The notes under the pieces: generated by a model
Databases searched by the model: none
What the model saw: only the letters and a program-made list of their open reading frames with translations
What the model was told of the DNA's origin: nothing
Shown: in pieces, positions 1-64,000 of the stretch
How the letters are laid out: each line of letters opens with the position of its first letter
Position numbering within the stretch: the stretch's first letter is position 1
Source of the DNA: Oscillospiraceae bacterium
GTDB lineage: Bacteria > Bacillota > Clostridia > Oscillospirales > Ruminococcaceae
Assembly: GCA_017415165.1 (NCBI GenBank)
Contig: JAFQIY010000043.1
Span: forward strand, 93,261 to 157,260
Direction of reading: 5' to 3'
DNA: 64,000 nucleotides
Translations under genes and position numbers: made by a program

Positions 1-1
1 A

Positions 2-547
2 CAGACCGCTTCCTATGAGGGAACAGATACGGTTTCTATGCATCCGTCAGGAGAATGGGGCATTGATTGGTTCTCAGGTTCTGAATGTGAGAAGATTACT
101 CTGTCAGGCGGCACAATATCCTCTTCGCCAATAACCTTTGCAGAGGTTTCCACTATATCCAGTCTGACAATCGACAATGACTACATTTATGTTTGCGGCT
201 ATGCGGCAGATGATAGCGGACACAAAGCTTATATATACAATACAGACGGCGTACTTCAGATGACTCTGACAGATGCTGAGGGTGAGGGTCTGGGAAGCAT
301 CACATTTATGGCACAGACATCCGACGGCTTCCTTGGATTTGACGGAAATATGCGTGAACTCGTGCTTTGGACAAAGGACGGTGTTCATATCGGTACAATC
401 GAGGACAGAGACCTGTTCGGCACAAACTATCCTTGGTTCTGCGGAAGTACAAAGCTCAGCGACGGAGAAATTCTTACAGTTATGACAGATGAACGTGAAG
501 ATGAATCAGCAGTAGAGCTTGTTGCATTCAGACTCAGCGGATTCTGA
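2..547 (+). CDS. C-terminal part of an unknown protein, cut by the window edge
   Basis: The frame is open from base 2, so the gene starts upstream of the window; about 181 codons are visible and it ends at a TGA at 545-547. I do not recognise the family. The visible part is rich in Gly, Ser, Thr and aromatic residues. It has short blocks such as DNDYIYVCGY and DGVHIGTIED separated by about 40-50 residues, which is the look of beta-propeller blades. A stem-loop follows at 586-612 and a lipoprotein gene starts at 636, so the protein may itself be a surface lipoprotein, but its N-terminus is not in view. Confidence 0.7.
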   Translation, partial: QTASYEGTDTVSMHPSGEWGIDWFSGSECEKITLSGGTISSSPITFAEVSTISSLTIDNDYIYVCGYAADDSGHKAYIYNTDGVLQMTLTDAEGEGLGSITFMAQTSDGFLGFDGNMRELVLWTKDGVHIGTIEDRDLFGTNYPWFCGSTKLSDGEILTVMTDEREDESAVELVAFRLSGF

Positions 548-585
548 TACCATTCAGATGTGATTAAATTTCAGATACATAGGAC

Positions 586-612
586 AGCGAAAGGGTGAAA
601 AGCTCTTTCGCT
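586..612 (+). terminator. Stem-loop between the partial gene and the next lipoprotein gene
   Basis: AGCGAAAG at 586-593 pairs with CTTTCGCT at 605-612. The tail is only weakly T-rich, so this may be a weak terminator or an intercistronic stem. Confidence 0.5.
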
Positions 613-635
613 CTTATGCTTGGAAAGGATATTCT

Positions 636-2000
636 ATGAAAAAGATAACAGGAATTATTTTAATGCTTTGTGTACTGCTTACATCTACAGGCTGTAACAG
701 AAGCACTGATAAGGCTGTTGAAAGCACAGCTTCAGCAGCTTCAGAAGAGGCTTCGGCATCAAAGGCTGAAGAAACAGCAGCAGAAACAACAGCTGCACAG
801 ACCGAACAGACAACGGAATACACAGCTGAAACCGAGATTGTTCCGTCAGAAGTAAAAGAACATATACTGAAGCTTGACAGAAAAGAATTGTACGATTACG
901 AATGGTCTGAGGAATATGGTATGGCTTTGGCGGAGCTTGAATGTTCGGCAATATACCTTGGAGATGAGGACGCAAAACGTTATCCTGAGCTTGCAGATGC
1001 ACTGTCCGCAGCTGCTGATTTTTATGAAGTCAATATGCTTGAAGGATTTGATATGGATAAGGAATCCGCAAAGGAACTTATTTCCTCAGGTGCAGAGGGA
1101 TTTGATACGCTTGTGAACAGGCTTGATACACATATAAGACGTGCAGATGATGTTGTGCTCAGTATTCTTTACGACTCCTATTACTATAATGGAATGAACA
1201 GCGGAAGCAGAAGCTTCTGGGGCGGAAATTATGACACGGAAACAGGTAAAGAGCTTCATCTCCCCGATGTTGTAACCGATATTGATGAGTTTGCGAAGGT
1301 TGTTGAAGCTGAGCTTTTCAGCACTGCTGGCGCAGATGTTTTTAACAGCGATACAATTATTGAAGATTATTTCAAGGAATACGGTGCTGACGGAACTCAC
1401 TGGACGCTTGAATATAATGGTGTTACAGTGTATTTTGATGAGGGTGAAATTGCAGGCTCAGGCTTCGGAGCAATAAACCTCACGATAGAATTTGCAGAGT
1501 ACCCTGAGCTGTTCAAGGAAGAATATACTAATGTACCCGAAGCGTATATTGTTGGTCTGCCGATGAAATCGACTTTCTGTGCAGACCTTGACGGTGATGG
1601 AAGCGGTGATGAGATTACCCTTGCCGACAGCTATGATGGAGAGTTTGATTGGAATGTAACGCTGTATGTTTACGTTTCAGAGGTCTACTATGCAGAAAGC
1701 TTCTGGGCTTACGGCTGCGAGCCGTACTATGTAAAGACCGCTGACGGAAAGAACTATCTGTACCTTTTCACTGAGCTTGAAACACAGATGTATCTTTATG
1801 TTTATGAAATTACAAACAGCACGATAAGCAAGGTCGGCGAAGCAAATCTTTCACCATTTTACAATGACGGAATATCAGCTGTTCTGACAGACCCGAACAG
1901 TATGCATTTTGATATTTTCAGCGATGAGGCAGGCGGGGGAATTTCAGAGGGCAATGATATTTTTGCGGTAAGCGTTGACGGTATGCCTGCACAGGGATAA
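636..2000 (+). CDS. Secreted lipoprotein with a DUF3298-like (RsiV-type) domain
   Basis: 454 residues. The N-terminus has a lysine-rich start, a hydrophobic stretch and a lipobox ending in Cys20 (LTSTGC), so it should be a membrane-anchored lipoprotein. Residues about 25-70 are a low-complexity Ala/Glu/Thr/Ser linker. The central part (about 70-300) contains a stretch beginning NYDTETGKELHLPDVV and a later block with a Trp-Thr-Leu-Glu start and a Gly-Phe-Gly-Ala turn. This order resembles the DUF3298 domain of RsiV/PdaC-type proteins. The last 150 residues contain an acidic DLDGDGSGDE stretch like a calcium-binding loop. RBS GGAAAGGA lies just upstream of the ATG. The function is unknown; the domain assignment is by eye and moderate. 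Confidence 0.75.
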   Translation: MKKITGIILMLCVLLTSTGCNRSTDKAVESTASAASEEASASKAEETAAETTAAQTEQTTEYTAETEIVPSEVKEHILKLDRKELYDYEWSEEYGMALAELECSAIYLGDEDAKRYPELADALSAAADFYEVNMLEGFDMDKESAKELISSGAEGFDTLVNRLDTHIRRADDVVLSILYDSYYYNGMNSGSRSFWGGNYDTETGKELHLPDVVTDIDEFAKVVEAELFSTAGADVFNSDTIIEDYFKEYGADGTHWTLEYNGVTVYFDEGEIAGSGFGAINLTIEFAEYPELFKEEYTNVPEAYIVGLPMKSTFCADLDGDGSGDEITLADSYDGEFDWNVTLYVYVSEVYYAESFWAYGCEPYYVKTADGKNYLYLFTELETQMYLYVYEITNSTISKVGEANLSPFYNDGISAVLTDPNSMHFDIFSDEAGGGISEGNDIFAVSVDGMPAQG

Positions 2001-2077
2001 TAAAGAAGCCATATAGATGAAATACCCGTAATTGTAAAATGTATAATGGATAAACAGGAACGTAAAAAATGAACAAC

Positions 2078-2104
2078 AGGCGTATGTGAAAAAGCATACG
2101 CCTG
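2078..2104 (+). terminator. First copy of a duplicated terminator hairpin (element A, left)
   Basis: The arm AGGCGTATG pairs with CATACGCCT around a TGAAAAAG loop. The same 27 bases recur at 2278-2304, exactly 200 bases later. This copy has no T-run behind it; it runs straight into a palindromic element. Confidence 0.7.
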
Positions 2105-2277
2105 AACCTGTCGATAAAGTCGACAGGCTAATGAAAAATGAATAAAGAATAATGAATAGTGAATAGTTAAGGTGTCCGCTTTGCGGACATTTTTAATATC
2201 ATTGCCGAAGGCAATTCCTTAATTATTCATTATTCAATATTCACTATTCATTGTCGAAAAGTTTTTTCGACAAACTG
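2105..2277 (+). mobile_element. MITE-like palindromic element, copy A, inside a duplicated terminator
   Basis: About 173 bases with no coding capacity. It begins with hairpin CCTGTCGA/TCGACAGG (2108-2128) and ends with hairpin TTGTCGAAAA/TTTTCGACAA (about 2251-2273) and then ACTG. Between them lie AT-rich long arms (repeats of GAATAATGAATAG on one side and their complement on the other), a TGTCCGC/GCGGACA hairpin and an ATTGCC/GGCAAT hairpin. Related copies occur at 3996-4124 (inverted) and 6880-7060. The flanking terminator hairpin is present on both sides as a 27-base direct repeat, which looks like a target duplication. No transposase is visible. Confidence 0.7.
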
Positions 2278-2312
2278 AGGCGTATGTGAAAAAGCATACG
2301 CCTGTTATTTTT
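2278..2312 (+). terminator. Second copy of the terminator hairpin with T-run (element A, right)
   Basis: Identical to 2078-2104 over 27 bases, but followed by TTATTTTT. This is the functional-looking rho-independent terminator for the lipoprotein gene at 636-2000. Confidence 0.8.
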
Positions 2313-2471
2313 ATAGAAGCATTCTTGCTGCTTCATCAGAGTATATGCTTTTCTCTGCAAACACGGGCATATATTTGACAAAAACAGCATCATTGTTACA
2401 CCATAATGGTCTAAAATGTGTTAAAGTATAATTACATTAAACGGAAAACATTTTCGAGAAGGAGTGTTTAT

Positions 2472-3881
2472 ATGAAAAACTTTAAAAGAATAACAGCTAT
2501 GATTTCAGCGCTTGCAATGTTCGGCACATTTACAGCGTGCAGCACAGATGACGGAATTGCAAGTGAGGCAGAGGTAACAAGTGCAACAACTGCACCTAAG
2601 CAGCTCAGCGAAGAAGAACAGGCAGCTGTACAGGAAGTCGAAATCACTGATGAAAAGCTTGAAAACGGTACAGTAAAATGGCTTGCTACATACGATATCA
2701 ACCCTGACAAGGGCAAGCCCAAGCTGTTTGCACTTGAGCTTTTTGAGACAAAATACGGCGGAAAAATTGAATATATTCCAACAACCTGGGAAAACCGCTA
2801 CAATGACCTTTCCACAATGGTAATCGGCGGAAGTGCTCCTGACCTTTTCCCTGCTCAGGAATTCGACACATTCCCAAGCAAGGTTGTTGACGGTATGTTC
2901 CAGCCGTTTGATGATTATCTTGATTTTGATGATGCGTCACTCTGGACTGAAGGTGCAAAGAAGCTTGCTGATGCGCACGTTATGGGCGGCAAGCACTATG
3001 TTGCTCCTGTAAATACAGACTCCAAGTGTCTTATGATTTACAACAAGAAAACAATGGAAGAAAACGGACTTACCGACCCTGCTGAGCTTCTTGCAGAGGG
3101 CAACTGGACGTGGGATACCTTCCGTGAAATGTGCCTTGAATACTGCGACCGTGAGGCTGACCAGTTTGCTTATGACAGCTGGTATTTTGAAACACAGTTT
3201 GTACTTACAACAGGTGTTGCTCCGATTGCTATGGAGAATGGTCTTGTAAAGAACAATATTGACAGCGCTGAGCTTGAACGTGCTGAGAACTTTATGTATG
3301 AGCTGAAAAAGGCTGACCTGCCGCTTCCTAAGGCAGAGTTCAACTGGACAGAACAGCCTCAGCGTATTGCAGAGGGCAAGACACTTTTCTGGCCTTGCGC
3401 AACGTGGGCACTCTGGGAAGCTGACCTTTCCAAGTTCGGTGAACCGGGCGAGATTATGTTTGTTCCAATGCCTCGTGACCCTGACGCTGATGAGTATTAT
3501 CTCCCTGCAAATATGGACGCTTACGCACTTTGTAAGGGCGCAGAAAACCCCGAGGGTGCAGCTGCATTCATCAAGTGCAAGCTTATTGCTGAAAAGGATG
3601 AAAGCGCACTGGCTATTACAGAAAATCAGTACCGTGAGGACTACGGCTGGACTGACGAAATGTTTGAAATGTGGTACAAGGTAAGAGAACTTACCGACGC
3701 TAATCCTGTTGTCAGCCTCCATATGGGTCTCCCTTCCGAAGTAGCTGCAATCGTTGATGACTCCATCAAGCAGGCTTCCTTCAGCGGTAAGGACTGGAAT
3801 GTTACAAGAGAAGAAATCAGCGGTCTTACACAGACAACCGTTGATGAACTCAACCACCAGATTCAAGAAAAGTTTTCCTGA
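2472..3881 (+). CDS. Extracellular solute-binding lipoprotein (family 1, sugar type)
   Basis: 469 residues from the ATG at 2472, which has GAAGGAG eleven bases upstream; an in-frame ATG at 2418 lacks a site and lies over the likely promoter (TATAAT at 2427-2432). The signal peptide ends in a lipobox (FGTFTAC), so it is a lipoprotein. The mature part has the classic family 1 layout: KWLATYDINPD, then ALELFETKYGGKIEYIPT, APDLFPAQEFDTFPS, a YNKKTMEENGL block and a late NPEGAAAFIKCKL block, as in carbohydrate ABC importers. No permease or ATPase gene is next to it, so it is an orphan binding protein that probably uses a transporter encoded elsewhere. Its neighbours are glucanases, so a beta-glucan or xyloglucan oligosaccharide ligand is a reasonable guess. 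A strong terminator follows. Confidence 0.9.
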   Translation: MKNFKRITAMISALAMFGTFTACSTDDGIASEAEVTSATTAPKQLSEEEQAAVQEVEITDEKLENGTVKWLATYDINPDKGKPKLFALELFETKYGGKIEYIPTTWENRYNDLSTMVIGGSAPDLFPAQEFDTFPSKVVDGMFQPFDDYLDFDDASLWTEGAKKLADAHVMGGKHYVAPVNTDSKCLMIYNKKTMEENGLTDPAELLAEGNWTWDTFREMCLEYCDREADQFAYDSWYFETQFVLTTGVAPIAMENGLVKNNIDSAELERAENFMYELKKADLPLPKAEFNWTEQPQRIAEGKTLFWPCATWALWEADLSKFGEPGEIMFVPMPRDPDADEYYLPANMDAYALCKGAENPEGAAAFIKCKLIAEKDESALAITENQYREDYGWTDEMFEMWYKVRELTDANPVVSLHMGLPSEVAAIVDDSIKQASFSGKDWNVTREEISGLTQTTVDELNHQIQEKFS

Positions 3882-3907
3882 TTAATAATCCTCATAATTT
3901 TCCTTCT

Positions 3908-3948
3908 GATAACCCCGTTTCCAAGTGAAGCGGGGTTATCTCTTTTTT
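3908..3948 (+). terminator. Rho-independent terminator of the solute-binding gene
   Basis: GATAACCCCG pairs with CGGGGTTATC, followed by TCTTTTTT. Confidence 0.9.
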
Positions 3949-3973
3949 AGCCGAAAGCTGCTCCAAGAAAAAA

Positions 3974-3995
3974 GGGCAGATATTATTATCCGCCC
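3974..3995 (-). terminator. Terminator hairpin of the GH5 gene, copy with T-run (element B)
   Basis: GGGCAGATA pairs with TATCCGCCC with one mismatch. Read on the minus strand it is followed by a T-run (complement of 3967-3973), so it serves the GH5 gene that ends at 4160. A near-identical copy is at 4125-4147. Confidence 0.75.
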
Positions 3996-4124
3996 AAGTT
4001 TGTCGAAAAAGTCTTTTCGACAATGAATAATGAATAGTTAAGGTGTCCGCAAAGCGGACACCTTAACTATTCATTATTCTTTTTTCATTTTTCATTAACC
4101 TGTCGAGTTTATCGACAGGTTCAA
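3996..4124 (-). mobile_element. MITE-like palindromic element, copy B (inverted, shorter)
   Basis: Reverse-complement relative of the elements at 2105-2277 and 6880-7060. On the minus strand it starts with the CCTGTCGA hairpin and ends with the TTGTCGAAAA hairpin followed by ACTT. Its core (4025-4079) is a near-perfect palindrome with 26-base arms around an AAA loop, because it lacks the extra ATTGCC/GGCAAT hairpin of the other two copies. It is flanked by two copies of the GH5 terminator hairpin that differ by one base in the loop. Confidence 0.7.
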
Positions 4125-4147
4125 GGGCAGATATTATATATCCGCCC
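4125..4147 (-). terminator. Gene-proximal copy of the duplicated GH5 terminator hairpin (element B)
   Basis: Same stem as 3974-3995 with a one-base longer loop. No T-run follows on the minus strand; the element begins directly. It lies 13 bases after the GH5 stop. Confidence 0.65.
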
Positions 4148-4159
4148 GTATCTTTTCAA

Positions 4160-5113
4160 TTACAGATATTTCAGAAGTTCATCACGAATTCCGTCAAGCC
4201 TTGCATCGGAAAGTCCGAAGTCCATTTCCTTGTAGCTCCAAGCGCTTCTTGAAATGCCGTGCTTTTCAAATACTGCATTTATGCACTTGAACCATTTCAG
4301 TGTATCCTCAGGGGAAACCTTATCAATAACGCCATATTCTCCGCAGTAGAGATTTGTGTTATTTCTCTTTGCAGCTTCAATTGCCGAAGCAAAAAATTGC
4401 TCGAAATATTCCTCTGTAACTCCGCTTTCTTCAAATGAAATTCTGTCCTCAGGATTAATCATATCAGTCCAGTAAGCACCCTGATGAGTAAATTTCAGCG
4501 GGTCGTAGCTGTGAAAATTATACACCACATTTTCGTCGTAAGGCTTTGCAAGGTCTTTAACAGCTTCGGCACTGTTATTCCAGTAGCTTCCCACAAGAAT
4601 AAGCGTGTGCGGTGCAATAGCCCGTATTCTTTTTATGCAGGTTTCAGCAATAGAATTCCACTTTTCGCTGTACTCTTTATCTGTAACCTCGTTCAGAAGT
4701 TCAAATGCAATGCTGTCGGGACGATTTCCGTATCTGAGCGCAAATTTCTCCCACAGCCTGTAAAATCTCTCCTGCAAATCTTCGCTGTCAAAAAATCCGC
4801 TTTCATTTTCTCCGTAATTATCGAAGGAAAATCCTGCTGTTTTATGCAGGTCAAGGACAGCGTTCAGTCCGAATTTTGCGCACAATTCAAATGCACGGTC
4901 AATTCTTTCAAACCCGTCATTTTTATATGTACCATCGGAATTTTCGAATATATTGTAGTCAACAGGTATTCTGACGTGGTCTACCTTCCAGCTGCTTATT
5001 TTTTCAAAATCAGACTCTGTAATAAAGTTGTTCAGTCTGTCTACGCTGTAGTCGCACTGTGAAAACCATCCGCCGAGGTTTACACCCTTATGAAAGCTTT
5101 TGCCTTTTAACAT
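4160..5113 (-). CDS. Glycoside hydrolase family 5 enzyme, cytoplasmic
   Basis: 317 residues. GH5 (clan A, TIM barrel) retaining beta-glycanase: HVRIP near residue 50, LDLH at 87-90, the acid/base in FELLNE (Glu142), NFHSYDP at 199-205 and the nucleophile in YCGEYG (Glu259). All are present, so it should be active. There is no signal peptide or membrane anchor, so it probably cleaves imported beta-glucan, glucomannan or xyloglucan oligosaccharides inside the cell. The GH5 subfamily and substrate cannot be settled by eye. It is divergent from the GH16 licheninase gene with a 196-base promoter region between, which suggests joint control. Its terminator contains element B. Confidence 0.9.
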   Translation of the reverse strand: MLKGKSFHKGVNLGGWFSQCDYSVDRLNNFITESDFEKISSWKVDHVRIPVDYNIFENSDGTYKNDGFERIDRAFELCAKFGLNAVLDLHKTAGFSFDNYGENESGFFDSEDLQERFYRLWEKFALRYGNRPDSIAFELLNEVTDKEYSEKWNSIAETCIKRIRAIAPHTLILVGSYWNNSAEAVKDLAKPYDENVVYNFHSYDPLKFTHQGAYWTDMINPEDRISFEESGVTEEYFEQFFASAIEAAKRNNTNLYCGEYGVIDKVSPEDTLKWFKCINAVFEKHGISRSAWSYKEMDFGLSDARLDGIRDELLKYL

Positions 5114-5168
5114 AATTCATCGTTCCTTTCAGAGTTTATGCTTTTAATATAGCATATCACATTTGTAA

Positions 5169-5198
5169 TTAATATCATAAACTTGTTCGTTATGTCAA
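5169..5198 (-). promoter_or_regulatory. Probable sigma-A promoter of the GH5 gene
   Basis: On the minus strand TTGACA (5198-5193), an 18-base spacer, then TATTAA (5174-5169), about 55 bases upstream of the start codon. Confidence 0.5.
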
Positions 5199-5227
5199 AA
5201 TATTGTCACAAAAACAACAACAAATAA

Positions 5228-5257
5228 TTGACATATACAACAAAAATATGATATTAT
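5228..5257 (+). promoter_or_regulatory. Probable sigma-A promoter of the GH16 gene
   Basis: TTGACA (5228-5233), an 18-base spacer, then TATTAT (5252-5257), about 50 bases upstream of the ATG at 5310. A further TATAAT-like box near 5275 has no good -35 partner. Confidence 0.55.
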
Positions 5258-5309
5258 CAGATTGTGAAAAGTATTATAATTATGTCATAAACAATTCGGA
5301 GGTAATTTT

Positions 5310-6089
5310 ATGAAAACTATAAAAATTATTCCAGCACTTCTGACAGCAGCAATGATATTTACAGCCTGCGGAAATGGGGCAGATGAAACTGTATCTGAAA
5401 TCAATACGGAAGCTGTTGTTACAGAAAAAATTGATGACGGTTCAGCTTATGCCGAATTCACAAGCGGTATGCCCGCAGGATGGGAATGTGCTGACGGCTG
5501 GACAAACGGCAGTATGTTCAACGTTACCTGGCGAAAGGACAACGTTACTTTCAATGACGGAAAAATGCAGCTGATAATTGACAAGGATTTGCTTGAAACA
5601 GATGGTATACCCTATGCGGGCGGAGAATTCCGAAGCACCGGATTTTACGGCTACGGACGATATGAGGTGTCGATGAAAGCAATAAAGAACAACGGCGTGG
5701 TTTCGTCTTTCTTTACATATACAGGACCTTCTGACGGAAATCCCTGGGACGAAATTGATGTTGAAATTCTCGGCAAGGACACAACAAAGGTTCAGTTCAA
5801 CTATTTTACGGACAGCAAGGGTAACCACGAGTATATGCACGACCTTGGCTTTGATGCATCGGAGGATTTCCATACTTACGCATTTGAGTGGCACAAGGAC
5901 AAAATTGTCTGGTTTGTTGACGGTGTTGAGGTTTACAGCGCACAGGAAAATATTCCTGTCACAGAAGGCAAGATTATGATGAATGCCTGGTGCGGAACAG
6001 GCGTTGACGGCTGGCTTAATGCATTTGACGATACAAATATGCCCCTTACGGCAGAATATGAATGGGTAAGATTTACACCTTTTGAATAA
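5310..6089 (+). CDS. GH16 licheninase (beta-1,3-1,4-glucanase), lipoprotein
   Basis: 259 residues. The signal peptide ends in a lipobox (MIFTAC, Cys20), so the enzyme is anchored outside the cell. After a short acidic linker the whole GH16 jelly-roll domain follows. The active-site signature reads [12 protein letters not shown]: nucleophile Glu148, helper Asp150, acid/base Glu152. The following KVQFNYFTD and the C-terminal EYEWVRF are typical of bacterial lichenases that cut mixed-linkage beta-glucan. It should release short cello-oligosaccharides from cereal beta-glucan. RBS GGAGG is 7 bases before the ATG. The AraC gene starts 21 bases downstream, so the two form one operon. Confidence 0.93.
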
Positions 6090-6110
6090 AATATAATCGG
6101 GAGGTATTTT

Positions 6111-6842
6111 ATGAACGTAAATAAAAAGCTGTCCCACGTTGAATTTCTTAATCGTGAATACAACATTTCGCATCTTTCATATGAACGTGAAATGGCGTTT
6201 TTCAACAGCATAAAGGAAGGCAATCCCGAAGAAGCGGCACGTCTGTTCAAGCCGTTCAACAGCGAAGATATGGGCAGGCTGAGTGATGACAGCCTGCGTA
6301 ATCTGAAATATCATCTGATTATAACGGTTGCTTTCATTACACGCTATTGTATCGAAGGCGGTATGGAGATGGAAGCGGCATACAATCTGAGCGATATATA
6401 TATCCGCAGTATTGACAAGTGCCGTACCGAGGAAGAAATCAATCTGCTTCATCACGAGGTTGTTGACGACTATGCACAGAGGATGAATATTATCCGCAAA
6501 CAGAACCGTTACCCTAAAGCGGTTACGATATGTCTGGACTATATTTATGATAATCTGCACCGTAAAATATCGCTGGAAAAGCTTGCGGAAACCGTTTCGT
6601 TAAGTCCTGCCTATCTGTCAAAGCTGTTTCATAAGGAAACGGGTATGACTGTTTCGGGGTACATAACTAAAAAGCGTATTGAAGCAGCCGCAAATATGCT
6701 GAAATTTTCGGATTATTCCTGCCTTGAAATTTCGGAGTATCTTTGTTTCAGTTCAGAAAGCCATTTTATACAGGTGTTCAAAAAGCAGACAGGGTATACC
6801 CCTAAAACTTACCGTGAGAAATTTTTCAGGAGTAAGGTATAA
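6111..6842 (+). CDS. AraC-family transcriptional regulator in the GH16 operon
   Basis: 243 residues. The C-terminal 100 residues are two AraC helix-turn-helix units: SLEKLAETVSLSPAYLSKLF, then the second helix around CLEISEYLCFSSESHFIQVF and the conserved KQTGYTPKTYR end. The N-terminal 130 residues are all-alpha and are not the usual cupin; they resemble the N-terminal part of many Clostridia AraC proteins whose ligand is unknown. It is co-transcribed with the GH16 gene (RBS GGGAGG, 21-base gap), so it probably controls the local glucan genes. The effector is not predictable from sequence. Confidence 0.9.
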   Translation: MNVNKKLSHVEFLNREYNISHLSYEREMAFFNSIKEGNPEEAARLFKPFNSEDMGRLSDDSLRNLKYHLIITVAFITRYCIEGGMEMEAAYNLSDIYIRSIDKCRTEEEINLLHHEVVDDYAQRMNIIRKQNRYPKAVTICLDYIYDNLHRKISLEKLAETVSLSPAYLSKLFHKETGMTVSGYITKKRIEAAANMLKFSDYSCLEISEYLCFSSESHFIQVFKKQTGYTPKTYREKFFRSKV

Positions 6843-6851
6843 ATGTATTAA

Positions 6852-6879
6852 ACCGCCGCAGTTACCATACTGCGGCGGT
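6852..6879 (+). terminator. First copy of a duplicated terminator hairpin (element C, left)
   Basis: ACCGCCGCAG and CTGCGGCGGT arms around TTACCATA. An identical 28-base copy is at 7061-7088, 209 bases later. No T-run follows this copy. Confidence 0.75.
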
Positions 6880-7060
6880 GAGCCTGTCGATAAAGTCGAC
6901 AGGCTAATAAAAAATGAATAAAGAATAATGAATAGTGAATAATTAAGGTGTCCGCTTTGCGGACATTTTTAATCTTATTGCCGAAGGCAATTCCTTAATT
7001 ATTCATTATTCAATATTCAATATTCACTATTCATTGTCGAAAAGGGTTTTCGACAAACTG
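6880..7060 (+). mobile_element. MITE-like palindromic element, copy C
   Basis: About 181 bases, nearly the same as copy A (2105-2277): starting hairpin CCTGTCGA/TCGACAGG, long AT-rich complementary arms, TGTCCGC/GCGGACA and ATTGCC/GGCAAT hairpins, terminal hairpin and the same ending CGACAAACTG. Compared with A it has one extra TATTCAA unit in the right arm. It is flanked by perfect 28-base copies of the terminator hairpin. No coding capacity. Confidence 0.7.
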
Positions 7061-7090
7061 ACCGCCGCAGTTACCATACTGCGGCGGTTT
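7061..7090 (+). terminator. Second copy of the terminator hairpin (element C, right)
   Basis: Perfect copy of 6852-6879, with TTAACTATATCTTT behind it. It ends the GH16-AraC operon and faces the convergent GH74 gene. Nothing else is recognisable in 7091-7198. Confidence 0.7.
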
Positions 7091-7198
7091 AACTATATCT
7101 TTAATTACAGCACGTTTCTCAATTATGGATGGATTTCGATGTAATTTTATTGAAGCAGCTTATAGCTGATTTTTCAGCGGCGTTTTATGGTATGTTTA

Positions 7199-9511
7199 TT
7201 AGTGGCACTGAATATTTTCGTCTCCGTAAAAGCCTCCCCGTGTACCCGTGGCAATGTAAACTCTGCCTTTGATGCGGAAGTCGCCGTCCATTGAAACGAT
7301 AGTTCCGAACATCTGTGAGGAGGTATTGATTTTTGCCCAGCCTTCTCCGCTGTCAGGACTTTTCCAGAATCCGTATTCGCCGAAAATTCTGCCGCAGATA
7401 AACAGGGCAGGTTCGTTTTCGCTGTTCCCGATGCCGAAACCGACAGCCTTGACGAAATCGCTGCTTTCCGTAATTCTTTCGGCACGGACACAATCTTCGC
7501 CGAAACACAGCTTCCATAAGCCGTGTTCGCACAGTGCTGCATAGCAGACACCTTCACAGTTCGGAATAAAGCGTATTTCCACGCCCTTGTAGCCGTCAAT
7601 GCCTGACATATTGCATAAGGGAAATTCTTTAGGTACGGAAAGCTGACGGAAGCTTGCACCGCTGTCAGTGCTGAGGTAAAGCTGTCCGTTTTCACCGAAA
7701 CCGTAGGCTTTGTTCTTGTTGATACGGTCGGCAAAAAGCTTTATGTGCAGGTCACCTTCGGAAATGTCGTTTCCCTGTAAATCATATATTTTTATTTTGC
7801 TGAAAATTTTTTCGTCAATATTGTATCTGACCGCACAGAAACAAGGCAGCTTCATATGTTCATAGGCAAGCGTCCAAAGGATAGTTTTTCCGTCGGAGGA
7901 TATCGCCGCCCAACCGCTGTTTACATTAGGCTTATTTATCCGCTCGGAAGCTTCATCAAGTTTGTGAGAAATACCTGTCGGATAACCGATATGTGTAAAG
8001 CTTTCTCCGCCGTTTTTGGTAAGAATTACACCGCCCTTTGTTTCGCCTGTCCAGTTTCCTCTTGCTGTTGTAATAAAGGTATCGGGATTGTTCTGTACGA
8101 AATCAGCGTTCAGGCAGGTTATGTAACGGTCACTGTTTTCGTTTGCGAAGGAATTTTCACAAGGCTTGTCAAGGTCGTCAAACACAAATCCGCCCAAATC
8201 TCCCACAAGGTCGATAACCTTGTTTTTCCCTGACGGCAGAGCATATATGTTCATATGCACGGTTTCTTCAACACCGCTGCAAAGGGTTGAAACGAAGCTT
8301 TTTCCCGTTGTAAGCCCATTCAGCGTAAAAATTCCAGTGCCCGTGTTTATTACCGCAAAATCAGGGTTGAACGGGTCAATCCGCAGACAGCTCATCCAGT
8401 GGAGCGGAATACGCTTTCCGTTGTATTCAGACTTCAGATAAGGTACATCAACACGGAATCGTTCAATATCGGTACTTGTTATTGTTTCGTAGCTTTTACC
8501 GTTATCGCAGGAGATAAAAATACTGTCACCGTGCCCGCCCACAGAGCAGACCGCAATAACATTTCCGTGTACATCAACTCCGCCCAGTCCAAAGGGAAGC
8601 CATCTTTCGGCATTTACATCCGTAAATCCGCTGAGTATCGGTGTTAAGTCCTTGTCAAAGTAAAGCTTTCCGTCTGAAATGGTGTATCGGTATAATCTTC
8701 CGTCGAAGCCTCCGCCATTGTCGCAGGCAAAATCATTCCAGCGTCCCCAGGGATTTCCGTGGAAGGAATGGGTGAAGCTGATATATACATTATTTTCGTC
8801 AGATGCAATTGAGTAGGGGACAAATCCGCAATGCGAACAGCGTTCATCATCAATCGGAGCAGGTATGTCAAGCTTTTCAAAGCTTTTGCCGAAATCATAG
8901 CTTGCGTAAAGCGTGTGTCCTCGATTATTTCCGTCAGCGGTAGTTTCACCTGTGCAGGAAACAAGCATTATCTTCGTACCCTTCGGAAAGTATACAAAAA
9001 CAATATTTTCTTCACAGAAATCAAGCTTTGTCCAGCTTTCGCCGTTATCCGCAGACTGCCACAGACCCTCACCCTGACTGCCGAAGAAAAGAGTATCGTT
9101 TTTGTATGCAAGTCTTTCGGCAGATGAACGTGCAGGAGCATTTCCGTTACAGCAGAATGGTACAGCCTTTTCTATAAAGCTTTCGCCGTAATTATCTGAA
9201 ATGAGCAAAGCGGACTTCCCGTGAGGAAAGCCTTTTCTGTTGTTTCCGCACATTGCATACAGCATATTCGGCGTGTCCTCGTCAAGTGCAAGAGAAAGCG
9301 GCAGAGCAAGATAACGCTTGTATTCTGTTATCCAGTCTGCAAGAGAGTGCCAGCTGTGACTGTTAAAATCAAAGCGGTAAATTCCGCCGATGTCGGTGCG
9401 TGCGTACAGAATATTTTTTGTATTCGGATGAAAGACAAAGCCTGTTACAAAGCCTCCTCCCGGGACGGAAAGGCTGTGATAGTTATATCTGATATCGTCA
9501 AGTCGTTTCAT
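7199..9511 (-). CDS. GH74 xyloglucanase-type enzyme without signal peptide
   Basis: 770 residues. The start matches GH74: SVPGGGFVTGFVFHPN, then ARTDIGGIYRFD with the general-base Asp40. Many Asp-box-like turns follow (SADNGESWTK, SCDNGKSYE, STDSGASFRQL, SPDSGEGWAK), giving the two seven-bladed propellers of the family. The block AAISSDGKTILW has the position of the general-acid Asp. GH74 enzymes cut xyloglucan or xyloglucan oligosaccharides. Family members are normally secreted, but here no signal peptide is seen at the chosen ATG, so it may act on imported oligosaccharides. It is divergent from the GH31 gene and pairs with it functionally. The exact mode (endo or exo) is not determined. Confidence 0.88.
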   Translation of the reverse strand: MKRLDDIRYNYHSLSVPGGGFVTGFVFHPNTKNILYARTDIGGIYRFDFNSHSWHSLADWITEYKRYLALPLSLALDEDTPNMLYAMCGNNRKGFPHGKSALLISDNYGESFIEKAVPFCCNGNAPARSSAERLAYKNDTLFFGSQGEGLWQSADNGESWTKLDFCEENIVFVYFPKGTKIMLVSCTGETTADGNNRGHTLYASYDFGKSFEKLDIPAPIDDERCSHCGFVPYSIASDENNVYISFTHSFHGNPWGRWNDFACDNGGGFDGRLYRYTISDGKLYFDKDLTPILSGFTDVNAERWLPFGLGGVDVHGNVIAVCSVGGHGDSIFISCDNGKSYETITSTDIERFRVDVPYLKSEYNGKRIPLHWMSCLRIDPFNPDFAVINTGTGIFTLNGLTTGKSFVSTLCSGVEETVHMNIYALPSGKNKVIDLVGDLGGFVFDDLDKPCENSFANENSDRYITCLNADFVQNNPDTFITTARGNWTGETKGGVILTKNGGESFTHIGYPTGISHKLDEASERINKPNVNSGWAAISSDGKTILWTLAYEHMKLPCFCAVRYNIDEKIFSKIKIYDLQGNDISEGDLHIKLFADRINKNKAYGFGENGQLYLSTDSGASFRQLSVPKEFPLCNMSGIDGYKGVEIRFIPNCEGVCYAALCEHGLWKLCFGEDCVRAERITESSDFVKAVGFGIGNSENEPALFICGRIFGEYGFWKSPDSGEGWAKINTSSQMFGTIVSMDGDFRIKGRVYIATGTRGGFYGDENIQCH

Positions 9512-9545
9512 TGTATCCTCCGTGTAAACAATTACATTTTATGAT

Positions 9546-9574
9546 ATTGTAGCATTTATGTTAATATGTGTCAA
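9546..9574 (-). promoter_or_regulatory. Sigma-A promoter of the GH74 gene
   Basis: On the minus strand TTGACA (9574-9569), a 17-base spacer and TACAAT (9551-9546), giving a leader of about 30 bases. Confidence 0.75.
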
Positions 9575-9605
9575 TACAAAGGTTGACAATTTTAATACAA
9601 TATTA

Positions 9606-9634
9606 TTGCAATTTGACAGAATGTGTGTTACTAT
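9606..9634 (+). promoter_or_regulatory. Probable sigma-A promoter of the GH31 gene
   Basis: TTGCAA (9606-9611), a 17-base spacer and TACTAT (9629-9634). Two TTGACA boxes nearby (9583 and 9613) have no good -10 partner. The transcript start would be about 22 bases before the ATG at 9663. Confidence 0.6.
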
Positions 9635-9662
9635 TAAAAAAATAAACAGCGGAGGTATTGCT

Positions 9663-11729
9663 ATGAGCGTTTATGCTGAAAACAACCGACTTGTAATCAG
9701 AAACGGAAATTCACAGGTGTGGATTGAGCCATGGGGTGAAAACTCCCTGCGTGTAAGAATGACAGCCGAGCCTGAAATGGATAAGCACGACTGGGCTTTG
9801 TGCGAGCCTGTGAAGGAGTGCAGGGCTGAAATCCGAAAGGAAATCGTTGACACAACTGACCCGTGGTACAAAAGCGATGAGTATGCTCATTACCATCAGA
9901 CAGGTGACAATTATTACATAACAAACGGCAAGATTACCGCAAAGGTTGACTATGAAGGGCAAATCAGCTATTATAATCAGCACGGAAAGCTTCTTACTGA
10001 GGAATACTGGCGCAACAGAAACCGTCTTAACAGATATTGTACTTCTCTCAGACTTCCTGCAAGAGTGCTGAAATGCAGCAAGGGCGGCACTGATTATGAG
10101 CTTACCGCACGCTTTGAAGCTTATGACGACGAAAAGATTTTCGGTATGGGTCAGTATCAGGAAAAGCACCTTGACAAGAAGGGCGCATCACTGGAGCTTG
10201 CTCATCGTAATTCACAGTCAAGCGTGCCGTTTTTCCTTTCAAGCAGGGGCTACGGTTTTTTGTGGAATAATCCTGCTGTCGGCAATGTAACCTTCGGTAC
10301 AAACAAAACCGAGTGGTACGCTAAATCCACACAAAAGCTGGACTATTTTATTACAGCAGGTGATACTCCTGCCGAAATTGAAAAGAATTACACCGCCGCT
10401 GTGGGCAGAGCACCGAGAATGCCCGAATACGGTCTTGGTTACTGGCAGTGCAAGCTTCGCTACAGAAATCAGGAGGAGCTTCTTGCTGTTGCGAGAGAGC
10501 ATAAGCGCAGAGGACTTCCAATGGATGCAATTGTTGTGGACTTCTTCCACTGGACAAGACAGGGCGATTTCAAGTTTGAACCCCGCGACTGGCCTGACCC
10601 CGACGCAATGGTCAGGGAGCTTAAAGAGCTTGGGATTGAAACGGTTGTATCCGTATGGCCTACCATTGATGAGAAAAGCGAAAACTTCGGTGAAATGGCT
10701 GACAAGGGATATCTTGTTTCAACGGACAGAGCAAACGGTCTGCATATGACCTGGATGGGCAATACGGTTTTCTTTGACGCAACAAATCCGGGTGCACAGA
10801 AATTTGTATGGGAGAAATGCAGGGAAAATTACTACAAAAAGGGTATCCGCACATTCTGGCTTGACGAGGCTGAGCCTGAGTACGACTCATACGAGTTCGA
10901 CATTTACCGCTACTATGCAGGTACAGCTTTGCAGTGCACCAACATCTATCCGCTTATGTACGCAAAGGGCTTCTGGGACGGTCTGAAAGCGGAGGGCGAG
11001 CAGGACGTGCTCAGCCTTGTACGCTGTGCGTGGGTAGGCAGTCAGAAGTATGGTGTGCTTGCTTGGTCGGGGGATATACATTCCTCCTTCCGTGCAATGC
11101 GTGAACAGCTTCAGGCAGGTCTTAATATGGCTATCGCAGGTATCCCTTGGTGGACCTCGGACATCGGCGGCTTTATGGGCGGTGACATTTCCGACCCAAG
11201 CTTCAGGGAATTGCTTGTACGCTGGTTCCAGTGGGGCGCATTCAATCCTGTGTTCCGTATGCACGGCGAAAGAAGTCCGTGGTATGAGCGTGAACAGGAA
11301 TATATCAACGGAGTCCGTCAGATTACCTCGGGACAGGATAACGAGGTGTGGAGCTTCGGCGAGGATAACTACGAGATACTGAAAAAATATCTGTTTATCA
11401 GAGAAAAGCTTCGCCCGTACATCAGAAATGCAATGGATGAGTGCAGTGAAAACGGTACACCGATAATGCGTCCGATTTTCTATGATTTCTATGGTGATAA
11501 AAACGCTTGGAACGTTGAGGACGAGTATATGTTCGGCAGCGATATTCTTGTTGCACCGATTATGGAGGAGGGTGCAAGAGAACGTACCGTATACCTCCCT
11601 GAGGGTGAAAAGTGGACTGATGCGTACACAAAGAAAACCTATGACGGAGGAAAGCTTGTTACTGTTCCTGCACCTATTGATATTATTCCTGTTTTCACAA
11701 GGGGTAATTCCGAATTTGATATTTATTAA
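9663..11729 (+). CDS. GH31 enzyme, probable alpha-xylosidase, cytoplasmic
   Basis: 688 residues from the ATG at 9663, which has GGAGG seven bases upstream; an earlier in-frame ATG at 9558 would place the promoter inside the gene. GH31 features in order: N-terminal beta-sandwich, barrel start GLGYWQCKLRYRNQEEL (about 257), DFFHW at 293-297, nucleophile in FWLDEAEPE (Asp401), acid/base in AWSGDIHSSF (Asp471), and WWTSDIGGF. The DEAEPE form and the GH74 neighbour favour an alpha-xylosidase that trims xylose from xyloglucan oligosaccharides, but alpha-glucosidase activity cannot be excluded. No signal peptide is seen. No intact terminator follows; see the scar at 11731. Confidence 0.9.
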   Translation: MSVYAENNRLVIRNGNSQVWIEPWGENSLRVRMTAEPEMDKHDWALCEPVKECRAEIRKEIVDTTDPWYKSDEYAHYHQTGDNYYITNGKITAKVDYEGQISYYNQHGKLLTEEYWRNRNRLNRYCTSLRLPARVLKCSKGGTDYELTARFEAYDDEKIFGMGQYQEKHLDKKGASLELAHRNSQSSVPFFLSSRGYGFLWNNPAVGNVTFGTNKTEWYAKSTQKLDYFITAGDTPAEIEKNYTAAVGRAPRMPEYGLGYWQCKLRYRNQEELLAVAREHKRRGLPMDAIVVDFFHWTRQGDFKFEPRDWPDPDAMVRELKELGIETVVSVWPTIDEKSENFGEMADKGYLVSTDRANGLHMTWMGNTVFFDATNPGAQKFVWEKCRENYYKKGIRTFWLDEAEPEYDSYEFDIYRYYAGTALQCTNIYPLMYAKGFWDGLKAEGEQDVLSLVRCAWVGSQKYGVLAWSGDIHSSFRAMREQLQAGLNMAIAGIPWWTSDIGGFMGGDISDPSFRELLVRWFQWGAFNPVFRMHGERSPWYEREQEYINGVRQITSGQDNEVWSFGEDNYEILKKYLFIREKLRPYIRNAMDECSENGTPIMRPIFYDFYGDKNAWNVEDEYMFGSDILVAPIMEEGARERTVYLPEGEKWTDAYTKKTYDGGKLVTVPAPIDIIPVFTRGNSEFDIY

Positions 11730-11734
11730 TGTAA

Positions 11735-11796
11735 AACTGCGGCGGCAAGGTTGACAAGGATACGCTTAGCGAATGGATTAAGGAGCTTGGTGTGTA
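11735..11796 (+). pseudogene. Short C-terminal gene remnant next to a half terminator
   Basis: Just after the GH31 stop the sequence reads AAAACTGCGGCGG, which is the right half of the terminator stem used elsewhere in this window. It then runs into a frame ending GKVDKDTLSEWIKELGV before TAA at 11794-11796. A stop lies just upstream in the frame and there is no start codon. This looks like a junction left by a deletion or insertion: half a terminator joined to the last codons of a lost gene. The parent gene is not recognised. Confidence 0.4.
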
Positions 11797-11823
11797 ATAT
11801 AACATTCTGAAAGGACGATAAAT

Positions 11824-12921
11824 ATGGGCGATAATCTCTTTGTTGAGTTTGACAATGAGATTAAGAGCAGAGAAAAAGCTATAAAATATGCTGAAGAGCA
11901 TGCTTATGAGCTTATTGCTGCAAGGGAGAATTGCGGGAAAGTTGTTTATTCCACATATGGATATAGTCTTGGGGTGGCTTGTCCTGATTTGATAAATCAC
12001 CGAGTTATAGGTGGTCATAAAAGAGGGCGTGTTATCAAAAGTATAGAAGGTGTAGACGATTATTCCATAATAGGTTATGACAGTAAAGGAAAACTTGTTC
12101 ATTACACGAATGTAAATTCATTCGGTACGGAAGAAGCGTACTTTGTTTTTGAACTTGAAAATTATATATGGGCAGTAACATTGTTTACGGATAAGAGTAA
12201 GGATTATTTCGGTAAATTTGCTTATCTGAATGTAATCAAATTCAGGTTTGATGAACGAGGTCGTATATTATTATATGCATCTATAGGAAAGGGTTCGTTG
12301 GATATGAACAGGTATGAATATCCCGACAATGAAAATGAACCGATAATATGTAGGAAATATCATTATGTTCCGGGTCTGTATCAATCAAGCAAGGACATCC
12401 CCGCAGGTTATGAACATTCGCCTATGTCTATTGATTTGTACGAGATTTCGCCTGATATGAAGGTTATTCGTGATTACTACAAATCAGGGGAAGAATTTGT
12501 TTTCAGACGCGAAATATGCTCAAAGGGCAAAAAATCCGCAAAGCCTAAAATTGCCGAGGACAGCTATGAACGTCTTGCTGAATGGCTTGACAAGGAGCTT
12601 GAGAAGGATATTCCGACCGATGGCGGAGTCTACTTTGATATATTCAGCGAAACGGAGGACGGCTTCGGCTTGTCGCTGTGCATAACGGAGGATTTCACAC
12701 CCGATGATGACGATTGGGGCTGTTATGTGAAATACAGTTCAGATATGCATATGGTAAGCACCAACGGAGAAATGGAGTGGGAGGACGTGCTGAAAAACGT
12801 TGTACGTCTGCTGAAAAAATATCTCCGAAGCGGTGAAAAGCGTGCGCTGCTGAAAAAGTATAAGGGCGTGGGAACAGCCTACTCCGACAGCGATATTGAG
12901 TATATCTATGTTAAGAAATAA
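11824..12921 (+). CDS. Hypothetical protein of mosaic composition, possible immunity-like C-terminus
   Basis: 365 residues; no family recognised. There is no signal peptide or membrane segment. Residues 1-215 use A/T-rich and rare codons (ATA, AGG, GGG, TTG) unlike the neighbours, whereas residues from about 235 on (the KSAKPKIAEDSYERLAEWL start) use the common codons of this genome. The C-terminal part is acidic (FTPDDDDWGCY) and ends in a helical stretch and GTAYSDSDIEYIY. That shape is reminiscent of immunity proteins of polymorphic toxin systems, but this is only a resemblance. It lies 15 bases upstream of the PIN-like gene, probably as an operon, and directly downstream of a deletion scar, so both may be recently acquired. 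RBS GAAAGGA. Confidence 0.75.
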   Translation: MGDNLFVEFDNEIKSREKAIKYAEEHAYELIAARENCGKVVYSTYGYSLGVACPDLINHRVIGGHKRGRVIKSIEGVDDYSIIGYDSKGKLVHYTNVNSFGTEEAYFVFELENYIWAVTLFTDKSKDYFGKFAYLNVIKFRFDERGRILLYASIGKGSLDMNRYEYPDNENEPIICRKYHYVPGLYQSSKDIPAGYEHSPMSIDLYEISPDMKVIRDYYKSGEEFVFRREICSKGKKSAKPKIAEDSYERLAEWLDKELEKDIPTDGGVYFDIFSETEDGFGLSLCITEDFTPDDDDWGCYVKYSSDMHMVSTNGEMEWEDVLKNVVRLLKKYLRSGEKRALLKKYKGVGTAYSDSDIEYIYVKK

Positions 12922-12936
12922 GGTGTAAAATACAAG

Positions 12937-13389
12937 ATGAAGGACTTACTGACAACTGCCGCAAAAATATACTGCGACTACACAATATTTATGAATGACA
13001 GCTTTGAGCTGTTCTGTGAAAACAATGCTTCGCTGCTGAAAGAAAGAGGCGCAAAGCTTAACATTCCCCAGCCTGTTATCGACGAGATGAAGGCTGTACC
13101 GATGTCAAGAATGGACGATTACGCTTTGTGTTATCAGGGTCTTGCAAGGGTTGACAAGGCTGTGAATGAAGGCATTGCGGTTATTGCAGAAAGCTTTGAG
13201 GGGACAGAGTATTCCGAGGATTATTTCTACAGGCTGTGCGAGAATTCAGCCGAGGATATAATCGTTGCAACAAGCGATATTCAGCTTGTCACGGAGCTTT
13301 CGGATTTATGTGAAAAGCTGAACAAGCCTGACGGTTTCCTTAGGGCTGTGGAAATCGAAGAAAACGGAATGGTACATAGGCTTAGGTAA
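12937..13389 (+). CDS. PIN-like domain protein (putative)
   Basis: 150 residues. The layout fits a compact PIN-like nuclease fold: IYCDYTIFMND near the start (Asp14), VIDEMKAV (Glu50), then SAEDIIVATSD (Asp107, Asp114) spaced like the acidic metal-binding residues of PIN domains. The sequence is divergent and the call is by pattern only. If true, it could be an RNase. It follows the mosaic gene by 15 bases and ends in a strong terminator. No antitoxin-like partner of the usual short DNA-binding type is present; the upstream 365-residue protein would be the only candidate partner. Confidence 0.6.
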   Translation: MKDLLTTAAKIYCDYTIFMNDSFELFCENNASLLKERGAKLNIPQPVIDEMKAVPMSRMDDYALCYQGLARVDKAVNEGIAVIAESFEGTEYSEDYFYRLCENSAEDIIVATSDIQLVTELSDLCEKLNKPDGFLRAVEIEENGMVHRLR

Positions 13390-13391
13390 AC

Positions 13392-13433
13392 AAAAAGCTG
13401 ATGAGTGGGTTGCTCATCAGCTTTTGTGTTTTT
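13392..13433 (+). terminator. Rho-independent terminator after the PIN-like gene
   Basis: AAAAGCTGATGAG pairs with CTCATCAGCTTTT, followed by GTGTTTTT. Confidence 0.9.
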
Positions 13434-13511
13434 GCAATAAATCTATTGAAAAAGCATTGATACTGTGCTACAATATATGAAAATCAGCAATTTTTGAAAA
13501 GAGGAATTGCA

Positions 13512-14339
13512 ATGAACAGCAATAGTACCGCACCCGAAAATATTGACTTTTACCGCACGCCTTGTTTCTGGATTTATGACAGCCCTGAGTATAAGGAGTA
13601 TTCAATGCATTGGCATAATGCGGTGGAAATACTTATGCCTACAGAAAATATTTTTCCCGTAATCTGCGGAGATAGGGAGTATATCCTGAACGAAAATGAT
13701 GTGCTTATAATTCCTCCGGGAGAGCTTCATAATCTTAAAGCACAGCACGGCAGACGAATTATTATGCTGTGCGACAATGCTATGTTCAGGGATAATCCTG
13801 CTCTTGCAGAGGTGTGCAGAATTCTTTCACAGCCTGTATGGATAAACGAGAATTACAGCAGGGGATTTGTTTCGGAGATTAATGAAACCATTATGGAAAT
13901 GGTGCAGATTTTTGACGCTTCACCGTCATTCTGTGAAACGCTGCTTTATGGAAGGCTGATTGAAATACTGCTGAAAATTGCAAAGTACAACGAAAGCAAC
14001 GGAAGCAAATCTGACGAAAAGGCAGAGCTTATAAAGCGTTATATCGACACGTTCTATATGAATTCCATAACGCTTGACAGCCTTTCGGAAGCTGTCGGAT
14101 ACAGCAAATTTCATATGTCACGTTTCTTTACCAAAAACAATTCCTCTTTTTCTGATATGCTTAACGCACGACGGATAAAAGCTGCGGAAATTCTGCTGAG
14201 AGATGAAAATACTCCTGTAACTCAGATTGCAATGAATGTCGGATTTTCAAGCATAACAACCTTTAACCGTGCATTTCGTAAATTCAAGGACTGCACACCC
14301 ACACAGTTTCGTGAAATGTATCGTGAGGGAAATGAATGA
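13512..14339 (+). CDS. AraC-family regulator with N-terminal cupin
   Basis: 275 residues from the ATG at 13512, with AAGAGGA upstream; a TTG at 13494 in the same frame has no site. The N-terminal half is a cupin: HWHNAVEILMP and a later PPGELHNL, as in sugar-sensing AraC regulators. The C-terminal half has both helix-turn-helix units (LDSLSEAVGYSKFHMSRFF and ITQIAMNVGFSSITTFNRAF) and the FRKFKDCTPTQFR end. It is convergent with the two GH43 genes, so it may control them or the GH31 and GH74 genes. Ligand unknown. Confidence 0.9.
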   Translation: MNSNSTAPENIDFYRTPCFWIYDSPEYKEYSMHWHNAVEILMPTENIFPVICGDREYILNENDVLIIPPGELHNLKAQHGRRIIMLCDNAMFRDNPALAEVCRILSQPVWINENYSRGFVSEINETIMEMVQIFDASPSFCETLLYGRLIEILLKIAKYNESNGSKSDEKAELIKRYIDTFYMNSITLDSLSEAVGYSKFHMSRFFTKNNSSFSDMLNARRIKAAEILLRDENTPVTQIAMNVGFSSITTFNRAFRKFKDCTPTQFREMYREGNE

Positions 14340-14363
14340 TGGTGCATTATATTTTATGTCAAA

Positions 14364-14395
14364 AACCGCTGCAGTTTTAAAGCACTGCAGCGGTT
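14364..14395. terminator. Bidirectional terminator between AraC and GH43
   Basis: AACCGCTGCAG pairs with CTGCAGCGGTT. There is a T-run on the minus strand (complement of 14361-14365) and a weaker one on the plus strand. Its stem is the same as the one at 28628-28659. Confidence 0.85.
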
Positions 14396-14407
14396 AATTT
14401 ATGCTGT

Positions 14408-15727
14408 TTATTTCATAAACACAAAGCTTTCAAGCTCAAAAAGATGTCTTTCCTTGTACCAGTCCACAAACCAGCCAGTGTAGTTATGCTCAATTTTAAA
14501 GAACACGGAATGTCTGCCTGTCACGTTTTTTACAACAGCGGAATACATACCGCTTGCCGCACCGATTACGCATTTTCCGATTTCTTCGCCGTCCTCGCCG
14601 TCAATCAGAATTCTGATTGTGGCATTGCAGCCTGAGCCGTTTACCCTTGCGGCAAATTCCATAGTCTTTGAGCCGTAATCCTCTCCGAAATCAAAATACT
14701 TGTAGCCTATGATACATTCAGGCTTTATGCCTGTTATAACCCTTGTGAAGCAATCAAGCTCTGTAATAAAACAGCCGCCCTTGAGTACACAGGCAATGTC
14801 TGCATTTGTAATTCTGTACGGATTGAGTGCGTCCTCAAATCCGAGAGAGGTCATTTCAACCTGCGGGATTGTGCCGTCAGGGAGTATCTCGATTTTCTCA
14901 ACGCAGGCACGTCTTGATGTGATAGTTGCATTGGTCATTCTGTGATAGAAGATGTACCACTGTCCGTTTATACAGCAGATTGAGCCGTGATTGTTTCCCG
15001 CAGGATAATCAATGCCGTTGTCAATAATTGTTCCTCTGTAAGTGAAAGGTCCGCAAGGGGAGTCAGATGTCATATATTCAAGCCTGTTGCCCTTGTTTGG
15101 TGAGTAGATAAGATAATATGTACTGCCGACTTTACGCATTGAACAGGCTTCAAAAAATCCCTTTTCATCATTCTTGTCAGCAGGAATTATGTCAGGTATG
15201 TAGCTGTCGCTGATTACCTCGTACATATTGCTTTTCAGCTCTGCCATATAGGATTTTTCAAATCCGCAGTAGATGTATACACGTCCGTCATCGTCAACCA
15301 GTACCCCAGGGTCAACGAATACGCCGTCCTCAACAAGCTTGTCAGGCAGGTCGTACTTATATTGCGAAAGCAATTTGAACGGTCCTTCAGGCTTGTCGCT
15401 TACGGCAACACAGCCCTTGTTCCACAGAATATAGCAGTAAAGATAATATTTGCCGTCCTTTTCGACAACATCGGGAGCGTAAAGCGGATAATCCGTCCAG
15501 TCGGTGTCGGAAAGGTGGTCACGGTCGGGACGGGTGTGGAAAATGTCACCGTGACATACCCAGTTGTTAAGGTCGTCCACAGGTGCAGACCATACCTTCA
15601 GTTTGTAATCGCAGAAGCTGTCCGAGCCTGCATTATCGTGTGAACCGTAAATATAAACTCTGCCGCCGAACACTTTCGGCTCGCCGTCGGGAATATACTC
15701 CCAGTTCGGTAAAATAGGATTTGCCAT
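14408..15727 (-). CDS. GH43 enzyme with C-terminal beta-sandwich module, cytoplasmic
   Basis: 439 residues. Five-bladed GH43 propeller at about 1-300: the base Asp13 in IPDGEP, the pKa-setting Asp139 in VDPGV and the acid Glu193 in FFEA. The C-terminal 130 residues (from about 310) resemble a CBM6-type sandwich with a DFGEDYGSKTMEFAARV stretch. No signal peptide is present, so it likely removes arabinose or xylose from imported arabinoxylan or xyloglucan oligosaccharides; the subfamily and exact sugar are not settled. It sits 14 bases downstream of a lipoprotein GH43 gene in one operon, giving an outside/inside pair. Confidence 0.9.
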   Translation of the reverse strand: MANPILPNWEYIPDGEPKVFGGRVYIYGSHDNAGSDSFCDYKLKVWSAPVDDLNNWVCHGDIFHTRPDRDHLSDTDWTDYPLYAPDVVEKDGKYYLYCYILWNKGCVAVSDKPEGPFKLLSQYKYDLPDKLVEDGVFVDPGVLVDDDGRVYIYCGFEKSYMAELKSNMYEVISDSYIPDIIPADKNDEKGFFEACSMRKVGSTYYLIYSPNKGNRLEYMTSDSPCGPFTYRGTIIDNGIDYPAGNNHGSICCINGQWYIFYHRMTNATITSRRACVEKIEILPDGTIPQVEMTSLGFEDALNPYRITNADIACVLKGGCFITELDCFTRVITGIKPECIIGYKYFDFGEDYGSKTMEFAARVNGSGCNATIRILIDGEDGEEIGKCVIGAASGMYSAVVKNVTGRHSVFFKIEHNYTGWFVDWYKERHLFELESFVFMK

Positions 15728-15741
15728 AATTTTTCCTTCCC

Positions 15742-17829
15742 TTATTCAAACGTAAGTCCGCTGATTGTAACGTTATAGGTTACCGATGTGAACGGAACTT
15801 CCTCACCGTTTACCATAAGTGCAAGTCGGTAGCCTATCCAGTCAATTTCGGTTTCAGCAGCAAAAATTCCGCAGTCCTCCGTACCGTAAATAAGTGAGCC
15901 GATTTCAGCACCCTTCCAGCCGTTTTCGAGTCCGTTTTCGGTACTGCTTGAAGGGTCAAGCTCAACATCAACAGGAACTTCAACAATACCGTTTTCAGTT
16001 TCAAAGCCTAAAGACTTCACATACATTTTGTACGTCGCGTTTTTATCATCAATAAAGCCAAGGTTAAGCATATCGCTCTTTGCGTCAAATGCAGTGGATT
16101 TTATGGAGTAGTCGCCGTCCTTGGTAATTTCCGCAACAGTTGATGGGCTTGGTCCGGGGTTTTCAGCCTGTGCGGAAATGATAATGGTTTTGTACTGCTG
16201 TTCTGTTGCGGAAATATCTTCCTCAGGACGAAGCGTTTCTTCGCCCTTTTCAAACTGCCACGAAGCAAGCTCAATATCTGCACCTGAGAATACAAGATAA
16301 ATATTGTGGTTTCTTCCGTCAAACTGTGCAAAATCAGTTGAGCGTACCTTGGTATATTCAGCGCAGTCAAACTCGATAAAAGCAGCAGCCTCGCTGTCAA
16401 TATCATCAAGGCGTACTTCAACTCGTCCCGTGCCCTTTACCATTGCGGTAAAGCTTTCTGCGCCGTAACCGAAATCTGCACCCCTTACATAAATCCACGC
16501 ACCGTCAGCAAGACTTCTTGCCGCAGGATTTGCACCGTCAGAGTAACCGATATCTGCGGATGTAAACATAACCGCACCGCTGTTTTCGGCATAAGGGTCA
16601 AGAAGCTTTATCTGTGCAACACCCTTGCGTGTTGCGGCTGTGATAGGAATTTCACCTGTAGCAGTATCCATAGGAAGATAGTCAACCATCATACTGCGGA
16701 AGCCAGCCGTGCCGCCTGATAATTCCTCAAGCAGAAGCGTGTGGTGGAGAATATAGTTCGTGCCCTGATATTCGCAGAAATGAGTGTGGTTGTTGCCCCA
16801 GCGCATACCTGACTGCCCATCTGCATTCTGCCCCGAATTGTAGAAGTACGCACCCCTGTATTCCCAGCTGTCAGCGTCAAGAGGAGTTTTTGTTGTAAGG
16901 TAAGCCATACTGCAGGAAGGCGGCTTTTCTATGCCCTCGTAGTCCCATTCCGCACCCCTTGTCTGCCAGTCGTTGCAGTAGGTGTAATAGTATGTACCGT
17001 CAATGTAATTAAGCTCGCTTGCCTCGAAGAAATAAGGTGCGTCAATGGAAACAAACTCGCTGTCAAAGGAAAGCATATCCTCTCCAAGCTTTACAATTTT
17101 CGGAACAAAGGAGTGAATTACGCCGCCGTCTGCGTGAACACCGCCGCCGAAGCTTAACCAGCCTGTGCCGTTTTCATCAATGCAGACACCCGGGTCAAAT
17201 GGTGCAGGACAATTTTCAAGTCCGGGCATATTCTGATAAACAAGCGGCTTGCCGAGAGGGTCACTCCAGCCGGTAACAGGGTCGGTTGAAGTTAGTACAC
17301 CTACTCCGCTTCCGTTGTGGGAAAAATAGAGATAGAAATGTGTAAGCCCGTCATCTTCAACTCTTGAAACGATTGACGGTGCCCAGGAGGTGTTTACCCA
17401 AGGGGCAATTTCGCCAACCTCAATTCGTCCGTGATAAATCCAGTTTACCATATCATCAGTGGAGAAAACCACAAGGGAATTTATCTGGTCGTAGTCGTTT
17501 GTTGTGTCAAGCTCAGACTGCTGGTGGTCGTTTGTGCCGTAAACATAAAGACGTCCCTCATATTCAACAGCAGTCGGGTCAGCGCAGAAAACACTTCCCG
17601 AAATAGGGTTTGCGTTGCGTTCAGTTTTGTATACATTGCCGCTTATTTCGTCAATGACAATGCCGCTGTTCAGGCTGTCGATTATTGATATTTCCGCTGT
17701 GTTTTCAGCTGTAAGGGCAGCATCATTTGTCAAATCTGTGACTGCTTCGTTGTTTTCCGCTTTTCCGCACCCGGACATAAGCAGTAACACTGCGCAAAGT
17801 ATTGCGGTAAATCTGTTGCTTTTCTTCAT
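15742..17829 (-). CDS. GH43 lipoprotein with extra C-terminal modules
   Basis: 695 residues from the ATG at 17829, with GGCAGGAGG upstream; an in-frame start 18 bases earlier overlaps that site. The lipobox ends at Cys21 (LLMSGC). GH43 domain about 75-400: base Asp84 (CADPTAV), Asp212 (FDPGV), acid Glu269 (FFEAS). Residues about 420-530 form a CBM6-like sandwich (GADFGYGAESFTAMVKG) and the last 150 residues another beta-rich module of unknown role. It should act at the cell surface on arabinoxylan or a related xylan or arabinan. It is the first gene of an operon with the cytoplasmic GH43. Confidence 0.9.
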   Translation of the reverse strand: MKKSNRFTAILCAVLLLMSGCGKAENNEAVTDLTNDAALTAENTAEISIIDSLNSGIVIDEISGNVYKTERNANPISGSVFCADPTAVEYEGRLYVYGTNDHQQSELDTTNDYDQINSLVVFSTDDMVNWIYHGRIEVGEIAPWVNTSWAPSIVSRVEDDGLTHFYLYFSHNGSGVGVLTSTDPVTGWSDPLGKPLVYQNMPGLENCPAPFDPGVCIDENGTGWLSFGGGVHADGGVIHSFVPKIVKLGEDMLSFDSEFVSIDAPYFFEASELNYIDGTYYYTYCNDWQTRGAEWDYEGIEKPPSCSMAYLTTKTPLDADSWEYRGAYFYNSGQNADGQSGMRWGNNHTHFCEYQGTNYILHHTLLLEELSGGTAGFRSMMVDYLPMDTATGEIPITAATRKGVAQIKLLDPYAENSGAVMFTSADIGYSDGANPAARSLADGAWIYVRGADFGYGAESFTAMVKGTGRVEVRLDDIDSEAAAFIEFDCAEYTKVRSTDFAQFDGRNHNIYLVFSGADIELASWQFEKGEETLRPEEDISATEQQYKTIIISAQAENPGPSPSTVAEITKDGDYSIKSTAFDAKSDMLNLGFIDDKNATYKMYVKSLGFETENGIVEVPVDVELDPSSSTENGLENGWKGAEIGSLIYGTEDCGIFAAETEIDWIGYRLALMVNGEEVPFTSVTYNVTISGLTFE

Positions 17830-17935
17830 AATTTTTCCTCCTGCCAAGTTGCTTTTGATTTATTATACTAAAGCAACACACATACCGCTAATCATTTATT
17901 GCTGTTTTCATATCAATTGTTGTTGTGTTTGCAGC

Positions 17936-17965
17936 AAAAAAACGACCGTGAGAAATCACGGCCGT
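17936..17965 (-). terminator. Terminator of the giant repeat-protein gene
   Basis: ACGACCGTGA pairs with TCACGGCCGT; on the minus strand it is followed by a run of Ts. It lies 12 bases after the stop. Confidence 0.85.
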
Positions 17966-17976
17966 TCTGTATTATC

Positions 17977-20900
17977 TTAAACTACGACAAGCTTACCATT
18001 GATTAATTCAAGAGCAAAACCTTCGTGTGCTTCATCGAGAACAATGCTGTTTTCAGCATATGTGCCCTTGATTGTAGCTACAACGTAACCTTTCTTGAGT
18101 GCAGCAACGTTGCCATTCTTGTCAAGAATTGTTATTGTAATCTTGCTGTTGCCTCCATAAGCGTCTTCAACACCACCTGTGATAGCAAGCTTGCTGCCCT
18201 GATTCATAACGAGGTTAGTGTTGTCGCAAATCAATACATTTCTTGTTGTAATGCCGCCGATAGCCTTTACATCACCGCTAAGGTAAAGGTTTGCAGTTGC
18301 CTTTATTTTATCAGCGTTTATAACATTTTCAACACCATAGAGAGCAATTTCGGTTCCTGTGACAGATGTAAGCATACCTGTATCTGAGGATGCGATAGTA
18401 ACACAATTCTTACCTGCGTTGATTGTGTACTTAGCACGTGTTCCATTCTTAACTGCACCAAGGTTTACATAGACAAAAGTTGTATCACCTGTAAGTGTGA
18501 AGTTGCCTGTGAAATTGAAATTGAATTTTTTAATTTCTTCAGCATCATCATCCTGTGCAGATGTGATTTCAATAGACTTGTAAGTACCAGCCTTAGGGAA
18601 CTTGATTGCACTATTAGCATTGTAATCATCGAGAAGTGTGATTGTGTAAGCAGCTTCTGCATCCTTTGCTTCTTCGATAACCTCAACTACTTCGCCCCAA
18701 GTAGCATATGCACCAAGTTCAGTTGGTTCTTCTTCACCAACTGTTGATGTTACTTCAAGCACCTTGCCCATATAGCAGATATCCTTGCCCACCTGAACAA
18801 AGCCGTATTCGACATCTTCATTTGCAGGAGCAATACCGTTTGTAAGCTTATCAACGCTTACAGTCTTTGTTGTAAGAACAGCCTGACCGTTTGCAACTTC
18901 ACCTGTGATTTTGAGTGTACCTGTGAAATCAGTGTCCTTACCTGTGAATGTAAGAGCCTTAGCGCCTTCTTCGTATCTGATAGCACTGTTGCTGGAAAGT
19001 GCTTCAAGAGCCTTGATTGAGGACTTTGTTGTTTCCGCAGAAACAACAAGCTTTGCACTGGGTGCAAGAACAAGCTTAGTAACGTTGAATACTTTGCCTG
19101 TTGTGAGTGTATTTAAAAGAGATACGTTAACTGTGCCGAAGCCTGTGATATCAGCCTTAGCTGTATCTGCAGCCTCGCCGTTCCAGTTGAGAACAGACTT
19201 AGCGCCGCCCTTGATAGCGGTTACGTTGCCATAAAGTCCAATAACAGTAAGGTTCTTCTTAGCAGTAATTGTAAGGGACTTGCCTGTTGTTACAAATCTG
19301 ATGTTTTGGATTGTAAGGTCTGTGTTTGCTGTGATAGCTGTTGCCTTGCCTATGTCGATTGTGCGGGTATCGCCATCAACTGTAAGCTTAACGGATTTCG
19401 CATACTTAGGAAGTGTAAACTTAGCAGGAGCAATGTCCTTCTTGATTGTGATAACGTACTCTGCATTGTTATCCTTAGCCGCGTCAATCTCTGCTACTGC
19501 CAATTCAAAGTTTGGATAATCCTTGTCATCTTCTTCACTGTCAGGGTCTGTGGAAACTATTACTGCACCAGGATATTCAGCCTTGATTGTCTTGCCGTAG
19601 CAGTAAGCCTTCATTTCATCGTTATTGTTCCGAATATCAATCTTGTCAGCAAAGTTATCTTTCTTTGTGTAAAGAATTGCTGTGCCACTTTCGAGGACTG
19701 TATATCCAGGTCCAAACCCTTCCTTAACGAAAACATCAATGGTTGTATCGTTGTCAATTGCTTCGCCAATGCCTTCAAGTGTTACCTTAGGAAGAACACC
19801 GTTGTCCTTGATGAGATGGATTATAGAATTTACTGTAACAGTCTTGATAGCTGCTGTGGACTTAGCGCCATAGATATCAAGCGTACCATCAAATATATTA
19901 ATACCTGTTACCTTGCCGCCCATAACCCTTACTGTGCCGCTGACCTTGTCAAATGTAGCGAGGTTCTGAACCTCAAATGTGCCAATGAGGTTGGATGTCT
20001 TTGTACCTGAGAGTTTACCAATAGTAAATCGTATAGTACCATTGTTTGTAAATGTAACATCCTTACCAATAGCAATATCCATTGTACCCTTCTTGTTGAA
20101 TATACTGATATCAATGCTATCACCGAATGTTACATCGTAAGGTATTGTAAGCTTTGTGCCTGTGAATTTAAGTGTAGCATCACCTGTAAAAGTAATGCTC
20201 TTAGCAGTCTTAGGAAGTGCAAACTTTGCATCGAGTGTAAGGTCTGTGTTTACAGTGATTGTGTAGTCAATATTTTTGTCAGTGATGTCTGCAAAGAGAA
20301 GCTCAAAGTTAGGATAGGACTTTTCAAAATCGCCGTATGTAAGAGTAAGTGCCGTGCCTACCTCTGCCTTGATAGACTTTGTCTTTGCATAGTAGTATGC
20401 TGTGAGTTCGTCTCCGCTTTCAGCAGTGTTTTTGATTGTTACCTTGTCGGAGTAATTTTCCTTTGCTGTGTAAAGGATTGTTGTGCCGCTTGCAAGCTTG
20501 CCTGTTTCATTTTCAACAGTAACAGCAAGTGCTTCGTTTACATTTGTAACTGTTGTCTTAGGAAGCTTGCCGTCTGTCTCAACGAGAATAATTTCAGCTG
20601 CGCCGATTTTTGTGATTGCAGCTGTTGCACTTGCGTTTGTAAGCTTGATTGCACCGTTGAGCAAGCCTACTCCCTTTACTGCACCTGATACTGTAAGTGT
20701 GTTGCCGCCTGTAACTGTTACCTCACCAAAGGTTGTGAGACCGCTTGCAGTTACGTCAGTTTTTGCGATAAGCTTTGAGGTTGCCGCACCTGATACAGCA
20801 CCTAAGGTTTTAGCTGCACCTTCAAGAGTAAGGCTTTTGCCCGACGCAACCTTTACCGCAGCCGATGTAATCAGCTCACAGCCGATTGTTGTGTCACAAG

Positions 20901-23163
20901 GAATATTGAGTGTCTTGCCGTTGTATTTGATTGTGCCGATACCGTCAATTGTAAGCTTCTGAGCCTTTTTAGGTAAGTTAAGAGTGCTTACCTCAACAGG
21001 CTCGTTTACATAAATAGTTATTGCCGCATTCACGTTTTCATAGTAATCAAGTGCCTCTTCGAGTGAGTAAAAGGAATTTACAAACATCTCGGTAAATCCC
21101 GTTACAGGTGCACTGAATTCATTGTCAAACTTTACGCTGAGAGTATTGTCAGTGTAGTAAGGCTCATAAGCCCAAATCTGCCAATCAGAATAATAGGAAA
21201 CGAAACAATCCATCTGTTTTCCGTTTATTCTGATAATTGCTTTATCGGGATAGTAAAGATAAGGTACTCTTACAACGATTTTCTGTCCCTTATAGATATA
21301 ATCACCGTTTTCAAGGGGATAGTCAGTAATTGCAATCTGGTAATATTCATTGTAGTTGTAAAGCTGAATATAATCATCAATTTCAACTACCGCAAAGTCA
21401 GAAAGCTCTTCTTCTGTCCATTGGCTTTCTTCAAGCACGAATTCAAGCTGGGTATCTTCTTCGGAAACGGTGTAATTTCCGTAAAAATATGTGCCGTCAC
21501 CGGTAAGTTCAAGAGGGATTTCTTCACCGTTAAGCATAAGCTTATGGTTGATGTAATCATTGATATCAACATTAATGTCAATGCTTGTGCCTGCTTCTAC
21601 ATTGTCGCCGTCTTCATAAAAAGTATCGTAATTTGTATTTGCATTATAGAACAGCCTTATAGTTTCCTCGTCAAATGACAATGGAATATCGCCAGGAGGT
21701 GTCAATACAATCTTAATAACGTCCGAATCATCGGGAACTTCATAACCCCAGATTTGTACCGTACCGTCATTGTTGACTGTGTATTCAACTTCTTCACCGT
21801 TGATTGTGATTGTGTGCCCGTCAGGTAAGCTTTCTTTGAAATATCTTACTGAGAACTTAGCATCCTTATGGATATAATCTCCGTTCTGTGCTTCACGATT
21901 ACCGATTGAATCAAAGAATTCGTTGTAATAATATACATGCAAACCGCTGCTGATTTCAAAAACAGAATACTGTGACTTATATTCATCAGTCCATTCCTTT
22001 TCAATCAGCTCAATTGCAATTTCAGTATCTGTTTCCTGAATTGTGTAGCCACAAACGAATGTACATTCATCACCGTTAGGCGACCATTCTTCCATAGGAA
22101 CTTCATTACCGTTTATAGTAATTATGTGGTCAATAGAGTCTGCTATATCAGCTGATATATACAGAAAGCCTTCCGATGGCACGGTGCTTCCGCTTGTGGG
22201 GAAGGTTCTGTCTTCGTCCTCACCTGTTCTACTGTATGAAACTCTGATTTTTTCACCGTATGTAACAGGAATATCGCCGTTATCGGTAACAACCTCTACC
22301 CTGAGTGTGTCAAAATCAGCGTCCTCAGGCAGGTAGAAGAAGTAGTTTGCAAGCTGGTATTCCTCATTGATTTCACACTCAACCTCTGTGCCGTTGATTT
22401 TAAGCACGGCATCTTCATCAAACATAGTGTAATAGTAGTCGATGTAGTAATATCTGCCCTTTGCGAGATAATCTCCGTTTTCTGCGTAAGCAGGTGTATT
22501 CTGGTAATAGTCATTGTAATACCAGACATATACACTTTCGCCCAAATCAAGTGTAACGTACTGTGAAAGCATTTCCTCAGACCAAGGAGATTCAACAAGG
22601 TCAATATTCAGGCTTTCAACGTTTTCTACGGTGTACTGAGCATACATAGCAAAGCCATCGCCATTAAGGTACATTGCAAGCTCTTCACCATTGATTGTCA
22701 CCTTATGATTAATATAATCATTTACAGACAACCCGATGCTTATGCTGTTGCCGACTGCAACAAAATTGCCTGTTCTGAGGTCAACGGTATTTGTTCCGTC
22801 AGTGTTGTAGTAAGCACTGATTTTCTCATTGACTGTAACAGGAATACTGTTGATGTAATCAAGAGATGGTGTCTCGTCACTGTTTTCGTTTGAAGCAGTA
22901 TCCTCTTCATCAGTAATTTCCGCAGTGCTTTCTTCGCTGCCCTCCGATGGATTTACGTCATTGTCTTCGGCGTCGGAATTTTCGTCAGTGCCTTCGCTGT
23001 CGGTGTTTTCGTCTGCGGGAACAGTGTTTTCTTCTGCTGTATCAACGATACTGCTTTCCTCTGCAAACGCAGGTACAGCTGTAACTCCTGCCCCGACAGG
23101 AGAAAGCATCATACCAACCGCAAGCAGCCACGAAACAACACGTCTGCCCAATTGCTTTTTCAT
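17977..23163 (-). CDS. Giant secreted repeat protein, putative adhesin or surface-layer protein
   Basis: 1728 residues. There is a signal peptide (basic MKKQLGRR start, hydrophobic core, cleavage near AFAEES). Residues about 36-100 form a Glu/Asp/Ser/Thr-rich linker. About 100-690: three tandem modules of roughly 190-200 residues, each opening like IPVTVNEKISAYYN and containing an INGEE turn and an ENGDY turn, Tyr-rich and beta-sandwich in look. About 700-1728: four longer blocks of roughly 240 residues, each with a stretch like AEYVITIKKDI then FTLPKYAKSVKLTVDG and many short beta strands, suggesting parallel beta-helix or solenoid. No LPXTG, SLH, dockerin or membrane anchor is seen at the C-terminus (ends ELINGKLVVV), so how it is held at the surface is open. 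Divergent from the EAL gene. RBS GGGGAGGA. Confidence 0.85.
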   Translation of the reverse strand: MKKQLGRRVVSWLLAVGMMLSPVGAGVTAVPAFAEESSIVDTAEENTVPADENTDSEGTDENSDAEDNDVNPSEGSEESTAEITDEEDTASNENSDETPSLDYINSIPVTVNEKISAYYNTDGTNTVDLRTGNFVAVGNSISIGLSVNDYINHKVTINGEELAMYLNGDGFAMYAQYTVENVESLNIDLVESPWSEEMLSQYVTLDLGESVYVWYYNDYYQNTPAYAENGDYLAKGRYYYIDYYYTMFDEDAVLKINGTEVECEINEEYQLANYFFYLPEDADFDTLRVEVVTDNGDIPVTYGEKIRVSYSRTGEDEDRTFPTSGSTVPSEGFLYISADIADSIDHIITINGNEVPMEEWSPNGDECTFVCGYTIQETDTEIAIELIEKEWTDEYKSQYSVFEISSGLHVYYYNEFFDSIGNREAQNGDYIHKDAKFSVRYFKESLPDGHTITINGEEVEYTVNNDGTVQIWGYEVPDDSDVIKIVLTPPGDIPLSFDEETIRLFYNANTNYDTFYEDGDNVEAGTSIDINVDINDYINHKLMLNGEEIPLELTGDGTYFYGNYTVSEEDTQLEFVLEESQWTEEELSDFAVVEIDDYIQLYNYNEYYQIAITDYPLENGDYIYKGQKIVVRVPYLYYPDKAIIRINGKQMDCFVSYYSDWQIWAYEPYYTDNTLSVKFDNEFSAPVTGFTEMFVNSFYSLEEALDYYENVNAAITIYVNEPVEVSTLNLPKKAQKLTIDGIGTIKYNGKTLNIPCDTTIGCELITSAAVKVASGKSLTLEGAAKTLGAVSGAATSKLIAKTDVTASGLTTFGEVTVTGGNTLTVSGAVKGVGLLNGAIKLTNASATAAITKIGAAEIILVETDGKLPKTTVTNVNEALAVTVENETGKLASGTTILYTAKENYSDKVTIKNTAESGDELTAYYYAKTKSIKAEVGTALTLTYGDFEKSYPNFELLFADITDKNIDYTITVNTDLTLDAKFALPKTAKSITFTGDATLKFTGTKLTIPYDVTFGDSIDISIFNKKGTMDIAIGKDVTFTNNGTIRFTIGKLSGTKTSNLIGTFEVQNLATFDKVSGTVRVMGGKVTGINIFDGTLDIYGAKSTAAIKTVTVNSIIHLIKDNGVLPKVTLEGIGEAIDNDTTIDVFVKEGFGPGYTVLESGTAILYTKKDNFADKIDIRNNNDEMKAYCYGKTIKAEYPGAVIVSTDPDSEEDDKDYPNFELAVAEIDAAKDNNAEYVITIKKDIAPAKFTLPKYAKSVKLTVDGDTRTIDIGKATAITANTDLTIQNIRFVTTGKSLTITAKKNLTVIGLYGNVTAIKGGAKSVLNWNGEAADTAKADITGFGTVNVSLLNTLTTGKVFNVTKLVLAPSAKLVVSAETTKSSIKALEALSSNSAIRYEEGAKALTFTGKDTDFTGTLKITGEVANGQAVLTTKTVSVDKLTNGIAPANEDVEYGFVQVGKDICYMGKVLEVTSTVGEEEPTELGAYATWGEVVEVIEEAKDAEAAYTITLLDDYNANSAIKFPKAGTYKSIEITSAQDDDAEEIKKFNFNFTGNFTLTGDTTFVYVNLGAVKNGTRAKYTINAGKNCVTIASSDTGMLTSVTGTEIALYGVENVINADKIKATANLYLSGDVKAIGGITTRNVLICDNTNLVMNQGSKLAITGGVEDAYGGNSKITITILDKNGNVAALKKGYVVATIKGTYAENSIVLDEAHEGFALELINGKLVVV

Positions 23164-23205
23164 ATTAATTCCTCCCCATTAATTATGGTTAAAGTGTACA
23201 TTAAC

Positions 23206-23234
23206 ATTATAACTCTTTTTTGGGCATATTTCAA
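23206..23234 (-). promoter_or_regulatory. Sigma-A promoter of the giant repeat-protein gene
   Basis: On the minus strand TTGAAA (23234-23229), a 17-base spacer, TATAAT (23211-23206). Confidence 0.7.
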
Positions 23235-23284
23235 TATATTTTCCAAAATCAAGCCTGAAAAATCGGAAAGATTATATACATCGG

Positions 23285-23313
23285 TTGCATTTTTGTATAA
23301 GGTGTGTTATAAT
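23285..23313 (+). promoter_or_regulatory. Sigma-A promoter of the EAL fusion gene
   Basis: TTGCAT (23285-23290), a 17-base spacer, TATAAT (23308-23313). The intergenic region with the divergent gene is 195 bases. Confidence 0.7.
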
Positions 23314-23358
23314 GTAAAAAATAACTCCCCCTATAAAAATTGAAGCGGAGAGCTGAAA

Positions 23359-25428
23359 ATGAACGGAATTAAACTTGAAGTATTACACAGACTGCTTTCG
23401 GAGATTGTTTGTGTGAGTGATGAAAATGAACTGAACAGAATAATTTCGGATTATACCGATAAGCTGGTCTGCGGAAATGACGAGCCTATGGCAGCAGTGC
23501 TGACGGATATCAGACAGATAGGCAGTGAGCTTGTTATTCTCAGGAGCAGTGCTGTAAATGCGGATAATTCCTCGGTTTTACATACTGAGCAGGAGCGTGC
23601 CGAGCTTGCCGAGGTGATGAAGGTAATTGACGAAAACCTTTTTGATTACCACTTCCAGCCGATTGTAAGCACGGCAGACGGGGAGATATATTCCTATGAA
23701 GCGCTTATGCGTCCGAAAAGTACATTGTGTCCGAGTCCGTATCACGTCATCAAATATGCGGAACTGACAGACAGACTCAATGATATCGAAAAAGCAACAT
23801 TTTTAAATATTCTCGGTATGATTGACAGTGAAACCGAAATGTTTTACGGACGACCTGTTTTTATCAACAGTATGCCAAGTGCAAGACTTGATAAAGCTGA
23901 CTTTGAACGGGTGAAAATGCTGTTGGAGAAACATTCTGACAGAGTAGTTGTCGAAATGACGGAGCAGTCTGAAATGGGCGACGATGAGTTCGGCACAATC
24001 AAGGAAATGTACAGCAGTATGAATATCAGGACTGCAATAGACGATTACGGAACAGGTTATTCAAACGTGCAGAATTTGCTGCGGTATATGCCTGATTACG
24101 TCAAGATTGACCGCTCGTTAATCAGCGACATACTGAACAACCGTAAGAAGCGTTATTTTGTGCGTGAGATAATTGATTTCTGCCACGACAACGGAATTCT
24201 TGCGCTTGCTGAAGGTGTGGAAACCGCTGAAGAACTGCAAACTGTTATTCATCTTGGTGCTGACCTCGTTCAGGGCTTTTATACAGCAAGACCGTCGGCT
24301 GCTGCTGCGGAAAAAATTCCTTATGAAATAAGACGTGAAATAAAGCTTTACCGTCAGGAGCGTGAGGACGGCAGAAAGTATCATATCTATACCGCGGAAA
24401 AATCAGAAAGAGTTCTTCTCGAAAGGCTGAAGAAGGAAGAATACAAGTGCATTTTAGTCGGTAAATTCGGCGAGGGTGAAGTGACAATTGCAGGTACTCC
24501 GGGTTCTGATACCGATATCCATATTGATGTTGCAAACGATTTCAAGGGCAGCATAATACTCTCTGACGCTGTTCTTGCCAACTCAAAGGGACGTCCTTGT
24601 ATCAATATAGGTGAAAATTGCGATGTGAAGCTTATGTTAAGCGGTACAAACAAGCTGGTGAACGGCGGAATAAAAGTTCCTGAGAGTGCAAAGCTGTATG
24701 TCGGCGGTGACGGAGGACTTTCTGTGCTTATTGACGCTTCAGGTTATTATGCAATAGGCAACGACGGTGAGTCAAAGCACGGCGAACTTGTGTTTGAACA
24801 GGGCGTTTCTGTTGAAAGCCACGCCGCAGGCGGTGTGTGCATAGGCTCGGGAATGGGCGGGAAAATCCGTATTCATCGCGGACAGTATTCGCTGAAAATG
24901 GCAGGCTACTTCGGAGTCGGTATCGGTGCGTACAGCGGTGATACAGACATTGAATTGTTTGCCTGCAATGTGACTCTTGACCTTTCGGAGCAATTTGGTG
25001 TTGCAATAGGTTCACGGCAGGGAAAATGCAGTGCTGATATACACCACTCCTCAACGGATATTCACCTTTCAGGCTGTAAAATGGTCGGTATAGGTGCGCT
25101 GGAAGGAGGCAGCTGTGATGTGTCTGTCTGTGAGGCAAGTATGACATTCAATATTTCCGCAGACCAGTGTTCAGCAGTTGCTTCATTGGAGGGAGCAACA
25201 TTGTTTGAACTCAGTAAGGCAAGTATGCATATTGTTTCTAAGGGCGACAATGCGCTTGCACTTGGCGGATACAGCGGCGACAGCGTGATTTCTCTTATCA
25301 ATGCTGATTCTTCTGTAACTCTTGTAACAAAAGTAGATTATATGAGCTTTGCTGATAAAAACAAATTCACAATTGAAGGCGGAAGATTAAACGCTGTTAT
25401 CAATGATAAGGAAATAAAGATTGAATAA
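23359..25428 (+). CDS. Cyclic di-GMP phosphodiesterase (EAL) fused to a beta-helix-like domain
   Basis: 689 residues, no signal peptide or membrane segment. Residues about 82-310 are a complete EAL domain: FQPIVS (99-104), EALMRP (Glu114 in the metal site), FINSM, VEMTEQ, IDDYGTGYSN, YVKIDRS, LAEGVET and VQGFYTARPS. These are the residues needed for cleaving c-di-GMP to pGpG. Residues about 370-689 are a Gly-rich repeat region with units such as YYAIGNDG, GVCIGSG, FGVGIGAYSG, FGVAIGS and MVGIGALEGG about every 30 residues. It resembles right-handed beta-helix domains of secreted carbohydrate-binding proteins (DUF4353-like), yet it is in a cytoplasmic protein. The first 80 residues are helical. 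The gene is divergent from the giant surface protein. A terminator follows at 25441-25476. Confidence 0.88.
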   Translation: MNGIKLEVLHRLLSEIVCVSDENELNRIISDYTDKLVCGNDEPMAAVLTDIRQIGSELVILRSSAVNADNSSVLHTEQERAELAEVMKVIDENLFDYHFQPIVSTADGEIYSYEALMRPKSTLCPSPYHVIKYAELTDRLNDIEKATFLNILGMIDSETEMFYGRPVFINSMPSARLDKADFERVKMLLEKHSDRVVVEMTEQSEMGDDEFGTIKEMYSSMNIRTAIDDYGTGYSNVQNLLRYMPDYVKIDRSLISDILNNRKKRYFVREIIDFCHDNGILALAEGVETAEELQTVIHLGADLVQGFYTARPSAAAAEKIPYEIRREIKLYRQEREDGRKYHIYTAEKSERVLLERLKKEEYKCILVGKFGEGEVTIAGTPGSDTDIHIDVANDFKGSIILSDAVLANSKGRPCINIGENCDVKLMLSGTNKLVNGGIKVPESAKLYVGGDGGLSVLIDASGYYAIGNDGESKHGELVFEQGVSVESHAAGGVCIGSGMGGKIRIHRGQYSLKMAGYFGVGIGAYSGDTDIELFACNVTLDLSEQFGVAIGSRQGKCSADIHHSSTDIHLSGCKMVGIGALEGGSCDVSVCEASMTFNISADQCSAVASLEGATLFELSKASMHIVSKGDNALALGGYSGDSVISLINADSSVTLVTKVDYMSFADKNKFTIEGGRLNAVINDKEIKIE

Positions 25429-25440
25429 AATATTTTTGTA

Positions 25441-25476
25441 TTCCCCCATATTCTGTAAGGAGTATGGGGGAATTTT
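25441..25476 (+). terminator. Terminator of the EAL fusion gene
   Basis: TTCCCCCATA pairs with TATGGGGGAA, followed by TTTT. Confidence 0.85.
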
Positions 25477-25788
25477 ATGGGCTTATAATTGTGTACAATT
25501 AAGCATTTCGCTCAAAATGCGGATGGCTGCTGATACAGGAAAAGACGGAGGGAATAACTATGCACTTAAATTGTACAATTGTAAATTAAAATAATCTCTT
25601 GAAATTGTGATATTCTACAAAAATGCTGCAAATTGATAATTATTGAAAAAAACTATTGAAATTTCTGCGACAAAGTGCTACTATAAAGTTATACAGCTTT
25701 AAAGCTTTTATGTATTAAAGCGAATGAGGATAATTTTTTATTTGGGGAGTTAAAAATAGTATTCTCCCTTTGGAAAGGAAAGAATTTT
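25477..25788 (+). promoter_or_regulatory. Leader and promoter region of the ABC importer operon
   Basis: A 312-base region. TTGTACAATT-type inverted repeats occur at about 25489-25497 and 25570-25582 and could be an operator. The best promoter is TTGAAA (25656-25661), a 17-base spacer and TACTAT (25679-25684), leaving a leader of about 95 bases. In the leader GGGAG/CTCCC arms (about 25745-25767) may form a weak hairpin just upstream of the ribosome site (GGAAAGGAAAG). No T-box or known riboswitch was recognised. Confidence 0.5.
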
Positions 25789-26754
25789 ATGAGAATCAAG
25801 AGAATTCTTGCTGCAGCTGCAGCTGCTGCTATGCTTGCAACCTGTACAGCGTGTTCCGCAGACAGCGGCAAAATCAAAATCGGTATCTCCAAGATGATGA
25901 CACACGATGCTATGGACAGAGCTGAAAACGGCTTTATCGACGCTCTCAACGCAAACGGTTACGATGACACAAAGGTTGAAATCGACGCTCAGAACGGTCA
26001 GGGTGAAACCTCCAACCTCAACACAATCGCAACTCAGTTTGTAGGTGACAACGTTGACCTCATCTTCGCAATTGCAACACCTGCTGCTCAGGCTGCTCAG
26101 GGTCAGACAACAGAAATTCCGATTATCGGTACAGCTATCACAGACTTCGCTGACGCAGGTCTTGTAAACTCCAACGATAACCCGGGCACCAATGTTTCAG
26201 GTACAACAGATATGAACCCTGTCAAGGAACAGATTGACCTTATGCTCAAGCTTGTTCCTGAAACAAAGACAGTTGGCTTCCTCTATAATTCTTCTGAGGA
26301 TAACTCCGTGCTTCAGGTTGGTATCGCCAAGGAATACGTTGAAAGCCTTGGTCTCCAGTGGACAGAAAAGACAGTTTCAAACACAAACGAAGTTCAGCAG
26401 GCTACAACTTCCATCGTTACAGAATGTGACGCTATCTACATTCCTACAGATAACATCTTTGCTTCCTCTATGACAACAGTTTACGAGGTTGCTGTTGAAG
26501 CTAAAAAGCCTGTTATCTGCGGTGAAAGCGGTATGGTAATGTCAGGCGGACTTGCTACTCTCGGTCTTGACTACTACGACCTTGGCTATCAGGCTGGTCT
26601 TATGGCAATCAGAGTTCTTGAGGGTGAGGATATTTCCAAGATGCCAATCGAGGGCGCTTCTGAGTTTGTTTACTGCATCAACGGCGATTTTGCTGAAGCA
26701 ATCGGTCTTACAATCCCTGAGGATTTACAGCAGTACGTTACAAAAGCTGAATAA
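25789..26754 (+). CDS. ABC importer substrate-binding lipoprotein, TrpX type
   Basis: 321 residues. The lipobox ends in TCTAC (about residue 22). The mature protein follows the ABC-sub-bind family (DUF534/TrpX) closely: KIGISKMMTHDAMDRAENGF, the QFVGDNVDLIFAIATPAAQA block, GTAITDFADAGLV, ETKTVGFLYNSSEDNS and DAIYIPTDNIFASSM. Relatives bind tryptophan or tyrosine in streptococci, but many family members have no known ligand, so an aromatic amino acid is only the best guess. It is the first gene of a three-gene operon with permease and ATPase. A stem-loop between it and the permease may favour higher expression of this gene. Confidence 0.9.
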   Translation: MRIKRILAAAAAAAMLATCTACSADSGKIKIGISKMMTHDAMDRAENGFIDALNANGYDDTKVEIDAQNGQGETSNLNTIATQFVGDNVDLIFAIATPAAQAAQGQTTEIPIIGTAITDFADAGLVNSNDNPGTNVSGTTDMNPVKEQIDLMLKLVPETKTVGFLYNSSEDNSVLQVGIAKEYVESLGLQWTEKTVSNTNEVQQATTSIVTECDAIYIPTDNIFASSMTTVYEVAVEAKKPVICGESGMVMSGGLATLGLDYYDLGYQAGLMAIRVLEGEDISKMPIEGASEFVYCINGDFAEAIGLTIPEDLQQYVTKAE

Positions 26755-26764
26755 GTACATTTGC

Positions 26765-26789
26765 GGAGCGGTATAATTTGTATCGCTCC
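26765..26789 (+). promoter_or_regulatory. Intercistronic stem-loop between binding protein and permease
   Basis: GGAGCG (26765-26770) pairs with CGCTCC (26784-26789). There is no T-run, so it is more likely a transcript stabiliser or partial attenuator than a full terminator. Confidence 0.55.
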
Positions 26790-26815
26790 TGCACTTTTGA
26801 AAGGAAAAATACATT

Positions 26816-27808
26816 ATGGTAAACATAATTCTCGGTGCAATAGCGTTGGGTCTGCTGTGGGGAATAATGACGCTGGGTGTGCACCTTACATACCGTATTC
26901 TTGATGTTGCTGACCTGACTGTTGAGGGCACAATTACAACAGGCGGTGCTATTGCCGCAATTATGATAACAAGCGGTGTAAATCCGTGGCTGTCCTGTCT
27001 TGCCGCTCTCGGAGCAGGTCTTGTGGGCGGACTTGTAACAGCACTTCTGCACACAAAGCTGAAAATTCCCGCACTTCTTTCGGGTATCCTCACAATGACA
27101 GCCTGCTATTCCATAAATCTGCGCATAATGGGCAAGGCTAATATTCCTCTGCCGTCAACAGGCTCAAACAAGGTTGAAACCGTGTTTACTCCTGTGCACG
27201 AGCTGATGAAGAAGCTTGTAGGGGAGTACGATGACGGTTCATCTGCTGCTTGGCTTTTTGACATTATCAGCAGCAAGAATTTCTCGGCAATGCTTGTGGG
27301 TATCCTTGTTATAATTGTAATTTCAGTGATTATGTACTGGTTTTTCGGTACAGAGCTGGGCTGCGCAATCCGTGCTACGGGCAACAATCAGAAAATGGTT
27401 CGTGCACAGGGTATCAGCACAACACTTATGATTATTATCTGCCTTATGCTTTCTAATGGACTTGTTGCACTTTCGGGTGCATTTATCGCACAGTATCAGG
27501 CATACGCTGATATTCAGATGGGTATAGGCTCAATCGTAATCGGTCTTGCATCGCTCATTATCGGTGAGGTGCTTATCGGTACAAGAACTTTCAAGAGAAA
27601 TCTGGTTGCTCTTGCAGTAGGTGCAGTGGTTTACAGAATTATCATTGCGCTGGTTATGGCAGCAGGTATGGCTGCAAATGACCTTAAGCTGTTTACAGCA
27701 ATTACAGTTACACTTTGTCTGTCCTTGCCTCTTATCAAGGATAAACTCAACAAAATCGTCAGCAAGCGCAACGGCGAAACAGCTGTTACCGCAGAAAAGG
27801 AGGGTTAA
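26816..27808 (+). CDS. ABC importer permease, TrpY type
   Basis: 330 residues with about eight hydrophobic segments. The family is the LivH/ribose-type permease partner of TrpX-like proteins: GLLWGIMTLGVHLTYRILDV at the start, GGAIAAIM, TGNNQKMVRAQGIS in the cytoplasmic loop that contacts the ATPase, and LIIGEVLIGTRTFKRNL. It forms the membrane channel of the importer. RBS GAAAGGA. The ATPase gene starts 3 bases after its stop. Confidence 0.9.
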   Translation: MVNIILGAIALGLLWGIMTLGVHLTYRILDVADLTVEGTITTGGAIAAIMITSGVNPWLSCLAALGAGLVGGLVTALLHTKLKIPALLSGILTMTACYSINLRIMGKANIPLPSTGSNKVETVFTPVHELMKKLVGEYDDGSSAAWLFDIISSKNFSAMLVGILVIIVISVIMYWFFGTELGCAIRATGNNQKMVRAQGISTTLMIIICLMLSNGLVALSGAFIAQYQAYADIQMGIGSIVIGLASLIIGEVLIGTRTFKRNLVALAVGAVVYRIIIALVMAAGMAANDLKLFTAITVTLCLSLPLIKDKLNKIVSKRNGETAVTAEKEG

Positions 27809-27811
27809 GCT

Positions 27812-28609
27812 ATGTTGAAAATGATTGATATACATAAGACCTTCAATGCAGGTACAGTCAACGAGAAAAAAGCGCTTAACGGGCTTAATCTTACGCTTGA
27901 AAAGGGTGATTTCGTTGCGGTAATCGGCGGCAACGGCGCAGGCAAATCAACAATGCTCAATGCCCTTGCAGGTGTGTGGCCTGTTGATAAGGGTGACATA
28001 ATTGTTGACGGCGTTAACATCACAAAAAATGTTGAGCATCAGCGTGCACCGTACCTCGGAAGAGTTTTTCAGGACCCGATGATGGGTACTGCGGCTAATA
28101 TGGAAATTCAGGAAAATCTTGCTCTTGCGCTCAGACGAGGACAGAAAAGAACACTCCGCTGGGGTATTACCGAAAAGGAGCGCAGGGACTACAAGGAGCT
28201 TCTTGCTACACTTGACCTTGGTCTGGAAAACAGAATGACAACTAAAGTCGGTTTGCTTTCAGGCGGTCAGCGTCAGGCGCTTACACTTCTTATGGCAACT
28301 CTGAAGCAGCCGAAAATTCTTCTGCTTGACGAGCATACTGCGGCACTTGACCCTAAAACTGCCGCAAAGGTTCTGGAGTTGTCGGATAAAATAATTTCTG
28401 ACAACGGTCTGACAGCGCTTATGGTTACACATAATATGAAGGACGCTATCAAGCACGGAAATCGTCTGATTATGATGAACAACGGTCAGATTATCCTTGA
28501 CGTCAAGGGCGAGGAAAAGAAAAATCTTACGGTAAATTCCTTGCTGCAGAAGTTTTCTGAAATCAGCGGCGGCGAATTTGCCAATGACAGAATGTTGTTA
28601 TCCGAATAA
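27812..28609 (+). CDS. ABC importer ATPase, TrpZ type
   Basis: 265 residues, a single nucleotide-binding domain: Walker A GGNGAGKST (about 49-57), Q-loop FQDP, signature LSGGQRQAL, Walker B ILLLDEHTAAL (with His where most have Pro) and a VTHNM switch. It powers uptake with the two preceding genes and overlaps them in the same operon. The operon ends at the terminator 28628-28659. Confidence 0.92.
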   Translation: MLKMIDIHKTFNAGTVNEKKALNGLNLTLEKGDFVAVIGGNGAGKSTMLNALAGVWPVDKGDIIVDGVNITKNVEHQRAPYLGRVFQDPMMGTAANMEIQENLALALRRGQKRTLRWGITEKERRDYKELLATLDLGLENRMTTKVGLLSGGQRQALTLLMATLKQPKILLLDEHTAALDPKTAAKVLELSDKIISDNGLTALMVTHNMKDAIKHGNRLIMMNNGQIILDVKGEEKKNLTVNSLLQKFSEISGGEFANDRMLLSE

Positions 28610-28627
28610 ATATTCAGCAGAAATCAT

Positions 28628-28663
28628 AAACCGCTGCAGTTTTAAAGCTGCAGCGGTTTGCTT
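28628..28663 (+). terminator. Terminator of the ABC importer operon
   Basis: AAACCGCTGCAG pairs with CTGCAGCGGTTT; the loop TTTTAAAG is nearly the same as in the terminator at 14364-14395. Confidence 0.85.
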
Positions 28664-28708
28664 ATATCTATCAAACGTGTAAATGTGACAATAATATGCA
28701 GTTATATA

Positions 28709-28737
28709 TTGATTTTTTTGTTTGGATGTGGTACAAT
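28709..28737 (+). promoter_or_regulatory. Sigma-A promoter of the diguanylate cyclase gene
   Basis: TTGATT (28709-28714), a 17-base spacer, TACAAT (28732-28737). Confidence 0.65.
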
Positions 28738-28799
28738 TATTGTAATATTTTGCGATGTGCTACTTTAACTGCCGTATTTTACCGAGGGGATTTGAGGAG

Positions 28800-29876
28800 A
28801 TGAATAAAATCAGCTTGAAGAATTTTACAAAAGAAGAACAGATAAGCTTTTTTCAGTCCAAATATGAGTATTACAAGTTATTCAATACACGAATGATAAC
28901 AGTTTCCGTATTGGCGTATCTTTCTTTTTTTGTTACAGACTGCAATATTTTTGGTCATTTTGCTTTCGAGACGCTGTTGTCACGAGCTATAGTAATTATT
29001 CCTTGTGCCATTTATCTTGTCCTGTCAAAAAAAGTAACAGATTACCGTGTTATGGTCCCCGCAACATACCTTATGATACATATTATTATCTGGTGTACGG
29101 ACTGGGCAACGTACTTACTGCCTGACAGGCAATTCGCTATTCCGGGTATGATTATTATGAACCTTATATTTGTATGTGCGGGCTTTTCTGCACCATTCAG
29201 ATACAGTATGCCTGCGCATATATTTTTAGTTGTGGATATTGCCGTTGCAAATATATTTATACAGTATGCGGATATACAAATGATGTATCTGTTTAACATA
29301 CCGTGCATAGTAGCGGTCGGTGCAATGCACCATATGATGCAGAATGTGTATTTTGAACATTATTTTGCAAAAGACCAGCTTAAACAGCTGGCGGTACACG
29401 ACCAGCTTACGGAGGTGTACAACAGAAATAAGCTTAAAGAGCTTGTTGATGCGGAAACAGGAGAATTAACAAAATTTCAGGGCTTGAATGTAAGCTTTCT
29501 TTTGATAGATATTGATTTTTTCAAGAAGGTTAACGATGAATTCGGGCACGAATCAGGCGATAAGGTGCTTGTGTGGCTTGCAGATATATTGAAAAGTGCG
29601 GTACGTGAAACGGACTACGTTATACGCTGGGGCGGAGAAGAATTCCTGATTATTATGCCTGGTTGTACAGCAGAAAACGCTTCGAGAATTGCTGAAAAAA
29701 TCAGAGAAAAAGTTGAAACCTCAAACAATAGTGTGTGCAAGAGTACAATTTCAATCGGTGTTTCCCAATACACAGGCGGAGAATACAGCGCTGCTGTAAG
29801 GAATGCAGATGATGCATTATATGAAGCCAAAAACAGCGGAAGAAATAAGGTTGTTGTATATGGCACAAGCTTATAA
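28800..29876 (+). CDS. Membrane diguanylate cyclase (GGDEF)
   Basis: 358 residues from the ATG at 28800, ten bases after GAGGGG; an earlier in-frame ATG at 28755 has no site. The N-terminal 190 residues hold about six membrane segments of an unassigned sensor type. The C-terminal GGDEF domain runs from about 200: LTEVYNRNKL, LLIDIDFFKKVND, then RWGGEEFLIIM with the GGEEF active site near residue 278. An RETD motif five residues before GGEEF is the inhibitory I-site, so product inhibition is expected. It makes c-di-GMP from two GTP at the membrane and is monocistronic. Confidence 0.92.
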   Translation: MNKISLKNFTKEEQISFFQSKYEYYKLFNTRMITVSVLAYLSFFVTDCNIFGHFAFETLLSRAIVIIPCAIYLVLSKKVTDYRVMVPATYLMIHIIIWCTDWATYLLPDRQFAIPGMIIMNLIFVCAGFSAPFRYSMPAHIFLVVDIAVANIFIQYADIQMMYLFNIPCIVAVGAMHHMMQNVYFEHYFAKDQLKQLAVHDQLTEVYNRNKLKELVDAETGELTKFQGLNVSFLLIDIDFFKKVNDEFGHESGDKVLVWLADILKSAVRETDYVIRWGGEEFLIIMPGCTAENASRIAEKIREKVETSNNSVCKSTISIGVSQYTGGEYSAAVRNADDALYEAKNSGRNKVVVYGTSL

Positions 29877-29900
29877 TAACTTCAATTCAATATAACAGGA

Positions 29901-29949
29901 AGCAGACATAAGTCATTACTTTTGTCTGCTTTATTTTTTCAGTAATGCG
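29901..29949 (+). terminator. Terminator of the diguanylate cyclase gene
   Basis: AGCAGACA pairs with TGTCTGCT, followed by TTATTTTTT. It overlaps the last codons of the convergent AraC gene. Confidence 0.8.
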
Positions 29950-30725
29950 TCTGCCCTTATTTCAGTTGGAGTAAGCCCGTAATATTCACGGATTTTGCGG
30001 CTCATATCGTTTGGACAGCAGAAACCTGTTGCTGCTGAAATTGCCGAGAATTTCATAGCAGTATGACGGATAAGCTCGTATGCTCTTGTGCAGCGTATGT
30101 GGGAGAGATATTCTCTCGGCGACATACCTGTTTCAGCCTTGAATGTGTGTGTAAGATATCCGACGCTTATAAAATTCTCCGCAGCTAAATCTGCTATTTT
30201 TATGTTATCTGCGCAGTTTTTTTCAATTTGCCCGCGCACCTTATATACAAGCAGCTTGCCTGTGGTTTCGTTAGCCTTCTGCGGCTTGGTCTGTTCATAC
30301 AGAATGGAGATTATTTTAAGAGCAGCACTTAATTCCGAGTAAATATTTGCACCATTTTCAAATATTTCGGTCATTTTGTCAAATTCTGTACGAAGTGCAG
30401 GAATATCACGTACTATAATAATACCCTCGCTGCTTGTATCTGTGAGCATTGCAAACAGGTCGGGTCTGACAAGCTGATTTCGAAGCTCCCAAGGATTAAT
30501 CATAGCAATGTATCTGTGATATTCTCCTTCTGAAACAAATCGTACCTTATGATGCTGACGGCTTTTTATCAGCACAAGGGTGTTTGGCATAATATGGTGT
30601 AATTTTTCATTTACGGTAATTTTAAGTTCACCCTCCAGCACATACATCAGCTCGCAGGAGGTGTGCGTATGACTTACAGGTGCAAGAGCAGTTTCATAAT
30701 ATCCCGAATGTTCGATTATTGCCAT
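29931..30725 (-). CDS. AraC-family regulator with N-terminal cupin, divergent from GH59
   Basis: 264 residues. N-terminal cupin: HTHTSCELMYVLEGELKI and HKVRFVSEGEYH. C-terminal helix-turn-helix pair: IKIADLAAENFISVGYLTHTF, then a second helix around MKFSAISAATGFCCPNDMSR and the REYYGLTPTEIR end. It is divergent from the GH59 gene (160 bases apart), the usual arrangement for a local activator, so it is a likely regulator of GH59 expression. The effector is unknown. Confidence 0.9.
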   Translation of the reverse strand: MAIIEHSGYYETALAPVSHTHTSCELMYVLEGELKITVNEKLHHIMPNTLVLIKSRQHHKVRFVSEGEYHRYIAMINPWELRNQLVRPDLFAMLTDTSSEGIIIVRDIPALRTEFDKMTEIFENGANIYSELSAALKIISILYEQTKPQKANETTGKLLVYKVRGQIEKNCADNIKIADLAAENFISVGYLTHTFKAETGMSPREYLSHIRCTRAYELIRHTAMKFSAISAATGFCCPNDMSRKIREYYGLTPTEIRADALLKK

Positions 30726-30885
30726 TTCGCATCAATCCTTTCCGTTATTTCTATAATAACACATCTGATATTCATAGGCAACACTTTTACAGCAGATTTT
30801 CTATAATATTAAGCAGATTTTTTAATGCTATATATTACTGAAATGCGTTAAAATAGCCTTATAAACCTTATATAGGAGGCTTGCT

Positions 30886-33465
30886 ATGAAAATCAGAAAA
30901 TTTATATCGGTAATATTATGCACATCGATGTTTGCCTGTCTGTGTACAGGCTGTACAGAAAACAATACTCAGGAGGAAAGCACAATGCAGACCGCAGAAA
31001 CCACTATTGCAACAACTGAAATTATCGAAAAGGAAATACCTGTTGCAGTTGTCAATGACTCATACTACGCTGTAACAATTGACGGCAATACCGTAAACAA
31101 CGATGATGGCACAGTTTACCGAGGTCTTGGCGTTGTAACGGGAAACAACTCCTCACGTCTGCTTATGGACTACAAAACCGAAAATCCCGATGCTTATTGG
31201 GAGATTATGAATCTTCTTTTCAAAAAGGACTACGGAGCAGGTCTTACTCACGTCAAAATCGAGTTTGGCACAGACGTAAACTCATCATCGGGAACAGAGC
31301 CTTCTATAATGCGTTCAGCTGACGAGGAAGCGGACGTGACAAGAGGTGCAGGCTTTATGTTTGCCGCCGATGCACTTTCCATAAACCCCGATATTACCGT
31401 TGACCTTCTCCGCTGGGGTGAGCCGAAATGGGTTACAGATGCCTTTGCAGTTTCTCAGGAGAACGGTTTTGAAGCACGTTACAAGTGGTACAAGGCAGCT
31501 CTTGACAAGGCTTACGAAACATACGGAATTAAGTTCACGCACATAAGTGCCGACGCAAACGAGGCTGATAAGATTGATACTGAGTGGATAATCTATTTTG
31601 CTGACAGACTTGAAAATGAAACCGATGAACATTACGATTATGGAGCAATAAAAATTGTCGCTTCCGATGAGGTAGGCTCCTGGAAAATCGCCGATGCTAT
31701 GATGGAAAATGAAGAACTGAGAAATGCCGTTGACATCCTCGGTGAGCATTACAACACTTGGGCAAACGATAAGGTTAAAACTCTTAATAAAGTTTACAAC
31801 AAGGAAGTGTGGTACACAGAGGGCGTTGCTTCAACTAACATTGCAAAGCTTGCGGTAACAAGCAACGGCAGCGGTATCAACGGCACAAACGGAGCACTTG
31901 ACGTCTGCAACCGTATCATAAACGGCTACTACAACGGCAGAATGACAATGTACGAGTATCAGCCTGCGGTTGCGGCTTATTATTCGGGTGCAAAGTATTT
32001 CCCCAAATCTCTGCTTAATGCACAGAACCCTTGGAGCGGCTACTATGAAGCTGATTGCGGTATATGGACATCCGCACACTTTACAATGTTCATCGAAAAC
32101 GGATGGAGATACATTGACAGTGCTTGCTACGGTGACGGAAAGGAATCACACGCTATTTCCGAAACTACAAACAACTATATGACCGTTACCGACACCGAAA
32201 CGGGAGATTACACAATAGTTATCTGCAACGACAGCGATGAGCAGAGAAATTACACCTTTACTCTTGAAAATATGGAAAAGGCTGATGCACCTATTCATAT
32301 CTGGGAAACAAGAGGACCTGATGAGGGACAGGAATATGATGCAAATTATTTCAAGCATATCGGCACATACAAGCCCGATGAAAACAAGTTTTCCATTGAA
32401 GTGAAGCCATATTCAATTGTTACAATAACAACCCTTGATAAGACGGTTGATACGTCCGTTGATAAGTGCAGATATGAGGATATTCCGTTGGACATAAACT
32501 ATTCAGACGACTTTGAATATTCAGATGAGTTCCTTTCCGCAAGAGGTTACGCACCGCTTTACACAACCGATTACGGCGGAGCGTTTGAGGTAGCTGAGGC
32601 TGACGGTAGCAAGGTGCTTATGCAGATGATTAACGCCGACAACAAGCCGACAGACTGGCGTTTCAGAGGTACGCCTAACCCGATTACATCTCTCGGTGAT
32701 GACCGTTGGAGCAATTATTCAGCTGAAATTGATTTCAAGCTTGCAAGTGACGCATCAGATAACTATATTGCATTCGGTGTACGTTATCTCACAGCTGAAC
32801 TTGATTCCTGGTCAGCTGAAAACGGAAACAGCCTGAAAATTTATCCTGACGGACGCTGGGAGTTAAGGAAAAATGCCACAACTGTAATGAACGGGACAAT
32901 CGCAAATTTTGACAGCACTTCCTGGCACAATATAAAAATCACAGCGGCAGGAATAAACATTACCGCAGAGGTTGATGGAAACGTTATTGCAGAATACGTT
33001 GATGAGGTTGCACCTGCAAATTCGGGACGTGTTTCCCTCGGCAGCGGTGTTTACAACAACATTTTCGACAATCTGAAAATCTCACCTGTTGACGGCTACA
33101 AGTCAATTATCACAAGAGTTGATGACCACGACGCTTCGATTAAATATACAGGTGACTGGTACAGAAAAGTTCCTGACGGATATGTCCATTTCAACAGAAC
33201 GATTTCCCGTGCAGAGGTTGCTGAAGGCGATACATCTGAAAAAAGCTTTGAATTCAGTTTTACAGGAAATCGTTTTGCGTTAATCGGACAAAGCGATGCA
33301 TATACAATCGAAGTTTACCTTGACGGAGAATTGTTTGAAACAAGAGAATCCCTTGGCGCATATGCAAGACAGTGCAGCTGTGCTGTTGAAATTCCTGAGG
33401 GAGAGCATAATGTGAAAATCAAGGTTATAAGCGGTAAGTTTACTCTTGACGCTATAGAATATTAA
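30886..33465 (+). CDS. GH59 (galactosylceramidase-like) lipoprotein
   Basis: 859 residues. The lipobox ends in CTGC (Cys23). The catalytic part (about 60-440) follows GH59: YRGLGVVTGNNSSRLLMDY, LFKKDYGAGLTHVKIEFGTD, SGTEPSIM, the acid/base in DANEAD (Glu226), DILGEHYNTW, the nucleophile in WYTEGVAS (Glu312) and QNPWSGYYEAD. Both catalytic Glu are kept. A central lectin-like sandwich (about 530-740, KPTDWRFRGTPNPI) matches the position of the family's lectin domain, and a last beta module (about 745-859) is extra. GH59 enzymes release galactose from galactosylceramide or similar beta-galactosides, so it may act on host or dietary glycolipids or on beta-galactan. It is divergent from an AraC gene and has a terminator at 33520. 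Confidence 0.85.
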   Translation: MKIRKFISVILCTSMFACLCTGCTENNTQEESTMQTAETTIATTEIIEKEIPVAVVNDSYYAVTIDGNTVNNDDGTVYRGLGVVTGNNSSRLLMDYKTENPDAYWEIMNLLFKKDYGAGLTHVKIEFGTDVNSSSGTEPSIMRSADEEADVTRGAGFMFAADALSINPDITVDLLRWGEPKWVTDAFAVSQENGFEARYKWYKAALDKAYETYGIKFTHISADANEADKIDTEWIIYFADRLENETDEHYDYGAIKIVASDEVGSWKIADAMMENEELRNAVDILGEHYNTWANDKVKTLNKVYNKEVWYTEGVASTNIAKLAVTSNGSGINGTNGALDVCNRIINGYYNGRMTMYEYQPAVAAYYSGAKYFPKSLLNAQNPWSGYYEADCGIWTSAHFTMFIENGWRYIDSACYGDGKESHAISETTNNYMTVTDTETGDYTIVICNDSDEQRNYTFTLENMEKADAPIHIWETRGPDEGQEYDANYFKHIGTYKPDENKFSIEVKPYSIVTITTLDKTVDTSVDKCRYEDIPLDINYSDDFEYSDEFLSARGYAPLYTTDYGGAFEVAEADGSKVLMQMINADNKPTDWRFRGTPNPITSLGDDRWSNYSAEIDFKLASDASDNYIAFGVRYLTAELDSWSAENGNSLKIYPDGRWELRKNATTVMNGTIANFDSTSWHNIKITAAGINITAEVDGNVIAEYVDEVAPANSGRVSLGSGVYNNIFDNLKISPVDGYKSIITRVDDHDASIKYTGDWYRKVPDGYVHFNRTISRAEVAEGDTSEKSFEFSFTGNRFALIGQSDAYTIEVYLDGELFETRESLGAYARQCSCAVEIPEGEHNVKIKVISGKFTLDAIEY

Positions 33466-33519
33466 CGGAGAAAATACAATGCTTGAGCCTGACAGAAGAT
33501 AATAACATACCTAATCAAT

Positions 33520-33561
33520 AATCGCCGCAGATTTCTGATAAAACTGCGGCGATTTATTTTT
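33520..33561 (+). terminator. Terminator after the GH59 gene
   Basis: AATCGCCGCAG pairs with CTGCGGCGATT, followed by ATTTTT. The rest of the gap to 33717 shows nothing recognisable apart from a 7-codon frame at 33479-33502. Confidence 0.85.
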
Positions 33562-33717
33562 GATGCGATCTTCAGTCCAGTAAATCCGTTATAGCAGAAA
33601 AGTCCGACTTTGACAAGAAAAATAAAGTGAAATTTTTCCGTCTTGGGTACGGTGTACAAAACACAGGCAGATATTTTGAAATGTGCGTACAAATTGCAAG
33701 CTGAGCACAAAGTTGTA

Positions 33718-33746
33718 TTTACAAATTTTCGAATGAGTGATATAAT
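33718..33746 (+). promoter_or_regulatory. Sigma-A promoter of the FGGY kinase gene
   Basis: TTTACA (33718-33723), a 17-base spacer, TATAAT (33741-33746). Confidence 0.7.
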
Positions 33747-33813
33747 AAAGAAAATTTTACTTGAACGGAAATGATGCATACACCTAAAAATTTCAGAAAG
33801 AGGGTCTTGTAAA

Positions 33814-35394
33814 TTGAGTATGATAAATCAGATTAAAGAGGGCAGAACCTCGATAGGAATTGAGTTCGGTTCAACACGAATTAAAGCCGTGCTTATCGGT
33901 GACGATTTCACAGTTGCCGCTTCAGGTGCTTATGACTGGGAAAACAGCTTTATTGACGGCGTGTGGACATATTCCCTTGACGAAGTAAAAGCAGGCTTGC
34001 AGGGTGCTTTTGCGGCACTTGCTGAGGATGTAAAAGCAAAGTATGATGCTGTACTTGAAAGCGTTGCTTCAATCGGTATCTCAGCAATGATGCACGGCTA
34101 TCTTGCATTTGATGAAAATGATAAGCTGCTTGTGCCCTTCCGTACCTGGCGCAACACTATGACCGAGCAGGCTGCCGATGCTTTGACAGAAGCGCTTAAC
34201 TTCAACATTCCTCAGCGCTGGAGTATTGCTCATCTCTATCAGGCAATTCTCAACGGCGAGGAGCACGTTTCAGAAATCCGTTTTGTGACAACTCTTGCAG
34301 GCTATGTGCACTGGCTTCTCACAGGCGAAAAGGTAATCGGTATCGGTGACGGCTCAGGTATGTTCCCTGTTAAGGACGGCGGCTATAATGCCGATATGCT
34401 GAATAAGTTTGAAGCACTCACTTCGGGTACAGCTTTTACAAAGAAGCTTTCCGACGTTCTCCCGAAAATTGTTCCTGTGGGTGAATGTGCAGGTACACTT
34501 ACCGAACAGGGTGCGCTTATTCTTGACCCGACAGGCACTCTCAAAGCTGGCGTTGAATTCTGTCCGCCTGAGGGCGACGCTCAGACAGGTATGGTTGCAA
34601 CAAACAGCATTGCCCCACGAACAGGAAACGTTTCGGCAGGCACGTCCATATTCGCTATGGCGGTGCTTGAAAAGGAGCTTTCTGCCGTTTACAGACAGAT
34701 TGACATTGTTACAACACCTTGCGGAAGTCCCGTTGCAATGGTGCACTGCAACAACTGTACAACCGACCTTGACTGCTGGGTAAGACTTTTTGCGGACGCA
34801 CTGAAAATCTTTGGCGCTGAAGTGCCGAAATCCGAGCTTTACGACAAGCTTTATGCTGCTGCACTCTCAGGCGAGCCTGACTGTGATGGTATCGTAAGCT
34901 ATAACTACCACTCAGGCGAGCACGTTACAGGATTTACCGAGGGCAAACCGCTGGTAATGCGTTCACCGTCCTCAAAGCTTAACGTTGCAAATCTTATGAG
35001 AAGCCTTATCTACTCTTGTATGTCAACGCTGAAAATCGGTATGGATATCCTTATCGGTGAGGAAAAAATTGCCCTTGATAAAATTTATGCGCACGGCGGT
35101 CTGTTCAAGTCACCTGTAACAGGTCAGCGTTTTCTTGCTTCTGCACTCGGAGTACCCGTTGCACTTATGGAGTCAGCAGGTGAGGGCGGTGCTTGGGGTA
35201 TTGCACTTCTTGCGTCCTACCTTGCAGGAAAAAATGACGGAGAAACACTTGAAGCATACCTTGAAAAGCGTGTGTTTGACGGAAAAACAGGCAGCGTTAT
35301 GGCTCCCGACGCAAGCGATGCAGCAGGCTTTGCAGCGTACATAGAAAAATACAAGGCAGGTCTTGAAGTGGAAAAGACTGCTGTCAGCGTTTAA
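33814..35394 (+). CDS. FGGY-family carbohydrate kinase
   Basis: 526 residues from a TTG at 33814, nine bases after AGAAAGAGGG; an ATG two codons later is a weaker option by spacing. FGGY features: the phosphate-binding start IGIEFGSTRIKAVLIG, the SAMMHGY block near residue 90, the sugar-binding TWRN, the NVSAGTSIFAM loop and the adenosine motif HGGLFKSPVTGQRFLASALG. It phosphorylates a ketose or polyol. Because it lies near xylan and xyloglucan genes, xylulose or ribulose is likely, but the EFGSTRIKAV form belongs to a branch without a tested substrate. It is monocistronic with its own promoter and terminator. Confidence 0.88.
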   Translation: MSMINQIKEGRTSIGIEFGSTRIKAVLIGDDFTVAASGAYDWENSFIDGVWTYSLDEVKAGLQGAFAALAEDVKAKYDAVLESVASIGISAMMHGYLAFDENDKLLVPFRTWRNTMTEQAADALTEALNFNIPQRWSIAHLYQAILNGEEHVSEIRFVTTLAGYVHWLLTGEKVIGIGDGSGMFPVKDGGYNADMLNKFEALTSGTAFTKKLSDVLPKIVPVGECAGTLTEQGALILDPTGTLKAGVEFCPPEGDAQTGMVATNSIAPRTGNVSAGTSIFAMAVLEKELSAVYRQIDIVTTPCGSPVAMVHCNNCTTDLDCWVRLFADALKIFGAEVPKSELYDKLYAAALSGEPDCDGIVSYNYHSGEHVTGFTEGKPLVMRSPSSKLNVANLMRSLIYSCMSTLKIGMDILIGEEKIALDKIYAHGGLFKSPVTGQRFLASALGVPVALMESAGEGGAWGIALLASYLAGKNDGETLEAYLEKRVFDGKTGSVMAPDASDAAGFAAYIEKYKAGLEVEKTAVSV

Positions 35395-35409
35395 TAAAAT
35401 CAATACGAA

Positions 35410-35450
35410 AACCGCCGCAGTTTGTGATTTACTGCGGCGGTTGAATTTTA
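35410..35450 (+). terminator. Terminator after the FGGY kinase gene
   Basis: ACCGCCGCAGT pairs with ACTGCGGCGGT, then TTGAATTTT. It belongs to the recurring CCGCNGCAG stem family of this window. Confidence 0.85.
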
Positions 35451-35476
35451 TTCTGTTAATGTTTGCTGTACAAGAA

Positions 35477-36346
35477 TTATTCATCCTTTACATAAAGCAG
35501 CCCGAAAGTGCGCGGACCGCTGTTTCCTGAAATTGTAGCTGACGCCTTTGTAACAATTACAGAATCGAATTTCATTATTCGGTTGACTTCTCTCTTTATC
35601 AGCTTTATGTCGCGGGCGGTGCACCCTGCGTGGGTAATAAAAAGTCTGTCTGTCCTGATGTTGGGTGTTTTCAATTCCTTGCGCACATATCTCAGTGCGC
35701 TTTTTTCATAATTGCCAATCTGTACAGATTTGAGTCCGAGAAAACCATCTTTCATAGCAAGTACAGGGTGAATGTTGAAAAAGCTGCATATTATCTGCAC
35801 AGCCTTTGTAACCCTTCCGTTGCGGTAAAGATAGTCTGCTCTGTCAGCCAGAAATGATGATGACACCATATCACGCATTTTTTCAAGCTCTGCAAGTATT
35901 TTACCGCTGTCGACTACCCCTTCATTCACCATTTCCGCAGCTTTAAGCACGATATGACCTATTCCCGTAGAAAGATGCCCCGAATCGAATATGTGTACCC
36001 TTTCACCAAGGCTGCCCATCTGCTCAACAGCTGCCTGAGAGTTCTTTACAGATGCACTTATCTTGCTGCCCGTAGCAATATGAATTACCTCGTCACAGGA
36101 TTTAAGCTTCTTTGTGAAAACCTGAATAAATTCATCGGGAGCAGGTGCATTTGTCTTGCTTTTCTGACCGCCGTTTTTCAGATACTCAAAGATATTCTGT
36201 GCAGTTATTTCGCTTACATCCCTGAAACGTCCCGTGTCAGTTTCAATGTAAAAATAAACGACATCAACGTTGTATTTTTTCAGTATTTCATCCGGCAGGT
36301 CACATACGCAGTCGGTTGTTACACAAATTGTTCTTTTGCCTGACAT
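35477..36346 (-). CDS. DegV family fatty-acid-binding protein
   Basis: 289 residues. DegV fold: ICVTTDCVCDLP at the start, the KTNAPAPDEF stretch near residue 80 that carries the lipid-binding Ser/Thr position of the family, HIFDSGHLSTGIG, DRADYLYRNGRV and the C-terminal THAGC. DegV/FakB proteins bind a fatty acid and hand it to the kinase FakA, which is not in this window. The start lies one base after the stop of the hybrid kinase gene, so it is the second gene of that operon, an unusual partnership. Confidence 0.9.
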   Translation of the reverse strand: MSGKRTICVTTDCVCDLPDEILKKYNVDVVYFYIETDTGRFRDVSEITAQNIFEYLKNGGQKSKTNAPAPDEFIQVFTKKLKSCDEVIHIATGSKISASVKNSQAAVEQMGSLGERVHIFDSGHLSTGIGHIVLKAAEMVNEGVVDSGKILAELEKMRDMVSSSFLADRADYLYRNGRVTKAVQIICSFFNIHPVLAMKDGFLGLKSVQIGNYEKSALRYVRKELKTPNIRTDRLFITHAGCTARDIKLIKREVNRIMKFDSVIVTKASATISGNSGPRTFGLLYVKDE

Positions 36347-36347
36347 A

Positions 36348-39149
36348 TCAACCCTGCTCCTTTCTCAATCCAAGTTCTTCAATCATTTTATTAAGTGCTT
36401 CGAGCGAGCTGTCGTACTCGAAATCTGACGCATACTCAATGATTTTATCAAAGTACGGTTTAAGCGGCTTTCCGTTGAAGGCATATACAGATGCTTCCTT
36501 TGCCTTGGTTATAATTCCGTCATCGTCAAAGTCAGAACAGAATTCATCAATTGCTGAAATGTATTCACCAAGCTTTTCAGCAGTAATATTCTCAACCGTG
36601 CTGTCAGCTGAATTTTCATCCTGAGGACCTTCAAGCGCTTTTCGCTCATTGACAAGCTTTGCACCTTCGGAAATAACCTGTTTGTACAATTCACAAAGAG
36701 CATCATTTTCCTTGACAATGGTATCGTAGTCGCCTGCTTTGCCTGCAAGCTCAAGCTTTTTGGCAAGCTCTGACAATTCAACCGCACCAATGCTCAGGGA
36801 TGTGCTTTTCAGAGCGTGGACTTCAATAATATAGTTTTTCCAGTCCTCTTTTTCAGCAAGGGAATTAATCTGAGCACGCTTTTCCTCGCCCTTGCGGACG
36901 TACATTTCAAGTATATCGTAATATGCGTCCTCAACTCCTCCTGTATAGCTCATACCCTTTGAAACGGAGATAAGTCCGTTGTCATTATATTCCTTCTTTC
37001 TGTTATTTTTTCTGCGGTCATTTTTACCGTAATCCGCAGAAACAGGAGGCATAATATATTTACGCGGCAGCCACGCCTTCAGCACCCTGTCAAGGGCGGA
37101 AAGCTCTATCGGCTTTGCAATGAAGTCGTTCAGTCCCGATTCTATGAACATCTCACGCACACCGTTTACCGCATTCGCAGTAAGAGCAATAATCGGAAGA
37201 TTCTTGTAATAATCATCGCCCATCTCACGAATAAGCTTTGTTGTTTCAACACCGTCCAGCTCAGGCATCATATGGTCCATAAATACAATGTCAATATCCT
37301 TTGAGCGGAGCATAGAAATAGCCGCCTTGCCGCTGTCAACAGTCATCAGCTGCATATGATAAGGCTGCATAAGACCAACAGCAACCTTCAGGTTGATGAT
37401 GTTGTCATCAACTATAAGCACGCGTGCCTTAGGTGCAGAGAAGCTTATAGTTGAGCCGCGTCGTTCATTGAGATTAGTGATTATGTTCTCATTGTTGAGC
37501 GCTGATGCTGCTGACATAGTGTAGAAAGGCTTGAATACGCACTTTATGTTTGTAGGCACTTCAACAGCATTCAGCATATCCTGAATTATTGTAACATTTA
37601 CCTTAGGCGCAATATCAATGAAGTAATTCTTATGAGCTATGTATTCTTCCTTACCGATAAAGCAGTGAGTTATTTTATCAGTGTCTATCCACTTCTGCAG
37701 TTCATCAAAAGCAGGGGTATGCTGCATTTTAACGTGAAGCTGATGACTCATTTCTGCCATCAGCGCCTTGTACTGACGCTCAACCGAAACAAGCTTGAAT
37801 TTGCTGAAATCAATATACACAGCCGCATTCAGCTGCTCAGCCTTGTTTACGCTGATAAACGGATTGCTGTCGCTTACCTTGAGAGGGATAACAAAGCTGA
37901 AAATAGAGCCTTCACCATAAACGCTTGATACGTTGATAAAGCCACCCATTTTTGTAACAAGTCGTTTTGAAATGGCAAGACCAAGACCTGTACCCTCAAT
38001 TGAACGGTTCTTTTTGGTGTCAACCTGCTGAAAGCTTTCAAAAAGCTTTTCAAGGTTTTCTTCTGTAATGCCTATGCCTGAGTCCTCAACAGCAATACTG
38101 AGATTTATGCCATAATCCTGCCTGCTGAAGCGCACGTGCAGAGTAACCGCACCCTCATTGGTGAACTTGATTGCGTTGGTCATAAGATTAATCATAATCT
38201 GACGTATGCGCACCTCGTCACCGATAAGTCCGCAGGGGATATCAGGGTCCGCGTGAACCATAATTTCAATTTTCTTGTCGCCTTTACGGGTCATTGTCAT
38301 ATTGATTACGTCATTCAGCATAGAGGCAATGTTGAACTCAGTCTCGATAAGTTCCATTTTACCCGATTCAATCTTTGAAAAGTCAAGGATATCATTGATA
38401 ATGGACAGCAGACTGCGGCTGGAGCTTTGTATGTTGAAGCAGTTGTCCCTTACGCTTTCGCTGACATCCTGTTCACGCAGAATCAGTTCGCACATACCTA
38501 TTATTGCGTTCATAGGAGTACGGATTTCGTGTGACATATTTGCAAGAAAATCACTTTTTGCACTGCTTGCATTTTCAAGCTGATTTTTCTTGTTTTCGTA
38601 GATGTGTGTCTGATACTTGAAGATACAGCCGAAAATACAGCTTACCGCAAGAGCAGACTGGATAAAGTCCCAATACTCCTTTTCACGTGATTCCAAAGGA
38701 ATAATCAGCTCAGGAAAATGCATATCCAACAGCATACAAGCGGTTAATGCAGTCATACCAAGCAGGGTCATAACAAGGCATTTTCTGCCTGTCAGAAGAA
38801 GCCAGGAGAATATCAGTCCGAGAAGATACCACAGCGGCATTCCCGAATCAATACCGCCAGACGTAAAATACATTGCAGGAAAAGCAAGGAAATTTGCAAA
38901 TGCTACAAGCCCCATACTTGCCAGCTCAGGTTTTTCCTTTTCATTGGCAATCCACAGAAAAAGCATAACACTGAGTACCAGCAATCCCATTATTATAAGC
39001 GAGCTGAGTCCGACGCCTATAAGTATGCTGCAGACAAAAGATATGCTTCCTCCGACAAAAGCTGCAAGGAGAATGAGATTCAGCAGCCTGTGACGTACAT
39101 CAAGTTCTTCTCTGAAATAATCGCTGATTTTTTTATGATTTTTGTTCAT
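36348..39149 (-). CDS. Membrane hybrid histidine kinase (HisKA, HATPase, REC, Hpt)
   Basis: 933 residues. About six membrane segments in 20-180, a short coiled coil, then HisKA with MSHEIRTP (His207), HATPase_c with N, G1 (DSGIGI) and G2 (GTGLGLAI) boxes at about 320-430, a degenerate receiver-like stretch (about 445-545), a full receiver ([28 protein letters not shown]), and an Hpt domain with [10 protein letters not shown]. About 100 more residues follow with a second helical bundle of unknown role. It senses an unknown signal at the membrane and runs an internal phosphorelay. No output regulator is beside it; the DegV gene follows by one base. Confidence 0.92.
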
Positions 39150-39351
39150 AATATTCCTCCGTACAAATGCAATTTCACACTCAGATATATCATATTGGAT
39201 TTTTGTATTAATTATAGTTACAATGTATTCTTCAACCCTTTAAAATGTAAGAACACCTTTATACATTAAATTGTATCATATTTACAATTTAATGTAAATA
39301 GTTTTTTAAAATTTTTGCAATAAAATTCTTTATCAGTGTGCTTAATAATAA

Positions 39352-39403
39352 CAAAAAATCAAGCCGAAAATGTGCAAAACAACATTTCCGACTTGATTTT
39401 TTT
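39352..39403 (-). terminator. Terminator of the TetR-regulated exporter operon (bidirectional stem)
   Basis: AATCAAG plus a CGGAAATGT-type arm pairs across a GCAAAACA loop. There are T-runs on both sides, so it ends the minus-strand permease gene and shields the kinase promoter. The rest of 39150-39442 is AT-rich and holds the upstream region of the kinase gene; no other feature was seen. Confidence 0.75.
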
Positions 39404-39442
39404 ATCCAAGCAGTTACGATATAGATATATTAGAAATGATAA

Positions 39443-41926
39443 TTATTCTCTGTTTTTCAGCACCTCAGCAGGTGTGATTTTTTTCAGCTTTCCTACCAGA
39501 ATCGTGCTGACGATAATATAGAAAAGCATTATTGCTCCGAAAATTACTGCATACATATACCACGGAAAATGCAGATTGAGACCGCAGGCATTCTGTGCGA
39601 TGAAGCTTGGGTATATTGCATCCATAATCAGCTTTGAAAGTGGTATGGCTATAATTGCACCAACCGCAACCGTCACAGCGTTTCCGTTAAGATAAAGCTT
39701 TCGGATTTCCTTTGTGCGGAAACCGAAAATCTTCACAAGGGAAATACCGAATGAAGCACGGTCTATCATAACATTCATCATCAGATACATTACAACGCAG
39801 AAAATTATTATCGACATTGAAATAAGCATTATGAACATCCCCTTCATCTGCTCAATAAAAATTGAAGCGGATTGCTCAATGTCAGCCTTTGTTGTCACGG
39901 AGTAGACCCTGCCCTCGTCAATGTCCAGCTTCTCATCAGAAAGAAGCATATTGTAGTAATCCCCGTCCTTGCCGAAAAGCTCACGCATACTGTCAATGTC
40001 CATAAATACCGAAAGTCCTACCGAATATTCTGCAATTCCGTCAACGGTAAATGCGTAATCCATATCATTTGCCGTGTCGCTTAAAATAAGCTTGTCACCA
40101 ACGGAAAGACCGTATTTCTGTGCCGTTGAGGATGCGGCAATAATGCTGTTTCTGCCCTTTACAGGCTTTGCGGAATAGTATTTGTTATCATCATCAATAC
40201 CAATGATGTTTACGTCAAGGGTGTAGCCCATATCCGTTATTGACAGCGCTTCAGTGCAGCAGGCTTCTGCATTTTCGGGAGCAGTTTCTTCGGGGTATTT
40301 CAGGGTGTACATATAGCTGTATTTTGTATCCTCTGTGTTTTCAACCTTGATATTGCTGCAAAGCACATAGCAGTTCATACCAAGCATAAATATCAGCAGA
40401 CAGATAAACATACCGAAAACTACCGTAATGCCTGTTCTTGCTTCACGAAGCATCTGACGCACCTGGAAACGACGGATAAAGCCCATATTTCCAAGGTTAA
40501 CCTTGCTTCTGTGGGAAATCTTCTGCTCATTTCTGATAAGTGACAAGGCTGTTCTTGAAAGCCGCTTGCTGATTACAATATAGTTTACAATTACAGAGAT
40601 TACAGGAGGCATTACAACCGCATAAATAATCAGATAAAGCGGATATGCAGGCGGCATTGCAGGAATTGAAAAATAGTTGTAGCTGTCAGCCATCTGCCAC
40701 TCAATACCGAATTTGCTGAAACCGAGTGCAGACCCGATAAGTCCGCCGATAAAGCAGATAATTGTGGGCAAGGTTATATAGTGGCGGATAAGGTCTTTTT
40801 TCTTTGCACCCAATGCATAAAGTGCGCCGATAACACTGCTTTCACGCTGAATTTGGTGAATAACAAAAACCGAAATTACATAGGTGAACAAAATCATTAT
40901 TATCACGCCTGCCGCAAGTCCGACAGTCTTGTTCATCTCAAGGTCAATGGCAGCTGCGAGTATACGGGGGTTATCCTCAGCCTTGAGGAAGGAAGTAAGG
41001 TTGTCAATATCAACCTCGAAGAATTCATCAAGAAGCTTGTCAGTTTCTTCCTTGAGTTCGGTTGTTCCGTCATACAATTCAACTGCACCGCTGTGAATTT
41101 CCGTGTCCTCAAAGCCTGCCGAAGCTATGCCCTCGGAAAGCTCCTTTGCACCGTCGCAAAGTTCGGTGATACCCTCCTGCAAATCCTCTTTTCTTCCAAG
41201 AGTCTCATCAAGCATTTCACGGAAATATTTGTCCTCAACATCGGTGTAATCAAATTCAAGTGCCTTGATTTTCTCTTTCAGTTCATCGTGCGTAATCTTA
41301 TCATTGAGACGGTAAGCGTAGCAGTATTCCTCAACAATCGGATTAGCCGAAAGTATTTCGTCATACTGTTCCGCTGTCACAAATACAAGCCCGAAAAGGG
41401 TGCTTTCAACAGCTGTGTCGGAAAGCTTATTCATAGGACTGTCATATTCGGGAACAGTTCCTATACCCGTTACAACAAGGCTTACACCGCCGATTTCAAT
41501 GCTGTCACCAATTGAAATTCCGTGTTCCTCGCTGTATCGCTTTTCAATTACAGCTTCACCTGTTTTGGTCGGCAATACGCCATTGTCAAGATGAATAAGA
41601 TTGATTTTCTCACGTACCTTCATAAGGCGCAGGGTTGAACCGTCCGTCATTTCCATATCAGCGGAAAACATTCTCTCAATTGTCGCACCGCTGTCAGTAA
41701 GCACATTTTCCTGCTCCTGGGTAAGAGGAATGAACACGCTGAACTGTCCGTCCTCAACCTTGTTTTCTATTATAAGCTTGTTTGTGCCAGTGATAATTGT
41801 TTCCGCCGCACCTACAACAGCAATAATGATGAACATACCTGCAATTATCATCAGCAGCAACGCAAGATAACGTGCAAAGTTTGCTTTAAGGTCACGGAGT
41901 ATTCTTTTGTTAAGCACCTTGTTCAT
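39443..41926 (-). CDS. FtsX-type ABC transporter permease
   Basis: 827 residues. Layout of a large MacB/FtsX-like permease: one N-terminal membrane helix (about 17-40), an external domain of about 300 residues with a helical stretch (DLQEGITELCDGAKELSEGI), three membrane helices and an internal loop (about 350-480), another helix and external domain, then three C-terminal helices ending in VGKLKKITPAEVLKNRE, the standard FtsX tail. Such proteins export peptides or drugs or transmit mechanical force. It overlaps the ATPase gene by one base and is in the TetR-controlled operon. Confidence 0.9.
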   Translation of the reverse strand: MNKVLNKRILRDLKANFARYLALLLMIIAGMFIIIAVVGAAETIITGTNKLIIENKVEDGQFSVFIPLTQEQENVLTDSGATIERMFSADMEMTDGSTLRLMKVREKINLIHLDNGVLPTKTGEAVIEKRYSEEHGISIGDSIEIGGVSLVVTGIGTVPEYDSPMNKLSDTAVESTLFGLVFVTAEQYDEILSANPIVEEYCYAYRLNDKITHDELKEKIKALEFDYTDVEDKYFREMLDETLGRKEDLQEGITELCDGAKELSEGIASAGFEDTEIHSGAVELYDGTTELKEETDKLLDEFFEVDIDNLTSFLKAEDNPRILAAAIDLEMNKTVGLAAGVIIMILFTYVISVFVIHQIQRESSVIGALYALGAKKKDLIRHYITLPTIICFIGGLIGSALGFSKFGIEWQMADSYNYFSIPAMPPAYPLYLIIYAVVMPPVISVIVNYIVISKRLSRTALSLIRNEQKISHRSKVNLGNMGFIRRFQVRQMLREARTGITVVFGMFICLLIFMLGMNCYVLCSNIKVENTEDTKYSYMYTLKYPEETAPENAEACCTEALSITDMGYTLDVNIIGIDDDNKYYSAKPVKGRNSIIAASSTAQKYGLSVGDKLILSDTANDMDYAFTVDGIAEYSVGLSVFMDIDSMRELFGKDGDYYNMLLSDEKLDIDEGRVYSVTTKADIEQSASIFIEQMKGMFIMLISMSIIIFCVVMYLMMNVMIDRASFGISLVKIFGFRTKEIRKLYLNGNAVTVAVGAIIAIPLSKLIMDAIYPSFIAQNACGLNLHFPWYMYAVIFGAIMLFYIIVSTILVGKLKKITPAEVLKNRE

Positions 41927-42627
41927 TATAAATCCTCCAGTTCAGCCGCAGGGACTCTTGTTTCGTTTATGTATTCCTTTTTAACAAGACCATCCTTGAC
42001 GATGATGACTTTATGCACCATATTTTTAATGGAATTGTTGTGGGTTACAATAAGCATTGTAGTGCCGTATTTTTCGTTTATTTTTTCAAGCAGCACAAGT
42101 ATATCACGTGAGGTTTTGCTGTCCAGCGCACCCGTAGGCTCATCGCATAAAAGAAGCTTCGGATTTTTCACAAGCGCTCTTGCAATTGCACACCTCTGCT
42201 GCTGACCGCCTGAAAGCTGTGACGGAAACTTGTTCTGATGCTCGGTAAGTCCGAGAGTTTCAAGCAGCTCATCAACATCAAGCGGGTTTTCGGCAAGATA
42301 TTCACACACAAGAATATTTTCACGTACCGTCAGATTAGGTACAAGGTTGTAGAACTGAAAAATGAAACCAAGATTGTCACGGCGATAATCGGAAAGCGCC
42401 TCAGGCTTCAAGCCGAAAATCTCCTTCCCGTCAACCTTTACAGAGCCGCTGTCCATTTCGTCAAGACCGCCTATGCAGTTAAGAAGCGTTGACTTGCCGC
42501 TGCCGCTTGTGCCCTGAATTACGCACATCTGACCCTTTTCAAGTCCCGTTGTAACACCTTTGAGCACCTGAATGTAGTTTGAGTCGTTGCCATAGCTTTT
42601 CTTTACATTTTTGATTTCAAGATACAT
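41926..42627 (-). CDS. ABC transporter ATPase (LolD/MacB type) of the TetR-controlled exporter
   Basis: 233 residues from the ATG at 42627, with GGAGG eight bases upstream; an in-frame codon 21 bases earlier lies in the operator. Walker A GTSGSGKSTL, Q-loop FQFYNLVPN, signature LSGGQQQR, Walker B LLLCDEPTGALD, and a THNN switch. The QFYNLVP and GGQQQR forms are typical of the LolD/MacB/FtsE group that works with FtsX-like permeases. It forms the exporter with the next gene (one-base overlap). Confidence 0.92.
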   Translation of the reverse strand: MYLEIKNVKKSYGNDSNYIQVLKGVTTGLEKGQMCVIQGTSGSGKSTLLNCIGGLDEMDSGSVKVDGKEIFGLKPEALSDYRRDNLGFIFQFYNLVPNLTVRENILVCEYLAENPLDVDELLETLGLTEHQNKFPSQLSGGQQQRCAIARALVKNPKLLLCDEPTGALDSKTSRDILVLLEKINEKYGTTMLIVTHNNSIKNMVHKVIIVKDGLVKKEYINETRVPAAELEDL

Positions 42628-42642
42628 ATTATTACCTCCATA

Positions 42643-42663
42643 ATACATAACGTTGTTATGTAT
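42643..42663. promoter_or_regulatory. TetR operator 1, just upstream of the exporter ribosome site
   Basis: Perfect palindrome: ATACATAAC, 3 bases, GTTATGTAT. It lies immediately before the ribosome site of the ATPase gene. Confidence 0.7.
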
Positions 42664-42670
42664 TTGTTAT

Positions 42671-42690
42671 TTAAAAAAGCCTTTCGGCTT
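42671..42690 (-). terminator. Small hairpin with T-run upstream of the exporter genes
   Basis: On the minus strand AAGCC, GAAA tetraloop, GGCTTTTTT. It lies between two operators and could act as an attenuator in the exporter leader. Confidence 0.5.
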
Positions 42691-42705
42691 GATATACAAT
42701 ATTTA

Positions 42706-42730
42706 CATAACATAACGGCGTTATGTTATG
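42706..42730. promoter_or_regulatory. TetR operator 2 upstream of the exporter genes
   Basis: Perfect palindrome with 11-base arms (CATAACATAAC and GTTATGTTATG) around GGC. It shares the CATAAC/GTTATG half-site with the site at 42643. Confidence 0.7.
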
Positions 42731-42734
42731 CTTG

Positions 42735-42760
42735 AAAAATTAGCCGCAGAACTGCGGTTA
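42735..42760 (-). terminator. Terminator of the TetR gene
   Basis: CCGCAG pairs with CTGCGG over a 2-base gap (AA), then TAATTTTT on the minus strand, so the repressor and exporter have separate transcripts. Confidence 0.7.
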
Positions 42761-42764
42761 ATTT

Positions 42765-43388
42765 TTAATCAAGGACGGTATCCGTCCAGTTTTGCATTGT
42801 CATTCTGAAAACCTTTTTTATGCTTTTAAGAGCCTTTTTTTCGTCAGGCTCGTGGATAACAAGCTGTACAAATGAGTCAACAACTATGTGAATTATCAGG
42901 TGCAGCATATACTTGTTGAGCTTTTTATTTTTACCTGTTTTTGCGGTGATTTTTCCCATCATTTCAATGCTTTTGCTTTCAGTTACATCAACAATTTTAT
43001 CAACGATATTTTCATATTCCGACCCCTGTGATTTCGTAAGCACAAGAATTGCGGCATCATAATTGCTGTAAATATGGTGAATAAGCAACTGTGCAACTTC
43101 ACTGTGGTCGTCTATATAATCGTCCATATCATCCGCATCAGTTCCTGCAACGATATCCTCGTCCTCATCAAAATGAGCCAGCATTATTTCAAAAAGTCCG
43201 TCAACGGCATTTCCGACGATTGCTTTAAAAAGGTCAGCCTTGTCCTCAAAGAAGAAATACAGCGCCCCCGTTGTAACGCCTGCCTTTGCGCAGATTGAGC
43301 GTAGAGAAGCCTTGTTGTAGCCCTTTTCCATAAACTCAGCCTTTGCACTTTCAATAAGCTTTTCGCGGGTTTCTTTGTCCTGTGCCAT
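42765..43388 (-). CDS. TetR-family repressor
   Basis: 207 residues. N-terminal helix-turn-helix of the TetR type: TREKLIESAKAEFMEKGYNK, then SLRSICAKAGVTTGALYFFF and EDKADLF. The C-terminal ligand domain has an acidic stretch (EDEDIVAGTDADDMDDYIDD). Palindromes of its probable recognition sequence lie in front of its own gene and twice in front of the exporter genes, so it most likely represses both. The inducer is unknown; a drug or peptide exported by the ABC pair is a natural guess. RBS GGAGG six bases before the ATG. Confidence 0.92.
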   Translation of the reverse strand: MAQDKETREKLIESAKAEFMEKGYNKASLRSICAKAGVTTGALYFFFEDKADLFKAIVGNAVDGLFEIMLAHFDEDEDIVAGTDADDMDDYIDDHSEVAQLLIHHIYSNYDAAILVLTKSQGSEYENIVDKIVDVTESKSIEMMGKITAKTGKNKKLNKYMLHLIIHIVVDSFVQLVIHEPDEKKALKSIKKVFRMTMQNWTDTVLD

Positions 43389-43402
43389 AATCCACCTCCT
43401 GC

Positions 43403-43428
43403 ATAACGATGTTACGTAACGTTGTTAT
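43403..43428. promoter_or_regulatory. TetR operator 3 (autoregulation)
   Basis: Imperfect 26-base palindrome with ATAAC/GTTAT ends and a central GTTACGTAAC, directly upstream of the TetR ribosome site. Confidence 0.65.
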
Positions 43429-43581
43429 CTTACCATATATTATCACATTTGTCAAGCATAAATTATAAAAATATATGAAATTTAAAGGCAAGAGAGAAAT
43501 AATTGCAGGAGTACTTTTCGTTTTGTGTAAAAAATGCGTAGCAAATAAGAATAAATTTGTGCAAGATTTTTTTGCAAAATA

Positions 43582-43610
43582 TAGACATTAATAGCAAAAA
43601 AATGTATAAT
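43582..43610 (+). promoter_or_regulatory. Probable promoter of the kinase/HD-GYP operon
   Basis: TAGACA (43582-43587), a 17-base spacer, TATAAT (43605-43610), about 50 bases before the ATG. Confidence 0.6.
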
Positions 43611-43659
43611 TAAATTGGATATCTATGTTTGCAGTTTATATACAGAGGGGATTTGAAAT

Positions 43660-45933
43660 ATGCAAAAGAAAATAAACAGTGATGAAATATCTGTTTATAT
43701 TGAAAACAGTGAATATATAGCAAATAAATATGTTATGCATTGTTTTTCGGTAACTATACTTATTTACTGTATTACCTATGTCCTTAATCTGCTGGGGATT
43801 TTTATTGTTGATACAGGAGTAATGAGTTCAGGTTTTTATCCTGCGGTTGCAATATATGGTACAGTATATCTTGTAACAAAAAAATTGACGCTTTATGACG
43901 CACGGACAAAGTATATAATCCTTTTCGGCAATGTGCTGTCATTTACGCTGATAGGTGCGTCAATCACATATCACGTCGTACTGATAGCGGTAATTCCGTT
44001 TTTGTGTGCAATGCTGTATTCTTCAAAGCGGCTGATGTGGTATGTATATGTTCTGACAGTTATCAGCACTTTTGTAACTGTGTACGGAGGCTACTACTAC
44101 GGACTTTGTGACGCAAATATGGTATTGCTTACAACAGGACGTCTTTCTGATTACATTGAAAACGGTAAGTTTGTCCTTGATACCGTTAACAGCAATCCGA
44201 TTATAACCCTTTTTATGTTTTTTATACTTCCGAGGTGTTTTATTTATATTGCTTTTATGGCAATAGGAAAAAGTATTTTTACAATTCTCAGCGGAAGCGT
44301 CGAAAAGGCAAAGCTTGCGGATGAGCTTGAAAAGGCAAAGGTTGAGGCGGAAAGAGCAAACCGTGCAAAATCACAGTTTCTTGCAAGAATGTCCCACGAA
44401 ATCAGAACTCCTATCAACGCTGTAATGGGTATGAATGAGATGATACTTCGTGAGAGCGAAGAAGACAGCATACGTCAGTATGCCGTAAATGCAAGGGATT
44501 CATCGAAGATGCTTTTAGGAATAATAAATGATATTCTTGATGCATCAAAGGTCGAATCGGGTATGATGGAAATTATTCCTGCCAATTATGATTTGGGAAA
44601 TCTCCTTAATGATGTTTATAATATGATAAACCTGAAAGCCAAGGAAAAGGACCTGGTTCTTGAATTCAATATCGACCAGTCTGCTCCGAGCGGATATTTC
44701 GGTGATGATAAGCGCATAAAGCAGATACTTATAAACCTGCTGACAAATGCGGTAAAGTATACGGTGAAGGGCAGCGTAACCCTCAGCCTGAATTGCAGAA
44801 TTGAGGGCGAAAATGCGGTGCTTCACTATTCTATAAAGGACACAGGAATAGGAATTAAAAAAGAGGATATGGGAAAGCTTTACGGCGAATTCCAGAGAGC
44901 TGACGAATCAAGAAACAGAAATGTTGAGGGTACAGGTCTCGGAATGGTAATAGTCAATAAGCTTCTTGAACTTATGAACAGTAAGCTTCACGTTGAAAGT
45001 GAATATGAAAAGGGCAGCGAATTTTCATTTGAGCTTGTTCAGAAAATTATTGATGCTGAGCCTATAGGCGATTTCAAGAAGAAAATTGTCAGCCGTTCTT
45101 CCGAAACCGTCAGCAGAGAAAACTTTACTGCTCCCGATGCAAAGATACTGGTTGTGGACGACAGTCTGATGAACCTGAAGGTGTTCAAAACTCTCCTCAA
45201 GCATACTCAGATGCAGATTTTTGAGGCAGACAGCGGAATGAAGTGTATCAGTATGGTAAAAGAAAGGCAGTTCGATATTATCTTCCTTGACCATATGATG
45301 CCTGAAATGGACGGCATAGAAACACTTCACAGGCTTCGTGCGGACAAGCTCTGCGAGGGCGTGCCGGTTATTATGCTTACCGCGAACGCAATTTCGGGTG
45401 ACAGGGAAAAATATATCAGCGAGGGCTTTGATGATTTCCTGTCCAAGCCGATAAATTCCGAAAAGCTGGATAAAATGATTATTCATTATCTTGAAAACGG
45501 TGCAAATAAAATAAAAATCAACAAAGAGAAATCCGTTACAGTTGAGGCAAATAATAAAAAAGCACCCAAAACTGCAGAGGAAATAATGGCTGAGCTGCGT
45601 AAAGTACTTCCTGAGGTGAATGTTGAAAAGGGTCTTGCAAACTGCGTGGATGATAAGGATTTCTACGTTGAATTACTGAATGACTATAAAAACCTTAATA
45701 TTAAGGCTGAGCTTGAAAAATATATGGCTGAAAATGACCGCGCAAGTTATTGTATTCGTATTCATTCCTTTAAGAGCTCGTCGTATTCGGTAGGCGCAGA
45801 CAAAATAGGTGACTTTGCATTTGAGATGGAAAAGATGAGCAGGGAGAGCCTGAGCAGCGATATAAAGGAAATGCAGATAACGCTGTTTGAACAATATGAC
45901 AGAATTTGCGAGCAATTGAATGAATTGATATAG
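43660..45933 (+). CDS. Membrane hybrid histidine kinase (HisKA, HATPase, REC, Hpt)
   Basis: 757 residues. Six or so membrane segments in 28-210, a coiled coil (VEKAKLADELEKAKVEAERA), HisKA with MSHEIRTP (His246), HATPase_c with DTGIGI and GTGLGMVI boxes, one receiver (ILVVDDS, IIFLDHMMPEMDG, MLTANA, LSKPIN) and a C-terminal Hpt with RIHSFKSSS. The upstream sequence GAGGGGATTTGA is the same as before the GGDEF gene. It is 18 bases upstream of the HD-GYP/REC gene, so phosphotransfer from its Hpt to that receiver is a reasonable hypothesis. Confidence 0.92.
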   Translation: MQKKINSDEISVYIENSEYIANKYVMHCFSVTILIYCITYVLNLLGIFIVDTGVMSSGFYPAVAIYGTVYLVTKKLTLYDARTKYIILFGNVLSFTLIGASITYHVVLIAVIPFLCAMLYSSKRLMWYVYVLTVISTFVTVYGGYYYGLCDANMVLLTTGRLSDYIENGKFVLDTVNSNPIITLFMFFILPRCFIYIAFMAIGKSIFTILSGSVEKAKLADELEKAKVEAERANRAKSQFLARMSHEIRTPINAVMGMNEMILRESEEDSIRQYAVNARDSSKMLLGIINDILDASKVESGMMEIIPANYDLGNLLNDVYNMINLKAKEKDLVLEFNIDQSAPSGYFGDDKRIKQILINLLTNAVKYTVKGSVTLSLNCRIEGENAVLHYSIKDTGIGIKKEDMGKLYGEFQRADESRNRNVEGTGLGMVIVNKLLELMNSKLHVESEYEKGSEFSFELVQKIIDAEPIGDFKKKIVSRSSETVSRENFTAPDAKILVVDDSLMNLKVFKTLLKHTQMQIFEADSGMKCISMVKERQFDIIFLDHMMPEMDGIETLHRLRADKLCEGVPVIMLTANAISGDREKYISEGFDDFLSKPINSEKLDKMIIHYLENGANKIKINKEKSVTVEANNKKAPKTAEEIMAELRKVLPEVNVEKGLANCVDDKDFYVELLNDYKNLNIKAELEKYMAENDRASYCIRIHSFKSSSYSVGADKIGDFAFEMEKMSRESLSSDIKEMQITLFEQYDRICEQLNELI

Positions 45934-45951
45934 GTTGGAGAAAATATAATT

Positions 45952-48006
45952 ATGATTGTTTATTATCTGATAACGGCAGGTCTGGGTCTGATTAATCTGC
46001 TTATTCTTATTTTTGCCTTTGAAAACAAAAAGGTCAATTATTATTTTATGATATTGATGATTATTATGGCAATATCAAACGGCGGATATCTTGCACTCGG
46101 ACTTTCAGACACAGTTGAGGAAGCTGTGCTGGCAAACAAGATTGCTTACATAGGCGGATGCTTTACATCACCGATTATGATTTTTCTTATCTGTTCAATT
46201 TGTAAGATTAATCTTAACAAATGGTTCAGAATCGGTATATATACATACTGCTTCATAGTTTACGGAATGATATTGACAACCGACTACAATAAGCTTTATT
46301 ACACAAGCACAGACATTGATGAATTCGGCAATTCAACAGTACTGGTAAATAGTTACGGTCCGGGACATACGTTTTTCTATTTTATTTTGTACGGCACGAT
46401 AATCATTCAGATTGCTATTCTTGTTTATAGCGTAAAAAAGAAGTGTTCTGTGTCAAGAAAAACGCTGCACTCTTTTATTATGCTGGAAATATTGAACGTA
46501 GGTCTGTTCTTTATAGGCAGAATTATCAATCCTGAACTTGAGGTTATGCCTGCGCTGTATGTTTTTGACGGCTGGATTTTCTTGTATGTTCATTACAGGG
46601 CAAGAATATACGATGTTGAGGAAAATGTTGCTTTCTCACTTGAAAAAAAGCAGAAAAACGGATATATTCTGCTTGACAGGCATCTGAATTATCTGGGCTG
46701 CAACAAAACGGCAGAAGCTATTTTCCCAAAGCTTGCAGAAAGCTATGTTGACCTGGAGATAAGAGGAATACCAAAGCTTGAAGCGATAATCAAAAAGATA
46801 AAAGATGACAAACAGCAGAGTAATTTTACATTTGTTGATAATGATAAGCACTATGAAGGTCATATCAACAGAATTCACCATAACGATAAAAATTATGGTT
46901 ATATGCTCGAATTCATAGAAGATACAGAAAAGTGGAAATACATAAACCTGATTTCTGCATATAACGGTGAGCTGCAGGATAAGGTCTACGAGCAGACAGA
47001 AACTTTGGTTGAACAGCAGAAAGCTATCAAGGATTTGTTCGTGCAGACTGTTACCGCCCTCAGTGAAGCTGTCGACGCAAAGGACAGATACACCAGCGGT
47101 CACTCCAAGCGTGTGGCAGAGTATTCGCGTATGCTTGCCGCAAGAATGGGAAAGACCAAGGAGGAACAGGAAGAAATTTACCGTGCAGGCTTGCTTCACG
47201 ATATCGGTAAAATCCGTATTCCTGTTGAAATCATCAACAAGGCAGGAAAGCTCAATGATGAAGAATACAACATAATTAAAATCCATCCTGTTACAGGTTA
47301 TCATATCCTCAGAGGTATCTCGGGAAGCAACCTTATTGCTATGGCTACTAAATATCACCACGAGCGCTATGACGGAAAGGGTTATCCGAATGGGCTGGAG
47401 GGAGAGCAAATCCCTGAGGCAGCAAGAATTCTCGGTGTTGCCGACTCGTATGATGCGATGACAAGCAACAGAAGCTATCGTAAGGCACTGCCGCAGGAAA
47501 TTGTAAGGGCTGAAATCGAAAAGGGCAGAGGTACGCAGTTTGACCCTGATATTGCTGATATTATGCTTCAGATGATAGATGAGGATAAGGATTATGCAAT
47601 GCAGCAGGCTGACTCTATGCAAAGAAGAATTCTTACCGTAGATGACGAACGCATCAATCACAAGCTTATTGAGAGAATAATGAGCGATGAACCGATGTAT
47701 GAAATTATATCCGTATGCAGCGGTAAGGAAGCGTTGGAAGTGCTTGATATCCAGCATTTTGACCTTATTATGCTTGATTTGATGATGCCTGATATGGACG
47801 GACTTGAAACCCTGAGAGAAATCCGTAAAAAGCATCAGACGCCTGTTGTTCTTATGACAGGTGACAAAAATCTTGCAATGTCAACTGAATTTGCGGCTCT
47901 CGGATGTGACGATTACGTCACAAAACCATTCCTGCCGCTTCTCATAAAGGAAGTCATTTACAATATGACAGAGAGAACAACTATTGAAAATGATGTTACC
48001 GATTAA
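45952..48006 (+). CDS. Membrane HD-GYP phosphodiesterase with C-terminal receiver
   Basis: 684 residues. The N-terminal seven-helix sensor (about 1-225) is of the histidine-kinase 7TM type, followed by a PAS-like domain (about 230-330), a coiled coil, and an HD-GYP domain (about 350-540): LLHDIGKIRIP, the IKIHPVTGYHIL block, KYHHERYDGKGYPNGL and VADSYDAMTSNRSYR. These are the metal and c-di-GMP-binding residues. The last 125 residues are a receiver (ILTVDDERINHKLIE, LIMLDLMMPDMDGLE, VTKPF). The receiver is at the end, not the start as in RpfG. It would degrade c-di-GMP under control of a membrane signal and of the upstream kinase. RBS GGAGAAAA; second gene of the operon. Confidence 0.92.
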   Translation: MIVYYLITAGLGLINLLILIFAFENKKVNYYFMILMIIMAISNGGYLALGLSDTVEEAVLANKIAYIGGCFTSPIMIFLICSICKINLNKWFRIGIYTYCFIVYGMILTTDYNKLYYTSTDIDEFGNSTVLVNSYGPGHTFFYFILYGTIIIQIAILVYSVKKKCSVSRKTLHSFIMLEILNVGLFFIGRIINPELEVMPALYVFDGWIFLYVHYRARIYDVEENVAFSLEKKQKNGYILLDRHLNYLGCNKTAEAIFPKLAESYVDLEIRGIPKLEAIIKKIKDDKQQSNFTFVDNDKHYEGHINRIHHNDKNYGYMLEFIEDTEKWKYINLISAYNGELQDKVYEQTETLVEQQKAIKDLFVQTVTALSEAVDAKDRYTSGHSKRVAEYSRMLAARMGKTKEEQEEIYRAGLLHDIGKIRIPVEIINKAGKLNDEEYNIIKIHPVTGYHILRGISGSNLIAMATKYHHERYDGKGYPNGLEGEQIPEAARILGVADSYDAMTSNRSYRKALPQEIVRAEIEKGRGTQFDPDIADIMLQMIDEDKDYAMQQADSMQRRILTVDDERINHKLIERIMSDEPMYEIISVCSGKEALEVLDIQHFDLIMLDLMMPDMDGLETLREIRKKHQTPVVLMTGDKNLAMSTEFAALGCDDYVTKPFLPLLIKEVIYNMTERTTIENDVTD

Positions 48007-48030
48007 AACAGGTTTTGAAAGAGGTCTGAT

Positions 48031-48714
48031 ATGAAGATTATTTTTGTACGACACGGTCATCCCGATTACGTCAATGACTGCCTTACAGAGTTAGGTCATA
48101 AGCACGCTGAGCAGGCTGCTTTGCGTCTTAAAGATGAAGGAATTGAGCAGATTTTTTCTTCTCCCTACGGCAGAGCCTTTGAAACAGCCTTACATACCGC
48201 AAAGCTTATTTCCAAGGACGTGGAAAAGCTGGAGTTTATGAGGGAAATCAAGTGGGGTTCGTCCGACGGAAACGCTGTTTATGCGGACGGTCACCCCTGG
48301 GATACATCGCTGTATGCGCTGTCGCTGGGTTATTCCCTTATGGACGAAAGCTGGACGAAAAAAGAACCGTTCTGCAACAATGTTGTGTTTGAGGAAATAG
48401 AACGTGTAGCGAAACAGTCCGATGAATGGCTTGAAAGCCTGGGATATAAGCGTGAGGGTGCAAATTACCGTGTAACAGGCGACAACACTGACAGGACGAT
48501 AGCTCTTTTCAGTCACGGCGGCTCGTCCTCGGCACTGTTTGCGCATATGCTTAATCTGCCGTTTTTCTATCTGTGCAGAGCGCTTTGTCCCGATTTTACG
48601 TCAATAACAGTGCTCAGCCTGTCCGATGAAAAGGGTGCGCTTACTGCTCCTCAGATTGAACTTGCAAACGATTCCCGACACATTAAAGGCAGCGGTGTTT
48701 CTTATCAGATGTAA
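48031..48714 (+). CDS. Histidine phosphatase family (phosphoglycerate-mutase-like) protein
   Basis: 227 residues. The catalytic RHG motif is at the start (IFVRHGHPDY, His near residue 8), with FSSPYGRAFETA (second phosphate pocket) and a late FSHGGSSSALF with the second His. The fold is a histidine phosphatase; whether it is a phosphatase or a mutase, and on what substrate, is not clear. It starts 24 bases after the HD-GYP gene (RBS AGAGG), so it may belong to the same operon. A large structured region follows. Confidence 0.88.
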   Translation: MKIIFVRHGHPDYVNDCLTELGHKHAEQAALRLKDEGIEQIFSSPYGRAFETALHTAKLISKDVEKLEFMREIKWGSSDGNAVYADGHPWDTSLYALSLGYSLMDESWTKKEPFCNNVVFEEIERVAKQSDEWLESLGYKREGANYRVTGDNTDRTIALFSHGGSSSALFAHMLNLPFFYLCRALCPDFTSITVLSLSDEKGALTAPQIELANDSRHIKGSGVSYQM

Positions 48715-48728
48715 AAATCAACAGTTGA

Positions 48729-48855
48729 AACACGGGTACGGTCAAAGAGATGTCCCCTTTGACAATCCGTAACAAACAAATCAAGGGTATCGGGTTTATT
48801 TCTCGGTACCCTTGATTGCTTCTATACGGTCATTGTCCAAAATTGTGCCCGTGTT
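48729..48855 (+). other. Structured intergenic RNA or complex terminator
   Basis: AACACGGG (48729-48736) is perfectly complementary to CCCGTGTT (48848-48855), which is followed by TTTG. Inside lie GTCAAAG/CTTTGAC (48741-48763) and a long stem AATCAAGGGTA/TACCCTTGATT (about 48779-48817). ACGGTCA occurs twice (about 48738 and 48830). It may simply be a compound terminator, but the closed three-stem shape is unusual. Confidence 0.5.
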
Positions 48856-48872
48856 TTTGTTACATAATGACA

Positions 48873-48901
48873 TTGATAGGAATTGTAAATTATGATATAA
48901 T
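48873..48901 (+). promoter_or_regulatory. Sigma-A promoter of the EamA/NhaC operon
   Basis: TTGATA (48873-48878), a 17-base spacer, TATAAT (48896-48901). Confidence 0.75.
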
Positions 48902-48932
48902 ATGTAAAATTATGCAGAAATATGAGGGTTTT

Positions 48933-49868
48933 ATGAGTAAAAAAACAAAGGGTAATCTGATGCTGCTGATTACCGCTTTTATATGGGGTACGGCATTTGT
49001 TGCGCAGAGTGAGGGAATGAATTATGTAGGTCCTTTTACCTATTGTGCAATGCGTAATATATTGGGTGCGTTGGTGCTGATACCTGTTATAATTCTTTTC
49101 AGGTACGGAAAATTCAGGGATACGTCAGCTGCGGAGCAAATTTCGCTGAAGGAAACAGTAAAAGGCGGAATTATCTGCGGCGTGATTTTGTGCGTGGCAA
49201 GCTCATTGCAGCAGATTGGCATAAGTATGACAACTGCCGGCAAGGCAGGATTTATAAGTGCAATATATATTATAGCCGTGCCGATTGTCGAGTTTTTCAT
49301 ATTCCGCAAGAAATCGGTGTTTGTATGGATATGTGCGCTGATTGCCTTTGCAGGACTTTATATGCTTTGCGTGAAAGAGGGCTTTGCGGTAAATCAGGGT
49401 GACCTGATTGTGCTGTACAGTGCATTTTGTTTTACGGCGCATATTATGGTTATCGACCGCTTCAACAGCAGGGGCGCGGACGGAATTATGATGTCCTGTA
49501 TACAATTTTTTACAGCGGCAATATTTATGACGGCGGCAATGTGCATTTTTGAGCAGCCGTCCGTAAATGATATATTTGCTGCAAAATATACCATTCTTTA
49601 CGCAGGAATAATGTCAAGCGGCGTTGCGTTTACAATGCAGATTTTAGGACAGCGATACACCGACCCGACCTCAGCTTCACTGATAATGAGCCTTGAATCG
49701 GTGTTTGCGGCACTTTCAGGATGGCTGCTGCTTAACGAATTGATGACACCTAAGGAATTTGCAGGATGTGTTCTTGTTTTTGCGGCTGTGATACTTGCAC
49801 AGCTGAAAGATAAAATCAAGCGTGCAAAAAATAACAAGGGGGAAACTTATGAAAAAACATCTGAGTAA
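48933..49868 (+). CDS. EamA (DMT superfamily) transporter
   Basis: 311 residues from the ATG at 48933, which follows GAGGG; earlier in-frame starts lie upstream of or in the promoter. Ten hydrophobic segments in two EamA repeats: LLITAFIWGTAFVAQSEGM at the start, GKAGFISAIYIIAVPI, and in the second half QRYTDPTSASLIMSLESVFA, which is the family signature. It is probably a metabolite or amino-acid exporter; the substrate is not predictable. Its end overlaps the start of the antiporter gene by 20 bases, so translation is likely coupled. Confidence 0.9.
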   Translation: MSKKTKGNLMLLITAFIWGTAFVAQSEGMNYVGPFTYCAMRNILGALVLIPVIILFRYGKFRDTSAAEQISLKETVKGGIICGVILCVASSLQQIGISMTTAGKAGFISAIYIIAVPIVEFFIFRKKSVFVWICALIAFAGLYMLCVKEGFAVNQGDLIVLYSAFCFTAHIMVIDRFNSRGADGIMMSCIQFFTAAIFMTAAMCIFEQPSVNDIFAAKYTILYAGIMSSGVAFTMQILGQRYTDPTSASLIMSLESVFAALSGWLLLNELMTPKEFAGCVLVFAAVILAQLKDKIKRAKNNKGETYEKTSE

Positions 49869-51483
49869 AATAATTTTCGGTTTGTTGGTAGCTGCATTTG
49901 TTGTTGCTTGTGCAGTTACAGCACCGATTACCGAAGCGGTAGGGACGCTCTGGGCACTTCTGCCGCCAATCGTCGCAATTGGTCTTGCGCTTATCACAAA
50001 GGAGGTTTATTCCTCGCTTTTTGTCGGTATCCTGACAGGCGGTGTGGTATATGCGGCGGCTTCATCAAGCGGTTTCAGCGGTATGTTCACAGCTGTTGTA
50101 AAGGACGGCTTTATCGCAAATCTTGCTGATTCTTATAATGTTGGTATTCTCATATTCCTTGTAGTGCTGGGAATAATTGTAGTGCTTATGAACAAAGCAG
50201 GCGGAAGCCGTGCCTACGGCGAATGGGCAGCAAAGCACATCAAAAGCCGTGTCGGAGCAAGCATTGCGACATTTTTCCTTGGCGTGCTGATTTTCGTGGA
50301 CGACTACTTCAACTGCCTCACAGTCGGCTCAGTAATGCGTCCTGTAACGGACAAGCATAAGATTTCCCGCTCAAAGCTTGCATATCTCATTGACTCAACA
50401 GCCGCACCTGTCTGCATCATTGCCCCGATTTCTTCTTGGGCAGCGGCAGTAAGCGGCACGGTTGAGGGCGTAAACGGAATTCGTCTTTTCATCAGCACTA
50501 TTCCATATAACCTCTATGCGCTTCTGACACTTATGATGGTTATTTTTGTTTCGGTTACAAATATAAACTACGGTCCTATGAAGCTTCACGAGGACAACGC
50601 AGAAAAGGGTGACCTGTTTACAACACGAAACAAGGTTTATGACAATGACGATGAGCCTGCAACAACCAAGGGCAAGGTTATTGACCTTATTCTCCCGGTG
50701 GTAATTCTGATTATCCTTTGTGTTGTCGGTATGATTTACACAGGCGGCTTCTTTGACGGCACGGACTTCATCAATGCCTTTGCAAACTGTGATGCGGCTT
50801 ACGGACTTTCTCTCGGCTCTTTCGGCGCACTTATCCTTATCATCGGATATTTCCTCTGCCGTCGTGTGCTGACATTTACAGATTGTATGGACTCAATCGC
50901 CCTCGGCTTCAAGCAGATGGTACCTGCAATTCTTATTCTTACATTTGCCTGGACGCTCAAGACTATGACAAATTTCCTGGACGCAGGTTCTTTTGTATCG
51001 GGTATCGTTGAAAGTGCAACAGCAATTCAGATACTCCTGCCGCTTATCCTGTTTGTTGTTGCTCTCGGACTTTCCTTTGCAACAGGTACTTCTTGGGGTA
51101 CATTCGGTATTCTTATCCCAATCGTAACAAGCGTTTTCTCAACAGAGCTTCTTAACGTAACAAGCACAGGCGAAATTCCTGCAATGGTAATCATCTGCAT
51201 TTCGGCTTGTCTTGCAGGTGCAGTTTGCGGCGACCATTGCTCACCGATTTCCGATACAACAATTATGGCTTCAACAGGTGCACAGTGCGACCACGTTAAC
51301 CACGTTTCCACACAGCTTCCGTATTCTCTGACAGTAGCGGCAGTAAGTGCTGTGGGTTACCTGCTTTCAGGCTTCGTACAGAACGTGTTTGTCGTTCTCG
51401 GCACATCAATAGTGCTTATGCTTGCGGTGCTTTTCGTAATCAAGGCTTTGACCGCAGACAAGACTGTTGAAAAGGCAAAATAA
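49849..51483 (+). CDS. NhaC-family sodium/proton antiporter
   Basis: 544 residues from the ATG at 49849 (RBS AAGGGGGAAA, inside the end of the previous gene). About twelve membrane segments. Blocks typical of the NhaC family: FLGVLIFVDDYFNCLTVGSV, CIIAPISSWAA, ATGTSWGTFGILIP and GAVCGDHCSPISDTTIMAS with conserved charged and Ser/Thr residues. It exchanges sodium (or an amine or acid substrate) for protons. A bidirectional terminator follows. Confidence 0.92.
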   Translation: MKKHLSKIIFGLLVAAFVVACAVTAPITEAVGTLWALLPPIVAIGLALITKEVYSSLFVGILTGGVVYAAASSSGFSGMFTAVVKDGFIANLADSYNVGILIFLVVLGIIVVLMNKAGGSRAYGEWAAKHIKSRVGASIATFFLGVLIFVDDYFNCLTVGSVMRPVTDKHKISRSKLAYLIDSTAAPVCIIAPISSWAAAVSGTVEGVNGIRLFISTIPYNLYALLTLMMVIFVSVTNINYGPMKLHEDNAEKGDLFTTRNKVYDNDDEPATTKGKVIDLILPVVILIILCVVGMIYTGGFFDGTDFINAFANCDAAYGLSLGSFGALILIIGYFLCRRVLTFTDCMDSIALGFKQMVPAILILTFAWTLKTMTNFLDAGSFVSGIVESATAIQILLPLILFVVALGLSFATGTSWGTFGILIPIVTSVFSTELLNVTSTGEIPAMVIICISACLAGAVCGDHCSPISDTTIMASTGAQCDHVNHVSTQLPYSLTVAAVSAVGYLLSGFVQNVFVVLGTSIVLMLAVLFVIKALTADKTVEKAK

Positions 51484-51494
51484 AAACAAATGAA

Positions 51495-51532
51495 AAAGTC
51501 CTGTTACACATCGGATAGTGTAACAGGACTTT
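51495..51532. terminator. Bidirectional terminator between NhaC and the LtaS-like gene
   Basis: AAAGTCCTGTTACAC (51495-51509) pairs perfectly with 51518-51532. A T-rich tail follows on both strands. Confidence 0.9.
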
Positions 51533-51537
51533 AAATT

Positions 51538-53541
51538 TTATTCAATTACCAGAACATTCGAATAACCCAGTGCCTCATCTTCATTCTCAGCCTGAATAAT
51601 GCAGAGAATATCGCCCGCTTTGGATTTATGTTCAGTTCGGAGAGTGTTGCGATTGATGAATTCGGTTTTAAGACGCTTGTTGTTCAGCGTAATAATACTG
51701 AATTCAGTAAAGTTTTCGCCGTATACCGTAATATAATCACCGTCAGGGGATGCGGTATATTCATAATCTGTAATAACAACATCCTTGACGCCGATTTTCA
51801 TATCTGTTGAAGTGTAGTCGCCGAAGGTGTACTGTTTGCCGAAAAGCATATCGTAACCAATATCCTGCATTTTTGCAGGGTAATCGCCGATGCCTGCGAA
51901 ATTCCTGTTGTAATAGCTGATGTAGCCTCCGCCGAAACCGAGCATTTCACTGACATAAGCGGAAAGCTGATATGCAGGCAGGTCTTTTTTTACATTGGAA
52001 AGCTGTTCGTAATTGCTCCAGATAACATATTCTGTCTGAAGAATATCACCGTTTGCAACGTCCTCATTTTCAATGCTGAGATTTGGCAGGTGGTCGCCGT
52101 AAAGAACAAGTACAGTAGGCTCATCAAAAGCTTCAAGCGTATCAATAAGCTCGCCGATAAATGCGTCAGTCTGATTAAGCTGATTTATGTAGTACTCAAA
52201 AGCGATTACGTCGCCTTCTTCCATTTCTTCTTCATACTGTGCAAGCCTGATATCGTGAGGTGCACCCTCAGGCATTACGCTTGGATATCTTCCGTGAGGT
52301 TGAACGGAAACCGCAAATACAAAGTCACGGCTGTCAGAATAATTGAGTGCATCGGTAATACAAGGCACAAGCACAGAATCGTCCGCCCAGTTCTTTGCAT
52401 TAAGCACAACGTCGTGCATATACTCAATAGGAGTAAATGTATCAAAGCCAAGCTGCGAGTAAACAATGTGTCTGTCATAGAATGTGCCGTCGTTGTTGTG
52501 GATAGCGTGTGTTGAGTAGCCGTAATCTGCAAGGTTGTAGCCAATGCTTTCACAGGGCATTTCTTTGAGCACGGTCTTGAAGGGGTACTCGCTTGCTCCG
52601 AAAAAGTCAAGGCTTATACCTGTAAGAATTTCAAATTCAGTGTTTGCAGTACCTGCACCGATTGAAGGCACAGTAAGCAGACCCGTAGGACCGTTTTCCT
52701 TGAGTGCAGTGAAGTTCGGAACAGGATTTTCAGTAAACTTCTTGTTGTTGAGAAGGTTCACGTCGAAGAATGATTCCAGCTGAACCATAATCACGTTAGG
52801 CTGAATTTCAGGTGCGTGCTGACCCCTGTCGTTTCCGATTTCAGCAGCAACGCTGTCCATAGCCTCGGGAGTGTAATCATCAGGCTCATCAATGCCCGTA
52901 TCAAGCAGGCTGTTTGAGAAGCAGTATACAAAGCCGTAGTCCTCATAAGCGTCAGCAATATTCGGAAAGTTGGAAGAATCGCTTTCCGCAGCAATGGCAA
53001 CATTGTTTACAAGAAGTGCAGAAGCCAGTGAAACGCAGAGTATGGAACAGGCCTTGAGGTAGTGCATCTGACCTTTTGTTTTAGGGGTCTTGAAGAAAAG
53101 GATAACAAGTCCGATTACAGCTGTAATAATTGCAAGCACAATCAGGGTAAGCTCAAATCCGTTGAGGTATACATTTATGATGTCTATAACCGAACTTAAA
53201 ATCTGTAAGTCGACAGCTGAGAAAGGCGTTGTCCTGAATCCCAGCAGTACGCAGTTTGTGATACCGCAGGCAAGCCATACAAGAGCAACAAATGCCAGCA
53301 CAAAAATGCGCTTTCTGAAAAGAGAGCTTACACCCAGCGTCATAAAAATGATAAATGAGTTGTAGATGAACATAACAGGGTGAACGGCAAGTGCTTCCAG
53401 ACCGCCGAAAATGCTTCTTCTGCTCAGCATCTCAACAACTGTATTAAGAAACAGTGACGCATACAGACAGAAGAAAAATGGGTGAGAATCTATAAAGTTG
53501 TAAACTTTGTTAAAACGCAGTTTAACGTTTGTCCAAAACAT
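51538..53541 (-). CDS. LtaS-type phosphoglycerol transferase (sulfatase fold)
   Basis: 667 residues from the ATG at 53541, nine bases after GAGGAG; longer starts have no site. Five membrane helices at about 20-180, then an extracellular sulfatase-fold domain: metal ligand in VQLESFF (Glu256), the catalytic Thr in GAGTANTEFE (Thr298), and YGDHLPNLS with the Asp-His pair. It transfers glycerolphosphate from phosphatidylglycerol to a surface polymer such as lipoteichoic acid and releases diacylglycerol. The divergent diacylglycerol kinase gene would recycle that lipid. The last 70 residues are a small beta-sandwich. Confidence 0.9.
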   Translation of the reverse strand: MFWTNVKLRFNKVYNFIDSHPFFFCLYASLFLNTVVEMLSRRSIFGGLEALAVHPVMFIYNSFIIFMTLGVSSLFRKRIFVLAFVALVWLACGITNCVLLGFRTTPFSAVDLQILSSVIDIINVYLNGFELTLIVLAIITAVIGLVILFFKTPKTKGQMHYLKACSILCVSLASALLVNNVAIAAESDSSNFPNIADAYEDYGFVYCFSNSLLDTGIDEPDDYTPEAMDSVAAEIGNDRGQHAPEIQPNVIMVQLESFFDVNLLNNKKFTENPVPNFTALKENGPTGLLTVPSIGAGTANTEFEILTGISLDFFGASEYPFKTVLKEMPCESIGYNLADYGYSTHAIHNNDGTFYDRHIVYSQLGFDTFTPIEYMHDVVLNAKNWADDSVLVPCITDALNYSDSRDFVFAVSVQPHGRYPSVMPEGAPHDIRLAQYEEEMEEGDVIAFEYYINQLNQTDAFIGELIDTLEAFDEPTVLVLYGDHLPNLSIENEDVANGDILQTEYVIWSNYEQLSNVKKDLPAYQLSAYVSEMLGFGGGYISYYNRNFAGIGDYPAKMQDIGYDMLFGKQYTFGDYTSTDMKIGVKDVVITDYEYTASPDGDYITVYGENFTEFSIITLNNKRLKTEFINRNTLRTEHKSKAGDILCIIQAENEDEALGYSNVLVIE

Positions 53542-53588
53542 CGAAATAATCTCCTCAAAATCAATAAAAACCAATATTTTACCCACAT

Positions 53589-53617
53589 AGTATAGCATAC
53601 ACCTATAAATAAAGCAA
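53589..53617 (-). promoter_or_regulatory. Promoter of the LtaS-like gene
   Basis: On the minus strand TTGCTT (53617-53612), a 17-base spacer, TATACT (53594-53589). Confidence 0.6.
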
Positions 53618-53785
53618 TCGTCAAATTGACGTTAATATCAAGAAAAAACCGCTTTTTGTGGGGCAAAGTGCACATTGAACCGTACTTTAATTTGTTGATA
53701 GCATATAAAAGCAGCTTGGACGTACAGTGGGAGAATAGAGACAGCTAAGGAAAATGAAAAAATGGTGAAACTTTCCGATTTCCCA
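53618..53785. other. Spacer between the LtaS-like and kinase promoters
   Basis: Middle of the 307-base divergent region (53542-53848). Apart from the two promoters I see no gene, operator-like palindrome or RNA motif here. Confidence 0.5.
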
Positions 53786-53814
53786 TTGAAAAAGCAAAAC
53801 TGATTTGCTATAAT
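53786..53814 (+). promoter_or_regulatory. Sigma-A promoter of the diacylglycerol kinase gene
   Basis: TTGAAA (53786-53791), a 17-base spacer, TATAAT (53809-53814). Confidence 0.75.
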
Positions 53815-53848
53815 TTATCTGAAAACAGCTTCAGGAGGAGCAAATACT

Positions 53849-54754
53849 GTGAAAAAGTTATTGTTTGTATTTAATCCCCATTCGGGAAAGGGACAAATCC
53901 GTCAGCACCTTATGACGATAACGGATATATTTACCAAGGGCGGATATGAGGTTACTGTTCACCCGACCCAGTGTAAGAATGATGCGTATGAAAAAATCCT
54001 GTCAAGGGGCAATGATTTTGATGTTGTAGCCTGCAGCGGCGGCGACGGCACGCTCAACGAAACCATCAAGGCGGTTATGACAAGCGGAAATCGTCTCCCG
54101 ATAGGCTATATTCCGTCAGGTACGATGAATGACTTCGCATCCGCAATCGGAATACCTAAGGATATGCCTGCGGCGGCGCAGAAAATTGTTGAAAGCAGCT
54201 TTGTCACGGTTGACATAGGTTCGTTCAATCAGGAGTATTTCACATATATTGCCGCATTCGGGATGTTTACTGAGGTAAGCTATGAAACCTCCCAGCAGAT
54301 GAAGAATATGTTCGGCAGCCTTGCGTACATTATGGAGGGTATGAAACGCTTCAATATGACAAAAACATATCGTGTAAAGGTTACTCACGACGGCGAAACA
54401 ACTGAGGACGAGTACATTTACGGTATGGTTTCAAATTCATCATCGGTAGGCGGAATAAAGGGCTTCGGCGCAGACGATATCCTGCTTGATGACGGCGTGT
54501 TCGAGGTGTTTCTGATAAAAGCACCGAAAAATCTGCAGGATTTCCAGTTTACAATAAACTCACTTATGAAGCACGAGCTTGACGCAAAATGCTTTACCTG
54601 CTTCAAGGCGGCGGAGGTAACCTTCCACTCGGATAACGACCTGCCCTGGACGCTGGACGGCGAATTCGGAGGGGACTGCCGCAATGTTATGATAAAGAAT
54701 AATCATCGTGCGATAGATATATTTGCAGAAAAGAATAATTTGCTTTCCGAATAA
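53849..54754 (+). CDS. Diacylglycerol kinase family protein (DgkB/YegS type)
   Basis: 301 residues from a GTG start with AGGAGGAG nine bases upstream. Lipid kinase family: FVFNPHSGKGQIR at the start, ACSGGDGTLNETI with the GGDG nucleotide site near residue 70, YIPSGTMNDFA, and a C-terminal beta-rich domain with LDGEFGGDC. It phosphorylates diacylglycerol to phosphatidic acid, the step that recycles lipid released by LtaS, whose homologue is divergent from this gene. Ends in a strong terminator. Confidence 0.92.
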   Translation: MKKLLFVFNPHSGKGQIRQHLMTITDIFTKGGYEVTVHPTQCKNDAYEKILSRGNDFDVVACSGGDGTLNETIKAVMTSGNRLPIGYIPSGTMNDFASAIGIPKDMPAAAQKIVESSFVTVDIGSFNQEYFTYIAAFGMFTEVSYETSQQMKNMFGSLAYIMEGMKRFNMTKTYRVKVTHDGETTEDEYIYGMVSNSSSVGGIKGFGADDILLDDGVFEVFLIKAPKNLQDFQFTINSLMKHELDAKCFTCFKAAEVTFHSDNDLPWTLDGEFGGDCRNVMIKNNHRAIDIFAEKNNLLSE

Positions 54755-54758
54755 TTTT

Positions 54759-54803
54759 ACGGATACGGTTTTAATATTTTTAACCGTGTCCGTTTTAATT
54801 TTT
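54759..54803 (+). terminator. Terminator of the diacylglycerol kinase gene
   Basis: ACGGATACGGTT pairs with AACCGTGTCCGT, followed by TTTAATTTTT. Confidence 0.88.
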
Positions 54804-54807
54804 ACGG

Positions 54808-54836
54808 TTGAATAATTAAAGAAAATGTGGTACAAT
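54808..54836 (+). promoter_or_regulatory. Sigma-A promoter of the DUF3592/GH3 operon
   Basis: TTGAAT (54808-54813), a 17-base spacer, TACAAT (54831-54836). An ATG at 54825 lies inside this promoter, which is why the GTG at 54864 is taken as the gene start. Confidence 0.7.
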
Positions 54837-54863
54837 GTTTTCAGCGGCAAAGGGGGACTGAGA

Positions 54864-55274
54864 GTGGAAATTCTGATAATCGCTGCAGCGTTGCTGATTG
54901 CGGCAATACTGATATATATTTCTTACCGTCTCGAACAGCGCAGAAAGAAGTACATAAACGGAATAAAGAAATTTGCGGAAGAAAGCGTCTGCTTTGAGGG
55001 AACTGTCACAAGCGTCTCAAAGGATTATATAATGCTTAAATTCCGTGATGAAGCACAGAAGAAAACCGTGCACCATAAATATTCGTATTCACGCAGACGT
55101 TATAAGCCTGAAGCACAGGTTACGGTTTATTATGATGAGAGAAATGACTGCGCCTGCATAGAGGGGGACAATCCTTTTACACATAAGGCTATGTGGTGCG
55201 CATTGGGTTCGGCATTGTGTGCAGCGGCGGCGTTTGCGTCAGCTGCGGCAGGAATAATTTTTGCAGTAAGGTAG
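54864..55274 (+). CDS. Small membrane protein, DUF3592-like
   Basis: 136 residues from a GTG with AGGGGG about seven bases upstream. One N-terminal membrane helix (about 2-22), a basic stretch (RLEQRRKKY), a small beta domain with FEGTVTSVSKDY and VTVYYDERNDCACIEGDN that resembles DUF3592, and a C-terminal membrane helix rich in Ala. The function is unknown. It lies 12 bases upstream of the GH3 gene and probably shares its transcript, though no functional link is evident. Confidence 0.75.
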   Translation: MEILIIAAALLIAAILIYISYRLEQRRKKYINGIKKFAEESVCFEGTVTSVSKDYIMLKFRDEAQKKTVHHKYSYSRRRYKPEAQVTVYYDERNDCACIEGDNPFTHKAMWCALGSALCAAAAFASAAAGIIFAVR

Positions 55275-55286
55275 GGTGTTGTTACT

Positions 55287-57341
55287 ATGGAAAAATATCT
55301 TGACAAGAACTTTTCGGCGCAGGAACGTGCCGAGGATTTGACCGACAGAATGACTTTGGAAGAACAGGCTTCACAGCTGAAATATCAGGCTGACCCTGTT
55401 CCGCATCTGGGTATTCCTGCATATAACTGGTGGAACGAGGGTCTGCACGGTGTTGCCCGTGCAGGTACGGCGACAATGTTTCCGCAGGCTATTGGACTTG
55501 CGGCAATGTTTGACGAAAAGATGATTTTCCGTGCGGCGGAAATTACAGCTGACGAGGCAAGGGCAAAGTACAACGCTTTTTCGGTACGCGGTGACCGTGA
55601 TATCTACAAGGGACTGACTATGTGGTCGCCTAACATCAATATTTTCCGTGACCCACGCTGGGGAAGGGGACACGAAACCTATGGCGAGGACCCGTTCCTT
55701 ACAGCACGTCTTGGTGTGGCATTTGTGAAGGGTATGCAGGGGGACGGCGAGGTGCTGAAGACTGCTGCCTGTGCAAAGCATTTTGCTGTTCACAGCGGAC
55801 CTGAGGCTGTCCGTCACGAGTTTGACGCCGTGGCAAATCCTAAGGATATGGAGGAAACCTATCTTCCTGCATTCAGGGCGCTTGTTCAGGAAGCAAAGGT
55901 CGAGGGCGTGATGGGTGCGTACAACCGTGTGAACGGTGAACCTGCCTGTGCAAGTCCGTACCTTATGGGCAAGCTGAAGGAGTGGGGCTTTGACGGATAC
56001 TTTGTTTCGGATTGCTGGGCAATTCAGGATTTCCATCTGCATCACCACGTTACTGATACGGCAGCTGAGTCTGCGGCGCTTGCACTGAAGCAGGGCTGTG
56101 ACATCAACTGCGGCTGTACCTATTTGCAGGCACTTGCGGCGGTAGATGAGGGACTTGCCAATAAGAGTGACATCCGTAACGCTTGCGTGCACGCAATGAG
56201 GACGAGAGTTCGTCTCGGTATGTTTGACGAAAAAACGGAGTACGACGATATTCCTTACGATATAATTTCTTGCAAGGAACATAAGGCTTTTTCTCAGGAA
56301 TGTGCAGAAAAATCTATGGTGCTTCTGAAAAACAACGGCATACTGCCTTTGGACAGAAGCAAGCTGAAAACAATCGCCGTAATCGGTCCGAACGCTGACA
56401 GCCGTGCGGCGCTGGAGGGCAACTACTGCGGAACAGCTGACCGATACACAACTTTTCTTGAGGGCATCGAGGACGCTTTCGACGGACGTGTTCTCTACTC
56501 ACAGGGCTGTCACCTGTTCAAGGACAGAACATCGGGACTTGCTATGGCAGGTGACCGCTATGCTGAGGCACTGGCGGCGGCAGAAAATTCTGACGTTGTA
56601 ATCGCCTGCGTTGGTCTTGACGCTACTCTTGAGGGCGAGGAGGGCGACACAGGCAACGAATTCTTCTCAGGTGACAAAAAGGATTTGCGTCTGCCTGAGT
56701 CACAGCGTATTCTTCTTGAAAAGCTTGCGGCGACAGGAAAGCCGATGGTTGTTGTGCTTACTACAGGAAGTGCCGTAAATCCCGAAATAACAGGAGATGC
56801 GCTGATTGAAACCTGGTACCCGGGACAGATGGGCGGCAAGGCGCTGGCGAGAATACTTTTCGGTGATGTATCACCGTCGGGAAAGCTTCCTGTTACATTT
56901 TATGAAAGTGCGGACGAACTCCCCGAATTTGAGGATTACTCAATGAAAAACCGCACCTATCGTTACGCCGAGGGCAACGTGCTTTATCCTTTCGGATACG
57001 GTCTGACCTACTCAAAGGTTGAGTGTACGGCGGTTTCTTACGCTGATGGAAATGCTGTCGTAACAGTTGAAAACAACGGCAATTACGACACAGATGAGGT
57101 TATTCAGCTTTATATCAAGGACAACAGCGAGTTTGCCGTGCCGAATGTAAGTCTTTGCGGCTTTAAGCGTGTGCACATAAGAAAAGGCGAAAAACTGACA
57201 GTTGAAATGAGCGTGCCTGAAAGTGCTTTTGAGGCAGTTGACAGCGAGGGCAGACGTGCTGTTTACGGGGACAAATTCGTCCTTTTTGCAGACGTTTCAC
57301 AGCCGACAGAAGCAAGTGCTTACGTTGAAATCAATAAATAA
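55287..57341 (+). CDS. GH3 beta-xylosidase-type enzyme, cytoplasmic
   Basis: 684 residues, no signal peptide. GH3 N-terminal barrel with WWNEGLHGVAR (49-58), RDPRWGRGHETYGEDP, AKHFAVHSGPE, AYNRVNGEPACASP and the nucleophile in FVSDCWAI (Asp242). The second domain has GEEGDTGNEFFSGDKKDL, where the acid/base Glu is expected. The C-terminal Fn3-like domain has FPFGYGLTY-type and ENNGNYDTDEVIQLY segments. The EGLHGV and NGEPACAS forms are those of bacterial beta-xylosidases acting on xylo-oligosaccharides, and fit the GH43 and GH31 enzymes elsewhere in the window. Beta-glucosidase activity cannot be excluded. Confidence 0.9.
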   Translation: MEKYLDKNFSAQERAEDLTDRMTLEEQASQLKYQADPVPHLGIPAYNWWNEGLHGVARAGTATMFPQAIGLAAMFDEKMIFRAAEITADEARAKYNAFSVRGDRDIYKGLTMWSPNINIFRDPRWGRGHETYGEDPFLTARLGVAFVKGMQGDGEVLKTAACAKHFAVHSGPEAVRHEFDAVANPKDMEETYLPAFRALVQEAKVEGVMGAYNRVNGEPACASPYLMGKLKEWGFDGYFVSDCWAIQDFHLHHHVTDTAAESAALALKQGCDINCGCTYLQALAAVDEGLANKSDIRNACVHAMRTRVRLGMFDEKTEYDDIPYDIISCKEHKAFSQECAEKSMVLLKNNGILPLDRSKLKTIAVIGPNADSRAALEGNYCGTADRYTTFLEGIEDAFDGRVLYSQGCHLFKDRTSGLAMAGDRYAEALAAAENSDVVIACVGLDATLEGEEGDTGNEFFSGDKKDLRLPESQRILLEKLAATGKPMVVVLTTGSAVNPEITGDALIETWYPGQMGGKALARILFGDVSPSGKLPVTFYESADELPEFEDYSMKNRTYRYAEGNVLYPFGYGLTYSKVECTAVSYADGNAVVTVENNGNYDTDEVIQLYIKDNSEFAVPNVSLCGFKRVHIRKGEKLTVEMSVPESAFEAVDSEGRRAVYGDKFVLFADVSQPTEASAYVEINK

Positions 57342-57346
57342 AAATT

Positions 57347-57380
57347 GGCAGGTACATCAATAGTACCTGCCGTATTTTTT
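57347..57380. terminator. Bidirectional terminator between GH3 and dCMP deaminase
   Basis: GGCAGGTAC pairs with GTACCTGCC. GTATTTTTT follows on the plus strand and a T-run on the minus strand. Confidence 0.88.
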
Positions 57381-57876
57381 AGTAACCTTCTGAGCCTTCA
57401 ATGGACTCGTCACGGTCAATCCACGTTTCAACGTTGATAGTTGTGTATGTATCCTTTGTGTTGCGTATAATAACCGTGGAAATACCCGAGTTGATAATCA
57501 TTCTCTTGCACATTGAGCAAGGCTCAACATCGCCGTAAAGCTCGCCTGTTTTTGCATCGTGGCAAGCAAGATAAATTGTTGCACCAATCATATCCTTTCG
57601 GGAAGCTGAAATAATAGCGTTTGCCTCTGCGTGCACGCTTCTGCAAAGCTCATAACGCTGCCCCTTTGGAATGTTCAGCTTTTCGCGTGTGCAGTAGCCG
57701 AGGTCAACACAGTTTGCGCGTCCTCTCGGTGCACCTACATAACCTGTAGAAATAATCTGGTCATTGTTTACAATGATAGCACCAAAATTTCTGCGCAGGC
57801 AAGTACCTCTTTCCAGCACGGTTTCGGCAATATCGAGGTAGTAATTTATCTTATCGCGTCTTGTATAATTTTCCAT
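57379..57876 (-). CDS. dCMP deaminase family protein (ComEB-like)
   Basis: 165 residues from the ATG at 57876, seven to eight bases after AGGGGCT; a GTG 18 bases earlier overlaps that site. Zinc-dependent cytidine/deoxycytidylate deaminase: FGAIIVNNDQIISTGYVGAPRG, CRSVHAEANAI with the catalytic His-Ala-Glu, and EPCSMCKRMI with the zinc-binding Cys pair. It converts dCMP to dUMP for thymidylate synthesis. It is monocistronic and ordinary. Confidence 0.93.
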   Translation of the reverse strand: MENYTRRDKINYYLDIAETVLERGTCLRRNFGAIIVNNDQIISTGYVGAPRGRANCVDLGYCTREKLNIPKGQRYELCRSVHAEANAIISASRKDMIGATIYLACHDAKTGELYGDVEPCSMCKRMIINSGISTVIIRNTKDTYTTINVETWIDRDESIEGSEGY

Positions 57877-57979
57877 AAAATTCAGCCCCTTCACAAAATA
57901 TAAGGTCTATATAATATTTTAACAGATTTCAACATATTTTGCAATAGGGTTTTGTGAATTTGCAGCAATAAATAATTAT

Positions 57980-58008
57980 TTGCAATCATTGCAATATTAT
58001 GATATAAT
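57980..58008 (+). promoter_or_regulatory. Sigma-A promoter of the DUF1624/KsgA genes
   Basis: TTGCAA (57980-57985), a 17-base spacer, TATAAT (58003-58008). Confidence 0.75.
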
Positions 58009-58036
58009 AAAAAGCACTGTGAAAGGAAGTGAAACA

Positions 58037-58831
58037 ATGTCTGTTGCAACCGAAGAATATCAGAATAAGGCAGTCACCGAAACTGCACCTGTTGAAATCG
58101 GACGGAAAAACCGTGCTGAATTTCTTGACCTGCTGAGAGGCTTTGCGATAATTTATGTTATGCTTTATCACTTAATGTATGACCTGATTTTTTTCGGCGG
58201 AATGGATTTACCTTTCTTTTTTACCAATTGGTGGGAAACTCTGCATCAGTTTGTGCTGATTGTGCTTTTCGGCATATCGGGAATTTGCGCAGGCTTTTCG
58301 AAAAACGTCCTCAGGCGTGGTGCTACGCTGTTTCTTATGGGTGAGCTTCTGACTATCGGTACGGCAATTTTTATGCCGAATGATGTCATCGTATTCGGTG
58401 TGCTTTCCTGTTTTGGAGCAATAATGCTCATCTACGGCGTAATTTCACCGTGGCTGAAAAAAGTCCCGAATATTGCGGTTTTTGTGGTGTTCACATTACT
58501 TACGATAGTCTTTTTCGACTTTCCGAGAAACGAGAGTATTTTCCTGCTTTTCAGAAAAATCCAGCTTGACCTGCCTGACAATATCAACTATCTTTATCCA
58601 ATCGGAATTACAGCTTCGGGTTTTCGCTCGGCAGACTATTTTCCGCTTATTCCGTTCGGCTTTATTTTTCTTGCAGGAACAGCATTTTCGGATTGCGTAA
58701 AAAATGGTCACCTGCCTGAATTCTTCTATAAAGCAAAGCTGCCCGTGATAAATTTTCTCGGCAAACATTCCCTTTGGGTTTACATAATTCACCAGCCTGT
58801 TTTTATGGCACTTACTTACCTGATTTTTTAA
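58037..58831 (+). CDS. DUF1624 membrane protein (HGSNAT-like acyltransferase family)
   Basis: 264 residues from the ATG at 58037 after GGAAGTG; an ATG at 57980 lies in the promoter. Seven or so membrane segments. The start of the conserved part, RAEFLDLLRGFAIIYVMLYH, and the later GASGICAG-like FGISGICAGFSKN are typical of DUF1624 and heparan-alpha-glucosaminide acetyltransferase catalytic domains, with the conserved His in the first helix. It may acylate a surface sugar, but no substrate is known. KsgA follows 18 bases downstream. Confidence 0.88.
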   Translation: MSVATEEYQNKAVTETAPVEIGRKNRAEFLDLLRGFAIIYVMLYHLMYDLIFFGGMDLPFFFTNWWETLHQFVLIVLFGISGICAGFSKNVLRRGATLFLMGELLTIGTAIFMPNDVIVFGVLSCFGAIMLIYGVISPWLKKVPNIAVFVVFTLLTIVFFDFPRNESIFLLFRKIQLDLPDNINYLYPIGITASGFRSADYFPLIPFGFIFLAGTAFSDCVKNGHLPEFFYKAKLPVINFLGKHSLWVYIIHQPVFMALTYLIF

Positions 58832-58849
58832 TTGAAAGGACTTCTCAAT

Positions 58850-59716
58850 ATGGAGAATTTAACCAATATCAACGTTATCAAGGATATTTTTGAAAGGCAC
58901 GGTTTTTCATTCAGCAAAACCCTCGGACAGAACTTTCTTATCAACCCCTCGGTGTGCCCGAAAATTGCCGAAATGGGCAACGCTGCTGAGGGCTGGGGCG
59001 TGCTGGAAATCGGCACGGGTGTAGGCGTACTCACTCACGAGCTTGCAAAGCGTGCGGACAAGGTTGTTGCAGTGGAAATTGACGAAAGACTTATTCCGAT
59101 ACTTGAGGAAACCCTTGCTGACCACGACAACGTTACCGTAATCAATGAGGACGTTATGAAGGCTGACCTTGCGGCAATTATCGAGGAGCATTTCAAGGGA
59201 CTGAAAGTAGCTGTGTGTGCAAATCTTCCGTATTACATAACTTCGCCGATTATTATGATGCTTCTTGAAAGCCGTCTGCCTATTGAGTCAATTACTGTTA
59301 TGGTGCAGAAAGAGGCAGGAAAGCGTCTTTGTGCCGAAATGGGAAGCCGTGATACAGGCGCAGTAACAGCGGCGGTGCGTTATTATGCCGAACCGAAGCT
59401 GCTGTTCAACGTTTCAAGGGGCAGCTTTATGCCTGCACCGAATGTTGACTCCTGTGTTATACGTCTTGACGTCAATAAAGAGCCTGCCGTTGCGGTAAGT
59501 GACGAAGCCTTTTATTTCAGGGTAGTCCGAGGCGCATTTTCACAGCGCAGAAAAAATCTGTGCAACAGCCTTTCTTCTGCTATGGGAATACCGAAAAATG
59601 TTGTTACCGAGGCGGTGAAAGCGGCAGGTGTGTCCGAAAATGCACGCCCCGAGCAGCTTCAGCTGACCGATTTGGCAGCGGTTGCGGAGGAATTGAAAAG
59701 AGTTTCAGAAAATTGA
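58850..59716 (+). CDS. ksgA: 16S rRNA dimethyladenosine transferase KsgA/RsmA
   Basis: 288 residues from the ATG at 58850, nine bases after GAAAGGA; a TTG 18 bases earlier has no proper site. SAM-dependent methyltransferase: HGFSFSKTLGQNFLINPS, VLEIGTGVGVLTHELAKRA (SAM loop), NLPYYITSPIIM (catalytic motif IV) and the C-terminal RGAFSQRRKNLCNSL. It dimethylates the two adjacent adenosines near the 3-prime end of 16S rRNA; loss gives kasugamycin resistance. It is second in an operon with DUF1624, an accidental-looking pairing. Confidence 0.95.
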   Translation: MENLTNINVIKDIFERHGFSFSKTLGQNFLINPSVCPKIAEMGNAAEGWGVLEIGTGVGVLTHELAKRADKVVAVEIDERLIPILEETLADHDNVTVINEDVMKADLAAIIEEHFKGLKVAVCANLPYYITSPIIMMLLESRLPIESITVMVQKEAGKRLCAEMGSRDTGAVTAAVRYYAEPKLLFNVSRGSFMPAPNVDSCVIRLDVNKEPAVAVSDEAFYFRVVRGAFSQRRKNLCNSLSSAMGIPKNVVTEAVKAAGVSENARPEQLQLTDLAAVAEELKRVSEN

Positions 59717-59785
59717 TTTTATTGACGAAATGCACAAAAATGGTGCGTTGAATTTTCGCAAAATTCAAAAAAACAGCTGAAACAC

Positions 59786-59814
59786 TTGTATTTATTTTAA
59801 AAATCGGTTATAAT
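59786..59814 (+). promoter_or_regulatory. Sigma-A promoter of ireB
   Basis: TTGTAT (59786-59791), a 17-base spacer, TATAAT (59809-59814). Confidence 0.7.
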
Positions 59815-59873
59815 ATGTGTATGCTCCCGAATATGTTATTAAGGGAGGAATTTTAAGAAAAGGAGTGTTATAA

Positions 59874-60122
59874 ATGAACGGTGACCAGACTATGACTTTT
59901 TCAGTTGTTGAGGACAGAGAAAGCAATATCAGAAAAAATCTTACTATTGTTTATGACGCTCTGCGTGAAAAGGGCTATAACCCTATCAATCAGATTGTGG
60001 GTTATATCCTTTCGGAGGACCCGACCTACATAACCACATACAACAACGCAAGAAGCCTTATACGTCATATTGACCGTGATGAGCTTCTTCAGGTGCTTGT
60101 TAAGTCTTATCTCGGCGAATAA
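59874..60122 (+). CDS. ireB: IreB family regulatory phosphoprotein (UPF0297)
   Basis: 82 residues, full family length. Conserved blocks: [58 protein letters not shown]. IreB is a substrate of the serine/threonine kinase IreK in enterococci, where it affects cephalosporin resistance; the Thr residues near the N-terminus (Thr6, Thr8) are candidate phosphosites. In many Firmicutes it sits with alaS and ruvX, but here it is alone between ksgA and pdaA. RBS AAGGAG. Confidence 0.93.
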
Positions 60123-60134
60123 GGATAATGATGT

Positions 60135-60166
60135 GCGTTATGGATTTTTCTGTAACGCATTTTTTA
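60135..60166 (+). terminator. Terminator of ireB
   Basis: TGCGTTA pairs with TAACGCA, followed by TTTTTTATTTTT. Confidence 0.8.
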
Positions 60167-60310
60167 TTTTTCTATCCAAATTGAGATGAAATTGTAACCA
60201 TTCCGTAGTTTTATTTCGGCAGGTTTTATGCTATTATATACTTGTGATAAAAAATAAAAGACTTCAAAAAATAAAATTGTCCCTTCGGAAATTTTATTTG
60301 GAGGTCGCTT

Positions 60311-61075
60311 ATGGTGAAAAAAATTATCACAGTTATTTCAGCAGGAATTCTTGCTGCAGCCGTTATGAATTTTACTGCATTTGCACAACCGCTTGACAGA
60401 ACTTCACACGGCTACGGTCAGGGTACAGAGGTTGATGAAAATAACCGTCCTACAGGTGCAGAGATGTTTAACGACGAGATGAACCAGTATGGCTGTTACG
60501 CAATGCTTGAGGACAACGGCGAGATTTATCTTACCTTTGACCAGGGTTATGAAAATGGTTACACTGAGCCTATTCTTGACACGCTGAAGGAAAAGAACGT
60601 AAAAGCGGTGTTCTTTCTGACGGGTGACTACGCAGAACGTAACGAAAAGCTTGTAAAACGTATGCTTGACGAGGGACATATCATCGGAAACCACGGTATG
60701 AAGCACGCTTCGCTTCCGACGCTTACCGATGAGCAGGTAAGGACAGAAATTATGTCGCTGCACGATTTTGTCAAGGATAAGTACAATTACGAAATGACTT
60801 TATTCAGACCGCCCTGCGGTGAATATTCGGAACAGTCTATGGCTGTATGCAATGAGCTTGGGTATAAAACGCTGCTCTGGAGCTTTGCATATCCTGACTG
60901 GGACGTAAATAACCAACCCGACCCGACAGCTGCTTTTGAAAAGGTTACAAAGGCTGCACACGGCGGCGGAATTTTCCTCCTGCACAGCGTTTCCTCAACC
61001 AATGCGGAAATCCTCGGCAGGGTTATCGACAATCTCAGGGAACAGGGGTACACCCTTACGACACCAAAGCTTTGA
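60311..61075 (+). CDS. pdaA: PdaA-type polysaccharide deacetylase (delta-lactam biosynthesis)
   Basis: 254 residues. The signal peptide is cleaved near AFA-QPL (residue 25). NodB domain: YLTFDQGYENGYTEPILD (Asp of motif 1; in PdaA the second Asp of TFDD is replaced, here by Gln), GNHGMKHASLP with the two zinc His, and FRPPCGEYSEQ and LLHSVS. The FDxGYENGYT form is specific for PdaA, which deacetylates N-acetylmuramic acid on the way to the muramic-delta-lactam of spore cortex. It suggests the organism can or could form spores. RBS GGAGG upstream. Confidence 0.88.
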   Translation: MVKKIITVISAGILAAAVMNFTAFAQPLDRTSHGYGQGTEVDENNRPTGAEMFNDEMNQYGCYAMLEDNGEIYLTFDQGYENGYTEPILDTLKEKNVKAVFFLTGDYAERNEKLVKRMLDEGHIIGNHGMKHASLPTLTDEQVRTEIMSLHDFVKDKYNYEMTLFRPPCGEYSEQSMAVCNELGYKTLLWSFAYPDWDVNNQPDPTAAFEKVTKAAHGGGIFLLHSVSSTNAEILGRVIDNLREQGYTLTTPKL

Positions 61076-61082
61076 TTTGCTA

Positions 61083-61106
61083 TTCAAGGGACAAAATCCC
61101 TTTGAA
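61083..61106 (+). terminator. Stem-loop after pdaA
   Basis: TTCAAGGGA pairs with TCCCTTTGAA (one bulge). It is followed only by TTCTGATTT, so it is weaker than the next stem. Confidence 0.55.
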
Positions 61107-61164
61107 GTTCTGATTTGCCGATGCAGACGGTAAATCGCCGAACTCCTTGTTTTTTCTTTATTTT

Positions 61165-61203
61165 GGCGGAGCAGCACTAACTGTTCCGCCGCTTTTCTTT
61201 TTT
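61165..61203 (+). terminator. Rho-independent terminator after pdaA
   Basis: GGCGGAGCAG pairs with CTGTTCCGCC (one G-U pair), followed by a T-rich tract GCTTTTCTTTTTT. Confidence 0.85.
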
Positions 61204-61204
61204 G

Positions 61205-61233
61205 TTGCAATTTACAATATGTTGTGGTAAAAT
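61205..61233 (+). promoter_or_regulatory. Probable promoter of the GLUG lipoprotein gene
   Basis: TTGCAA (61205-61210), a 17-base spacer, TAAAAT (61228-61233). Confidence 0.6.
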
Positions 61234-61262
61234 ATAGGTATAACTTTAACGGAGGGACGTCT

Positions 61263-62696
61263 ATGAAAAAAACTTTTACAATTATGTGCTTGTGCGCGTT
61301 AATGCTTTGCGGCTGTGCAAGTGAACCTCAGGCAGCAGAAATGGAAACCTTTATAATGGAGGACACTTATACAATCGGCACAACAGGACCGGAATTTAAG
61401 GAGATTGAGGAAACTTTGACTGAGGAAACAACTGTTGTATTGGCGCAGGAAACAACCGCTGAGTCTGTGCAGGAAACGACTGCTGAACAGATGACAGACA
61501 CAACAGCGGCAACTACGAAAAATCCATATATAGAGTACGTTGAAGGCTTCTATATCAATATCGCAAGTCCCTATGAGCAGTGGCATTTTTACGATGACGG
61601 AAGATTTCATTTTGCGGGGCAGGAGCTTACCTATGACGTGCAGGAAAAGGATTATCAGATACGTCTTATAATCAGCGACGGACGGGAATATGACGTGCTT
61701 GCAGGGTATGATGACAGCCTGACGCTTGTTTCCGATGACGGAGAAATGGTTGAACTCTACGAAGAGGGCAGCGAGCAGGTTATGGAAGCCCGTGAAAAGC
61801 GCAGGCTTTATGTGGAAAATGCAGACTTGTTCGATAAATTTCCTGATGAAAGCGGCTGGATGGAGGACTGCGACTACGGTGATATTCCATACCTTGCCGA
61901 TGCGGATTACATAGAAAAATCCCTTACAGAGGGGATTTTCCTCGTCAGCACACCTGAGGAGCTGGCAAGCTTCAACTACTATGTGAATACTTCACCGTTT
62001 GGTGAGCTGCTTTTGATGCAGCTGCAAAATGATATAGACCTTTCAGGTTATCGCTGGACACCTATGGGCTGGTACGGCGGAAAATTTGATTGTCCGTTTA
62101 TCAGTATGGTTGACGGCAACGGCTATTCAATCAAGAATATGATGATAGATTATCACAGCGGCTCGGTTGGTTTTATCGGCTGGGAAACAGGCTGTGCAGT
62201 ATATAACATCACATTTGAAAATGCAAGCGTAAGCGGCAGCTCAATGGTCGGAATTATCACAGGTCAGGCTATCGGCGGCTACTACGAAAACTGCCACGTC
62301 AACGGTGAAGTAAACGGTTCTTCTGCAGGTGCAATGATTGGACACGCCGCAACAGACCGTCTCATTGACTGTACGGCTGATGTTATCGTAAACGGTGAGC
62401 AGTTTGATTTTCTTACCTGGAACGATAAGGAAAAAAGTGAAATCGTCATTGAAAATCCCGTGGAAATTACCATTGATGATACATATACAGTAACCCGTCC
62501 CGAGGTTGAGGGATATACAAATCTCGGCTGGCTGATTGAAAAGGACGGCTTGCAGGTTTTGCACCGAAATGCCGAAAATGAATTAAGCTATCAGTATTTT
62601 GTGCGTGACCCCGGCGTGTATACAATTTGCCTGACTGCGTGGGTTGACGGTCAGTATGTACCTATAAGCAATATTATCGAATATACTATCTATTGA
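61263..62696 (+). CDS. Lipoprotein with a GLUG-like beta-helix region
   Basis: 477 residues from the ATG at 61263, six bases after GGAGGG; an ATG 39 bases earlier falls near the promoter. Lipobox LMLCGC. Residues 20-95 are a Thr/Glu-rich linker with repeats of QETTAE. A middle beta domain follows, then a part (about 240-390) with YSIKNMMIDY, SVGFIGWETGCAVYNITFEN and SSAGAMIGHAATDRLIDC repeats. Spacing and sequence match GLUG-type repeats, short beta-solenoid coils found in surface proteins. The last 60 residues look like an Ig-like domain. Function unknown; probably a surface binding protein. Confidence 0.8.
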   Translation: MKKTFTIMCLCALMLCGCASEPQAAEMETFIMEDTYTIGTTGPEFKEIEETLTEETTVVLAQETTAESVQETTAEQMTDTTAATTKNPYIEYVEGFYINIASPYEQWHFYDDGRFHFAGQELTYDVQEKDYQIRLIISDGREYDVLAGYDDSLTLVSDDGEMVELYEEGSEQVMEAREKRRLYVENADLFDKFPDESGWMEDCDYGDIPYLADADYIEKSLTEGIFLVSTPEELASFNYYVNTSPFGELLLMQLQNDIDLSGYRWTPMGWYGGKFDCPFISMVDGNGYSIKNMMIDYHSGSVGFIGWETGCAVYNITFENASVSGSSMVGIITGQAIGGYYENCHVNGEVNGSSAGAMIGHAATDRLIDCTADVIVNGEQFDFLTWNDKEKSEIVIENPVEITIDDTYTVTRPEVEGYTNLGWLIEKDGLQVLHRNAENELSYQYFVRDPGVYTICLTAWVDGQYVPISNIIEYTIY

Positions 62697-62729
62697 AAAA
62701 ACGGCACTTCATTGTGAAGTGCCGTTTTT
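62696..62729. terminator. Bidirectional terminator between the GLUG lipoprotein and SdpI
   Basis: AAAACGGCACTTC pairs with GAAGTGCCGTTTT; T-runs on both sides. Confidence 0.88.
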
Positions 62730-62737
62730 GTTTGATT

Positions 62738-63433
62738 TCAGCCTTGTTCGTTTTTTTCTTGGTTGTAAATCTTCTTTGCATACATAATCATTACAATTAC
62801 AGAAGCAATAAGATAAATCATCATCAAAATTATCGAAATTGTACCATTGAAAATCAGTGAGGTTATTACCGTAAGCACCCCGACAATCACAAGGGCAAAG
62901 CCGCCGAAACGGTTGCTTTTGCTCCAGGTTACGTCGTTGTACATACTGTATGTACAACGCAGACCAATAGTGCCGTTAAGCTTTGTTTTGGGTATAATAT
63001 TTCCGAGAAAAACAAACAGGATACCCATTAAAATGCAGGTTATCTTTATAGAGTCAATTTCAACATTTGCAACGCTTAAATTTGTGCTTGTGCACGCTTT
63101 ATAAAGGCTGATGTACTGCATCACATTAAAAAATACCGTTATTGTAACAGCTGTAATGCCTATAACTTTCGCATTGTTTGCCGCTTCGGCACGCTGTTTA
63201 TCATCCTCAATGGTTTTGGATTTTTTGCGGTAATATGAGCAGAGGCACTCCCAGAAAATTGCTATTGCTATAATACATATCGGATAAATAAAGCTTTCGT
63301 ATTTTGAACCCCATCTGTCAATTTCACCTGCGAAATTATAGTGAGCAGGGATTTTGTCGGGCAAAAACTGAAACAAACACGCTGTTACTGCAAGGGGAAG
63401 AATTGCTAAAATCCATAATGCTTTTCTCATCAT
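62738..63433 (-). CDS. SdpI-like integral membrane protein (DUF1648)
   Basis: 231 residues with six or so membrane segments. The DUF1648 start (LPDKIPAHYNFAGEIDRWGSK), then the SdpI core with GNIIPKTKLNGTIGLRCTYS and WSKSNRFGGFALVI. In Bacillus subtilis SdpI is the immunity protein against the SdpC toxin and a signal receptor for SdpR. Here it overlaps the ArsR-type gene by four bases (ATGA), the same gene pair as sdpRI. No sdpABC toxin genes are visible in the window. Confidence 0.9.
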   Translation of the reverse strand: MMRKALWILAILPLAVTACLFQFLPDKIPAHYNFAGEIDRWGSKYESFIYPICIIAIAIFWECLCSYYRKKSKTIEDDKQRAEAANNAKVIGITAVTITVFFNVMQYISLYKACTSTNLSVANVEIDSIKITCILMGILFVFLGNIIPKTKLNGTIGLRCTYSMYNDVTWSKSNRFGGFALVIVGVLTVITSLIFNGTISIILMMIYLIASVIVMIMYAKKIYNQEKNEQG

Positions 63434-63696
63434 TCATTACCTCCGAATTGTTTCATCCACATAATCATTTCATCAAACACGCTTGTGTTCAATTCATAAT
63501 ACACAAAGTTCTTTTCCTTATATTCCATTATCAGGTCGGCTTTTTTCAGCAGCTTTAAGTGATAGGAAAGTGCCGCAGGAGTTATATTCAGCTTTTCGGC
63601 AAGTTCTCCTGCATTAAGCCGCCCGTCACGGAGAAATGTGAGCAGCTCTCTTCGCTGCGGGTCGGAAAGTGCCTTGAAGGTTTCGGCTATTCCCAT
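63430..63696 (-). CDS. SdpR-like ArsR-family autorepressor
   Basis: 88 residues from the ATG at 63696, seven bases after GGAGG; a GTG six bases earlier is too close to that site. Winged helix: ETFKALSDPQRRELLTFLRD, LNAGELAEKLNITPAALSYH and LKKADLIMEYKEKNFVYYEL. There are no metal-binding Cys residues, as expected for SdpR rather than ArsR proper. It likely represses its own operon through the two matching palindromes flanking the promoter. Confidence 0.9.
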   Translation of the reverse strand: MGIAETFKALSDPQRRELLTFLRDGRLNAGELAEKLNITPAALSYHLKLLKKADLIMEYKEKNFVYYELNTSVFDEMIMWMKQFGGNE

Positions 63697-63708
63697 TGAC
63701 ACACCTCC

Positions 63709-63730
63709 TATTTAAAAATTTCTTTAAATA
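63709..63730. promoter_or_regulatory. SdpR operator 1
   Basis: Near-palindrome of 22 bases (TATTTAAA and TTTAAATA ends), between the -10 box and the ribosome site. Confidence 0.65.
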
Positions 63731-63731
63731 G

Positions 63732-63760
63732 ATTATAGCACGTCACTTCACGTCTGTCAA
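63732..63760 (-). promoter_or_regulatory. Consensus sigma-A promoter of the SdpR/SdpI operon
   Basis: On the minus strand TTGACA (63760-63755), a 17-base spacer, TATAAT (63737-63732), a perfect consensus, consistent with strict repressor control. Confidence 0.85.
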
Positions 63761-63764
63761 GGGG

Positions 63765-63786
63765 TATTTAAAAATATTTTTAAATA
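63765..63786. promoter_or_regulatory. SdpR operator 2
   Basis: Perfect 22-base palindrome with TATTTAAA and TTTAAATA ends, just upstream of the -35 box and matching operator 1. Confidence 0.7.
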
Positions 63787-63852
63787 ATTTTCAAAAGAAC
63801 AGTGCCTCCGCATATGGATAGTGCCCGTATAGAACTATTATGGAATCCATTG

Positions 63853-64000
63853 AGGGAGCCCCTTTTGAAAAAGGGTCATCCCTCAAACTCCCTCCCTAAA
63901 ACTTTTAAAGTAATTTCCCATATAGGGCTATAGCCCTATATGGGAAATTAGACTGAAAGTCTTTGGAAAGGGGTCTGGGGAAGAACCTTTCTTCAGAAAG
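63853..64000. repeat. Palindromic repeat region at the right edge
   Basis: TTGAGGGA/TCCCTCAA outer stem with CCCTTTT/AAAAGGG inside (63853-63889), then a 40-base perfect palindrome at 63911-63950 (arms around GGGCTATAGCCC), then a GACT/AGTC stem and a G-rich end. No coding frame of note. It looks like the start of a dispersed palindromic repeat or the end of a mobile element that continues beyond the window. Confidence 0.5.

What the first reader, a model, noticed from the sequence alone, without database searches (positions are those of the whole stretch)
2078..7088. Three related palindromic elements, each inserted between two copies of a terminator hairpin
Seen directly: elements A (2105-2277), B (3996-4124, inverted) and C (6880-7060) share end hairpins and inner palindromes. 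Each is bounded on both sides by the same terminator stem-loop: 27 bases identical in A, 28 identical in C, 22-23 with one loop difference in B. The three flanking hairpins are unrelated to each other, so the duplicated sequence is target sequence, not part of the element. In all three cases the element points the same way relative to the transcript it ends, and the distal hairpin copy keeps the T-run where one is present. This suggests a small mobile element that targets rho-independent terminators and duplicates the whole hairpin, leaving termination intact. Long variable target duplications are known for a few insertion sequences, but I know of no described element with this behaviour.
Basis: partly seen in the sequence, partly recalled or inferred. 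Interest (0 to 1): 0.88.

Follow-up and report, generated by a model that had tools for sequence, protein, structure and literature searches.

The report
Mobile element that copies terminator hairpins
A small selfish DNA element in a Ruminococcus-related bacterium jumps into the hairpins that end gene transcripts and duplicates the whole hairpin, whatever its length; larger transposase-carrying relatives in other bacteria do the same, which suggests that the enzyme reads DNA shape rather than sequence.

Summary
I count about 46 copies of the element in the own genome (a lower bound). Of 30 copies with both ends inside a contig, 26 lie between two copies of one hairpin; seven more pairs were recovered across contig breaks. 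These 33 hairpins (15-40 bp) are all different. The element is a MITE whose ends and target habit match IS1182-family insertion sequences. In 40 distinct insertions of such IS, Providencia and Enterococcus plasmids included, the repeat is again the hairpin (17-39 bp), and its length differs between copies of one IS (20, 23, 29 and 35 bp in one genome). Three filled/empty plasmid pairs show one hairpin without the IS and two with it. Best model: a DDE transposase joins the element to the 5' foot of an extruded hairpin on each strand, so the stagger equals the hairpin; the shape-reading step is inferred. IS1272 of the same family is reported to delete hairpins instead; a 2017 paper drew whole-hairpin duplication as a hypothetical branch. 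Against: four two-ended copies lack the repeat, no IS1182 transposase was found in the own genome, no empty site for the MITE itself was found, and orientation to genes is mixed (7 with, 5 against).

The parts
2078..2104 (+). proximal copy of terminator hairpin, element A (target duplication)
   Evidence: identical to 2278-2304
2105..2277 (+). MITE copy A, 173 bp
   Evidence: query, which scored 40 of 76 candidate copies in the own genome
2107..2127 (+). left-end palindrome CCTGTCGATAAAGTCGACAGG of A
   Evidence: C41:95367-95387
2251..2273 (+). right-end palindrome TTGTCGAAAAGTTTTTTCGACAA of A
   Evidence: C41:95511-95533
2278..2304 (+). distal copy of terminator hairpin of A, followed by a T-rich tail
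3972..3995 (-). distal (minus-strand) hairpin copy of B, followed by T6 on the minus strand
3996..4122 (-). MITE copy B, 127 bp, internally shortened, inverted
4000..4023 (-). right-end palindrome of B
   Evidence: C41:97260-97283
4099..4119 (-). left-end palindrome of B
   Evidence: C41:97359-97379
4123..4147 (-). proximal hairpin copy of B, next to the GH5 cellulase gene (4160-5113, minus)
6852..6879 (+). proximal hairpin copy of C, downstream of the AraC-type regulator gene (6111-6842)
   Evidence: identical to 7061-7088
6880..7060 (+). MITE copy C, 181 bp
6883..6903 (+). left-end palindrome of C
   Evidence: C41:100143-100163
7034..7056 (+). right-end palindrome of C
   Evidence: C41:100294-100316
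7061..7088 (+). distal hairpin copy of C (not called by the terminator scan)

Best explanation
A, B and C are copies of a non-autonomous element (MITE, 127-189 bp) moved in trans by a transposase of the IS1182 family. Shown: most copies sit between two copies of one hairpin, usually terminator-like; the duplicated stretch is the hairpin itself, so its length follows the target and not the element; autonomous IS1182 elements with matching ends do the same; on plasmids, sites without the IS have one hairpin. Inferred: the MITE was moved by such an IS (none was found in the own genome). Inferred: the transposase recognises an extruded hairpin or cruciform, or its four-way junction, and the two 3' ends of the element attack the two 5' feet, one per strand; gap filling then copies the whole hairpin on each side. 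Terminators thus become sequence-independent landing sites next to genes, and a hairpin with its T-tract stays downstream of the element.
For: Copies: 26 of 30 two-ended copies have the repeat; at contig breaks each of 7 right-end flanks matches one and only one of 8 left-end flanks (scores 17-32, all other cells 9 or less), one left flank staying unmatched. All 33 hairpins differ. IS relatives: 39 distinct insertions, gathered because a hairpin repeat had been seen, 34 with identical copies, 17-39 bp; a 40th on pELF_USZ. Same IS, different lengths: 22/22/17, 22/20/23, 35/20/23/29, 22/34/27 and 19/20/18 bp. Empty sites: L209/L212, L216/L221 and L218/L222 have exactly one hairpin when empty. 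Geometry: hairpin axis within half a base of the repeat's centre in 33 of 39 IS and 22 of 25 MITE events; mirrored G-C pairs in 0-3 of 39 IS events at positions outside the edge and 16-23 one to seven positions inside; in MITEs 0-2 of 25 outside and 2-14 inside. Tails: at least 4 T of 8 after the distal hairpin in 33 of 39 IS and 25 of 25 MITE events. Ends: L061 TCAGCTTGTCGAAAAA and TCAGCCTGTAGAAAAA, MITE xAGCCTGTCGATAAA and CAGTTTGTCGAAAAA. Transposase L061: NF033551 at 392 bits, cut-off 270.
Against: No IS1182 transposase was found in the own genome (93% complete, 75 contigs). Four of 30 two-ended MITE copies lack the repeat, and one IS copy, L195, lacks it. L084, a close relative, shows only an 8-bp flush repeat, and L163 none. 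The five ISEfa7 copies read show no hairpin repeat. Other IS1182 members are reported with 4-bp repeats: ISPse1 and ISCaa15. No empty site for the MITE itself: in sister species the terminators are too diverged. Nothing here shows that duplex DNA, rather than RNA or single strands, is the structure read; the AlphaFold model is poor (mean pLDDT 60) and its PDB matches weak.
Confidence: 0.78

Rival explanations
1. Same IS1182-family system, but the structure recognised is a hairpin on exposed single-stranded DNA (lagging-strand template) or in an R-loop at the terminator, not a cruciform in duplex DNA.
For: Many targets lie between convergent genes by crude ORF calls, where supercoiling, paused polymerase or R-loops could all expose hairpins.
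Against: A whole-hairpin duplication at both ends is most simply explained by strand transfer to both strands at the two feet, which needs both strands present (inference). Orientation to genes is mixed, 7 with and 5 against.
Confidence: 0.2
2. The hairpins belong to the element (an end module or a SPRITE-like terminator element), so nothing is duplicated.
For: The element's own ends are also palindromic.
Against: The 33 MITE and 39 IS hairpins are all different and the empty sites of the IS relatives hold one of them.
Confidence: 0.01
4. The MITE is moved by a transposase of another family that shares the target habit.
For: No IS1182 transposase in the own assembly.
Against: The ends and the whole-hairpin duplication match IS1182 relatives, one of them in the same genus.
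Confidence: 0.07

Closest known systems
IS1272 / TnSha1 (IS1182 family, Staphylococcus)
   Same: Same family by the papers' statement; targets hairpins without primary sequence specificity, several confirmed there as terminators (PMC4923244, PMC5678879; passages read).
   Different: Reported to delete or replace the target hairpin with no target duplication; here the hairpin is duplicated whole.
Whole stem-loop duplication, 'pathway b' of Fig 13 in PMC5678879 (passage and legend read)
   Same: Same outcome and geometry: attack at the 5' feet duplicates the whole stem-loop.
   Different: There a hypothetical branch of a model; here it is what the sequences show.
ISEfa7 (IS1182-like, Enterococcus faecium plasmids)
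   Same: Its transposase lies in the well-supported clade of 38 rows that holds 24 of the 25 rows labelled duplicators; ends CAGACTGTAGACAAA. A relative on pELF_USZ, 76% identical in DNA, has a 22-bp hairpin repeat.
   Different: The five ISEfa7 copies read show no hairpin repeat, perhaps after rearrangement; IS256 genes adjoin some of them.
IS1182 members with short repeats: ISPse1, ISCaa15 (PMC3281130, PMC3196728; passages read)
   Same: Same IS family as classified there.
   Different: 4-bp direct repeats are listed for them.
IS of REP palindromes (ISPsy8, ISPa11, ISPpu9, ISRm22; PMC1525189, passages read)
   Same: Target palindromes.
   Different: They break a conserved palindrome at a fixed point with repeats of 0-6 bp, and the target has a sequence consensus.
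CRISPR spacer acquisition by Cas1-Cas2 (recalled)
   Same: Duplicates an entire, often palindromic, repeat on insertion.
   Different: Fixed-length, sequence-defined repeat and Cas1 enzyme; here a DDE transposase and many different hairpins.

Membership tests
IS1182 family (autonomous partner) | transposase matches NF033551 over its curated cut-off | tested here: met
   L061 392, L209 490, L080 390 bits, cut-off 270
IS1182 family (autonomous partner) | DDE catalytic triad | tested here: inconclusive
   D148 and D275 invariant and E402 nearly so in 13 sequences; their role as catalytic residues is inferred, model poor
IS1182 family (autonomous partner) | terminal inverted repeats | tested here: met
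   CAGxCTGTCGA-type ends
IS1182-derived MITE | short, many copies, no transposase gene | tested here: met
   127-189 bp, about 46 copies
IS1182-derived MITE | ends match an autonomous element | tested here: met
   same-genus L061, compared by eye
IS1182-derived MITE | autonomous element in the same genome | tested here: not met
   none at E <= 10; assembly incomplete, and not required of a MITE that has stopped moving
IS1272 type | target hairpin deleted, no target duplication | tested here: not met
   hairpin duplicated
IS1202 type | fixed long duplication near 27 bp (recalled) | tested here: not met
   17-39 bp, variable within one IS
Casposon / Cas1 integrase | Cas1 gene with the element | tested here: not met
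   L061 and L209 hold only an IS1182 transposase gene between their ends; others not checked

The most novel reading that the evidence does not exclude
An IS1182 subgroup uses a structure-reading DDE transposase that docks on the junction of an extruded cruciform and joins the element to both 5' feet, so the duplication length is set by the target's fold and not by the enzyme; within one family, the choice of 5' or 3' foot would then separate hairpin-duplicating from hairpin-replacing (IS1272-like) elements.
Probability: 0.55. Interest if true: 0.78.

Novelty: new variant of a known kind. Interest (0 to 1): 0.64.

Why it matters
DDE transposases are generally taken to cut target DNA with a stagger set by enzyme geometry (established knowledge, recalled). 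Here one IS makes repeats of 20 to 35 bp depending on the target hairpin, which points to recognition of DNA shape in the cell and makes cruciform extrusion at terminators testable by sequencing insertions. It also suggests how an element can spread to dozens of sites close to genes while a terminator is kept, and it gives a rule for closing assembly gaps: matching hairpins name the contigs to be joined.

Tried and rejected
Rejected: fixed stagger, element-borne hairpins, Cas1-like integrase (see rivals). Orientation rule: among two-ended copies with non-convergent neighbours, 7 run with (one of them, L132 at 3509, lacks the repeat) and 5 against the gene that the hairpin ends, by crude ORF calls; L128 and L146 are unclear and the rest lie between convergent genes, so no polarity is claimed. 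MITE empty sites: enolase and maf/yfhO loci searched in 21 genomes; 6 and 10 of the returned loci were read, terminators too diverged. Viral contigs: no relative. Structure: poor model, no PDB match at E <= 0.001. Phylogeny of 55 transposases: one clade of 38 rows (support 99/97) has 24 labelled duplicators, some of them copies from one genome and one (L097) labelled by eye from an imperfect pair, 1 without and 13 unlabelled; a distant duplicator (L178, 24% identity) lies in a clade with 11 non-duplicators; 4 more non-duplicators lie elsewhere; the tree forces at least 3 changes and has long branches. Of the non-duplicating group several have GGGGCTGT-like ends and some a T-run right after the right end, which would fit hairpin replacement; not tested. 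In one search the row of L125 was aligned to a wrong right end; its repeat is taken, and it is left out of the geometry counts. Literature: ten searches and passages of six papers gave no description of whole-hairpin duplication apart from the hypothetical branch. The two IS reviews by Siguier are not held, so ISfinder-level knowledge, such as long variable repeats in IS1182 (recalled as 0-60 bp), could not be checked.
Full report
The observation. The three elements and their flanking hairpins are at the stated coordinates. In this window exact hairpin direct repeats of 16 bp or more within 2.5 kb occur only at A and C; B's pair differs in the loop.

Copies in the own genome. The window lies in a 2.62-Mb, 75-contig genome. 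The first element search scored 40 of 76 candidates, so counts are lower bounds; pattern searches and a second search added more. I read 52 places and 35 wider stretches. They hold 38 copies inside contigs (matches over 90 bits; weaker ones were dropped), 30 with both ends and 8 without the left end, and 15 fragments at contig ends. Of the 30, 26 have a hairpin repeat and 4 do not (L125 corrected). The weakest is L130, 14 of 15 bases. Of the 8 truncated copies, 3 still show hairpins that look related on both sides (L148, L149, L155; by eye). Of the contig-end fragments, 7 right ends match 7 of 8 left ends by hairpin, one to one: the repeat itself names the contigs that should be joined. That makes 38 + 7 + 1, about 46 copies, and 33 hairpin pairs, all different, 15-40 bp. 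In the other 20 genomes of the genus that were searched no match is longer than about 130 of 181 positions, so the burst looks local to this lineage.

What moves it. G001 has an IS1182-family element whose ends match the MITE's and which abuts a terminator hairpin; its other side is a contig end. A scan of named genomes gave 42 loci, of which 28 were examined and 11 had a hairpin repeat by the script; some of the rest lie at contig ends, L097 shows an imperfect pair, and L084 only 8 bp. Of 36 loci from family- and phylum-wide searches, 11 had it. Of 26 further loci, 19 had it: 18 of 20 genome loci (not L195 and L205) and the Providencia plasmid, but not the four ISEfa7 plasmids or pTVN. The three sets overlap in part. 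Three more Providencia insertion sites followed. The compiled list, made of loci that had shown the repeat, has 39 distinct insertions; a fortieth, on pELF_USZ, was read by eye.

Length follows the target. In five groups, each one IS of constant length to within a base (1563, 1548, 1595, 1501 and 1596 bp), the repeats are 17-22, 20-23, 20-35, 22-34 and 18-20 bp. Over 64 events the repeat begins with A in 51 and ends with T in 55; at least 4 T of 8 follow the distal hairpin in 33 of 39 IS and 25 of 25 MITE events, and at least 4 A of 8 precede the proximal one in 32 of 39 and 21 of 25, as in bidirectional terminators. Mirrored G-C pairs are nearly absent outside the edge (0-3 of 39 IS, 0-2 of 25 MITE events) and frequent inside (16-23 of 39 IS events at positions 1-7, n being 37 at position 7; 2-14 of 24-25 MITE events). 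The joining sites thus sit about one or two A-T pairs outside the G-C stem, on both strands; the MITE profile is weaker than the IS one.

Empty sites. pPROV040-OXA against pPROV084-1; the IncC plasmid pPROV040-1 against pSHE-CTX-M; p15793A_225 against pNX2019-MW2: in each pair the 25 bases on either side match exactly and the empty plasmid has exactly one hairpin with its T-tract, the filled one two; pCHS4.1-1 is a further empty site for the third with one T fewer. L213, a more distant plasmid, could not be compared. The IncC left flank covers at least 80% of the query in 949 plasmid records.

Mechanism. Shown: target choice, extent of the repeat, the family of the transposase in relatives. 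Inferred from this and from the general chemistry of DDE enzymes: attack on the 5' foot of the hairpin on each strand, followed by gap filling. PMC5678879 drew this as pathway b, and proposed attack at the 3' feet with loss of the hairpin for IS1272; PMC4923244 reports partial deletion of hairpins by TnSha1/IS1272 (passages read). The element itself folds into an end hairpin, a long branched central hairpin and a second end hairpin (C with its flanks as DNA, z -17.5; A with its flanks as RNA, z -14.7).

Effects. A hairpin with its T-tract stays downstream of the element. Orientation relative to genes is mixed. The proximal hairpin is cut off from its T-tract, so read-through into the element is possible; IS relatives such as L061 and L080 carry a hairpin just inside the left end (by eye) that may stop it. 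This is inference.

Novelty. Hairpin targeting in this family is known; whole-hairpin duplication with length set by the target, its occurrence in Clostridia, Enterococcus and Providencia, and the MITE are not described in the papers that my ten searches of the held library found. I therefore call it a new variant of a known kind.

Noticed in passing
G000 contig ends (L013, L015, L024, L027, L041, L042, L045, L047, L049, L050, L055-L058): Assembly breaks fall inside MITE copies, and the flanking hairpins pair the broken contigs one to one (C28-C4, C46-C7, C48-C61, C27-C51, C43-C15, C61-C11, C63-C54).
   Followed up: yes
L156, L164, L166, L170, L172, L184, L062: A second IS1182 group with GGGGCTGT-like ends shows no long repeat; in some (L156, L164, L170) a T-run follows the right end, as if the IS had replaced a terminator stem.
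   Followed up: partly
L178, L197-L201 (genome G400): A transposase only 24% identical to L061 also has hairpin repeats (23-35 bp), so the habit is either older than the main clade or arose twice.
   Followed up: partly
L148-L155: Eight MITE copies lack the left end (L154 also the right); 7 of 8 keep a hairpin close to the right end, and L152 and L153 overlap an open reading frame on the left.
   Followed up: partly
G003 maf and yfhO loci (L250, L270): The sequences downstream of both genes begin with matching inverted half-hairpins (AAGGGTATCGA), as if something had inserted into the loop of that terminator.
   Followed up: no
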